Positions 1-35,568 of a DNA stretch of 35,568 nt are shown here, one piece after another. A model generated the notes under the pieces. That model was given only the letters and a program-made list of their open reading frames with translations, made no database searches and was not told where the DNA came from. The DNA comes from a virus. Position 1 is the first letter of the stretch. Each line of letters opens with the position of its first letter. The DNA lies in IMG/VR virus record IMGVR_UViG_3300034066_001370, positions 1-35,568 of that record. One strand, 5' to 3'. Made by a program: the position numbers and the translations under genes.

Positions 1-534
1 CTAGAACTTCACGTATATGATCTTCCGTCTTTTGATGGTCGCTTCGGTAAGCGTAATGCATCACTTCGCGCCATTTACGATTCATTCAATGATCATCAGA
101 AGAGCGTAATGAAGTTGGTTTCAACCGGTGGTATTACCACCGAAGATGAAATGGATGAACTATATGCCGATTATATGGAAAACGGCTATGAAGGTCAGAT
201 CATTAGAACCGACGATACTAAGTATGAGAACAAGCGTTCTAAGCAGCTATTGAAGCGTAAGGTTTTTACTGATGCAGAGTTCGAACTAGTCGATATTGTT
301 GAAGGTCGTGGCAACTGGGCTGGTTATGCTAAGTCCATGGTTATCAGGCTTAAGGATGGAACTACCCAGTCGACTGGTCTCCGTGGCACTCAGGCATTTA
401 CTAAGGAACTGCTTGAGAACAAGGACAAGTATATCGGCGGTGATGTGACAGTCCGTTACATTCGACTAACTAACGATGGTAAGCTTTTCCATCCTGTTAC
501 TGTCGCTGTGTACGGTTCTAAGCGAGACATTTAA
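1..534 (+). CDS. ATP-dependent DNA ligase, C-terminal part (gp30-like)
   Basis: The gene enters from the left edge, so about 177 codons of the C-terminal part are visible. It would seal nicks between Okazaki fragments and in recombination intermediates of phage DNA. The visible part carries nucleotidyltransferase motif IV (EGQIIR) and motif V (QLLKRKVF), followed by an OB-fold-like domain ending in a motif VI-like stretch (GGDVTVRYIRLTNDGKLFHP). The catalytic KxDG lysine lies outside the window, so DNA rather than RNA specificity is inferred from the overall pattern. tRNA genes begin four bases after the stop, so the gene probably ends a replication operon that continues upstream. Confidence 0.85.
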   Translation, partial: LELHVYDLPSFDGRFGKRNASLRAIYDSFNDHQKSVMKLVSTGGITTEDEMDELYADYMENGYEGQIIRTDDTKYENKRSKQLLKRKVFTDAEFELVDIVEGRGNWAGYAKSMVIRLKDGTTQSTGLRGTQAFTKELLENKDKYIGGDVTVRYIRLTNDGKLFHPVTVAVYGSKRDI

Positions 535-537
535 TTA

Positions 538-620
538 CTAGGCGTAGTCGAGGAGAGTTTCTACCTCTCTAATCGTAATTGGAGCTGCAAATGGGGGTTC
601 GAGTCCCTCCGCCTGGGCCA
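538..620 (+). tRNA. atypical tRNA, anticodon uncertain (possibly Arg-UCU)
   Basis: The acceptor stem CTAGGCG/CGCCTGG (one G-U pair), discriminator G, encoded CCA and a T-arm GGGGG-TTCGAGT-CCCTC are clear. The best anticodon arm is GAGAG-TTTCTAC-CTCTC, a perfect five-pair stem with U33 and A37, giving UCU (Arg, AGA). This leaves only eight bases where the D-arm should be and a 23-base variable region. An alternative fold uses GAGG/CCTC as the D-stem and TCTAA/TTGGA as the anticodon stem, with a six-base loop showing CGU (Thr). A functional but atypical tRNA or a decaying one are both possible. Confidence 0.6.
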
Positions 621-640
621 TTTTAGATAAATAGAATTAG

Positions 641-733
641 CCCCGTATAGTTTAATGGTAGAACACCCGCCTTATGATCGGTTTAGCTCTAGATAGGAGC
701 ACAGTCTCGGTTCGACTCCGGGTACGGGTACCA
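641..733 (+). tRNA. atypical tRNA with long variable arm (anticodon possibly UAU, Ile)
   Basis: The acceptor CCCCGTA/TACGGGT pairs except at the terminal C-T. The D-arm GTTT-AATGGTA-GAAC is identical to that of the Gln-UUG tRNA further right. The T-arm is CTCGG-TTCGACT-CCGGG and CCA is encoded. The anticodon loop CTTATGA would show UAU (AUA codons), but only the central CCG/CGG of its stem pairs. A stem-loop GCTCT-AGATA-GGAGC sits between anticodon arm and T-arm like a class II variable arm, which is unusual for an Ile-type tRNA. The identity should be treated as open. Confidence 0.6.
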
Positions 734-746
734 TAATTATGAATAT

Positions 747-831
747 GCCCCCTTGGTGGAATTGGTAGACACAGCGCACTTAAAATGCGCCGGTTTAGGC
801 CGTGCTGGTTCAAGTCCGGCAGGGGGCACCA
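747..831 (+). tRNA. tRNA-Leu (UAA)
   Basis: A canonical class II tRNA: acceptor GCCCCCT/AGGGGGC, discriminator A, encoded CCA. Stem CGCA and loop CTTAAAA give anticodon UAA, and a long variable arm follows as expected for leucine. The T-arm is TGCTGGTTCAAGTCCGGCA. It lies 17 bases upstream of the next protein gene and is probably transcribed with it. Confidence 0.95.
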
Positions 832-848
832 AATTAGCAGGATATATT

Positions 849-1115
849 ATGTCAAATATTGAATTGTGTAAGTGCTCTAAATCTAAGTCAAAGATTAAGG
901 GCGTGCGATGTGGTCCACATGTATACGGCATCCGGTCTTGGCGCGCCAAGACTCAAACTACTCCTGAAACTATGGTAGATGAAGTTTACTGTCTAGATAC
1001 CGTATGTAAAGAACTAAAGAACAAGTGGATTCTTGAGACTATTGTTACGCCTAATAGCGATTTTGTTAGCTCAACATTCGTTACCAAGTATCAAAACGGT
1101 GAAAAGCGTGTCTGA
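849..1115 (+). CDS. hypothetical small protein
   Basis: An 88-residue protein that I do not recognise. The start is set by AGGA seven bases upstream of the ATG; longer readings would run into the tRNA-Leu gene. It has four cysteines in its first half (CKC near residue 7, RCGP near 22, YC near 48), a basic N-terminal third and an acidic centre. Its stop overlaps the GTG start of the dCMP deaminase gene, so the two are probably translationally coupled. No catalytic motif is visible. Confidence 0.75.
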   Translation: MSNIELCKCSKSKSKIKGVRCGPHVYGIRSWRAKTQTTPETMVDEVYCLDTVCKELKNKWILETIVTPNSDFVSSTFVTKYQNGEKRV

Positions 1116-1593
1116 TAAGTGGGACCTGAGATATCTCAGGGTAGCTAAAGAAGTATCGACTTGGTCTAAAGATCCTTCGACACAGGTTGGTGCTGTAACA
1201 GTTAAACCACATTATGGCCAAATTCTTACTCAGGGATATAATGGATTCCCTAGAGCCCTACAAGATTTGCCTGAGCGTCTAGAAGAAAGAATTACAAAGT
1301 ACAAGTATACAATCCATGCCGAAATGAATTGTATCTATAACGCTTCACTTCTAGGTTTGTCATTGTTGAATGCCCATATGTATATCTGGGGTCTTCCGCT
1401 TTGTTCAGAATGTGCTAAAGGTATTATTCAGGCTGGCATAAGCAAAGTCATTGTTTGTTATCCTGAAAAGATTCATGAGCCTTGGATTTCTTCGTGGGAA
1501 ATGTCTAAGAATATGCTTTATGAAGCTGGTTGTACAATTTCAGAATACCGGTATGATTCACAACTAAAAATAACTATGTACAAACCATTCTAA
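1108..1593 (+). CDS. cd: deoxycytidylate (dCMP) deaminase
   Basis: Converts dCMP to dUMP, feeding thymidylate synthesis by the ThyX encoded further right. The zinc site is complete: HAE at residues 70-72 (His ligand and proton-shuttling Glu) and CSEC at 99-102 (two Cys ligands), in a 161-residue protein of normal family length. The start is taken as GTG, giving an N-terminus (V/M)SDKWDLRYLRVAKEVSTW like that of the family; an in-frame GTG three codons upstream is the alternative. It overlaps the preceding gene by eight bases. The 3' end of the gene contains a promoter for the following small genes. Confidence 0.92.
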   Translation: MSDKWDLRYLRVAKEVSTWSKDPSTQVGAVTVKPHYGQILTQGYNGFPRALQDLPERLEERITKYKYTIHAEMNCIYNASLLGLSLLNAHMYIWGLPLCSECAKGIIQAGISKVIVCYPEKIHEPWISSWEMSKNMLYEAGCTISEYRYDSQLKITMYKPF

Positions 1594-1605
1594 TCAGTGT
1601 ATAAT
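1576..1605 (+). promoter_or_regulatory. phage early/middle promoter (TGTAC-N18-TATAAT)
   Basis: ATGTAC, an 18-base spacer ending in GTG, then TATAAT. The same spacing and flanking bases recur at five other sites in the window. The -35 element lies in the last codons of the dCMP deaminase gene, and the expected transcript starts about 40 bases before the small gene at 1645. Confidence 0.75.
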
Positions 1606-1644
1606 GATTAAACAATAATGGGGGTTATTATGTAAAGGTGCAAA

Positions 1645-1818
1645 ATGGATAGAATTTATATTCAAGTTCAAAATAATGGAAATTGGCAGACTGTAAATTC
1701 AACCGATGCGAACGATATGCAAAGGGTACTTATTGAAATGCAGCAGGCCAAGGAGCGGCAGCCGGATCTTAGGGTTCGCGCTGTCGATGAGTCTGATCGT
1801 CTAATTGATATGTTGTAA
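1645..1818 (+). CDS. hypothetical small protein (57 aa)
   Basis: A 57-residue open frame starting MDRIYIQVQNNG and ending DRLIDML. AAGGTG five bases before the ATG is a good ribosome binding site, and the strong promoter just upstream supports expression. The predicted fold is a beta-hairpin (RIYIQVQNNGNWQTV) followed by a helix (DANDMQRVLIEMQQAKER) and another strand (LRVRAVD), a beta-alpha-beta layout common in small phage regulators. No family recognised. It is followed 18 bases later by a small putative DNA-binding protein. Confidence 0.75.
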   Translation: MDRIYIQVQNNGNWQTVNSTDANDMQRVLIEMQQAKERQPDLRVRAVDESDRLIDML

Positions 1819-1836
1819 TAAAAGGATACATATATA

Positions 1837-2106
1837 ATGCGCACTAATTCTAACTCTGCTCGTCTCGCCCGTTCGCTTACTAACGGTGCTCAGTATACCG
1901 AAGCCCAGATTGCTTCGAAGTTCGGAATTGCTAATCCGACTGCTACGATTGCGTATCTTCGTCGTAATGGCTATTCGATCTACTCGAATCGCAAGAATGG
2001 TGACTTCGGCAAGTATACCAAGTACCGTATGGGTTCTGCCCGTAAGGCTGTCGTTGCTGCTGTAGTTAATACGTACGGTTCTCGTTTGACCGGTCTTGCT
2101 GGCTAA
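1837..2106 (+). CDS. small basic helix-turn-helix-like protein
   Basis: An 89-residue basic protein, probably nucleic-acid-binding. Residues about 20-50 read as a winged-helix or helix-turn-helix segment (TEAQIASKFGI followed by TATIAYLRRNGYSIYSNR), and the C-terminal part is rich in Arg, Lys and Ala. AAAGGA lies ten bases before the ATG. Codon choice is strongly biased (cgt, aag, ggt), as in highly expressed phage genes. With the preceding 57-aa gene it forms a short unit bounded by a promoter at 1576 and a probable terminator at 2133. The DNA-binding role is inferred from sequence only. Confidence 0.75.
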   Translation: MRTNSNSARLARSLTNGAQYTEAQIASKFGIANPTATIAYLRRNGYSIYSNRKNGDFGKYTKYRMGSARKAVVAAVVNTYGSRLTGLAG

Positions 2107-2132
2107 AAGCAAGATAAATAATTAACACTTAA

Positions 2133-2175
2133 GCACGCGGGTTGACGAAACTGTAAGACGTGCCTTTCTTTTTTT
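2133..2175 (+). terminator. probable Rho-independent terminator
   Basis: GCACG pairs with CGTGC across a 21-base loop that can form a weak inner GTT/AAC pairing, and is followed directly by CTTTCTTTTTTT. It lies after the small DNA-binding-like gene and before tRNA-Asn. The hairpin is weaker than a classic terminator. Confidence 0.5.
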
Positions 2176-2184
2176 GTAGATTAT

Positions 2185-2260
2185 TCCTAGGTAGCTCAGT
2201 TGGTAGAGCGCCGAGCTGTTAACTCGGTGGTCGCAGGTTCGAGCCCTGCCCTGGGAGCCA
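2185..2260 (+). tRNA. tRNA-Asn (GUU)
   Basis: Acceptor TCCTAGG/CCTGGGA, discriminator G, encoded CCA. D-arm GCTC-AGTTGGTA-GAGC, anticodon arm CCGAG-CTGTTAA-CTCGG (GUU), T-arm GCAGG-TTCGAGC-CCTGC. All stems pair. Confidence 0.95.
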
Positions 2261-2339
2261 TATGTTAGCCGAATACCTGTGGAAGGTCGCAATGTCGGTA
2301 AGGGTTGGTCGAAAACGTGAGACCCGTCCAGTATTTTAT
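2261..2339 (+). other. intergenic segment between tRNAs, possible small RNA
   Basis: No tRNA or credible gene is visible in this 79-base spacer. It can form TGGAAGG/CCGTCCA (six of seven pairs) around a GGTC/GACC hairpin. Its last 20 bases closely match the 3' end of the structured RNA at 15122-15233 (GACCC, then CCAGTATTTTATG here versus CTAGTATTTTATG there). It may be a processed spacer or a shorter relative of that RNA. Confidence 0.35.
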
Positions 2340-2416
2340 GCCCCTGAAGCCTTTAACCGGATGAGGTCGGGTTTTGTAAACCCGGGAAGCAGGTTCGATT
2401 CCTGACTGGGGCACCA
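2340..2416 (+). tRNA. tRNA-Thr (UGU)
   Basis: Acceptor GCCCCTG/CTGGGGC with one T-T mismatch, discriminator A, encoded CCA. D-stem GCCT/AGGT, anticodon arm CGGGT-TTTGTAA-ACCCG (UGU), T-arm GCAGG-TTCGATT-CCTGA with one mismatch at the base. Confidence 0.9.
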
Positions 2417-2432
2417 TTTTGAAGTAGTTTGT

Positions 2433-2509
2433 GTTGGTGGCGGAATATTGGTAGACGCACCGGTTTGTGACTCCGGATCTTGTGGGTTCGAGTCCCACCC
2501 ATCACCCCA
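2433..2509 (+). tRNA. tRNA-His (GUG)
   Basis: The anticodon loop TTGTGAC (GUG) is flanked by CCGG/CCGG. The T-arm GTGGG-TTCGAGT-CCCAC is perfect and CCA is encoded. The extra 5' G opposite C73 expected in histidine tRNAs is present, although the first true acceptor pair is a T-C mismatch. Confidence 0.88.
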
Positions 2510-2520
2510 TTTGGTGTATT

Positions 2521-2697
2521 ATGACAAAAATGTTTGTTGATCGGTTTTTATTTTTAATAGAGTATTGTTCTGGTAAAAGTTTTGATCCTAATATTTTCCA
2601 AATTATGCATGATGAATATGCTAATGCTTGGAAAAAATTGGATCAAGCAGAACAAGGTGAAATTACTGAACGTCTAAACAAAGTTTATTATGTCTGA
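2521..2697 (+). CDS. hypothetical small protein (58 aa)
   Basis: A 58-residue acidic, largely helical protein beginning MTKMFVDRFLFLIEYCSG; not recognised. The ATG is the first that does not run into the tRNA-His gene. Its stop overlaps the ATG of the next gene (ATGTCTGA), indicating coupled translation with the nucleotidyltransferase-like protein and therefore membership in the same short operon with the RNA ligase. AT content is higher than in the genes that follow. Confidence 0.65.
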   Translation: MTKMFVDRFLFLIEYCSGKSFDPNIFQIMHDEYANAWKKLDQAEQGEITERLNKVYYV

Positions 2698-3553
2698 AGT
2701 GAATGTTCCGCGCGGCATGAAGAAGCGCACGATTAACGATATTATCTCTAAGAAGATTGATAAGTGGATCAAAACTGTTGATAATGAGCAGCTCCGAATT
2801 AGAATTCGTCCTGCGGTTATCGTCACTGGCGGTGCGATCACTTCGATGCTTCTAGGTGAGATACCTAACGATTTCGACGTGTACTTTTCTGACATTACTC
2901 TTGCTACTGATCTAGCTCAGTATTATGCAGCAAAGATGACTAACCTTGAAACGTTTGTTATTACTCCCCGTGGTGATAACTCAGGCGTTTGTCTTGAAGT
3001 AAAGCATAAGAACTTTATTACTGCTGATTCTACTTTCAATTTTAACGTTATGACTTCGGTTGATACTGAGAAGTATGAGCCGCTCTTTATCTCTGCAAAT
3101 GCTATTACCCTCTCCGATAAGATCCAGTTGATCTTCAGGTTTGTCGGTGATCCGGACGTTATTCATGAGAACTATGATTTTGTTCATACCAAGAATTATT
3201 GGACAAATGCAAACGGTGTAGTGTTTAATGGTGCGGCTCTAGCTGCAACACTAGCGAAAGAACTAGTATATACCGGATCTAAGTATCCGTTGTGTTCTAT
3301 GTTTAGGATTAAGAAGTTTATCGAGCGTGGTTGGACTATCACTGCCGGTGATATGCTAAAGATTGCTTGGGATATTAATGAGCTAGACCTAAAGAACGTC
3401 GATGTTCTGAAGGAACAGCTTATCGGCGTAGATTACATGTATTTTCTCGACCTTATTCGAAAGATGGAACAAAATAAGGAAGAGAATAATATCTGGGATC
3501 GTGCATATATTATGGACCTGATTGATCTGGTGTTTAGAGGCGAAAATGACTGA
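2690..3553 (+). CDS. phage nucleotidyltransferase-fold protein (class II CCA-adding/poly(A) polymerase-like head)
   Basis: A 287-residue protein of a family conserved in T4-like phages, with a polymerase beta-type nucleotidyltransferase signature. GGAITSMLLG at residues 47-56 matches the GGxVRDxLLG of CCA-adding enzymes, and NDFDVYF (Asp61 and Asp63) gives the metal-binding DxD. The RD of the cellular motif is replaced by TS, so normal CCA addition is not assured. The C-terminal half is helical and has no HD domain. The gene overlaps both neighbours, and the next one encodes an RNA ligase; most surrounding genes are tRNAs. I infer a role in RNA 3'-end modification or repair. The biochemical activity is not established. 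Confidence 0.75.
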   Translation: MSEVNVPRGMKKRTINDIISKKIDKWIKTVDNEQLRIRIRPAVIVTGGAITSMLLGEIPNDFDVYFSDITLATDLAQYYAAKMTNLETFVITPRGDNSGVCLEVKHKNFITADSTFNFNVMTSVDTEKYEPLFISANAITLSDKIQLIFRFVGDPDVIHENYDFVHTKNYWTNANGVVFNGAALAATLAKELVYTGSKYPLCSMFRIKKFIERGWTITAGDMLKIAWDINELDLKNVDVLKEQLIGVDYMYFLDLIRKMEQNKEENNIWDRAYIMDLIDLVFRGEND

Positions 3554-4622
3554 TACTACAAGAAAGCTAGCGTCTATCCGTAGAATTTCTGCTCTAGAGC
3601 CTATTGAAGGAGCAGACCGTATCGAGTGTGCCACAGTAGACGGGTGGAAGCTTGTAACTGCCAAGGTCAACCGTTTTAACGTTGGTGATTTGGTTGTGTA
3701 CTTTGAGATTGATTCGTGGATTCCTTGCAGCATCGCTGCGTTCCTCGATAAGAACCCGAAGACATATGAAGGTGTTGTCGGTGCTCGTCTTCGTACAATC
3801 AAGCTTCGCGGCCAGATTTCTCAGGGCTTGATCCTGCCGATCAAGGATATTCTTGTGTATATGCCGGTTCCAGCTGATGAAAATGAGTTCGTTGAAGGAT
3901 ATGATCTCACTGCTATTCTAGGCATTAAGAAGTGGGAGAAGCCTATTAATGCTAAGCTTGCTGGTATTGTAAAGGGTAATTTCCCGTCATTCATTCCTAA
4001 GACTGACGAGGAACGTGTTCAGAACATGACCAAGGAATTGGCCAAGTGGACTTCTGATATGAACCATTGGGACGGCTCTCCCCGAGAAGTTCCTGATATG
4101 CTTTGGGAAGTTACCGAGAAGCTTGAAGGTTCGTCAATGACTGTATACTGGAATAACGGCCAGTTCGGCGTTTGCTCGCGTAATCTTGAGCTCGTCGAAG
4201 ATGAAACTAATGCATTTTGGAAGGCTGCGCGTAGCTTAAACCTAGAAAGAATCATTTCTAATATTGACATGAACATCGCACTGCAGGGCGAGCTAGTTGG
4301 TCCTGGAGTACAGGGCAACTACTACGGCTTGAGTGAACTTAAGTTCTACATTTATAATATCTATGATATTGATGGTGGTTCTTACGTATCACCTGAAACA
4401 CGTAGGTTTGTTGTTACGAGATGTGGTCTAGATCATGTGCCGGTTCTAGGACTGTACAATCTTCCAGTCAATGCTACGGCTGATGGAATTGTGTCAATGG
4501 CCGAAGGTCGTTCTATTCTCAATAATGCTAAGGAACGTGAAGGCATTGTTTTTAAGCATGTCGAGCGTGATGGACCTTCTTTCAAGGCAATTTCTAACAA
4601 GTATTTGCTAAATAATGACTAA
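3546..4622 (+). CDS. RNA ligase, Rnl5/DraRnl-like
   Basis: A 358-residue ATP-dependent RNA ligase, probably joining 3'-OH and 5'-phosphate ends in nicked RNA duplexes as the Deinococcus DraRnl family does. The N-terminal 110 residues look like the OB-like domain of that family. The nucleotidyltransferase domain shows motif I KLEG (Lys192 as AMP acceptor), a motif III-like region (LQGELVGPG, about 247), motif IV (EGIVFK, about 332) and motif V (FKAISNKYLL). The start is the ATG that overlaps the stop of the preceding gene. With the upstream nucleotidyltransferase-like protein and the surrounding tRNA genes it suggests tRNA repair or maturation after host anticodon-nuclease attack. Confidence 0.87.
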   Translation: MTDTTRKLASIRRISALEPIEGADRIECATVDGWKLVTAKVNRFNVGDLVVYFEIDSWIPCSIAAFLDKNPKTYEGVVGARLRTIKLRGQISQGLILPIKDILVYMPVPADENEFVEGYDLTAILGIKKWEKPINAKLAGIVKGNFPSFIPKTDEERVQNMTKELAKWTSDMNHWDGSPREVPDMLWEVTEKLEGSSMTVYWNNGQFGVCSRNLELVEDETNAFWKAARSLNLERIISNIDMNIALQGELVGPGVQGNYYGLSELKFYIYNIYDIDGGSYVSPETRRFVVTRCGLDHVPVLGLYNLPVNATADGIVSMAEGRSILNNAKEREGIVFKHVERDGPSFKAISNKYLLNND

Positions 4623-4625
4623 ATA

Positions 4626-4660
4626 GTATTGTACACTGGCCCAAAACCAGTGTACAATAC
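4626..4660 (+). promoter_or_regulatory. palindromic promoter-like element (TTGTAC-N18-TACAAT)
   Basis: A perfect 14-bp inverted repeat with a seven-base loop (CCCAAAA). Read as a promoter, it has TTGTAC and, exactly 18 bases later after GTG, TACAAT. That is the architecture of the other promoters with one change in the -10 box. It lies between the RNA ligase and tRNA-Ile. No T-run follows, so a plain terminator is less likely; it may act as promoter, as operator or as an RNA hairpin. Confidence 0.6.
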
Positions 4661-4674
4661 ACTTAATGAATTAA

Positions 4675-4750
4675 GCCAGTATAGCTCAGCTGGGAGAGCA
4701 AGCGGTCGATAACCGCTAGGTCGGAGGTTCGAGCCCTCCTACTGGTACCA
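4675..4750 (+). tRNA. tRNA-Ile (GAU) with C33
   Basis: All four stems are intact: acceptor GCCAGTA/TACTGGT, D-arm GCTC/GAGC, anticodon stem AGCGG/CCGCT, T-stem GGAGG/CCTCC. CCA is encoded. The anticodon loop is TCGATAA, so the anticodon is GAU, but position 33, nearly always U, is C, as if bases 32 and 33 were swapped. Confidence 0.9.
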
Positions 4751-4755
4751 TTTTG

Positions 4756-4867
4756 ACGAGCTCGGAAATCTTGGAAGTTGTACACCTTCACTACGTATCA
4801 GACTCGAACTGATATCTCGTTGTAACGGCTTTATCCAGTTAAGCTACCGTATGATTTCCGAGCTCGT
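4756..4867. repeat. 15-bp perfect inverted repeat enclosing a tRNA-like element
   Basis: ACGAGCTCGGAAATC at 4756-4770 is exactly complementary to 4853-4867; two further G-T or T-G pairs can be added outside. The 82 bases between hold a minus-strand tRNA-like sequence. It lies between tRNA-Ile and the UCA tRNA. A long RNA stem or a mobile-element remnant are both possible. Confidence 0.8.
4788..4853 (-). pseudogene. degenerate tRNA-like element, truncated anticodon arm
   Basis: Read on the minus strand it has a tRNA-like D-arm (GCTT-AACTGGATA-AAGC) and a perfect T-arm (ATCAG-TTCGAGT-CTGAT). The acceptor is imperfect (CATACG against CGTAGTG, with a bulged G). Only 14 bases separate D-arm and T-arm, enough for a three-pair stub CGT-TACA-ACG but not for a normal anticodon arm. 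No CCA is encoded. It is probably a decayed tRNA, or the tRNA-like half of a larger RNA closed by the flanking inverted repeat. Confidence 0.55.
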
Positions 4868-4888
4868 TGAATGTTTGTAGATAAATAA

Positions 4889-4963
4889 TCTTGTGTAGCT
4901 CAACTGGTTAGAGCGCAGTCTTCAAAACTGACGATCGGGGTTCGAGCCCTCGCACAGGAACCA
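4889..4963 (+). tRNA. tRNA with UCA anticodon (putative opal suppressor)
   Basis: Acceptor TCTTGTG/CACAGGA, discriminator A, encoded CCA, D-arm GCTC-AACTGGTTA-GAGC, T-arm CGGGG-TTCGAGC-CCTCG. The anticodon loop CTTCAAA gives UCA, which reads the stop codon UGA. Its stem CAGT/ACTG has only four pairs. A separate Trp-CCA tRNA exists and the genes here stop normally at UGA, so the element is best called a suppressor candidate. Its length rules out selenocysteine tRNA. Confidence 0.75.
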
Positions 4964-5072
4964 AATTACTTAACCTAGGAAATCTAACAATGCTTTGATG
5001 TATTCGTGCCCCTCCTTGTTGACTTTGGCGTGCTAATTTCAACAACTGTGATTTATAACGGGGAGATATTAA
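4964..5072 (+). promoter_or_regulatory. leader region of the PTH2-like gene
   Basis: This 109-base non-coding segment contains an inverted repeat TTGTTGA/TCAACAA (5016-5022 and 5039-5045) with a 16-base loop, and ends in a strong GGGGAG ribosome binding site eight bases before the ATG. I see no tRNA or promoter consensus in it. It may form a leader hairpin. Confidence 0.35.
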
Positions 5073-5789
5073 ATGTTTTGTATTAATTTTGACGACTTCA
5101 TTAAGCAGCACAAGGAAAAGGCTGCGGCTAAGACTCTTACATCTGGTGATATGGCAATGTACCATATCCGGCGTGCTTATCACGCCAAGTCTAACTATAA
5201 GATTGATCTAGCCAAGATTTTTCTTACATCGGCCTTTACGCCGATTTCGTCTAAGACTGAGTTGGCCAACGGTGCAAAGCCACACGACGGTGTTCTGCGC
5301 GCTTTGAATATGGTTTTATTCCAGCTGCGTCGTTGGAATCTAAACGCTAAACCTTCTGATGAAGAAAGGCAAATGGTTAATGTCCTTGACGATATGGCTC
5401 AAGAACTACGTAACCATTTCGGCTCAGCTGAGCCGGTATATCGTGATCCTAAGGCTAATACAGTTTATGCTTATATCTTTACTAAGCAGGATATGTCTAG
5501 AGAGCAGCAGTTGGTTCAGACCGCGCACTGTACGATGGTTCTTGGTCAGGCAGTGGCTGCTACGGAGTACGATGCTAAGAAGCTTCATTTCACTGTTTTC
5601 GGGGTTCCGGATGGTGGTGCGCTAGAGGCTAAGAAGAATTTTCTAGAGGCCCGTGGAGTGCAGACCGTGCACTTTATCGAACCTGATATGGGAAATGTTA
5701 TGACTTCATTCGCGTGTATGCCGATGAAGAAGTCTAAGGCCACGAAGGATAATTTGTTTGTGGATAATACACTACTAACCATGGTGTAA
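5073..5789 (+). CDS. PTH2-like domain protein
   Basis: A 238-residue protein. Residues about 131-215 resemble peptidyl-tRNA hydrolase 2: YIFTKQDMS, then REQQLVQTAHCTMVLG (compare the family's gQ-AAQ-aHA helix), LHFTVFGVPD, EAKKNFLEARGV and a strand ending FIEPD. The bacterial-archaeal enzyme releases tRNA from stalled peptidyl-tRNA. The usual glycine and lysine of the first helix are changed (SREQQ), so the reaction is unproven. The N-terminal 110 residues are helical with no recognised domain. It lies within the tRNA cluster, between the UCA tRNA and tRNA-Pro. Family assignment is by motif memory only. Confidence 0.6.
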   Translation: MFCINFDDFIKQHKEKAAAKTLTSGDMAMYHIRRAYHAKSNYKIDLAKIFLTSAFTPISSKTELANGAKPHDGVLRALNMVLFQLRRWNLNAKPSDEERQMVNVLDDMAQELRNHFGSAEPVYRDPKANTVYAYIFTKQDMSREQQLVQTAHCTMVLGQAVAATEYDAKKLHFTVFGVPDGGALEAKKNFLEARGVQTVHFIEPDMGNVMTSFACMPMKKSKATKDNLFVDNTLLTMV

Positions 5790-5797
5790 AAAAGTTA

Positions 5798-5870
5798 CAG
5801 GGCGTAGCTCAACTGGTGGAGTGCCGGCTTTGGAAGCTGGAGGTTGTGAGTTCGAGTCCCACCGTCCTGA
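5798..5870 (+). tRNA. tRNA-Pro (UGG), CCA not encoded
   Basis: Acceptor CAGGGCG/CGTCCTG, D-arm GCTC-AACTGGTG-GAGT, anticodon arm CCGGC-TTTGGAA-GCTGG (UGG), T-arm GTGAG-TTCGAGT-CCCAC with one A-C mismatch. After discriminator A the DNA reads CAT, not CCA. It is the only well-formed tRNA here that needs CCA addition. A strong terminator follows four bases later. Confidence 0.92.
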
Positions 5871-5874
5871 CATT

Positions 5875-5907
5875 AGGGGTCCACAATAAGTGGACCCCTT
5901 TCTATAT
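5875..5907 (+). terminator. Rho-independent terminator
   Basis: A perfect ten-pair hairpin AGGGGTCCAC-AATAA-GTGGACCCCT followed by TTCTATAT. It closes the transcript carrying the PTH2-like gene and tRNA-Pro. Confidence 0.88.
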
Positions 5908-5917
5908 AGATAGTATC

Positions 5918-6332
5918 ATGAAGAAATACATATTATTTTTTTGTTACGTTAATAATTCTTTGCACGGTTGTGTTAAACCAAGCAGTTGAATTTGTTGACT
6001 TAAGCCCTCTTCAGACAGCTGCACCCCTGCAGCCATCTGGGCCGCTCCAGGCGGCTTTGCCGCTGCAGATGGCTGCACCACCATCTATCCCGGATAGCGA
6101 CCGGTGGCTAACGGCATCTTTGGAATGGTCTGATAATCTAGAAGCATATAATGATTTTTTCAAGCTGCTTCCTCAAACAAACAGTGATTTACAAGATTTA
6201 GAGTTTTCGTATACCCCTCAGTTCTTGGAAGCTGCTATAAATAAAATCATTAATAGTCCGCTTCCTTCACTGGCACGACTTCCGCCGGTGGTATACAACC
6301 CCACAATTCAAAGCCAAGCGTCACCTCGATAG
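5918..6332 (+). CDS. secreted or membrane-anchored Pro-rich protein, frame interrupted at a T7 run
   Basis: The ATG at 5918 opens MKKYILFF and then, in frame, stops after 23 codons. Skipping one T in the seven-T run at 5936-5942 joins it to a frame giving MKKYILFF-VTLIILCTVVLNQA, a convincing signal peptide or N-terminal membrane segment. This frame continues for 129 codons to the TAG at 6330. The body has four PLQxxx repeats and a C-terminal region with SLEWSDNLEAYNDFF. Without the shift the first start is GTG at 5970, which would cut off the hydrophobic segment. Transcriptional slippage, +1 frameshifting, a mutation or a homopolymer error all fit. Function unknown; its neighbour is the endolysin. 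Confidence 0.6.
6006..6077 (+). repeat. four 18-bp tandem repeats encoding PLQxxx
   Basis: Four in-frame units encode PLQTAA, PLQPSG, PLQAAL and PLQMAA. The segment is richer in GC than the AT-rich sequence on both sides. It probably forms an extended Pro-rich linker after the signal segment. Confidence 0.8.
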
Positions 6333-6406
6333 GTTCGTAGCACAATGGCTAGTGCGTCGGTCTCCAAAACTGTAAGATCCGGGTTCGATTCCTGGCGAGC
6401 CTGCCA
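6331..6406 (+). tRNA. tRNA-Trp (CCA)
   Basis: Acceptor AGGTTCG/CGAGCCT, discriminator G, encoded CCA. D-arm GCAC-AATGGCTA-GTGC, anticodon loop CTCCAAA (CCA), T-arm CCGGG-TTCGATT-CCTGG. Its 5' end overlaps the stop codon of the preceding gene by two bases. Confidence 0.93.
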
Positions 6407-6409
6407 TCC

Positions 6410-6417
6410 TATAAATA
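6410..6417 (+). promoter_or_regulatory. T4-type late promoter box (TATAAATA)
   Basis: An exact TATAAATA 17 bases upstream of the endolysin ATG, directly after tRNA-Trp. Late timing suits a lysis gene. The T4 late consensus is established; its use in this phage is inferred. Confidence 0.65.
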
Positions 6418-6433
6418 AAAAAGATTTATAGAA

Positions 6434-7168
6434 ATGGTGCCCAAAATGATTACACAAACAATCCTAAGAAAACTTTGCCCGCAGTCAAAAACATCTATCA
6501 TTAAAGATGTTGCTGATTACTTCGTTGATTATGCGCCAAAGTATGGTGTTATTTCTGATTTGCGTGTATGCCATTTCATGGCTCAGGCTGGCCATGAAAC
6601 AGATAATTTTCAAACATTAGAAGAATATGCTTCTGGCTCTGGGTATGAGGGCAGATCAGATCTTGGAAACGTGTATCAAGGCGACGGTGTACGTTATAAG
6701 GGTCGTGGAATATTCCAGCTTACCGGCCGTAGCAATTATATCACTTTCGGTAACCTGATTGGTGTTGATCTAGTCAATAATCCAGAAATGGCTGAAGATC
6801 CTAAGATTTCAGTACAGACTGCCCTGGAGTACTGGAAAAATCGTGATCTGAATAAATGGGCTGATCGAGATGATATTGAAACTATTACTAAGCGTATCAA
6901 TGGCGGCCTAAACGGATATCCACATCGTAAAGAACTATACGCTAGAATGAAGGTTCTTATTCTAGAACCGGCTGCCATGGCGTGGGGTGATAAAGGCGAT
7001 GAAGTAATGGAACTTCAGAAGAGACTTAAGACTATTGGTTATCTTCTAGGTACTGACGGTGACTTTGGCCCTGGAACTGAGTCTGTTGTAAAGAGATTCC
7101 AGGCGGCTAAATTCTTGCCAATGACTGGCATTGTTGATTCTAAGACCATGGAATTAATTTATGGCTAA
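6434..7168 (+). CDS. endolysin: GH19 lysozyme/chitinase-like domain plus peptidoglycan-binding domain
   Basis: A 244-residue cell-wall hydrolase for host lysis. The N-terminal domain (to about residue 175) is of glycoside hydrolase family 19 type: HFMAQAGHETDNFQTLEE contains His54-Glu55 and a second acidic pair, followed by RYKGRGIFQLTGRSNY and the late motif TKRINGG. The C-terminal 60 residues (WGDKGDEVMELQKRLKTIGY to the end) form a PG_binding_1 repeat. No signal peptide is seen, so export depends on the holin encoded next, which it overlaps by eight bases. ATG 6446, four codons downstream, is an alternative start. Confidence 0.93.
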   Translation: MVPKMITQTILRKLCPQSKTSIIKDVADYFVDYAPKYGVISDLRVCHFMAQAGHETDNFQTLEEYASGSGYEGRSDLGNVYQGDGVRYKGRGIFQLTGRSNYITFGNLIGVDLVNNPEMAEDPKISVQTALEYWKNRDLNKWADRDDIETITKRINGGLNGYPHRKELYARMKVLILEPAAMAWGDKGDEVMELQKRLKTIGYLLGTDGDFGPGTESVVKRFQAAKFLPMTGIVDSKTMELIYG

Positions 7169-7733
7169 TCAATGGATTCTTGACAAAGAAGCCGAATCCA
7201 TTGTTGCAACAGTAGCACCTCAGTTACTGTTAACGCTTAATTCTGCATTGTACATGTTGGCTATACCTAGTTTGTGTTCAGCGATGCTGGGTCGTGAAAA
7301 CGGTACAATTGATGAATTAAACCATGCTATCAAGCATGCTACTGCTGTTAAACTTCAGAAGCTCAAGGTAATTGAAGCTGATATTATGGTTCAGCTTAAA
7401 CAACTAGACGTCGATCTTAAGATGATCGAAGCAGCTGATTCCGAAAACGCCCGCAGAAGAAAAATGGTAGCTGAGGATTGGATTCCGAAGTTCATTGCAG
7501 TTACAACAGTGCTCGCATTTTTCATTTATATTGGTCTTGTTTCATTTTATCCATTTACGGTACCACCTAATATGGAGTTCGTCAATCTAGCTATCGGTTG
7601 GATCGGTGGTATTGCTACTTCTGTAATTTCTTATTATTTCGGTTCTTCGATTGGTTCAACACAAAAGAATAGAATGATGGCGCAAATGCAGAAAATACAT
7701 GATGACGATAACAGCAGAAATAATCATCAATAA
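7161..7733 (+). CDS. putative holin (3-TM holin family)
   Basis: A 190-residue membrane protein that would permeabilise the inner membrane and release the endolysin. Two clear membrane segments lie at about 111-133 (KFIAVTTVLAFFIYIGLVSF) and 140-163 (VNLAIGWIGGIATSVISYYF), with a third hydrophobic stretch near residues 15-45. A charged coiled-coil-like region lies between. The end motif YYFGSSIGSTQKN is typical of phage and gene-transfer-agent holins of the three-TM type. It overlaps the endolysin gene, the classic lysis-cassette arrangement. Confidence 0.8.
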   Translation: MANQWILDKEAESIVATVAPQLLLTLNSALYMLAIPSLCSAMLGRENGTIDELNHAIKHATAVKLQKLKVIEADIMVQLKQLDVDLKMIEAADSENARRRKMVAEDWIPKFIAVTTVLAFFIYIGLVSFYPFTVPPNMEFVNLAIGWIGGIATSVISYYFGSSIGSTQKNRMMAQMQKIHDDDNSRNNHQ

Positions 7734-7735
7734 TC

Positions 7736-8170
7736 ATGATATTTGAAATACGCCGTGCTGTTAAAACAGACACTTACGAGATCATGCATGTAGAAACAGA
7801 GTGTTTCAAAGAAAATGCATTTTCTAAGTCGTCTATCAATTACTACATTAAACACAAAAGAATATTCGTAGCCATTGATGAATTCAATGGAATTGCCGGG
7901 TATCTTTGTGTATCACCGGTATCTAAATCTGGCCGGCAGCGAATCTATTCATTAGCGGTAAGAGAAAGATATAGAGGTCATGGTATTGCAAAGCGATTAA
8001 TGGAAATCGCAGAGTGCAATACCGAAGCCACGGAGTTATATCTAGAAGTTGATTCACTAAACAAGTCAGCCATATTTCTATATCAAAAGCTAGGATATGA
8101 AGTGTTTGGCATATACGAAGACTATTATGGTGATCATAAAGATGCCTTGCGGATGCAAAAAATAGTTTAA
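7736..8170 (+). CDS. GNAT-family N-acetyltransferase (RimI-like)
   Basis: A 144-residue acetyl-CoA-dependent acyltransferase. The GNAT core is present: IYSLAVRERYRGHGIAKRLM supplies strand beta4 and the pyrophosphate-binding R/Q-x-x-G-x-G/A loop, followed by LYLEVDSLNKSAIFLYQKLGYE (beta5 to alpha4) and a final strand. The pattern is closest to RimI-type protein N-terminal acetyltransferases, so the substrate may be a host or phage protein. It begins three bases after the holin stop and is likely co-transcribed with the lysis genes. Confidence 0.87.
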   Translation: MIFEIRRAVKTDTYEIMHVETECFKENAFSKSSINYYIKHKRIFVAIDEFNGIAGYLCVSPVSKSGRQRIYSLAVRERYRGHGIAKRLMEIAECNTEATELYLEVDSLNKSAIFLYQKLGYEVFGIYEDYYGDHKDALRMQKIV

Positions 8171-8174
8171 ATTA

Positions 8175-8204
8175 GTGTACATTTGTTAACCATTGGTGTA
8201 TAAT
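8175..8204 (+). promoter_or_regulatory. phage early/middle promoter (TGTAC-N18-TATAAT)
   Basis: GTGTAC, an 18-base spacer ending in GTG, then TATAAT, matching the other sites. It lies just after the acetyltransferase gene and drives the 61-residue gene at 8230 and probably the two Gln tRNAs. Confidence 0.75.
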
Positions 8205-8229
8205 TAGTAATGTACCAATGGAGTGGAAA

Positions 8230-8415
8230 ATGGCTAGCATCAAGGTAAGTTACATGACCAAGGATTTTGACGCGGATCAGGCGAACTCGTACCCGGTTCA
8301 GCACGTTAAGAGCTTTTCCAATATGACAGATGTGTTCCGCTTTATTTCACGCGTGAAGATTAATCCTAATCTTGAAGGCCGGATTGTATTTGGGAAGCCC
8401 ATTATCCAAGGTTAA
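8230..8415 (+). CDS. hypothetical small protein (61 aa)
   Basis: A 61-residue protein beginning MASIKVSYMTKDFDADQ, not recognised. The start is the second in-frame ATG because GGAG lies six bases before it, whereas the first ATG (8218) lies within that ribosome binding site. It is preceded by a strong promoter and followed by tRNA-Gln genes. Predicted beta-alpha-beta with VFRFISRVK as the helix. Codon choice is like that of the highly expressed genes. Confidence 0.75.
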   Translation: MASIKVSYMTKDFDADQANSYPVQHVKSFSNMTDVFRFISRVKINPNLEGRIVFGKPIIQG

Positions 8416-8421
8416 TATTTT

Positions 8422-8497
8422 TGGGGAGTAGCTCAATTGGTAGAGCAGAGGATTCTGAATCCTAAGGTTGCGGGTTCGATCCCTGCCTCCCCAGCCA
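8422..8497 (+). tRNA. tRNA-Gln (CUG)
   Basis: Acceptor TGGGGAG/CTCCCCA, discriminator G, encoded CCA, D-arm GCTC-AATTGGTA-GAGC, anticodon arm GAGGA-TTCTGAA-TCCTA (CUG), T-arm GCGGG-TTCGATC-CCTGC. Confidence 0.93.
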
Positions 8498-8502
8498 ATT
8501 TT

Positions 8503-8576
8503 GCCGGTTTAGTTTAATGGTAGAACTTCTGGTTTTGAGTCAGACTGTCCGGGTTCGATTCCTGGCACCGGTGCCA
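8503..8576 (+). tRNA. tRNA-Gln (UUG)
   Basis: Acceptor GCCGGTT/CACCGGT (last pair mismatched), discriminator G, encoded CCA, D-arm GTTT-AATGGTA-GAAC, anticodon arm TCTGG-TTTTGAG-TCAGA (UUG), T-arm CCGGG-TTCGATT-CCTGG. Its CCA abuts the stop codon of the convergent o-spanin gene. Confidence 0.92.
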
Positions 8577-8861
8577 CTATTTCGCTTCGGCTTTGCGCTT
8601 AGCCTTATCTAGGAAATCTCTGATTTGCTGGACGGTATTAACGCAAAGCCGAAGCTTTGTGTCAAGCATAACGATTGTATTTGCTACTTCTAAATCTGTT
8701 AGCGTTGATGGATCGGGAAGTTGATCGATGCCTTTGCAGAATGAATACATTTCTGCATCCGGTGTAATTACAACTGGAACTTCCTTGACAATGTATACTG
8801 AGCCGGGTCCACCGCAAGCCGATAGAGTTAAGGCTAGTAATAAACCACTAATGATTTTCAT
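8577..8861 (-). CDS. o-spanin (Rz1-like outer-membrane lipoprotein)
   Basis: A 94-residue lipoprotein precursor. Residues 1-16 form a signal peptide ending in the lipobox LSAC, with Cys16 as the lipidation site, followed by GGPG and VPVVITPDAEMYSFC. With the inner-membrane partner encoded just upstream it would span the periplasm and disrupt the outer membrane at lysis. The ATG overlaps the stop of the i-spanin gene (TAATG), the usual coupled arrangement of separate spanins. The C-terminal half is helical. Both spanin genes face the endolysin and holin genes. Confidence 0.87.
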   Translation of the reverse strand: MKIISGLLLALTLSACGGPGSVYIVKEVPVVITPDAEMYSFCKGIDQLPDPSTLTDLEVANTIVMLDTKLRLCVNTVQQIRDFLDKAKRKAEAK

Positions 8862-9241
8862 TATCTGGATTCCTTAAGATCTTGGATTGTTCTCTTTAAG
8901 ATTTCAGATGACGGTCTGTCTAACTTTTTGGCAGCATCAGACTTAAGGAATACCTGTAGATTCGTGATTTTGCGATCAATATTATCCTTGAACTCGGTCT
9001 GTCCAGCGATAATCTTTCTCTGATCATCAACTATTTCATCTAGCTTCCGCTTTAAATCAGCACGATCTTCTAGCACTTGTTCCATTTGCTTAGTATTAAA
9101 TTCATACAGAGCTTCGCGTTTAACAGAAGATTTCCAAGAAAAATATAGTCCTGTAAGCATTAAAATGGCCATTGCGCCCAATGCAAGTTTATATGGTTCT
9201 ATGCCAATAAAAGAAATAGCTTTAGTAATTAGTCCAAGCAT
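8861..9241 (-). CDS. i-spanin (Rz-like inner-membrane protein)
   Basis: A 126-residue type II membrane protein with one transmembrane segment (about residues 17-36, LALGAMAILMLTGLYFSW) and a long charged coiled-coil periplasmic domain (QMEQVLEDRADLKRKLDEIVD). This is the layout of phage Rz proteins. GAGG is seven bases upstream of the chosen ATG; an in-frame ATG four codons earlier (9253) contains no usable site of its own. It couples to the o-spanin gene by a one-base overlap. Identification rests on topology and the lipoprotein partner. Confidence 0.83.
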   Translation of the reverse strand: MLGLITKAISFIGIEPYKLALGAMAILMLTGLYFSWKSSVKREALYEFNTKQMEQVLEDRADLKRKLDEIVDDQRKIIAGQTEFKDNIDRKITNLQVFLKSDAAKKLDRPSSEILKRTIQDLKESR

Positions 9242-9267
9242 GTTTAACCTCATATGAAGTATTTATC

Positions 9268-9684
9268 ATGAAAGTCAATATTGGAAAATATCCTAAAAAT
9301 GGTGAGCGTAAATCCAAGGTTGTGATTGAATCACACGACATATGGAATCTTGATAGCACGCTAAATTTGATCATTGCCCCGGCGATTGCTGCTTTTATTG
9401 AGTCTAACCACGGTGGACCTAATGTAGAAATCGAAGATGTGCCAGCTGAATTGTGGCCTTCTTGTGATCCAGCATGGCAAGCCTTGTCAGAATATGACAG
9501 ATTCTGGAAAATTGACATTTATTTCTTCGATAGGTGGGATTATATTCTTAAAGAAATGTATTTTGCTTTTGCTAGGGCAGAATACCCAAACACAGTTGGT
9601 GTCGCCAGCAAGGATAAATATGATGACAGAGTAACAAATGGGCTTAGACTATTTGCTAAATATTATCAACATCTATGGACATAA
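9268..9684 (+). CDS. conserved phage protein of unknown function
   Basis: A 138-residue acidic protein of a family common in tailed phages and usually annotated as hypothetical. Recognisable blocks are MKVNIGKYPKN, VVIESHDIWNLDSTLNLIIA, a motif HGGPNVEIEDVPAELW, and an aromatic C-terminal segment FFDRWDYILKEMYFAF. The paired Asp-Trp motifs (HDIWNLD, FDRWDYIL) are the most conserved part as I remember the family. It is divergently oriented from the i-spanin gene; the short gap between them must hold both upstream regions. Confidence 0.75.
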   Translation: MKVNIGKYPKNGERKSKVVIESHDIWNLDSTLNLIIAPAIAAFIESNHGGPNVEIEDVPAELWPSCDPAWQALSEYDRFWKIDIYFFDRWDYILKEMYFAFARAEYPNTVGVASKDKYDDRVTNGLRLFAKYYQHLWT

Positions 9685-9899
9685 ACATGAATCCGCAATC
9701 TTGTATCGTTGTTGCTGAATCTACGATTAAAGAAATGTCTGCTTTGATGCCACCTGATGAAGACAATTACTTTAATCAGGTCCTAGAAAAAGTTGAAATC
9801 TACAAGAAAGCTGAAATGACTCCTGTTATTATTCTTGATCCAATTGAACAAATGTTTTATGTCATCACCAAGGAAACATTCGGTAAAAAGCTGCATTAA
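9675..9899 (+). CDS. hypothetical small protein (74 aa)
   Basis: A 74-residue acidic protein, not recognised, overlapping the stop of the previous gene by ten bases (an ATG at 9687 would avoid the overlap and drop four residues). Predicted helix (ESTIKEMSALMPP), a second helix (NYFNQVLEKVEIYKKAEM) and a C-terminal strand pair (TPVIILDPIEQMFYVIT). It ends four bases before the gp43 promoter. Confidence 0.65.
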   Translation: MDINMNPQSCIVVAESTIKEMSALMPPDEDNYFNQVLEKVEIYKKAEMTPVIILDPIEQMFYVITKETFGKKLH

Positions 9900-9903
9900 A
9901 AGG

Positions 9904-9933
9904 TTGTACTTTATAAGTCAACTGCTGTATAAT
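9904..9933 (+). promoter_or_regulatory. phage early/middle promoter for DNA polymerase
   Basis: TTGTAC, an 18-base spacer ending in CTG, then TATAAT. It lies 35 bases upstream of the gp43 start. The transcript leader would carry the palindrome TGGGTACCCA (9957-9966) next to the start codon. Confidence 0.8.
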
Positions 9934-9968
9934 ACATGTTCAGAATTTAATGCGAGTGGGTACCCAAT

Positions 9969-12458
9969 TTGTTTTACACCAACTTCTTCTTAAGAGGGTC
10001 TAAGGTTTATCTTCGCGGCATCGACAAACACGGCCAACGTGTTCAAGATATCGTCAAGTATAAGCCGTATTTGTTTGTCCCTGATAAGGAAGGCGAATAC
10101 AAGACTATCAAAGGCCAACCAGTAGGTCGTATAGATTTTGACTCTGTTCGTGATGCAAGAGATTTCGTAGAACGATATAAGGATGTGCACAATTTTCCTG
10201 TGTACGGTTCTACTAATTTTGGTTACAATTACATCAACGATAATTATCCAGGTCAACTAGATCATGACCGGTCGAAGATCAATGTAATCACTCTAGATAT
10301 CGAGGTTGAATCCGACGACGGATTCCCTGACCCAGTGAAAGCAGATAAGATGATCACGGCCATTACTCTTCGTAAGAAGAATCGTAATGCTGTGTTCAGT
10401 TATGGTGATTTCGTAACCGATGATCCTAACACGTTTTACATTAAGTGTAAAGACGAAGCCGATCTTATAGAGAAGTTTCTGCAGACGTGGTCGTCCCCTC
10501 AGTGGTCGCCGGACATTGTTACCGGATGGTATATCGAGCATTTCGACATACCGTATCTATTCAACCGTATTAACCGGTTAATGGGCTCTGATCACGTCAA
10601 GAGACTTTCCCCATGGAAGATGGTTGAAGCACGTGAGCTCAACTTCGGTGGAGTTGTATATAATCTGTATGGCATCGCTATCCTAGATTACATGGCGCTA
10701 CATAAGAAGTTTTCGTTCACTAATCATGAGAGTTATAAGCTCGATTACATCGCTTTCGTAGAGCTTGGTGAAAAGAAAATCAGCTATGAAGAATATGGTT
10801 CGCTCCATAATCTGTACAAGCAGAACTTCCAGAAGTTTATTGAGTATAACATTCATGACTGTGTGTTGGTTTCGCGTCTAGACCAGAAACTTGGTTTGAT
10901 TGACCAGGTTTTGGCCCTGGCCTATGACGCAAAAATCAACTACACAGATACTCTAACTACAGTTAGAAGCTGGGATACGATCATTCATAACGAGCTTATG
11001 GCTGATAAGGTAGTAGTTCCTCCTGTAAAGGAAAACTACATGACCGAAACGTTGGCCGGTGGCCACGTTAAAGATCCTCAGATCGGTATGCACGAGTGGG
11101 TTGTATCATATGACCTGGATAGCCTTTATCCGCATCTAGAAATTCAGTACAACATTTCACCTGATACTATCGGTCAACAGTTGCCTAACTTCCCTTCAGT
11201 TGATAAACTGTTGGAGAATATGAAGAATGGAATTCCGCTGGATATTCCAGAAGGATACACTGTAGCAGCTAACGGCGTTCTATTCTCAAAGGAATACCAG
11301 GGATTTCTCCCTAGGCTAATGGAACGCATGTACGCCGACCGTTCTAAGTATAAGGCTCTATCGATTGAAGATAAAAAGCGTTATGAGATTTCTAAGTTAG
11401 ATGTAGATCTCAATCTATATTCTAAGCATAACAATCTGCAGAAAGCTAAGAAGATTCAGCTCAATGCAGCTTACGGCGCTTTAGCTAACGTCTATTATCG
11501 TTGGTTCGCATTCCTTCTTGCTGAAGCAATCACGGTTTCTGGCCAGCTAGCTATTCGTTGGATCGAATACAAAATGAATGTGTTCCTAAATGAGAAGTTC
11601 AATACGGTAGATGTTGATTATGTGATTGCTTCTGATACTGACTCATTGTACGTAAACATGAAAGCATTCGTTGACTTAAATGCTCAACGGTTTGCTGGAA
11701 TGAGCAAGATCGAAATCAAGCGTGAGATTGATAAGTTCAGCAATGAGCACATTACACCGTTCATGGCCGAGGCTTATCAGGAACTAGCAGACTACATGTC
11801 TTGCTACAAGCAGAAGATGCGTATGAAGCGTGAAACAATTGCTTCGAACGGTATCTGGAAAGCTAAGAAAATGTACATTCTTAACGCGCTGGACGTTGAG
11901 GGTGTTGAATACGAGAAGCCGCTTCTAAAGGTTCAAGGTATCGAAGCGGTTCGGTCGTCTACTCCTTATGTGTGTAGAGAAACCATCAAGGATGCACTTA
12001 AGATTGTTCTTGATAATGATAAGTCTAAGTTGTTGGATTTCGTCGATACATTTAGAGAAAAGTTTGACACGCTTAGATTTGATGAAATCGCCTCACCTCG
12101 AGGAATGAACAATCTTAAGAAGTACTCGGATAAAACCACTTTGTATAAGAAGGGAGCTCCTATCCACGTTAAGGGTGCATTGATCTTCAATAAGCTAATT
12201 CAAGATCATGGCATGAGCAATGTAAAACCCATTCAAGATGGTGATAAGATCAAGTACGCTTATCTTAAGTTGCCAAACCCACTACGTGAAACAGTAATTT
12301 CTGTTCCAGAATTTCTGCCAGCTGAATTTGACCTCGATAAATATATCGACAGAGACCTTCAGTTTGAACGTACGTTCCTTGATCCTATCAAGAATATCGT
12401 ATCGACAATCGGATGGTCAATGGATAATAAAGCATCATTAGAGTCATTTTTTAGTTAA
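9969..12458 (+). CDS. 43: DNA polymerase, family B (T4 gp43-like)
   Basis: The 829-residue replicative polymerase. The 3'-5' exonuclease has Exo I (TLDIEVE, Asp110 and Glu112), Exo II (HFDIPYL, Asp193) and Exo III (YNIHDC, Asp297). The polymerase has motif A (YDLDSLYP, Asp382), motif B (KIQLNAAYG, residues 495-503) and motif C (SDTDSLY, Asp556 and Asp558). All catalytic residues are present. The start is TTG: a TAA lies seven codons upstream in the same frame with no ATG or GTG between, and FYTNFFLRGSKVYLRG matches family N-termini. A weak start beside a palindrome suggests translational control, as T4 gp43 represses its own mRNA. Confidence 0.97.
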   Translation: MFYTNFFLRGSKVYLRGIDKHGQRVQDIVKYKPYLFVPDKEGEYKTIKGQPVGRIDFDSVRDARDFVERYKDVHNFPVYGSTNFGYNYINDNYPGQLDHDRSKINVITLDIEVESDDGFPDPVKADKMITAITLRKKNRNAVFSYGDFVTDDPNTFYIKCKDEADLIEKFLQTWSSPQWSPDIVTGWYIEHFDIPYLFNRINRLMGSDHVKRLSPWKMVEARELNFGGVVYNLYGIAILDYMALHKKFSFTNHESYKLDYIAFVELGEKKISYEEYGSLHNLYKQNFQKFIEYNIHDCVLVSRLDQKLGLIDQVLALAYDAKINYTDTLTTVRSWDTIIHNELMADKVVVPPVKENYMTETLAGGHVKDPQIGMHEWVVSYDLDSLYPHLEIQYNISPDTIGQQLPNFPSVDKLLENMKNGIPLDIPEGYTVAANGVLFSKEYQGFLPRLMERMYADRSKYKALSIEDKKRYEISKLDVDLNLYSKHNNLQKAKKIQLNAAYGALANVYYRWFAFLLAEAITVSGQLAIRWIEYKMNVFLNEKFNTVDVDYVIASDTDSLYVNMKAFVDLNAQRFAGMSKIEIKREIDKFSNEHITPFMAEAYQELADYMSCYKQKMRMKRETIASNGIWKAKKMYILNALDVEGVEYEKPLLKVQGIEAVRSSTPYVCRETIKDALKIVLDNDKSKLLDFVDTFREKFDTLRFDEIASPRGMNNLKKYSDKTTLYKKGAPIHVKGALIFNKLIQDHGMSNVKPIQDGDKIKYAYLKLPNPLRETVISVPEFLPAEFDLDKYIDRDLQFERTFLDPIKNIVSTIGWSMDNKASLESFFS

Positions 12459-12499
12459 TACAGATTATACAAATCATACAATAATATACGGAGAATACA

Positions 12500-13567
12500 A
12501 TGGCTAAGTCGACCACAGTAGTTAAGTCGAGTCTACGTGACAAGTTGCTTAAGAATAGCACGATTGCACAGACGTCAGTACTTTCAGATTCCATGTTCTT
12601 TAAGGACAAGGAATTTATCCCAACCTCAATCCCTGGTATTAACATCGCACTTTCAGGCGATGTAGATGGTGGTATCTCTACCGGTCTAACCATGGTTGCA
12701 GGGCCTTCAAAGCATTTTAAGACTGGATTTTCGCTGGTTGCGTGTTCAGCATTCCTGAAGAAGTATCCGAACGGAACCATTTTGTTCTATGACTCTGAGT
12801 TCGGAACACCTGAGTCGTACTTCAACTCGTTCGGAATTCCAGGCGAGTCAGTTGTCCATACTCCTATCACTGATGTTGAGGAACTACGCCATGACTTGTC
12901 AGTTCAGCTAGAAGGCATCGAACGTACTGATCAAGTCATGATCATCGTTGACTCTATTGGTAACCTGGCTTCACGTAAGGAAATCGATGATGCGCTTGAA
13001 GGATCGTCTAAGGCTGACTTCACACGCGCTAAGACTCTGAAGTCGTTGTTCAGAATTGTTGTGCCGAAGCTTACAATGAAGAATATTCCTATGTTCGTGG
13101 TTAACCATACATACAAGGAAATGTCTTTGTTCCCACGTGATATCGTATCGGGTGGTACCGGTGCTTACTATGGTGCAGATAACATCTGGATCGTCGGTCG
13201 TCAGCAGGACAAGGACTCCGGTTCAAAGGAAATCAATGGTTACAACTTCGTAATCAATATCGAAAAGTCACGGTACGTAAAGGAAAAGAGTAAGATTCCG
13301 ATCAACGTTACGTATGAGAACGGTATCAACAAATGGTCAGGTCTCTTTGATATGGCTGTAGAAGGAGGATTTATCGGTTCTACTAAGAAGGGTTATTACG
13401 CTCGTATCAACTCTGACGGTGAAGTTGTCGGTAAGGAGTGCAAGGAATCTGAGCTAGAAATTGACTCTGATTTTTGGAATGCGATCATGGAAGAAACAGA
13501 CTTTAAGTCATGGGTTAAGAACAAGTACACCCTTGCACACGGCGCTATTATGAAGGAAGCCGACTAA
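12500..13567 (+). CDS. uvsX: UvsX-like recombinase (RecA family)
   Basis: A 355-residue RecA-like strand-exchange protein for recombination-dependent replication and repair. Walker A is GPSKHFKTG (residues 68-76), close to the T4 UvsX form; Walker B is VMIIVDSIGNL (Asp151). FVVNHTYKE and VSGGTGAYYGADNIWIV correspond to the DNA-binding loop region. The ribosome binding site GGAG lies seven bases upstream. It sits between the polymerase and the helicase, the T4-like replication order, and probably shares their transcript. Confidence 0.95.
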   Translation: MAKSTTVVKSSLRDKLLKNSTIAQTSVLSDSMFFKDKEFIPTSIPGINIALSGDVDGGISTGLTMVAGPSKHFKTGFSLVACSAFLKKYPNGTILFYDSEFGTPESYFNSFGIPGESVVHTPITDVEELRHDLSVQLEGIERTDQVMIIVDSIGNLASRKEIDDALEGSSKADFTRAKTLKSLFRIVVPKLTMKNIPMFVVNHTYKEMSLFPRDIVSGGTGAYYGADNIWIVGRQQDKDSGSKEINGYNFVINIEKSRYVKEKSKIPINVTYENGINKWSGLFDMAVEGGFIGSTKKGYYARINSDGEVVGKECKESELEIDSDFWNAIMEETDFKSWVKNKYTLAHGAIMKEAD

Positions 13568-13605
13568 TATCGTTCTAAGTGTTTCGTTAAAATAGAAAGT
13601 ACCTA

Positions 13606-15012
13606 ATGTCATTTGAAAAGCTTTTGTTGTCGAATCTGACTCTTAATGACGGATTCGCTAGGAAGGTTATTCCGTTTCTCAAAGAAGAATACTTTAAAGA
13701 ACAAGCAGATAAGGCAATCTTCAACGTCATATACGACTACATTCAAAAGTATACCTCTTTTCCTTCTAAGGAGGCTATTGCTATTGAGTTGTCAAATAAG
13801 GACAATCTGCCGCAGCAGACATTCGATGAATGTATGGCTACGGTCGGTGGGTTCGAAGTTGACTCAAGCACTGATGAAAAGTGGCTGATTGACAGTTCTG
13901 AGAAGTTCTGTCAGGAGCGTGCAATTCAGATTGCTTTGAGAAAGTCGGTTGATATCCTAGACGACAAGGATACCAAGCTAGGCAAGGGAATGATCCCAGC
14001 CCTGCTTCAACAAGCGTTGGCTGTGACATTCGATACTCGGGTTGGCCATGATTTCATGGAGAACTTTGCCGAGCGCTATGAATACTATCATATGAAGGAA
14101 TCGAAGTTAGAGTTCGATATCGACCTCTTTAACAAGATTACCAAAGGTGGTATTTCTAGAAAGACGCTTACGGTAATCCTGGCCGGTACAGGTGTTGGTA
14201 AAACCATGGTTATGTGTCACATGGCGGCACATAACCTGATGACAGGAAAGAACGTCCTGTACATCACGAACGAAATGGCCGAAGAGCGAATTGCAGAACG
14301 TATCGATGCTAACATCCTAGATGTTACTATTGACGAACTGCATGAGCTTTCTAAGGATGCCTTTACTACCAAGATCGGAAGAGCCAAAGGCAAAACCGCT
14401 GGCAAGTTGATTATTAAGGAATATCCTACATCAACTGCTAACGTCAATAACTTCAGACATCTGCTTGAAGAACTCAGGGTTAAAAAGAAGTTTGTCCCTG
14501 ATATCATCTACATCGATTACTTGAATATCTGTGCATCCTCGAGGGTTAAGTATGGAGCCAACGTCAATTCTTATACCTATATCAAAAACATTGCAGAAGA
14601 AATTCGAGGACTTGCCGTGGAGTACGATGTACCTATCGTCTCTGCGACTCAAACAAATCGAGAAGGATTTACGAGCAGCGACCCTGGAATGGAAAATACA
14701 TCAGAATCCTTTGGACTCCCAGCCACAGTTGATCTTATGTTTGCACTCATCTCGACCGAAGAGTTGGAAGCACGACATCAAATTCTGGTTAAGCAACTCA
14801 AAAACCGCTACGGCCCTCTTGACGTTTACCGTAGGTTTGTTGTTGGGATTGATCGTTCGAGGATGAAGATGTACGATTGCGAGGAAAATGCTCAAGATGG
14901 TCTTATGGATGACTCACCGCCTGTAATGGAGAATACACAATTCGGAACAGAAGATCGTGAACGAAAGAAGAGTGGTAAGTTTGATAAGGGAAAATTCCGC
15001 GGTTTTGCATAA
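13606..15012 (+). CDS. 41: replicative DNA helicase (T4 gp41-like, DnaB family)
   Basis: A 468-residue hexameric 5'-3' helicase. The N-terminal 150 residues form the helical DnaB-type domain. The RecA-like core has Walker A GTGVGKT (194-200), a following ITNEMAEERIAERID segment typical of the family, Walker B DIIYIDYLNI (Asp304), the motif VSATQTNREG (H3) and a late arginine-rich segment (RYGPLDVYRRFVVGIDRSRMKM). The tail is polar and basic, ending KSGKFDKGKFRGFA. It follows uvsX and would work with the gp61 primase encoded at 22591. Confidence 0.95.
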   Translation: MSFEKLLLSNLTLNDGFARKVIPFLKEEYFKEQADKAIFNVIYDYIQKYTSFPSKEAIAIELSNKDNLPQQTFDECMATVGGFEVDSSTDEKWLIDSSEKFCQERAIQIALRKSVDILDDKDTKLGKGMIPALLQQALAVTFDTRVGHDFMENFAERYEYYHMKESKLEFDIDLFNKITKGGISRKTLTVILAGTGVGKTMVMCHMAAHNLMTGKNVLYITNEMAEERIAERIDANILDVTIDELHELSKDAFTTKIGRAKGKTAGKLIIKEYPTSTANVNNFRHLLEELRVKKKFVPDIIYIDYLNICASSRVKYGANVNSYTYIKNIAEEIRGLAVEYDVPIVSATQTNREGFTSSDPGMENTSESFGLPATVDLMFALISTEELEARHQILVKQLKNRYGPLDVYRRFVVGIDRSRMKMYDCEENAQDGLMDDSPPVMENTQFGTEDRERKKSGKFDKGKFRGFA

Positions 15013-15022
15013 GGAGTACAAA

Positions 15023-15121
15023 ATGGCTAAGGTTAAACAAGCTAAAGTTAAGAAGGGTACTGGTTTTGGATCGTGGGTACCTACTTTTTTCCTTTCTAGA
15101 ATTATCATTAAGCATAAATAG
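15023..15121 (+). CDS. basic microprotein (32 aa)
   Basis: A 32-residue frame starting MAKVKQAKVKKGTGFGSW and ending SRIIIKHK, with ten Lys or Arg. AAGGAG lies six bases before the ATG and follows the helicase stop directly, so translation is likely. The last codons overlap a CATAAATA box. Function unknown; it may be a leader peptide for the downstream structured RNA. Confidence 0.55.
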   Translation: MAKVKQAKVKKGTGFGSWVPTFFLSRIIIKHK

Positions 15122-15233
15122 ATCCACTGAAGACTGGTTGGAGATGCATCTCCAGCGGCACAGAGCTATAACAAGCACGGGAATAGTCGGGAATCATGGT
15201 GGGGTTCCACCCGACCCAGTCTAGTATTTTATG
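15122..15233 (+). ncRNA. structured non-coding RNA with its own terminator
   Basis: This gene-free stretch can fold into a multi-helix RNA. An outer stem AGACTGG/CCAGTCT (15131-15137 and 15216-15222) encloses a 16-base perfect palindrome (TGGAGATGCATCTCCA), a roughly 30-base single-stranded centre with a repeated CGGGAAT, and a second domain GTCGGG/CCCGAC that may alternatively form GGTGG-GGTT-CCACC. No T-loop, CCA or anticodon arm is visible, so it is not a standard tRNA. It ends in AGTATTTTATG and runs straight into a strong terminator. T4 has comparable stable RNAs (C and D) of poorly known function; homology is not claimed. Confidence 0.6.
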
Positions 15234-15262
15234 AAAAGGGCTCTTCGGAGCCCTTTTTCTAT
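15234..15262 (+). terminator. Rho-independent terminator with UUCG loop
   Basis: A perfect ten-pair stem AAAAGGGCTC-TTCG-GAGCCCTTTT followed by a T-rich tail. It ends the replication-gene transcript and the structured RNA. Confidence 0.93.
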
Positions 15263-15264
15263 TT

Positions 15265-15272
15265 TATAAATA
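15265..15272 (+). promoter_or_regulatory. T4-type late promoter box (TATAAATA)
   Basis: An exact TATAAATA just after the terminator and 19 bases before the ATG of the next gene, so it probably begins a new late transcript. Confidence 0.6.
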
Positions 15273-15290
15273 ATAAAAAATAGGCCAGAC

Positions 15291-16202
15291 ATGTCGCAAA
15301 ATACAATTTTATCAGATATTAATGAAATTCAAACTGGTTTCTTTTTAGCAGGCCAGGTTTGGTATGATGCTCAAGCTAAAAAGCAATTTGATGATCGTGT
15401 TAAACAAGCAAAACCAGAAGAAATTGAAGGAGCCATAGGAAAAGCTAAAGTAATGGCCGCAGAATTTCTAAAATGGGCAAAAGCTAGCGGTTATTCAGGT
15501 CAAATACAAAAAGTATGGTGGACTGCAAGACCAGGGTCTATGTCAGCTGCTGTAGGTAAAGATGTTGATCAAAGAAAAAATCCCACTGATATTTTAGTTA
15601 AATTTTCATCAGGGCCGCATGATGGATTTCTTGGATTATCGGCTAAGGCAACAAAAACTAAAGGCGATATTGGGTTTAAAAATCCCGGTGTAGGAACTTT
15701 AGATAAAAATTTAAACACTAATTTTGCTGCAGAATATAAAACGATATTGAATAAAACAATTTCAACCCTTGATTTGCCAGAAAACACTGATCAGCGCAAA
15801 AAATACATTAGAGACAATTCAGGAATAAAGAAGATAACTGAAGATATCGCAAATAAAATGATGAGTTCAATGCGAGATAAACTTATAAAAAAACTATCAT
15901 CTTTTAACAATTCTGATTTAGTAAACTATCTTCTTGAAGATTGGATGGACGCTAAACAAATTTTTCCTCCATATATTAAAGTAACTGGACAAGGAAATTC
16001 AGAACCATATACAGCTGTTGCAATGGATCCTACTGATAATGAAAAATTAAATGCATTAAATAAATCAAAAATTAAACTTGAAAAAATTGGTAATGAAACT
16101 ATAGGTGTAAAAGCTGGCGACAAACGAATTATGAAAATACGTTTTAAGTTTGAATCAGAAAAAATGGCTTCATCTCTTAAATTGTCCGGCGATCCTTGGT
16201 AA
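15291..16202 (+). CDS. hypothetical protein, possible PD-(D/E)XK-like nuclease fold
   Basis: A 303-residue protein of uncertain function. The segment at residues 97-140 (NPTDILVKFSSGPHDGFLGL, then SAKATKTKGD and IGFKNPGVGTLDKNL) has the D...(E/S)xK spacing of restriction-endonuclease-like folds (Asp100, Ser117, Lys119), similar to proteins that read GISLKA at this point. This is an inference from pattern alone. The gene is noticeably AT-rich and uses aaa, aat and tta far more than its neighbours, suggesting recent acquisition. It starts a transcript after the terminator and late-promoter box, and has a weak ribosome binding site. Confidence 0.6.
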   Translation: MSQNTILSDINEIQTGFFLAGQVWYDAQAKKQFDDRVKQAKPEEIEGAIGKAKVMAAEFLKWAKASGYSGQIQKVWWTARPGSMSAAVGKDVDQRKNPTDILVKFSSGPHDGFLGLSAKATKTKGDIGFKNPGVGTLDKNLNTNFAAEYKTILNKTISTLDLPENTDQRKKYIRDNSGIKKITEDIANKMMSSMRDKLIKKLSSFNNSDLVNYLLEDWMDAKQIFPPYIKVTGQGNSEPYTAVAMDPTDNEKLNALNKSKIKLEKIGNETIGVKAGDKRIMKIRFKFESEKMASSLKLSGDPW

Positions 16203-16214
16203 AGGTATAACAAC

Positions 16215-16793
16215 ATGAATGAATTACATATTTTCGATATGGATGAAACTCTGTTCACATATCCTACATCCCCGGCAAAAATCTATGCTAATTTAGATCC
16301 ACCGCTGTCTCTTTCTGGCCTTGAATATATCGAACACCATAACCTGAATCCAGATTGCGTATATGATTTCTCAGAGTTTTCTGATACAGATTCATTTATT
16401 AAACACGCTAGACCAGTATGGCAAATGATTGACGCTCTGGTTGAATCACCTAACTCAATCATATTGACTGCACGTGCTAAAATGAATAACATGCCTCTTT
16501 TCCATGCTTTTTTGGGAGTGTTCGGCATAACCTGTAAGGTGCACATGCTCGGCCACACCATGGGTCGTGGCGCTGGTTATAAGAAAGCAAAATTAATTAA
16601 AGAGATGATTCTTGACAACATCTTTAAATCAGTCCATATGTACGATGATTCTGAAAACAATATTGATGATTTCTTAGAATTATCAGAAGTATTTCCTCAT
16701 ATAGAGTTCAATGCTAGCCATATCCATCATCAGCTAGATTCTATGGTAATAAATAAGATATCAGTCAAATACGATGGCGCGGATGATACATGA
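16215..16793 (+). CDS. HAD-superfamily hydrolase/phosphatase
   Basis: A 192-residue hydrolase with the four HAD signatures: motif I FDMDETLF (nucleophile Asp8 and acid Asp10), motif II ILTARAKM (Thr), motif III a conserved Lys near GAGYKKAKL, and motif IV MYDDSENNID. Members of this group act on nucleotide or nucleic-acid 3' or 5' phosphates; the substrate here is unknown. The last 11 residues (ISVKYDGADDT) duplicate the ligase motif at the start of the next gene. It overlaps the next gene by four bases (ATGA), so the two are translated together. Confidence 0.82.
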   Translation: MNELHIFDMDETLFTYPTSPAKIYANLDPPLSLSGLEYIEHHNLNPDCVYDFSEFSDTDSFIKHARPVWQMIDALVESPNSIILTARAKMNNMPLFHAFLGVFGITCKVHMLGHTMGRGAGYKKAKLIKEMILDNIFKSVHMYDDSENNIDDFLELSEVFPHIEFNASHIHHQLDSMVINKISVKYDGADDT

Positions 16794-18001
16794 AAACATT
16801 TACTCGATTCCTCCTAGAAGAAGCTAATCCAGAACCAGAAGGTCAGAAGCTCAAGCACCTGACCCACCTAGAGGATTTCGTTATTCACCATGGCAACGAT
16901 GGCGTCAAACACGCTGCTAATATCATGGATGATGTGCATAAAAGGCTTCTTGGTAAGGACAATAAGACTAAAGTATCAGTCAAATATGACGGCGCCCCTT
17001 CAATCGTCTTCGGCCATCATCCTTCCAATGGCCGTTTTTTCGTTGCCTCCAAATCTGCATTCAATAAAACCCCTAAGCTGAATTACACAGATCAGGACGT
17101 AGAAGCCAACCATGGCCATGCACCTGGACTTGTCGAAAAACTAAAGCACGCCTTGAAGCACCTTCCTAAGGTTGCACCGCATAAAGGTGTGTATCAGGGC
17201 GATATGATGTACACTAAAAATGACATTCAGCACAAGAACGGCAAGTACCATTTCACACCAAATACCATTACATATTCAACCCCAGAAGACTCGCACCACG
17301 GTGCGGCTATCAAGCATGCTAAAATGGGTGTGGTTGTACACACCAAGTATGAAGGAAAAGACCTAGATAACATGGGTGCAACACCCAATGTTGATAGGCA
17401 TAATTTTAAGCATCATCCGGATGTGCACAATATCGATCCAGAATTAAAGACTCATTCACAACATTATTCATCTGCTGATCAAAATAAGTATCATGAGCAT
17501 ATTGAAAATGCTCGTAAAAAGTATTCGTCTATGAAGCCAGAGGCACTGGATGCAGTTAAAGAGCATTCGGTTCACTTGGAAACCCATATTAATGACGAAG
17601 TTAAAAAGAACGGCAAGCCATCAGCTGATGGATTCATCAAGCATCTGACTGACAAGCACTCTAAGGAAGTATCAAAACTTAAGTCAGCAGCAGCTGTGGA
17701 TCGTAAGCATGCAGCGTTTTCTTCTAAGATCAAGTCTGTAACCCAGAGCAAAAAGCATATTGATGATGCACTAGAATTGCACCATCATTTTCAGAGAGCC
17801 AAGGACGTTCTAACCAGAGCCATGGCTAAAAATGCTGAGTTCGATCATCATATCGGTGGTGCCAAAAGTTCTCCTGAAGGCGCTGTTGCTGTTCGTGGTG
17901 GTCATATGGCAAAGTTTGTCGACAGAGCAGAGTTCTCTAGACAAAATTTCTTAGCATCAAAAATGAAAATGGCAAAGGCTGAGAACAATGAAAAAGTATA
18001 G
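16790..18001 (+). CDS. ligase-like covalent nucleotidyltransferase with capsid-targeting-like leader
   Basis: A 403-residue His- and Lys-rich protein. SVKYDGAPSIVFG holds a KxDG motif I (Lys65), GVYQGDMMY (about 133) fits motif III, GVVVHTKYEG is a further conserved strand and the C-terminal SPEGAVAVRGGHMAKFV resembles motifs IV and V. This is the layout of the DNA/RNA ligase-capping superfamily, with a long helical insertion between. The N-terminus MKTFTRFLLE-E resembles the T4 capsid-targeting sequence (MKTYQEFIAE-A) with its (L/I)xE prohead-protease site, so the protein may be packaged in the head. The substrate is unknown. Confidence 0.75.
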   Translation: MKTFTRFLLEEANPEPEGQKLKHLTHLEDFVIHHGNDGVKHAANIMDDVHKRLLGKDNKTKVSVKYDGAPSIVFGHHPSNGRFFVASKSAFNKTPKLNYTDQDVEANHGHAPGLVEKLKHALKHLPKVAPHKGVYQGDMMYTKNDIQHKNGKYHFTPNTITYSTPEDSHHGAAIKHAKMGVVVHTKYEGKDLDNMGATPNVDRHNFKHHPDVHNIDPELKTHSQHYSSADQNKYHEHIENARKKYSSMKPEALDAVKEHSVHLETHINDEVKKNGKPSADGFIKHLTDKHSKEVSKLKSAAAVDRKHAAFSSKIKSVTQSKKHIDDALELHHHFQRAKDVLTRAMAKNAEFDHHIGGAKSSPEGAVAVRGGHMAKFVDRAEFSRQNFLASKMKMAKAENNEKV

Positions 18002-18638
18002 TCGCTTTATCACCGAAGAAGGTGAAGATAGACCTAAGAAACCGGTTGTTTTTGCGTTCGGCAGAATGAATCCACCTACTACTGGCCACAAGGTGTTGGT
18101 TGATAAGGTACACGATTTGGCTAAAAAGCACAATGCTGCCCATCATGTAGTACTATCCAGAAGCGTAGATCCAAAGAAAAACCCACTGAATAATGAGCAG
18201 AAGCTCAAGCACGCCAAGCGGTTTTTCCCTCATTCTAACATTTCTATTGCCGATAAAGATCATCCTACCTTGTTGCATCATGCTTCTAAGCTAAACAAGG
18301 AAGGCCATGACCACCTGATCGTGGTTGCTGGCCAGGACCGGGTTAAGGAATACCACGACCTCCTCCACAAGTATAATGGTAAGGCTAACCAATCTGGCGA
18401 AATTCCGTACAGCTATAAGAAGATCCATGTAGTATCGGCCGGTGCCAGAGACCCGGATGCCGAAGGATCTGAAGGTATGTCAGCCTCCAAAATGAGAGCC
18501 CATGCAGCTTCTAACTCTTTTGATGAGTTTAAAAAGGGAATCCCCGACCACGTCCATCCGGACCACGCCCGGGAGATGTTCGATGATGTCCGTAACAGTA
18601 TGAAGGCCAAAGAAAATGTCAAAAAAAGCAAAAAATAA
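17988..18638 (+). CDS. nucleotidylyltransferase (HxGH family, NadM/cytidylyltransferase-like)
   Basis: A 216-residue enzyme transferring a nucleotidyl group to a phosphorylated substrate. VFAFGRMNPPTTGH (His34 of TxGH) is the nucleotide-binding motif and EGMSASKMR the distal ISSTxxR-like motif. Phage relatives are often annotated as nicotinamide-nucleotide adenylyltransferases, suggesting NAD+ metabolism, but cytidylyl transfer is equally possible. The N-terminus MKKYSRFITE-E repeats the capsid-targeting-like leader of the preceding protein, with which it overlaps by 14 bases. The C-terminus is Lys-rich. Packaging in the virion is inferred. Confidence 0.82.
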   Translation: MKKYSRFITEEGEDRPKKPVVFAFGRMNPPTTGHKVLVDKVHDLAKKHNAAHHVVLSRSVDPKKNPLNNEQKLKHAKRFFPHSNISIADKDHPTLLHHASKLNKEGHDHLIVVAGQDRVKEYHDLLHKYNGKANQSGEIPYSYKKIHVVSAGARDPDAEGSEGMSASKMRAHAASNSFDEFKKGIPDHVHPDHAREMFDDVRNSMKAKENVKKSKK

Positions 18639-18714
18639 CGCTTTGGTTAGGACAAAATTGGTAGCCAAAATTCTCAAGGTCGTGCCAAATCAAAAGAGAC
18701 TAAAAAATTAAAAA

Positions 18715-18722
18715 CATAAATA
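18715..18722 (+). promoter_or_regulatory. late-promoter-like box (CATAAATA)
   Basis: CATAAATA, one base from the T4 late consensus, in the non-coding gap before the internal-head-type gene. The rest of the gap (18639-18827) is AT-rich and shows no convincing gene or RNA. Confidence 0.4.
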
Positions 18723-18827
18723 ACATAGAATTCGAATGAATAAATGTCAAAGAACTGTCTGGAATGCGGTATTTTCATGTATCGTCTAGTAAAGTTCAAA
18801 TAAAAATCGACGAGGAGTCTAACAACA

Positions 18828-20195
18828 ATGTTTAAGCCATCAGAAAATAATTTCGGTCTACCTAAGTCGCTAATCGATAGCGTTGCAGCTGTTCTTGCTG
18901 AAAAGGCTCCTCCATTCGGTAAGAAGGCTGATTCAGCCGACGGTGATAAGAAGGACGATAAGAAGCCTGCTTTCGGCAAAAAGAAGTCGGATGACAAGGG
19001 TGATTCTGATAAGAAGCCGGCTTTCGGTAAGAAAGATGATGACGGCGACGAAGACGACAAGAAGCCTGCCTTTGGTAACAAGAAGGCTGACGGTGATGAA
19101 GATTCCGACGAAGGTGACGGCAAGAAGCCTGCTTTCGGCAAGAAGAAGTCTGACGACGACGATGAAGAAATGATTGGCAAGGACGGCAAGAAGACTAAGG
19201 TTGACTTGAAGCCTAAGCTGAGCATTAAGGAAAATGCACGATCAATCATTAATGAAATTAGTTCTAAGGCCCTAAAGTCATACCTAGGCAAGTCTCGTGC
19301 TCAGCAGGACGACATCCAGGACAAGCATGATTCTGATCCGTCTTATCATCGCACAGCCGCCGGCAAGAAGGATACTAAGACTTCAACTAAGCGTTATGCT
19401 GGTGAAGTGAAAGCTATTAAGAAGCTGAATAAAGAAGAAGTAACTTTTACTGATAAAGAAATCGGCCGTATCGAAGCCATCATGGAACTTTCAAATAAAA
19501 CTTTACGTAGTTATGCTGTAAAATCTGATAGACATCTTATGGATATCAAGCCGGCTTGGGAACGCCCAACTGAGTATGCTAAAGGTGCAGCAGTAGGAGC
19601 CCATGGAAAGACTGCACAGAAGCGTGCTCAGGGCGGTGAATTAGCTATTAAGAAGATTAAATCTAATATCGCAAAGACCAATGCCACTACCAAAGAAGAA
19701 GTTGAATTAGACGAAGCAATGAAGTGGGATAAGAAGAGCCATGCATCATTACCAGCTATGGATCAACCTAGCCTAAAGGCACACAAGGAAGCAGCTAATT
19801 GGCATAGAGAGAATTATGAAGATAGTTCTGGAGATGCAAAGCAGTATCACAAGAAAAGAATGTTGCATCACACTACTCAAGCTGACGCTATGAAGTCAAT
19901 GTCTGAGTCAAAGCAGTTTGACAAGGGTGACGAGCCTGATGATCACAAGTACGATTCAACTAAGGACAAGGGTCCTGAGCATATCATCATGCAGCTTCGT
20001 AAGGCTAAGTCTCTAGGTTCAGGAAATAAGCACATTGAATTCAACAATGGCAAAAAGGTCAAGGTAGATGCAGCTCATGTGCATAAGGCCCTAGACATGC
20101 ACGCATCATTCAAGCGCGCTCCTGAAAAGGATGAATTCACTAAGCAGATTGCTAAGTCGCATGATCACTTGGTTCGTGCCGTAACAAATAAATAA
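18828..20195 (+). CDS. internal head/prohead core-type protein with repeats
   Basis: A 455-residue, highly charged protein. Residues about 27-110 hold five (P/K)PxFGKK units separated by Asp-rich linkers. Residues about 140-205 and 215-285 are two diverged copies of one domain (EISSKALKSYLGKS... and ELSNKTLRSYAVKS..., each ending in KR..G...AIKK). This domain resembles the (L/I)SxKTLxSY modules of T4-like internal head or core proteins. VLAE-K near residue 24 and VELDE-A near 296 fit prohead-protease sites. Probably packaged in the capsid or part of the scaffold; DNA compaction by the Lys-rich parts is inferred. GGAG precedes the ATG. Confidence 0.65.
   Translation: MFKPSENNFGLPKSLIDSVAAVLAEKAPPFGKKADSADGDKKDDKKPAFGKKKSDDKGDSDKKPAFGKKDDDGDEDDKKPAFGNKKADGDEDSDEGDGKKPAFGKKKSDDDDEEMIGKDGKKTKVDLKPKLSIKENARSIINEISSKALKSYLGKSRAQQDDIQDKHDSDPSYHRTAAGKKDTKTSTKRYAGEVKAIKKLNKEEVTFTDKEIGRIEAIMELSNKTLRSYAVKSDRHLMDIKPAWERPTEYAKGAAVGAHGKTAQKRAQGGELAIKKIKSNIAKTNATTKEEVELDEAMKWDKKSHASLPAMDQPSLKAHKEAANWHRENYEDSSGDAKQYHKKRMLHHTTQADAMKSMSESKQFDKGDEPDDHKYDSTKDKGPEHIIMQLRKAKSLGSGNKHIEFNNGKKVKVDAAHVHKALDMHASFKRAPEKDEFTKQIAKSHDHLVRAVTNK
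18909..19145 (+). repeat. five in-frame PAFGKK-type repeats
   Basis: Units encoding PPFGKK, KPAFGKKK, KPAFGKKD, KPAFGNKK and KPAFGKKK, spaced irregularly by acidic linkers. The DNA repeats are imperfect, consistent with older duplications followed by drift. The antisense shadow frame is merely a by-product. Confidence 0.85.
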
Positions 20196-20216
20196 GAAGA
20201 AAAAGGAGTCATAAAA

Positions 20217-21119
20217 ATGGCACAATGGGGTTCAACTGATCAGGCTGTTACAGCAAACAGCTCGACTACTACAGTTACTACGGCTGGTGCGCCAATCGGC
20301 GTTCACAGTCAGGTAAAGGGTGGCGGTGGCGCTAATGCTCATTTCGGAAACACATCCGGAACTAGAGCAGCAGCTGACGTCAACCTATACGGAAATGTTA
20401 CGCCTAACGCGTTTGTCCCTCGACAGGCAGTTGGCGTATTCGGTGTTTCATCCGGTGAAATGGTAAATGCTGCAGCCAGCGGTGTTACTCATACTGGTTG
20501 GAATCTACGTAGACAGGGCACCGGGCCTCTTGTTTCGGCAGCCATCTCTAATACAGGAACAAACTTCCGTACGGGTGAAACTGCTGTAGTAACTGGTCCT
20601 ACCGGATCGGTTAACGCTGCACTATCATTCATTGCTAACAGCTCTGGCGCTTTGACCGGTGTGACTGTTACGAATCCAGGAGCAGGGTTCAATAACACAT
20701 CTTCAATGAGCGTAACGTTTAATCGTGAGAAGCGATTGATTGCATTCGTGGTATCTGGTACGCCTACTGGTTACAGTAACACTGACTCCATCTTGGTTTC
20801 AAATGGTACGGTTGAAGCAACCGGAACGCTAGTAACTAACTCAACAGGTGGTTTTGCTTCAGGTAACACGACTGTGGTTAGTGAAGGTAAGTTTGCTCAG
20901 TCTCAGGTTGCAGGAAACTTGGTATTCGCCATTTTGGCTGCTAACGGCGCAGTGTCTGCTGGTTCAGGCGCCACACTATCTGGTACCCTACAGAATTCTC
21001 AGAACGGTTCTGTTACACTAACACTTGGTGGTAGAGCAGGTCGAGTTCATTGGGAGACTCTAGTTGCTGGTTCGATCTCTTCGGATGGATCAGACGACAC
21101 ACTTCTACCTGACGCTTAA
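20217..21119 (+). CDS. virion structural/decoration protein
   Basis: A 300-residue Gly-, Ser-, Thr- and Asn-rich protein with almost no Cys, predicted to be all beta-structure. Two related beta-rich modules are seen (ISNTGTNFRTGETAVVTGPT... TNPGAGFNNTS and ... GTLVTNSTGGFASGNTTVV), and the C-terminus RAGRVHWETLVAGSISSDGS matches a motif common in structural proteins of T4-like cyanophages. A strong AAAGGAG site and highly expressed codon choice agree with an abundant capsid or neck protein. The exact position in the particle is not known. Confidence 0.72.
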   Translation: MAQWGSTDQAVTANSSTTTVTTAGAPIGVHSQVKGGGGANAHFGNTSGTRAAADVNLYGNVTPNAFVPRQAVGVFGVSSGEMVNAAASGVTHTGWNLRRQGTGPLVSAAISNTGTNFRTGETAVVTGPTGSVNAALSFIANSSGALTGVTVTNPGAGFNNTSSMSVTFNREKRLIAFVVSGTPTGYSNTDSILVSNGTVEATGTLVTNSTGGFASGNTTVVSEGKFAQSQVAGNLVFAILAANGAVSAGSGATLSGTLQNSQNGSVTLTLGGRAGRVHWETLVAGSISSDGSDDTLLPDA

Positions 21120-21135
21120 AATTAGGTAATACATT

Positions 21136-21408
21136 ATGGCTGATGAACAGTATAAACTAAGCGAGCTGCCACAAGCTAATTCTGTGGCAGCTTCAGATAG
21201 AGTCGTTCTTGTTGCCAATACTACAGGCATTCCTAAAGCAAAGACTGTATCCATTTCTAATTTAACTGGAAGCATGACATTATCTAACACTGTTCCGGCT
21301 ACTGCTAGCTCGAATGGTACAGCTGGTGTTATTGCACGTGATTCTAATTATATCTATGTTTGTGTTGCCAACAATACATGGAAAAGATCACTACTAGAAA
21401 CCTGGTAA
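21136..21408 (+). CDS. small virion protein (fiber/head-fiber-like)
   Basis: A 90-residue protein. The first half (YKLSELPQANSVAASDRVVL, then VANTTGIPKAKTVSISNL) matches the repeated beta-motif at the start of many phage fibre and head-fibre proteins; the end (GTAGVIARDSNYIYVCVANN, then TWKRSLLETW) is the short beta-domain often found at fibre C-termini. It may be a trimeric surface fibre. A ten-pair hairpin lies in codons 10-19. It follows the decoration protein by 16 bases and is probably co-expressed. Confidence 0.65.
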   Translation: MADEQYKLSELPQANSVAASDRVVLVANTTGIPKAKTVSISNLTGSMTLSNTVPATASSNGTAGVIARDSNYIYVCVANNTWKRSLLETW

Positions 21409-21412
21409 TATA

Positions 21413-21799
21413 ATGGATAAACTATCAAGTGATAATTATCTATTATATGCAGCTAAACACTATGATAACCCACAGTGTTATTCGAATGAAGAATTTTTTG
21501 AGGATCTTAACAGACTAAAGTATATTAAAAAGTTGCTTACACGATACAAAACATCTGGCGAATTAAAGGATAGGCTTATCCTTAATCACTTGATAGTATT
21601 GAATAACGTATTCGGCCCGGTCCCACTGTGCCGAATTCTTTATTTGAAGATGAAGCAATACTATGATTGTCTTATGCCTTTCCTGGTGCTACTAAATATA
21701 ATGCCAGAGACTTTATATAACATTGAAAATGAATCTACAATATATCTAGATACGATTTTAATGGATATGGTAATAGTCGAAAGACTTAGGAACATCTAA
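21413..21799 (+). CDS. conserved T4-like phage protein (DUF7207-type)
   Basis: A 128-residue, largely helical protein of a family widespread in T4-like phages. Its hallmark is DNYLLYAAKHYDNPQCYSNEE, then FFEDLNRLKYIKKLLTRYKT and LILNHLIVLNNVFGP; the function is unknown. The family label comes from memory of these motifs. It starts five bases after the preceding gene and overlaps the next ATG by one base, so it is part of a dense operon of small genes. Confidence 0.75.
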   Translation: MDKLSSDNYLLYAAKHYDNPQCYSNEEFFEDLNRLKYIKKLLTRYKTSGELKDRLILNHLIVLNNVFGPVPLCRILYLKMKQYYDCLMPFLVLLNIMPETLYNIENESTIYLDTILMDMVIVERLRNI

Positions 21800-22113
21800 T
21801 GCAAGTTACAAACAAAACTACAACTGCCCCATGCATACACTGTGGCAAATCAAGATTAGTCCACAAGGCCGGAACTTTATATTGTCCAACAAGCGGTTCT
21901 CTAGGTGGTAATAGAACCTTTACTTCTACTACATACCAAGCTAAAATTGTAGAAAATGAAGTGCCTGCTAATGCTATGGGTAATTCATCTTCATCAGACG
22001 GCCATATTGCTACTATCGATCCTCCGTTGTCAAAAACTCCCCTTAAAAGATTTTCGGCGATAAATAAAAAGAAAAAAAACGGAAATAAAGTCGGAGATAA
22101 AAATGGCATCTAG
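21799..22113 (+). CDS. hypothetical protein with short zinc-finger-like N-terminus
   Basis: A 104-residue protein. CIHCGKSRLVHKAGTLYC near residues 12-29 has a CxxC plus a later Cys and may bind zinc, though a fourth ligand is not obvious (a His lies within). The middle is Ser- and Asn-rich and probably disordered, and the C-terminus is very basic (KKKKNGNKVGDKNG). No family recognised beyond similar small phage proteins. It overlaps genes on both sides. Confidence 0.65.
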   Translation: MQVTNKTTTAPCIHCGKSRLVHKAGTLYCPTSGSLGGNRTFTSTTYQAKIVENEVPANAMGNSSSSDGHIATIDPPLSKTPLKRFSAINKKKKNGNKVGDKNGI

Positions 22114-22519
22114 AGCAACACCAGATGTTACGTCTGTAAAAGTAGCTATTCAGCGATTAACAGAAATCTCTTCAGATCTAAGCAAGATGCTAGCTGTGCA
22201 TGAACAACGTCTAGGTCAACATGAAAAGAAACAAGACACATTAGAATTTTCTATTGAAAAGCGTAGAGACGAACTGTTAGCCGCTATTGATAGAATTAAC
22301 AAAGATATTGATACATCACTAGCTAGACTAGAAGCAGATACTAAAGTTCGTCACACCGAAGTGTTAGAAAAAATCAAAGCAGTTGATGATTACCATAATG
22401 TTGAAATCGTCAAGCTAACGAACAGAATTTCGACTTTTGAAAAGTACGTTTGGATGGCCATCGGCGCAATTACGGTTGCCTCGTGGGCTGTGTCACTAGC
22501 TATTTCCAAGGCTTTCTAA
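22103..22519 (+). CDS. coiled-coil protein with C-terminal membrane anchor
   Basis: A 138-residue protein. Residues about 15-110 form a long coiled coil (heptads such as LEFSIEKRRDELLAAIDRIN), and residues about 115-136 a single transmembrane segment (YVWMAIGAITVASWAVSLAI), giving a tail-anchored topology. Similar small phage proteins are known, of unknown function; a second holin-like or spanin-like role would be speculative. GGAG precedes the ATG. It ends just before the primase promoter. Confidence 0.7.
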   Translation: MASRATPDVTSVKVAIQRLTEISSDLSKMLAVHEQRLGQHEKKQDTLEFSIEKRRDELLAAIDRINKDIDTSLARLEADTKVRHTEVLEKIKAVDDYHNVEIVKLTNRISTFEKYVWMAIGAITVASWAVSLAISKAF

Positions 22520-22526
22520 AATAAGT

Positions 22527-22556
22527 ATGTACAAACTATAATAACAGCTGTATAAT
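22527..22556 (+). promoter_or_regulatory. phage early/middle promoter for primase
   Basis: ATGTAC, an 18-base spacer ending in CTG, then TATAAT, as at the gp43 promoter. It lies 35 bases before the primase ATG and may also serve thyX and nrdA. Confidence 0.8.
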
Positions 22557-22590
22557 ACTGGTATCAGTAAAAACAATGGTATAGTTTGTA

Positions 22591-23679
22591 ATGAACTGGA
22601 TTGATCAAAAATACATTAGTTTAATATCAGTTCGACTACAACGATTCACTAATAGAAATGGTTCGTTTAACTTTAGATGTCCTATATGTGGTGATTCACA
22701 GAAGTCTAAGACAAAATCTCGTGGATGGATTTACGTAAAGGACAACAAGGCTAAATTCTTCTGCCATAATTGCAATGCAGCTATGTCACTAGGGAATTTC
22801 ATTAAAACCCTAGATGATTCGCTGTACTCTGAATATAAGTTCGAACGCTTTAAAGAATCAGGAATTAAGACTGCTAAATTTGAAGACATTGAATCATTCA
22901 CGTCTAAACTAAAGACTCCTGATTTTGTGGCTGATACAGCGTTCAAGAAGGCCACAAAAATCTCTTCTTTGCCAGAAGATCATCCAGTTAAAATATATAT
23001 TGTTAAGAGACACATTCCTTTCGCACAACACTTTAGGTTGTTTTACGTGAAGGAATTCTATGCGTTCGTCAACGAGTTCATTCCAGATAAATTCAATGAG
23101 AGTGCACTCAAGCATGACGAAGCAAGATTGGTAATACCTTTCTTTGACGAAAACAAAAAGCTATTTGGATTTCAAGGTCGTGTATTAGGTGGTAATAGCA
23201 CGAAATACATCACTATTATGCTTGATGAGAGCAAGCGTAAGTTATATGGACTTGACACAGTAGATCTTAGAGAACCTACTTACGTTTTTGAAGGACCTAT
23301 TGACGCTATGTTTATTCCTAATTCTATCGCAACCGCTGGTTCTGACTTGGTGTTGGGAGTTAAAGGTCTCAACACCGAAAACATGGTGGTTGTGTACGAC
23401 AACGAACGTAGATCTATTCACACTGTAAAGAAAATTGAATCCGCAATTGACAGCGGATTTAAGGTTTGTATCTGGCCAGAGAATATTATTCAAAAAGACA
23501 TCAATGATATGGTGTTGGCCGGTATGAAACCTGACTACCTCAAAGCCCTGATAGATGAAAATACATTTTCAGGATTAAGAGCTAACATGGAATTTAATTC
23601 CTGGAAGCGTATCAAGACACATACTAATTATTCATATAGAGGAAATAATGCATATAGCAAATATCGTAGCAGTAACTAA
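22591..23679 (+). CDS. 61: DNA primase (T4 gp61-like)
   Basis: The 362-residue primase synthesises RNA primers for lagging-strand synthesis with the gp41 helicase. The zinc-binding domain has CPIC at residues 30-33 and CHNC near 58-61. The Toprim core has EGPIDAMF (about 230, catalytic Glu) and VVYDNE (about 267, metal-binding Asp), with DINDMVLAG later. The extension after the zinc domain is helical, as in the family. Its end overlaps the thyX start by 32 bases. It has a promoter of its own. Confidence 0.93.
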   Translation: MNWIDQKYISLISVRLQRFTNRNGSFNFRCPICGDSQKSKTKSRGWIYVKDNKAKFFCHNCNAAMSLGNFIKTLDDSLYSEYKFERFKESGIKTAKFEDIESFTSKLKTPDFVADTAFKKATKISSLPEDHPVKIYIVKRHIPFAQHFRLFYVKEFYAFVNEFIPDKFNESALKHDEARLVIPFFDENKKLFGFQGRVLGGNSTKYITIMLDESKRKLYGLDTVDLREPTYVFEGPIDAMFIPNSIATAGSDLVLGVKGLNTENMVVVYDNERRSIHTVKKIESAIDSGFKVCIWPENIIQKDINDMVLAGMKPDYLKALIDENTFSGLRANMEFNSWKRIKTHTNYSYRGNNAYSKYRSSN

Positions 23680-24301
23680 GCCTGTAATTCCTGGTTCTGA
23701 CGCCCCACAAACTGCTGATGAATTCGTAGCTTATGTAGCTAGAGTTTCAAATCCATCAAATCAGAATAATAAGGAAACAGCTGACAAGCTCATTGGTTAT
23801 CTGAAGCGTAATAATCATTGGAGCCCGATGGAAATGGTCCATGTAGTAATGGAAATTACCACTACGCGTGATATTGCTCGCCAGATTCTTCGTCACAGAT
23901 CATTCTCTTTCCAGGAATTTTCTCAGCGATATGCTGATCCTACTAATGATCTAGGATTTACGTTTAAAGAGACACGTTTGCAAGATACAAAGAATAGACA
24001 AAATTCTTTGGATACAGAAGACAATAATGCAATCGCTAGATTTGAAGCTATGCAAGATGAAATGATTGATAAGGCTTCATCTATGTATGTTGAAGCTATC
24101 AATATGGGTATTGCCAAAGAACAGGCTCGTGCATTTCTACCTGAAGGGTTGACTGTTTCGAAACTATATATGGCCGGAAGTCTACGCTCATGGATTCATT
24201 ATTGTGATCTACGACGTGGTAATGGCACACAGAAGGAACATCGTTGGGTTGCTGAGTCTGCTTGGAAAGAGCTAATTCATTATTTCAGTTCGATTAAGTA
24301 G
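23648..24301 (+). CDS. thyX: FAD-dependent thymidylate synthase ThyX
   Basis: A 217-residue flavin-dependent enzyme making dTMP from dUMP with methylene-tetrahydrofolate and NAD(P)H. The signature RHRxxSxxExSxRY is present as RHRSFSFQEFSQRY (about residue 79). SLRSWIHYCDLR is the conserved C-terminal substrate-binding motif. It complements the dCMP deaminase (source of dUMP) and ribonucleotide reductase. The start codon lies inside the primase gene, suggesting coupled translation. A late-type TATAAATA box follows its stop. Confidence 0.94.
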   Translation: MHIANIVAVTKPVIPGSDAPQTADEFVAYVARVSNPSNQNNKETADKLIGYLKRNNHWSPMEMVHVVMEITTTRDIARQILRHRSFSFQEFSQRYADPTNDLGFTFKETRLQDTKNRQNSLDTEDNNAIARFEAMQDEMIDKASSMYVEAINMGIAKEQARAFLPEGLTVSKLYMAGSLRSWIHYCDLRRGNGTQKEHRWVAESAWKELIHYFSSIK

Positions 24302-24305
24302 AGCC

Positions 24306-24313
24306 TATAAATA
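24306..24313 (+). promoter_or_regulatory. TATAAATA box (T4 late promoter-like)
   Basis: An exact TATAAATA immediately after thyX and 38 bases before nrdA. Late timing for ribonucleotide reductase would be unexpected, so the match may be fortuitous. GTATAATAAGG downstream offers another -10. Confidence 0.4.
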
Positions 24314-24351
24314 TCCGACCAATTCAATAAGCGTATAATAAGGAATAATTT

Positions 24352-26640
24352 ATGTCACTGGTGGTAACTAAGCGCTCAGGTAATAAAGAACCATTAGATT
24401 TAGATAAGTTTCACAAGGTTACAATGTGGGCTTGTGAAGGCCTAAACGGTACGTCACCATCTGAAATCCAAATCAAAAGCCGAATTCAGTTTTACAATGG
24501 CATCAAGACTTCTGATATCCAAGAAACTCTGATTAAGTCAGCTGCTGATCTTATTTCAGAAGATGTTCCTGGTTATCAGTATGTTGCCGGGCGTCTTGTT
24601 AATTACCAGCTTCGTAAGGAAGTGTACAATGGTCCTACGCCTGTAAGCTTGATCGATCATATTCGCTACGTTGTGGCAGAGAATTATTATGACAAGGAAA
24701 TTCTAGATCAGTATACGCCAGAAGAAATCAATCAAATCGATAAGTTCGTAGACCACGACAGAGATTTTGATATTGCGTACGTAGGAATGGAGCAGTTTAG
24801 AGGTAAATATCTGGTTAGGAATCGCGTAACCGGAAAAATTTACGAAACTCCACAGATGGCATATATCCTAATTGCCATGGTCTTGTTTGCAAAATACCCG
24901 CAAACCACAAGATTGCAATGGGTAAAGGACTACTATGATGCAATTTCTACATTCAAAATTTCTCTACCTACGCCAGTTATGGCAGGTGTCCGTACTGGCA
25001 TGCGTCAATTTTCTTCATGCGTGGTTATTGAGTCTGATGATTCTCTTGACTCGATATTTGCCTCAGCTACAGCCATCGGTAAATATGTCTCTCAAAGAGC
25101 TGGTATTGGAATCGGTGGTGGTCGCATACGTGCTATTAATTCACCTATTAGGAATGGTGATACTTCTCATACTGGTGTTATACCGTTCTATCGTCATTTT
25201 GAAAGTGCAGTGCGTTCGTGTTCTCAGGGCTCTATTCGAAACGGGGCGGCAACTCTATACTACCCTATCTGGCATTTGGAAGTCGAAGACCTTCTAGTTC
25301 TTAAGAATAACAAGGGCACAGAATTCAATCGTCTACGCCATATCGATTACGGTGTGCAGTTCAATAAGGTGATGTACGAGCGTCTTCTTTCGGGTGGTAA
25401 TATTATTTTATTTTCTCCGTCAGATGTTCCTGAGATGTACGAAGCATTTTTCAACGACACTGACAAATTCCGTGAGCTGTACGAAAAGGCAGAACGTTCA
25501 ACTAAAATTCGTAAGAAGACACTCCCGGCGATTGAACTGTTTACATCGTTCCTACAGGAGCGTAAGGACACTGGTCGTATCTATTTGATGAATGTTGACC
25601 ATTGCAATACTCATTCTTCGTTCAAGGAAGAGGTTGCACCTGTTAGACTTTCTAACCTATGTACAGAAATTACACTTCCAACCAAGCCAATTAACAACAT
25701 TGATGACGAGAACGGCGAGATTGCATTGTGCACGCTGTCGGCTATCAATTGGGGAGAAATTAAGCATGTCGATGATTTTCAGTCTGTTTGTGCTCTCGCT
25801 GTTCGTGCTCTTGACTCTCTTCTGGACTATCAGAACTACCCTGTTGTTGCAGCTCGTTCCGGAACTATGGCTAGACGCCCCTTGGGTATTGGTATCATTA
25901 ATTTTGCTTACTGGCTTGCTAGGAACGACCTATCATATTCTAACATTGATGCAGTGGGTCTAGCTAAGATCCATGAATACGCTGAAGCATGGTCATACTA
26001 CTTAATCAAGGCATCAGCCGATCTTGCTGTTGAATTCGGTGCACCATCTAAGAGCAATGAAACAAAGTACTCAGACGGTATTCTACCAATCGATACGTAC
26101 AAGAAAGAAGTTGACGAACTAGCAGCTCCAAAGTACAACATGGATTGGAATTCGCTACGTAAGCAGCTCAAAGAAACTGGCATCCGTAATTCTACATTGA
26201 TGGCCTTGATGCCAGCAGAAACGTCTGCTCAGGTATCGAACTCAACCAACGGAATTGAGCCGCCTCGTTCGTTGATTTCAGTTAAGCAGTCTAAGGACGG
26301 AGTGCTTAAGCAGGTTGTTCCTCGTATTAGAACACTTAAGAACAAGTATGACTTGCTATGGGATCAGAAAAACCCGGAAGGTTATTTGAAGATCATGGCA
26401 GTACTACAGAAGTTCATCGACCAGGCTATTTCTGTCAACACCACATATAACCCTAAGTTTTATGAAAACGATCAGGTACCAATGTCAGAGCTAATGAAGC
26501 ACATGGTTATGTTCTACAAGTATGGCGGTAAGAATTTGTACTATTGCAACACAGCCGATCAGGCGGGTGAAATCGAATTCAAGCCAGTTGAAATGGCTGC
26601 TATCGAGGATGCTGAAACGTGCGACTCCTGCACAATTTAA
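24352..26640 (+). CDS. nrdA: ribonucleoside-diphosphate reductase, alpha subunit
   Basis: The 762-residue large subunit of class Ia ribonucleotide reductase. It reduces NDPs to dNDPs. Active-site elements are visible: RQFSSCVVI (redox Cys), NLCTEITLPTKP (Asn-Cys-Glu), a later LMALMPAETSAQVSNSTNGI with the substrate-binding region, and the C-terminal swinging pair CDSC. The N-terminus (VVTKRSGNKEPLDLDKFHKV) has a short ATP-cone-like start. Two bases separate it from nrdB. The glutaredoxin encoded downstream is the likely reductant. Confidence 0.96.
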   Translation: MSLVVTKRSGNKEPLDLDKFHKVTMWACEGLNGTSPSEIQIKSRIQFYNGIKTSDIQETLIKSAADLISEDVPGYQYVAGRLVNYQLRKEVYNGPTPVSLIDHIRYVVAENYYDKEILDQYTPEEINQIDKFVDHDRDFDIAYVGMEQFRGKYLVRNRVTGKIYETPQMAYILIAMVLFAKYPQTTRLQWVKDYYDAISTFKISLPTPVMAGVRTGMRQFSSCVVIESDDSLDSIFASATAIGKYVSQRAGIGIGGGRIRAINSPIRNGDTSHTGVIPFYRHFESAVRSCSQGSIRNGAATLYYPIWHLEVEDLLVLKNNKGTEFNRLRHIDYGVQFNKVMYERLLSGGNIILFSPSDVPEMYEAFFNDTDKFRELYEKAERSTKIRKKTLPAIELFTSFLQERKDTGRIYLMNVDHCNTHSSFKEEVAPVRLSNLCTEITLPTKPINNIDDENGEIALCTLSAINWGEIKHVDDFQSVCALAVRALDSLLDYQNYPVVAARSGTMARRPLGIGIINFAYWLARNDLSYSNIDAVGLAKIHEYAEAWSYYLIKASADLAVEFGAPSKSNETKYSDGILPIDTYKKEVDELAAPKYNMDWNSLRKQLKETGIRNSTLMALMPAETSAQVSNSTNGIEPPRSLISVKQSKDGVLKQVVPRIRTLKNKYDLLWDQKNPEGYLKIMAVLQKFIDQAISVNTTYNPKFYENDQVPMSELMKHMVMFYKYGGKNLYYCNTADQAGEIEFKPVEMAAIEDAETCDSCTI

Positions 26641-26642
26641 TC

Positions 26643-27710
26643 ATGACCGTATTTAATCTGACTAACACCGACGCGACAAAGTCCACTGCGTTTTTTGGGC
26701 CAGAACTGGCAATTGCCAGATATGACAAGCAAAAGTACGCCTTCCTTGAGAAGCTAACTGATAAACAACTGTCGTTCTTTTGGCGCCCAGAAGAAATCGA
26801 TATTTACAGAGATGCAAAGGACTTCAAGGCACTAGAGCCACACGAACAACATATCTTTACGTCTAACCTTAAGAGACAGATTCTTCTGGACTCGGTTCAA
26901 GGTAGAGCACCGACCGCGGCATTCGGGCCTATTTGTTCGTTGCCAGAACTAGAAAACTGGATCATTACATGGGCATTCTTTGAAACGATCCATTCTAGAT
27001 CGTACACCCATTTGATTCGTAACGTATATCCAGATCCGTCTGCTGTCTTTGATACTATTATGGAAATCAAAGACATTGTTGATTGTGCTGTGGATATTTC
27101 TGAGTCGTATGATGCCTTGATTAATTTCAAGGGTGAGTATGGTTCGTATGAACATAAGAAGAAGCTTTGGCTTGCTCTAATGTCGGTTAATATCCTAGAG
27201 GGAATTAGGTTCTATGTTTCGTTTGCATGTTCTTGGGCATTCGCCGAAGTGAAGCAGATGGAAGGTAATGCCAAGATTATCAAGTTCATCTGTCGTGATG
27301 AAAATATCCATCTAGCAGCATCACAGCAGCTGTTAAAGGTACTACCACAGGAAGATAAGGATTTTGCGAAGATCCAAAAGGAATCTTCTAAGGAATGTAT
27401 TTCAATGTATGAGTCTGCAGTTGTACAGGAAATGCTCTGGGCAAAATACTTGTTTAAAAACGGCTCTATCGTTGGACTAAACGAGCAGCTGTTGTGCAAT
27501 TTCGTTGAATGGTTGGCCAACAAGCGAATGACAGCAGTTGGATTGTCTACTAGTTTCAAGGGTGGTTCTAATCCCCTGCCATGGGTTCAGAAATGGATTT
27601 CTGGTTCAGAGGTTCAGGTTGCTCCACAGGAAGTTCAGGTTTCATCATATGTTGTCGGTGGTGTTAAGCTAGACGTCAATGAAAATACTTTCAAAAGCAT
27701 GTCTCTTTAA
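26643..27710 (+). CDS. nrdB: ribonucleoside-diphosphate reductase, beta subunit
   Basis: The 355-residue radical-generating subunit. Iron ligands are seen in order: the Glu of FETIHSRSYTHLI with its His, the Glu of LEGIRFYVSF, and Glu/His of DENIHLAAS. The Tyr of HSRSYTHLI fits the radical position. The start is the ATG two bases after nrdA, giving MTVFNLTNTDATKS; an upstream ATG inside nrdA is not needed. The C-terminal tail, which docks into NrdA, ends KLDVNENTFKSMSL. Confidence 0.96.
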   Translation: MTVFNLTNTDATKSTAFFGPELAIARYDKQKYAFLEKLTDKQLSFFWRPEEIDIYRDAKDFKALEPHEQHIFTSNLKRQILLDSVQGRAPTAAFGPICSLPELENWIITWAFFETIHSRSYTHLIRNVYPDPSAVFDTIMEIKDIVDCAVDISESYDALINFKGEYGSYEHKKKLWLALMSVNILEGIRFYVSFACSWAFAEVKQMEGNAKIIKFICRDENIHLAASQQLLKVLPQEDKDFAKIQKESSKECISMYESAVVQEMLWAKYLFKNGSIVGLNEQLLCNFVEWLANKRMTAVGLSTSFKGGSNPLPWVQKWISGSEVQVAPQEVQVSSYVVGGVKLDVNENTFKSMSL

Positions 27711-27725
27711 ACAATAAATAGAGGT

Positions 27726-28154
27726 ATGGAATGGACATACCTCAACGATAAATTCCCATACGCAATGATAGGCGAAAACTTTGGTTTCGTCTATGTCATT
27801 ACCAACACTGTTACCGATAGAAAATATCTTGGTAAGAAGTGGTTCTGGTCTTCTAGAAAGAAAAAGGTAAAAGGGAAGAAACGCGCAGTACGACTTAAGT
27901 TAGAGTCTGACTGGGAATCATATTACGGATCATCGGCTGAGTTAACAGCTGACGTTGAAAAATATGGTAAGGATAAGTTTAGAAGAGAGATAATCCACTT
28001 ATGCAAAACAAAAGGCGACGCTTCGTATTATGAAGCAAAGTACCAATTTGAATGTGGTGTGCTAGAATCCGATCAATGGTATAATGCTTGGATTATTGTT
28101 CGGGTGCGCAAGAATCATCTGACTTCTTATAAAAATCGCCAGACTTCTTCTTAA
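27726..28154 (+). CDS. GIY-YIG-like nuclease-domain protein
   Basis: A 142-residue protein of a conserved phage group. GFVYVITNTVTDRKYLGKKW is the GIY-YIG core (here VYV...YLG), followed by the conserved Arg of FRREIIHL and the Glu of YYEAKYQFE, and a strand SYYGSS. The group is common in T4-like phages and related to GIY-YIG endonucleases; whether it is a homing nuclease or a domesticated one is unknown. Its 3' end overlaps the convergent HNH gene by 62 bases. Confidence 0.82.
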   Translation: MEWTYLNDKFPYAMIGENFGFVYVITNTVTDRKYLGKKWFWSSRKKKVKGKKRAVRLKLESDWESYYGSSAELTADVEKYGKDKFRREIIHLCKTKGDASYYEAKYQFECGVLESDQWYNAWIIVRVRKNHLTSYKNRQTSS

Positions 28155-28656
28155 CACGTGGCGGCATTCGTGAAACGTACCACCATCCTTCTGGTGGAAG
28201 TTTACCAGTCTTTTTAATTCTCTTGGTTATAAAGCCATTAGATATGATTCTGCATCCAGCTGGAGAAGGTGGTGTAGTAGTTCCTATTCTTCCTCTTCTC
28301 CAACCCATGTTATCAATGAATATCTGAGCTTCATCTTTGTCCATGAACTTATTGATGATATCATTAGTTATCCAGACTTTACCCTGTAGGCCATTTAGCC
28401 CACCAAGTATTTCGATCTTATGATTTTTCATAAGAATCTTTCTAGAAATACGCCTATATTTTGCACAATAAATACAACGTAGGCTAATATTGTCAAAATT
28501 GTTGTTTACATTATCACCGTCTATGTGGTATAATACCAGTGTCGACGGTACTATTTTAGTGGAAATGACTTGTTTAATCCAGTAACCATGGTTACAGATT
28601 TCACAATAGCATCCATTCTCAAATGCAACCAGCCATTTTAATTGTTCGTTATTCAT
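28093..28656 (-). CDS. HNH endonuclease-like protein (probable homing endonuclease)
   Basis: A 187-residue protein on the minus strand. CEIC (Cys18, Cys21) and a later LRCIYC form a zinc site around the HNH core LVLYHIDGDNVNNNFDNISL, the typical homing-endonuclease arrangement. The C-terminal half has a DNA-binding-like segment (GLQGKVWITNDIINKFM). Base composition is AT-rich compared with nrdB. Opposite strand, lone position and nearness to nrd genes agree with an inserted selfish element, perhaps cutting a related phage at this locus. Confidence 0.83.
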   Translation of the reverse strand: MNNEQLKWLVAFENGCYCEICNHGYWIKQVISTKIVPSTLVLYHIDGDNVNNNFDNISLRCIYCAKYRRISRKILMKNHKIEILGGLNGLQGKVWITNDIINKFMDKDEAQIFIDNMGWRRGRIGTTTPPSPAGCRIISNGFITKRIKKTGKLPPEGWWYVSRMPPRVKKKSGDFYKKSDDSCAPEQ

Positions 28657-28680
28657 AGTTTATTTATTAAGGAAAGTGAC

Positions 28681-28773
28681 ATGCCGCATCCGTCAAAGAA
28701 TCGCCCGCGCAAGGGTCGCCGTAAGATTGGTTCAAATAAGCGCCGTAAGGCCAGAGCGAACCGTAAGAAGTAA
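28681..28773 (+). CDS. arginine/lysine-rich microprotein (30 aa)
   Basis: Thirty residues, 15 of them Arg or Lys: it starts MPHPSKNRPRKGRRKIG and ends KARANRKK. A GGAAAGTGAC stretch just upstream of the ATG gives a ribosome binding site. It resembles protamine-like or ribosomal-protein-like short basic peptides and may bind nucleic acid. The stop shares its last base with the next ATG (TAATG), so it is coupled with the following membrane microprotein. Confidence 0.65.
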   Translation: MPHPSKNRPRKGRRKIGSNKRRKARANRKK

Positions 28774-28859
28774 TGGAATTTTTGTTAAACCCGGTTATTT
28801 GGATAGGATTATACTACTTATTTTTGTGTGTAATCATTACCAATTATCCTAATAAATAG
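28773..28859 (+). CDS. single-TM membrane microprotein (28 aa)
   Basis: Twenty-eight residues, mostly hydrophobic (LLNPVIWIGLYYLFLCVIIT), predicted to cross the membrane once. The start overlaps the stop of the basic microprotein. No ribosome binding site is obvious, so expression probably depends on coupling. Function unknown; small holin-like or signalling peptides are the closest idea. Confidence 0.5.
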   Translation: MEFLLNPVIWIGLYYLFLCVIITNYPNK

Positions 28860-28867
28860 ATTAGAAA

Positions 28868-28933
28868 ATGGAATACATATTTATCTCGATAGTGATCGTT
28901 ACGTTGTTAATTTGGTTATGGATTAAATCATAA
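28868..28933 (+). CDS. single-TM membrane microprotein (21 aa)
   Basis: Twenty-one residues (MEYIFISIVIVTLLIWLWIK and Ser), almost all hydrophobic: a bare transmembrane helix. It follows the 28-residue membrane microprotein by eight bases. No strong ribosome binding site is seen (TTAGAAA). Tandem single-TM micropeptides are suggestive, but translation is unproven. Confidence 0.4.
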   Translation: MEYIFISIVIVTLLIWLWIKS

Positions 28934-28948
28934 AATAGAAGTTGTGTC

Positions 28949-29428
28949 ATGCATAAGAAAATGGATATTGAAAGCGTAAAACAGTTCATCTCAGAACAGT
29001 CGCTATCAACAAAAATTTACCTTGGATCAGATTCAGAACGCTATAATCGTAAGGGATTGTGGTACGCTGATTACGCACTTGTAGTGGTTGTTCATTATGA
29101 TGGTTGCCGCGGCGCTAAGCTGTTTGGTGAGGTCATTACCGAACGTGATTATGATCAGAACAAGCACAAGCCACGTTTCCGTCTTATGAACGAGGTTTAC
29201 AAGGTTTCTGGGCTGTATCTACAGCTGGCAGAGTCTATTGGTGACCGTCATTTTGAAATTCATCTTGATATTAACTCAGATGAAAAGCAGGGTTCTAACT
29301 GTGTTATGGCCCAGGCTATTGGTTATATCCGTGCAACATGTAATGTAATTCCAATGGTTAAACCTAACGCATTCGCAGCTTCATACGGTGCGGATAGATT
29401 TAAGAGCATCATGGGGGCTAAACACTAA
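28949..29428 (+). CDS. RNase H-like fold protein (DUF458/YkuK-type)
   Basis: A 159-residue protein with an RNase H-like pattern: YLGSDSERYNRKG gives the first acidic strand, ADYALVVVVHY the next strands, and FEIHLDINSDEKQGSN the later acidic strand with the DUF458 hallmark. The family is known as YkuK in Bacillus, of uncertain nuclease activity. A second in-frame ATG lies four codons on. It overlaps the glutaredoxin start by one base, making an nrd-linked operon. Confidence 0.75.
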   Translation: MHKKMDIESVKQFISEQSLSTKIYLGSDSERYNRKGLWYADYALVVVVHYDGCRGAKLFGEVITERDYDQNKHKPRFRLMNEVYKVSGLYLQLAESIGDRHFEIHLDINSDEKQGSNCVMAQAIGYIRATCNVIPMVKPNAFAASYGADRFKSIMGAKH

Positions 29429-29700
29429 TGAATGTAGTACTATATACGAAACTAGATTGTTCCTATTGCGTGGCAGCTAAAAATCTGCTTATCAATAGGA
29501 ACATTTTATGGTCTGAGAAAAAGCTAGACGTTGATTTTACCAGAAATCAACTGCTAGAATCATATCCATCAGCAACTACCTTTCCAGTTGTGATTGTTGA
29601 CGGATTTTATATCGGCGGCTATTCCGATCTTCTGCTAGCCGTAGATAAGCATGTAAACGAATCGATTAACAAAAGCTTTTTGACTGAAAATAAGGACTAA
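29428..29700 (+). CDS. glutaredoxin
   Basis: A 90-residue thioredoxin-fold redox protein with the active site CSYC (Cys11, Cys14), the cis-proline motif TFPVVIVDG, and the glutathione-binding GGYSDL. It probably reduces the NrdA C-terminal dithiol, equivalent to T4 NrdC. It is close downstream of nrdA/nrdB, separated by the nuclease genes and microproteins. The tail beyond residue 80 (NKSFLTENKD) is variable. Confidence 0.9.
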   Translation: MNVVLYTKLDCSYCVAAKNLLINRNILWSEKKLDVDFTRNQLLESYPSATTFPVVIVDGFYIGGYSDLLLAVDKHVNESINKSFLTENKD

Positions 29701-29703
29701 ATT

Positions 29704-29985
29704 ATGGCTATTGCAACGTATAAGAGAGACGATATTCTTGCTGACCTTCGCGAGAACATCGTTGAGGTAACCTTCAATAAGGTTTCTGATGGTCAAACTA
29801 GGATTATGAAGTGCACACTTCGGCCGGAGCTTCTTCCTAAGTCGTATATGTCTGAGCAAGAGCAGGAAACTACTTTCCACCGTGAAAATCCTGATACTAT
29901 TGCTGCCTGGGATATTGAAAAGAACGGTTGGCGTTCATTCAAAGTACCTACGGTCACGTACGTACAAATTGTAGATCATCTGTAA
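29704..29985 (+). CDS. small conserved phage protein (DUF2693-type)
   Basis: A 93-residue beta-rich protein. DILADLRENIVEVTFNKVSD, then RIMKCTLRPELLPK, and the end AAWDIEKNGWRSFKVPTV fit a phage family usually annotated as DUF2693 or WYL-like SH3 domain, thought to bind nucleic acid or protein. The role here is unknown. It lies between glutaredoxin and the glycosyltransferase. Confidence 0.75.
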   Translation: MAIATYKRDDILADLRENIVEVTFNKVSDGQTRIMKCTLRPELLPKSYMSEQEQETTFHRENPDTIAAWDIEKNGWRSFKVPTVTYVQIVDHL

Positions 29986-30002
29986 GATTTAAGGATTATA
30001 TT

Positions 30003-30989
30003 ATGCCAATTGCTACTGATGAGTTATCAGCAAATGCTATGGGTGGATCTGAGATTATGAAGTACGGTCTTAGGGACCGTCTCGGCGAAGATTTCATTGA
30101 GCCGTATCAGATTATCATGTCTCGTGCACGAGAGCTAGATCCTACTAAGCACCGTGTTTTCTGGCTTCAGGATTTGCCGGAAGATCCAGAATCAGAACAT
30201 CTTAAGAGTGAAGGTTGGCGTAAGTACCACAAGATTGTATACAATTCAAATTGGCAGATGGCACGTTATCAGGCCAAGTACAATATTCCATTTTCACGAT
30301 CGACTGTGTTGCTCAATGCAATTGATCCTATTCCGGTGAATATTGGTGCACGTCAGACTGAAAAGATTAAGCTGATCTATACATCGACTCCGCATCGTGG
30401 CCTAGAAATTCTGGTACCGGTGTTTGCTAAGTTGTGTGAAAAGTACGACAATATTGAGCTAGACGTATTTTCATCATTCAAGATTTACGGCTGGGAACAG
30501 AGAGACGACCAGTACAAGGACTTGTTCGATGCTTGTAAGAACCATCCTAAGATTAACTATCATGGTTCGGTGCCTAATGCTCAGATTCGTGAAGCGCTAT
30601 GCGAGTCTCATATCTTTGCGTATCCTTCGATCTGGCTTGAGACGTCGTGTATTGCACTAATGGAAGCAATGTCTGCAGGTCTTCTTTGTGTGCATCCAAA
30701 TTACGGTGCTCTACCCGAAACAGCTGCTAATTGGACAAACATGTACAACTGGCATGAAGATTTGAATACACATGCTCAGATTTTTTACAATGTGCTCGAT
30801 GTATCGATCCAGTCTGTAATAGATAAGACTCAGACAAATAAACTTGTGCATCAAAAGAACTACGTAGATGCATTCTATTCATGGGCACCACGTCTGGTTG
30901 AATGGCGTAGTTTGCTAGAGTCCATCAAGCACACGCCAGTTGATATCGAACAGCCTAAAAAAGAAATGTTCGTGTATAAGGTAGGTTAA
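30003..30989 (+). CDS. glycosyltransferase (GT4/GT-B-like)
   Basis: A 328-residue glycosyltransferase. The C-terminal Rossmann half is recognisable: KLIYTSTPHRGLEILVPVFA, DVFSSFKIYGWE, HGSVPNAQIREALCESHIFA and YPSIWLETSCIALMEAMSAG (the E-x7-E-type nucleotide-sugar site of GT-B enzymes). The N-terminal domain starts MPIATDELSANAMGGSE. The start is the ATG at 30003; upstream in-frame codons lie within the previous gene. It may glycosylate phage DNA bases, a virion protein or the host surface. Confidence 0.82.
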   Translation: MPIATDELSANAMGGSEIMKYGLRDRLGEDFIEPYQIIMSRARELDPTKHRVFWLQDLPEDPESEHLKSEGWRKYHKIVYNSNWQMARYQAKYNIPFSRSTVLLNAIDPIPVNIGARQTEKIKLIYTSTPHRGLEILVPVFAKLCEKYDNIELDVFSSFKIYGWEQRDDQYKDLFDACKNHPKINYHGSVPNAQIREALCESHIFAYPSIWLETSCIALMEAMSAGLLCVHPNYGALPETAANWTNMYNWHEDLNTHAQIFYNVLDVSIQSVIDKTQTNKLVHQKNYVDAFYSWAPRLVEWRSLLESIKHTPVDIEQPKKEMFVYKVG

Positions 30990-30997
30990 TATAAATA
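30990..30997 (+). promoter_or_regulatory. TATAAATA box (T4 late promoter-like)
   Basis: Exact consensus immediately after the glycosyltransferase stop and 32 bases before the next ATG. Confidence 0.5.
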
Positions 30998-31028
30998 CAA
31001 AGTAATAGCGTAACATAGAAAGAAAAAA

Positions 31029-31427
31029 ATGACAGCAAAAGTCATTCCGTTTCCCATTAATGCTATGGCGGCTCGTAATCACGAGCCGCCTAAAACTGAA
31101 AAACAGGCCGAACAAGCCGTAGATGATGTTAAAAAGTTTCATATTCAGGAAACGTTGTTGACTATTTCTCCTATGCTTTTTGAGAGGCTGTCAATTTCTG
31201 GATTTGATTTTTCAGATATTAACACCACAGAAGACGACGTTGTTCACGGCGCATTTTTAATGGAAGCATTAAATTCACTGCTCCATCGATATTATGGGTT
31301 ATATCATCCATTCCAAACAGTAGCAGAGCATATTGTAGTTAAGAAGGAAGATGAATCTGACGAATACACAATAGCCGACCAAATTAATATCTCCTTTGTT
31401 GATTCAGAAACAATTATTGAAAAGTAA
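31029..31427 (+). CDS. hypothetical protein (132 aa)
   Basis: A 132-residue acidic protein starting MTAKVIPFPINAMAARNHEP, not recognised. Its N-terminal 35 residues are polar, followed by helices (ETLLTISPMLFERLSIS, VVHGAFLMEALNSLLHRYYG) and an acidic tail. A GC-rich ten-pair hairpin lies in codons 13-21. The TATAAATA box precedes it and the RNase H gene follows after 13 bases. Confidence 0.7.
   Translation: MTAKVIPFPINAMAARNHEPPKTEKQAEQAVDDVKKFHIQETLLTISPMLFERLSISGFDFSDINTTEDDVVHGAFLMEALNSLLHRYYGLYHPFQTVAEHIVVKKEDESDEYTIADQINISFVDSETIIEK
31067..31090 (+). other. strong intragenic RNA hairpin
   Basis: GGCGGCTCGT-AATC-ACGAGCCGCC, ten perfect pairs and a four-base loop, in the early codons of the 132-aa gene. 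No T-run follows, so a terminator is unlikely. It may slow translation or protect the mRNA. Confidence 0.6.
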
Positions 31428-31440
31428 ACCAGTTATTTAA

Positions 31441-32277
31441 ATGATGATTCTAGACCTTAATCAGGTTATGATTGCCAATCTCATGATGCAGCTTGGCGGA
31501 AGAACTACGGCTTCTCTTGATGAAAACCTAGTTCGACATATGATTCTCAATACAATCCGTTCACTAAATTCTAAATACAGAGCAACCCATGGTGAGTTGG
31601 TCATCGCAGCAGATGGCGCTAATTCATGGCGCCGTGATGTATTCCCTTATTACAAGGCAAATCGCCGTAAGAATAATGATGAGTCTATCATTAACTGGGC
31701 TGATTTGTTTAAGATGATGAACCTTATTCGTGACGAGATCAAGGACAACTTCCCGTACGCTGTTGTACATATTGACCGTGTTGAAGCTGACGATGTTATT
31801 GCAACGCTTGTGCATAATAAGAACACCTTCGATAAAGTATTGATTTTGTCAGGTGATAAGGACTTCAATCAGCTTCAGACTTACCCTAACGTCCAGCAGT
31901 ACGATCCGACTCGAAAGAAGTTTATCGAGTGTAAGTCGCCTGATACGTTTCTGAAGGAGCATGTTATCAAGGGTGACGTCTCTGATGGTATTCCAAACAT
32001 TCTATCTTCTGACAATTGTTTCGTTCTAGGTGAGCGTCAGACTCCTATGACAAAGAAGCGCATGGAAGAATTCATGGCGATGGAGCCTTCTAAGATGCCA
32101 CGTAATTATTTCCGTAACGATGATCTAATCAATCTAGGAAAGATTCCGGAAGAATATGTAACTAAAATTCTGGAAGAGCATGAAAAACAGCTAAATAAGC
32201 CTAAGAAGGATTTGTTGTCTTTCTTTATCTCAAAGCGTTTGAAACATTTGACTGAATCACTAGGAGACTTTTTGTGA
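31441..32277 (+). CDS. rnh: RNase H (T4 Rnh-like, FEN-family 5' nuclease)
   Basis: A 278-residue 5'-3' exonuclease that removes RNA primers before ligation. Metal-binding acidic residues appear in the family order: MMILDLN, IAADGANSWRRDVFPYYKANR, VEADDVIATL and ILSGDKDFNQL. The helix-hairpin region GDVSDGIPNIL follows. Length and order match T4 RNase H. Its stop overlaps the next ATG by four bases. It would work with the DNA ligase at the left edge of the window. Confidence 0.93.
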   Translation: MMILDLNQVMIANLMMQLGGRTTASLDENLVRHMILNTIRSLNSKYRATHGELVIAADGANSWRRDVFPYYKANRRKNNDESIINWADLFKMMNLIRDEIKDNFPYAVVHIDRVEADDVIATLVHNKNTFDKVLILSGDKDFNQLQTYPNVQQYDPTRKKFIECKSPDTFLKEHVIKGDVSDGIPNILSSDNCFVLGERQTPMTKKRMEEFMAMEPSKMPRNYFRNDDLINLGKIPEEYVTKILEEHEKQLNKPKKDLLSFFISKRLKHLTESLGDFL

Positions 32278-32699
32278 AATTAGGTATCTCGGAGATCTTA
32301 GAACTGGTATCTAAGGCTCCAAACAAAGTAAAGAAGCTTGAACTGCTTAAGCAGCATGACAGTTCAACGTTGCGCACCATTCTTCAAGGTGCATATCATC
32401 CAGAGATCGAATGGTTGCTTCCGGAGGGAACTCCTCCGTTTACTAAATCGTCGTTGGTCGATTTGCAGAGCGTCTTGTTTAAAGAAGCACGCAAGTTGTA
32501 CTTGTTCGTTAAGGGTGGCCATGCTACTCTTAAGCCAAACAGGCGTGAACAGCTTTTCATTGAATTGCTCGAATCATTAGACCCAGCAGATGCTGATTTG
32601 ATTTGTTCAATCAAAGACAAGAAGATTCCGTATAAGGGAATCAATCCAGCCCTAGTAAGAGAAGCATTTCCAGGTATCCTCCCAGATGAGCAAAAGTAG
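32274..32699 (+). CDS. conserved T4-like phage protein (DUF6433-type)
   Basis: A 141-residue helical protein of a family in many T4-like phages: SEILELVSKAPNKVKKLELL, then LRTILQGAYHPEIEWLLPEG, and a C-terminal LICSIKDKKIPYKGINPALV with AFPGILPDE. Function unknown; the conserved neighbour is RNase H, so a replication-associated role is possible. It overlaps the next gene by 14 bases. The family name is from memory. Confidence 0.75.
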   Translation: MKLGISEILELVSKAPNKVKKLELLKQHDSSTLRTILQGAYHPEIEWLLPEGTPPFTKSSLVDLQSVLFKEARKLYLFVKGGHATLKPNRREQLFIELLESLDPADADLICSIKDKKIPYKGINPALVREAFPGILPDEQK

Positions 32700-32880
32700 A
32701 CGCACGATGAACGACGATTTTGATGATTACGAAAACAACAACCCGTACTCGCGCCGTTCAGAATATCTAGACAAGAAGCGCGAAAAGCGTATGGTTAGAG
32801 CGATTAAGACAAAGGATGTCTATTCATTGCTTGAAAATGAAGACGATGAATGGGACGACGATGATAGAGGCAGAGGTTAA
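32686..32880 (+). CDS. small highly charged phage protein (64 aa)
   Basis: A 64-residue protein. The first half is basic and Tyr-rich (YSRRSEYLDKKREKRMVRAI) and the end very acidic (ENEDDEWDDDDRGRG), an arrangement seen in similar small proteins of T4-like phages without known role. The start overlaps the preceding gene and the stop overlaps the next ATG (TAATG). Confidence 0.65.
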   Translation: MSKSRRTMNDDFDDYENNNPYSRRSEYLDKKREKRMVRAIKTKDVYSLLENEDDEWDDDDRGRG

Positions 32881-33122
32881 TGCCAACATATTCTTTACAT
32901 AATGAAGAAACCGGAGAAGACTTTGAAGAGTTTATGTCATTCTCTGAGCTAGAAAAACATCTGAAAAAGTTTCCGCATATTAAGCAAAATCTTACTGCAC
33001 CAGCATTAGGATACAGCACTAATACCGGAAAGAAACCAGATGATGGTTTTCGTGATAGACTCCGTGAAATCAAAAAGTCTCATTCTAGAGGGTTTACTAA
33101 GGCTAACATCAACACCTTCTAA
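32880..33122 (+). CDS. small conserved phage protein (80 aa)
   Basis: An 80-residue protein whose start (MPTYSLHNEETGEDFEEFMS) matches a group of phage proteins sharing a ferredoxin-like or zinc-ribbon-like N-terminus (FmdB-like), although no cysteines remain here. Residues 55-74 (GFRDRLREIKKSHSRGFTKA) are the conserved C-terminal helix. Function unknown. It belongs to the RNase H-linked small-gene operon. Confidence 0.7.
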   Translation: MPTYSLHNEETGEDFEEFMSFSELEKHLKKFPHIKQNLTAPALGYSTNTGKKPDDGFRDRLREIKKSHSRGFTKANINTF

Positions 33123-33156
33123 AATTTGACCCGCCTCTAACAATAAAAAGAGTACC

Positions 33157-33900
33157 ATGAAGCGTTTAAATAGAAGAGAGTCAAGACGTCTAAAACAGTA
33201 CGGCGTCGATCTAGAATTTGTAAATCAGGACTTGCAGAAAGCATTCCAGATTAAGTCATTTTCGCCAATGACACAAAATCAAAAACTAGTGTTTAATCAT
33301 TCCGATCAAGGCAAAAATATATTGCTTCATGGTGTAGCTGGTACAGGTAAGAGTTTTATTTCTCTGTATCTAGCGTTAAAAAAGGTTATGACGCCTGGTT
33401 CTCCATATAAAAAAGTCAATATTGTTAGATCTGTTGTTCCTACCAGGGATATGGGATTCCTACCTGGTAATAACAAGGAAAAGGCTAAGGTATACGAACA
33501 GCCATATATGCAGATTTGTTCTGAGCTATTCGGCCGCGGCGACGCGTACGAAATTCTAAAGAACAAGGGTATTATAGATTTCATTTCAACATCATTCATT
33601 AGAGGTTCAACTCTATCTGATTGTATTTTGGTTGTTGATGAAATTCAGAACATGGATTTTGGTGAGCTAGATTCTGTTATCACGCGTGTTGGTAACGACT
33701 GCAAAACGTACTTCTGTGGTGACTTCAGGCAGTCAGATTTTAGAAGAGATGTAGAACGATCTGGCGTACATAAGTTCATGTCAATTATTAAGGGTATGAA
33801 CTTGTTTGAGTTCGTTGAATTCAACTCGTCTGATATCGTACGGTGTGAACTAGTAAAGCAGTACATCATTGAAAAAGAAAGATTAGAAATAGTTACATAA
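33157..33900 (+). CDS. PhoH-like ATPase
   Basis: A 247-residue PhoH-family P-loop ATPase. Walker A is GVAGTGKS (about residue 60), followed by VRSVVPTRDMGFLPG, DFISTSFIRGSTLSD and Walker B ILVVDEIQNM. The N-terminus (MKRLNRRESRRLKQYG) is basic. PhoH proteins of phages are common; RNA-helicase or nuclease coupling and phosphate-starvation links are proposed but not settled. Its TAA shares a base with the next ATG (TAATG). Confidence 0.93.
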   Translation: MKRLNRRESRRLKQYGVDLEFVNQDLQKAFQIKSFSPMTQNQKLVFNHSDQGKNILLHGVAGTGKSFISLYLALKKVMTPGSPYKKVNIVRSVVPTRDMGFLPGNNKEKAKVYEQPYMQICSELFGRGDAYEILKNKGIIDFISTSFIRGSTLSDCILVVDEIQNMDFGELDSVITRVGNDCKTYFCGDFRQSDFRRDVERSGVHKFMSIIKGMNLFEFVEFNSSDIVRCELVKQYIIEKERLEIVT

Positions 33901-34568
33901 TGACTTTTAAATTGAATTTGTTTCCATCAGTAAATATGGAAACAATTGAAAAGGATGGAGCTAGACGCTACATCACTCCTAATGGAGACATGTATGAATC
34001 TGTTACCACGGTTATCGGTAAGTATGCTGATAAGTCTGGGTTAGATGTATGGCGTCAAAGAGTAGGGGTCCAGGAAGCTGCAAAGATTACTAGGATTGCG
34101 GCTTCCCGCGGAAACTCAATGCACAAGATGTTTGAGAAGTACCTGTTGAATGATCCGACATATGCTGACGGTGTTATGCCAACTACTCAAATTCTATTCG
34201 ATAGTCTCAAGCCGTACATTGATGAAAATGTGAAAGAGGTTTATGGCATTGAATATCCGTTATGGTCAGATTATTTGCAAACAGCCGGAAAGACAGATTT
34301 CTTGGCATCTTATGCAGGCCTAAATTCAGTTTTGGATTTTAAGACGTCTAACCGTCCTAAGAAGCTAGAATGGATCAAGGGATACTTCCAGCAAATCACT
34401 GCATATTCCATGATGGTAGAAGAACGAACCGGTATACCATTCCCACAAGTGGTTTTAATGATAGCCGTAGACCATGAACCACCACAAGTATTTGTGGAAA
34501 GTTCCTATACACGTAGAAAAGAAACCATTAAACTCTTTAGAAATAATATTCGTTCTGATCAAAAATAG
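33900..34568 (+). CDS. PD-(D/E)XK exonuclease (RecB/MGME1-like)
   Basis: A 222-residue nuclease. The active-site series is visible: ESVTTVIGKYADKSG, a helix RGNSMHKMFEKYL, GKTDFLASYAGLNSVLDFKT with the catalytic Asp and DxK (Lys in DFKT), and a QITAYSMMVEERTG motif near the end. It is a phage relative of the RecB-family exonucleases (MGME1-like) that process DNA ends. It ends just before the last promoter. Confidence 0.87.
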   Translation: MTFKLNLFPSVNMETIEKDGARRYITPNGDMYESVTTVIGKYADKSGLDVWRQRVGVQEAAKITRIAASRGNSMHKMFEKYLLNDPTYADGVMPTTQILFDSLKPYIDENVKEVYGIEYPLWSDYLQTAGKTDFLASYAGLNSVLDFKTSNRPKKLEWIKGYFQQITAYSMMVEERTGIPFPQVVLMIAVDHEPPQVFVESSYTRRKETIKLFRNNIRSDQK

Positions 34569-34570
34569 TA

Positions 34571-34600
34571 TTGTACAACCCTGGCGGTACGGTGTATAAT
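34571..34600 (+). promoter_or_regulatory. phage early/middle promoter for DUF932 gene
   Basis: TTGTAC, an 18-base spacer ending in GTG, then TATAAT. Sequence upstream of the -35 (ATAGTATTGTACA) is identical to the start of the palindromic element at 4626. Confidence 0.82.
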
Positions 34601-34633
34601 GACTATATTGATTATGTCGAAAGGGAAATAAAA

Positions 34634-35568
34634 GTGAGTCACGAACTTGAAATGGTAAATGGTAAGGCCAATATGGCTTGGGTTGGTAAGGTGCCGTGGC
34701 ATAACCTGGGGACTGAAGTTCCTTCTGATCTGACGCCTGTTCAGATGCTCAAGGCGGCTAACCTTGATTGGGAAGTCGAAAAGGTCGAGGCTTACGCTAC
34801 GATTGATTCTAAGCGTATCCAGATCGGCCAGTCGGCTCTGGTTCGTAAGTCGGATTTCAAGATTCTAGACACCGTGTCGAACGACTGGAATCCGGTTCAG
34901 AACCGTGAGGCCTTTGAGTTCTTCAATGAATTCGTCGAGGCTGGTCATATGCAGATGAATACGGCCGGTTCGCTTCGTGGCGGCCAGATCGTATGGGGTC
35001 TTGCTAAGATCAACGAGAGCTTCGAGCTCTTCAAGGGTGACCGAGTTGATTCGTATCTTCTCTTCACCAATTTCCATCGATTTGGATTTGCCACCGACGT
35101 TCGGTTTACTCCGATCCGTGTAGTGTGTAACAACACTCTCACGCTTTCATTGAATGCTCAGGTTGAGCGTATGGTGAAGATTTCTCATCGCCGTGAGTTC
35201 AAGTCTGAGAACGTTAAGGAAATCCTTGGTATTGCCTCGAGCAAGCTGAATAAGTACAAGGACATGGCTCAGTTCCTTGGTTCGAAGCTGGCCACGAAGG
35301 AAGACATCCTCACTTACTTCACTACTATCTTCCCGACTTCGTCTGAGAAGAAGCCAGTTTCGAAGAATGCGATTGAAGCTATGAAGATCATGCACACTCA
35401 GCCTGGTCATGAATACGCTCCTGGCACGTTCTGGCAGCTGTTTAATACTACCACATATATGACTGACCATCTTCTTGGTAAGTCTGTAGACACCCGCCTC
35501 ACGGCTGCGTGGTACGGGTACAACAAGACGCTCAAGACTAAGGCTCTTGAGCTGGCCGTGGAAATGGC
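34634..35568 (+). CDS. DUF932 (phage/plasmid-like) protein, right end cut
   Basis: Starts at GTG in a strong promoter context and runs off the right edge (311 codons visible). It reads SHELEMVNGKANMAWVGKVP with PWHNLGTEV, then WEVEKVEAYATIDSKRI, FGFATDVRFTPIRVVCNNT with a signature CNNTLTLSL, and later WYGYNKTLKTKALELA. It matches the DUF932 family (phage/plasmid-like TIGR03299), sometimes linked to recombination or an unknown early function. Codon choice is highly biased (aag, ctt, ggt), indicating abundant expression. The end of the gene is outside the window. Confidence 0.85.
   Translation, partial: MSHELEMVNGKANMAWVGKVPWHNLGTEVPSDLTPVQMLKAANLDWEVEKVEAYATIDSKRIQIGQSALVRKSDFKILDTVSNDWNPVQNREAFEFFNEFVEAGHMQMNTAGSLRGGQIVWGLAKINESFELFKGDRVDSYLLFTNFHRFGFATDVRFTPIRVVCNNTLTLSLNAQVERMVKISHRREFKSENVKEILGIASSKLNKYKDMAQFLGSKLATKEDILTYFTTIFPTSSEKKPVSKNAIEAMKIMHTQPGHEYAPGTFWQLFNTTTYMTDHLLGKSVDTRLTAAWYGYNKTLKTKALELAVEM

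Follow-up and report, generated by a model that had tools for sequence, protein, structure and literature searches.

A near-invariant polybasic microprotein gene of uncultivated T4-like phages, in part linked to tRNA genes, and two hydrophobic candidate ORFs behind it

When three very short open reading frames (ORFs) follow one another in phage DNA, it has to be asked which of them are genes and what their products could do. The DNA considered here, referred to as the window, is the whole of a virus record of 35,568 bases that carries T4-like genes for replication and nucleotide metabolism; its ORFs were named from the sequence, and its gene families include NrdB, glutaredoxin-like, RNase H-like and gp31.1-like proteins. 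A sequence-only reading had taken the three ORFs for tiny genes of the kind usually missed, one polybasic and two membrane-spanning, joined by TAATG coupling and perhaps acting on the host membrane or nucleoid early in infection. As read from the sequence, all three are present, in the following setting:

27726..28154, + strand: GIY-YIG-like protein, the usual upstream neighbour (phrog_447, 1.7e-41, and four homing-endonuclease PHROGs)
28093..28656, - strand: HNH endonuclease-like ORF between the GIY gene and the polybasic gene (weak HNH PHROG matches, best 1.7e-4)
28669..28673, + strand: Shine-Dalgarno sequence AAGGA of the polybasic ORF, 7 nt 5' of the ATG
28681..28773, + strand: polybasic microprotein gene (ORF 1), 30 aa, MPHPSKNRPRKGRRKIGSNKRRKARANRKK; family of at least 119 distinct genes
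28773..28859, + strand: 28-aa hydrophobic ORF (ORF 2), MEFLLNPVIWIGLYYLFLCVIITNYPNK, a possible membrane microprotein
28868..28933, + strand: 21-aa hydrophobic ORF (ORF 3), MEYIFISIVIVTLLIWLWIKS, a candidate
28949..29428, + strand: RNase H-like / DUF458-type protein, 159 aa, the downstream neighbour (phrog_11311, 4e-51)

The product of ORF 1 has K or R at 15 of its 30 residues. At 28771-28775 its stop overlaps the start of ORF 2 in the sequence TAATG, while ORF 3 begins 8 nt past the stop of ORF 2 and has no evident GGAG-type site; the proposed coupling thus holds for the first of the two junctions and fails for the second. Of the three, only ORF 1 is a demonstrated gene.

The polybasic family

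ORF 1 belongs to what is here defined as the KNRPRKGRRK microprotein family, that is, proteins with the core K-N-R-P-R-K-G-R-R-K-[IVL]-G-S-x-K-R near the start, followed by a short basic tail. The near-invariant core usually takes the form KNRPRKGRRK[I/V]GSxKR, and the window protein carries it at residues 6-21. At least 119 distinct genes, on contigs of uncultivated T4-like phages, make up the family, and its members, among the matches listed, are 27-35 aa long with 45-61% Lys+Arg (mean 52%), lack Cys altogether and in 111 of 119 cases lack acidic residues, an SD-like 4-mer lying 5' of 114 of 118 of them.

The first scan of viral_contigs with the core pattern returned at least 119 stretches, corresponding to 118 ORFs and 93 distinct proteins. 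Against selection bias, two further scans were run, each freeing half of the core; 136 places fit all three patterns, three fit one relaxed pattern only and two the other only, among the matches listed. Since relaxation yielded only these five extra variants, the search pattern did not create the invariance of the core. Because the order of loci is similar in all three scans, they sample one and the same part of the collection, and their counts hold among the matches listed. Twelve residues are constant in the 119 distinct DNA sequences listed (K6, P9, R10, K11, G12, R13, R14, K15, G17, S18, K20 and R21); as R10-K11, G17 and K20-R21 were demanded by every or nearly every pattern, their constancy is partly imposed, the remaining ones having been free in at least one scan. 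A pattern-free sample of 110 loci picked by their neighbour genes, representing few distinct phages, contained 16 carriers, all 16 with the exact core, and a profile run against the loci yielded no convincing divergent form.

Selection on the protein is plain from the Nei-Gojobori proportions in 110 sequences among the matches listed: pS is 0.73 and pN 0.07 over core codons 6-18, as compared with 0.70 and 0.32 over codons 2-5. The 13-residue basic core is under strong purifying selection, with synonymous change near saturation, and the short basic tail varies, down to its last residues. Conservation of this kind in at least 119 distinct genes is far more than chance would produce for the frame. 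Loss of the frame in relatives, which the sequence-only reading had named as fatal to its proposal, is therefore not what is observed for ORF 1, whose frame is kept. Phage proteins of fewer than 100 aa are a recognised class, reviewed in PMC11323111, and ORF 1 falls among them by length (27-35 aa in the family, well under 100 codons) and by protein-level conservation (pS 0.73 versus pN 0.07). As far as the available text of that review goes, the polybasic gene resembles these proteins in being tiny, missed by annotation and conserved at the protein level, and differs in belonging to a family with no match in PHROGs, Pfam or NCBIfam.

All 12 long contigs that fit the pattern contain a single copy of the gene, and the core occurs in 2 of 19 long contigs chosen via neighbour genes and in none of seven whole named phage records. 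A tblastn search of 50,697 phage records with the 30-mer gave nothing at E 10. The family was recovered in a local control run under default filtering against a database of comparable size (235 alignments for two family queries), so this absence is meaningful for members with a conserved front half. Searches of PHROGs, Pfam and NCBIfam with 28 members matched no family, a profile search of PDB sequences gave no match, and two blastn searches with the DNA of relatives returned nothing relevant. Among 84,980 species genomes a single match turned up, in a betaproteobacterial metagenome-assembled genome (MAG); the matching stretch is phage DNA that carries NrdB, GIY and RNase H-like genes, and it gives a weak hint at the host. 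When presence of the polybasic gene (39 of 55 rows, the other 16 lacking it) is mapped on a tree built from the RNase H-like gene, five changes are counted, four of them forced by starred branches; the distribution is patchy, several of the contigs without the gene being fragments. By their description in the available text of PMC4360716, the Far-T4 phages, uncultivated aquatic relatives of T4, are a likely kind of carrier.

The claim of a real tiny gene that is usually missed is accordingly strongly supported for the polybasic protein. It has been overlooked by standard annotation and by family databases and is absent from all the catalogued phage records that were searched, and a literature search retrieved no paper printing any of five core strings of the family. 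Bulk predictions of small proteins in phage genomes were reportedly made by Fremin et al. in 2022, and the family may sit within that catalogue. A protein this short with a near-invariant core over such diversity is rare.

Gene neighbourhood and expression signals

The polybasic gene sits in a nucleotide-metabolism and replication region and reads with it: homologues of window genes, the only neighbours scored, lie on its strand in 456 cases and on the opposite strand in five, among the loci listed. The commonest pairs of neighbours are GIY with RNase H-like (29 of 119 loci listed) and gp31.1-like with exonuclease-like (20 of 119), and a recognised neighbour is absent in 15 of 119; in a second set of carriers the gene lies directly behind the gp31.1-like gene. 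The window's own relative of the latter, at 29704-29985 on the + strand, is distant from T4 gp31.1 and is labelled 'tail fiber' in many records. Labels also diverge for the gene at 27726-28154, where the phrog_447 label 'NAD synthetase' stands beside four homing-endonuclease matches; by its sequence the product looks like a GIY-YIG protein, and the label is probably misleading in many cyanophage records. The HNH-like ORF at 28093-28656 runs against all its neighbours on the - strand, sharing 62 bases with the 3' end of the GIY gene, and its homologues are the nearest recognised gene upstream of the polybasic gene in loci L001, L005, L006 and L008.

The gene is also associated with tRNA genes. 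ARAGORN predicted 110 tRNAs in the 971 kb of the 119 carrier loci listed. A same-strand tRNA lies within 30 nt on either side of the polybasic gene in 25 of these loci (mean of 1.0 and maximum of 5 in 300 trials of random placement) and within 200 nt in 29 (random mean 5.9, maximum 13), counting 16 loci with one downstream and 22 with one upstream at the latter distance; tRNAs flank the gene on both sides in nine loci, and 90 of the 119 have none within 200 nt. The spacing is tight: among the loci listed, a tRNA-Gly(TCC) starts 6-14 nt past the polybasic stop in 13, and a tRNA-Leu or tRNA-Met ends 13-29 nt ahead of the ATG in 15. In the near relatives L005-L008, tRNA-Gly follows the polybasic stop by 6-8 nt, where the window has the hydrophobic ORFs instead. 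The window's 12 predicted tRNAs, which do not include tRNA-Gly, all lie far off at 538-8576; one of them (4889-4963, + strand) has the anticodon TCA, is labelled SeC by ARAGORN and could read UGA.

As controls, a tRNA within 200 nt downstream was found for none of 29 NrdB, none of 67 glutaredoxin, one of 68 gp31.1-like and none of 38 exonuclease-like genes, and for 22 of 81 GIY and 19 of 44 RNase H-like genes. Because the last two share the linkage, it may stem from a tRNA island where small genes accumulate, the main alternative reading of it; as the loci are related, the counts are not independent events. In cultured phages, too, the RNase H-like/DUF458 gene adjoins tRNA genes, namely in DLP6 and DSS3_MAL1 (loci L231 and L253). 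Relatives of its product are annotated 'ribonuclease' or DUF458, and in DSS3_MAL1 the gene lies next to that for peptidyl-tRNA hydrolase.

With regard to expression, 15 of the 115 relatives among the loci listed have a near-consensus σ70 promoter (at least 11 of 12) no more than 180 nt ahead of the gene, compared with 0.6 expected from mononucleotide shuffling and 4 of 115 downstream. For some relatives, these predicted promoters support the use of the host polymerase for transcription; they do not date expression in the window phage. One of the 15 is of the window's own type (L001), and there the σ70-like site at 28505-28534 was rejected as promoter support, since it coincides with codons of the opposite-strand HNH motif and also occurs in L004, where the polybasic gene is absent at the same place. 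Expression early in infection has partial support, from the relatives, the site in the window itself having been discounted. A T4-type late promoter, TATAAATA, occurs in one of 118 upstream regions among the loci listed, which lends no support to late expression from promoters of this type.

The two hydrophobic ORFs

Over 17 residues, the hydropathy of ORFs 2 and 3 reaches 2.17 and 2.65, and both contain a hydrophobic segment of membrane length, which is the basis for any putative membrane action. That they are genuine membrane microproteins working together with the polybasic protein is nevertheless unlikely. The TAATG overlap is in keeping with such a pair, as is the rarity of the arrangement: dinucleotide shuffling of 28771-28948 (n=5000) produced at least one such hydrophobic ATG ORF of 20-60 aa in 2.6% of cases and two in none. 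Across the whole window, on both strands, 17 ATG ORFs of that length, ORFs 2 and 3 included, have such a hydropathy. Scans of viral_contigs for DNA encoding the exact peptides found each in three contigs only, whose DNA is identical to the window over 28641-28960; all other relatives listed have the polybasic gene without ORFs 2 and 3.

A membrane microprotein of 57-63 aa beginning MWLE is common to L005 (from about 2692) and L006 (from about 2832; z 14.8), and it lies between the polybasic and RNase H-like genes, the same interval that ORFs 2 and 3 occupy. ORF 2 aligns with the L006 protein over 17 residues, eight of them identical (z 6.9 with the ORF shuffled and 5.8 with the L006 segment shuffled, in one of several post-hoc comparisons), but fails to align with the L005 homologue of that protein (z 0.5 and -0.2), and DNA similarity to L006 is limited to short stretches; ORF 3 aligns with neither (z 0.0 to 1.5). 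The resemblance of ORF 2 to the L006 protein is thus a weak lead. At best, the two ORFs would be lineage-specific passengers in a variable slot, which in close relatives is filled by tRNA-Gly and at times also by a different membrane microprotein.

Candidate roles of the polybasic peptide

The AlphaFold2 prediction on 28 members (mean pLDDT 77, pTM 0.29) has a short helix at 4-7, a helix at 18-29 and no globular fold. The protein appears to have no hydrophobic core, and a 30-residue basic peptide of this kind would be expected to become ordered on nucleic acid. Given its charge, its fixed core, the lack of a fold and the linkage to tRNA genes, the peptide most likely binds RNA in translation or tRNA supply. 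We consider it on balance probable that this genuine single-copy phage gene encodes a nucleic-acid-binding, most likely RNA-binding, peptide serving the take-over of translation or RNA. In the proposed mechanism, the invariant KNRPRKGRRKIGS arm and the basic helix behind it would bind a conserved RNA surface (tRNA, a tRNA precursor or ribosomal RNA); in many relatives the gene and phage tRNAs would be transcribed together, and phage translation or tRNA supply would benefit during infection. Action on RNA is a step we infer from loci, about a fifth of those listed, in which the gene directly adjoins a tRNA gene or lies between two.

The peptide would bind DNA too, and the nucleoid, proposed earlier as its target, is possible, the tRNA linkage favouring RNA. 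A protamine- or histone-like peptide, whose job would be to compact or displace the DNA of the host or to coat that of the phage, would account for the mean K+R of 52%, the near absence of acidic residues and the location in a replication and nucleotide-metabolism region, yet 13 near-invariant positions with a fixed I/V-G-S break exceed what mere charge would need, and the tRNA linkage also speaks against it; we regard it as rather unlikely. AT-hooks have a G-R-P core with basic flanks, and this core is present in none of 28 aligned members, so the protein is not of the AT-hook type. Less probable still is an arginine-rich-motif antitermination or RNA-polymerase-directed factor that would act on a structured phage or host transcript in the manner of lambda N: size and arginine-rich arm suit the general kind, and the predicted σ70 promoters upstream in 15 of 115 relatives listed would fit, but the downstream genes vary widely and Rfam finds nothing but tRNAs in the window. 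Arginine-rich-motif peptides such as lambda N, Tat and Rev specifically bind a structured RNA through a short arginine-rich segment, and what links the polybasic family to them is composition. A leader or arrest peptide, controlling the next gene through ribosome stalling or translational coupling, is very improbable even though the polybasic stop overlaps the start of the following ORF in 32 of 112 relatives listed, the window type included, for conservation is amino-terminal and central while the last residues vary, and the next genes are unrelated between loci, with a tRNA following in some.

For RNA binding in the service of translation, the nearest comparisons are ribosomal. The polybasic protein is short and Lys/Arg-rich like the small basic ribosomal proteins bL34, bL36 and bS21 and the ribosome-associated Sra, and association with RNA, as they have it, is proposed for it; mimicry of them was rejected on sequence, none scoring above composition (z 0.03, 0.22, 0.52 and -0.69), and the best of the 36 E. 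coli proteins compared reached z 1.2. PhiKZ014 is an early, ribosome-targeting phage protein with a demonstrated 50S subunit contact (PMC10914614). In the available text of that report, the likeness lies in early action on the translation machinery, which is proposed for the polybasic peptide as well, and the difference in the 50S contact, a feature of PhiKZ014, the peptide being known here from its sequence. A literature search on small, basic proteins of phages with a link to tRNA listed nothing in point.

More tentatively, the family may be an undescribed group of RNA-binding microproteins, co-transcribed with phage tRNAs, that protect, mature or deliver tRNA or remodel the host ribosome, acting on a very conserved target. 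If this were true, that target would be so conserved that a 13-residue core has barely changed despite near-saturated synonymous change. The link to tRNA genes offers a concrete and cheap hypothesis for these phages, in which the peptide would bind RNA in the take-over of translation.
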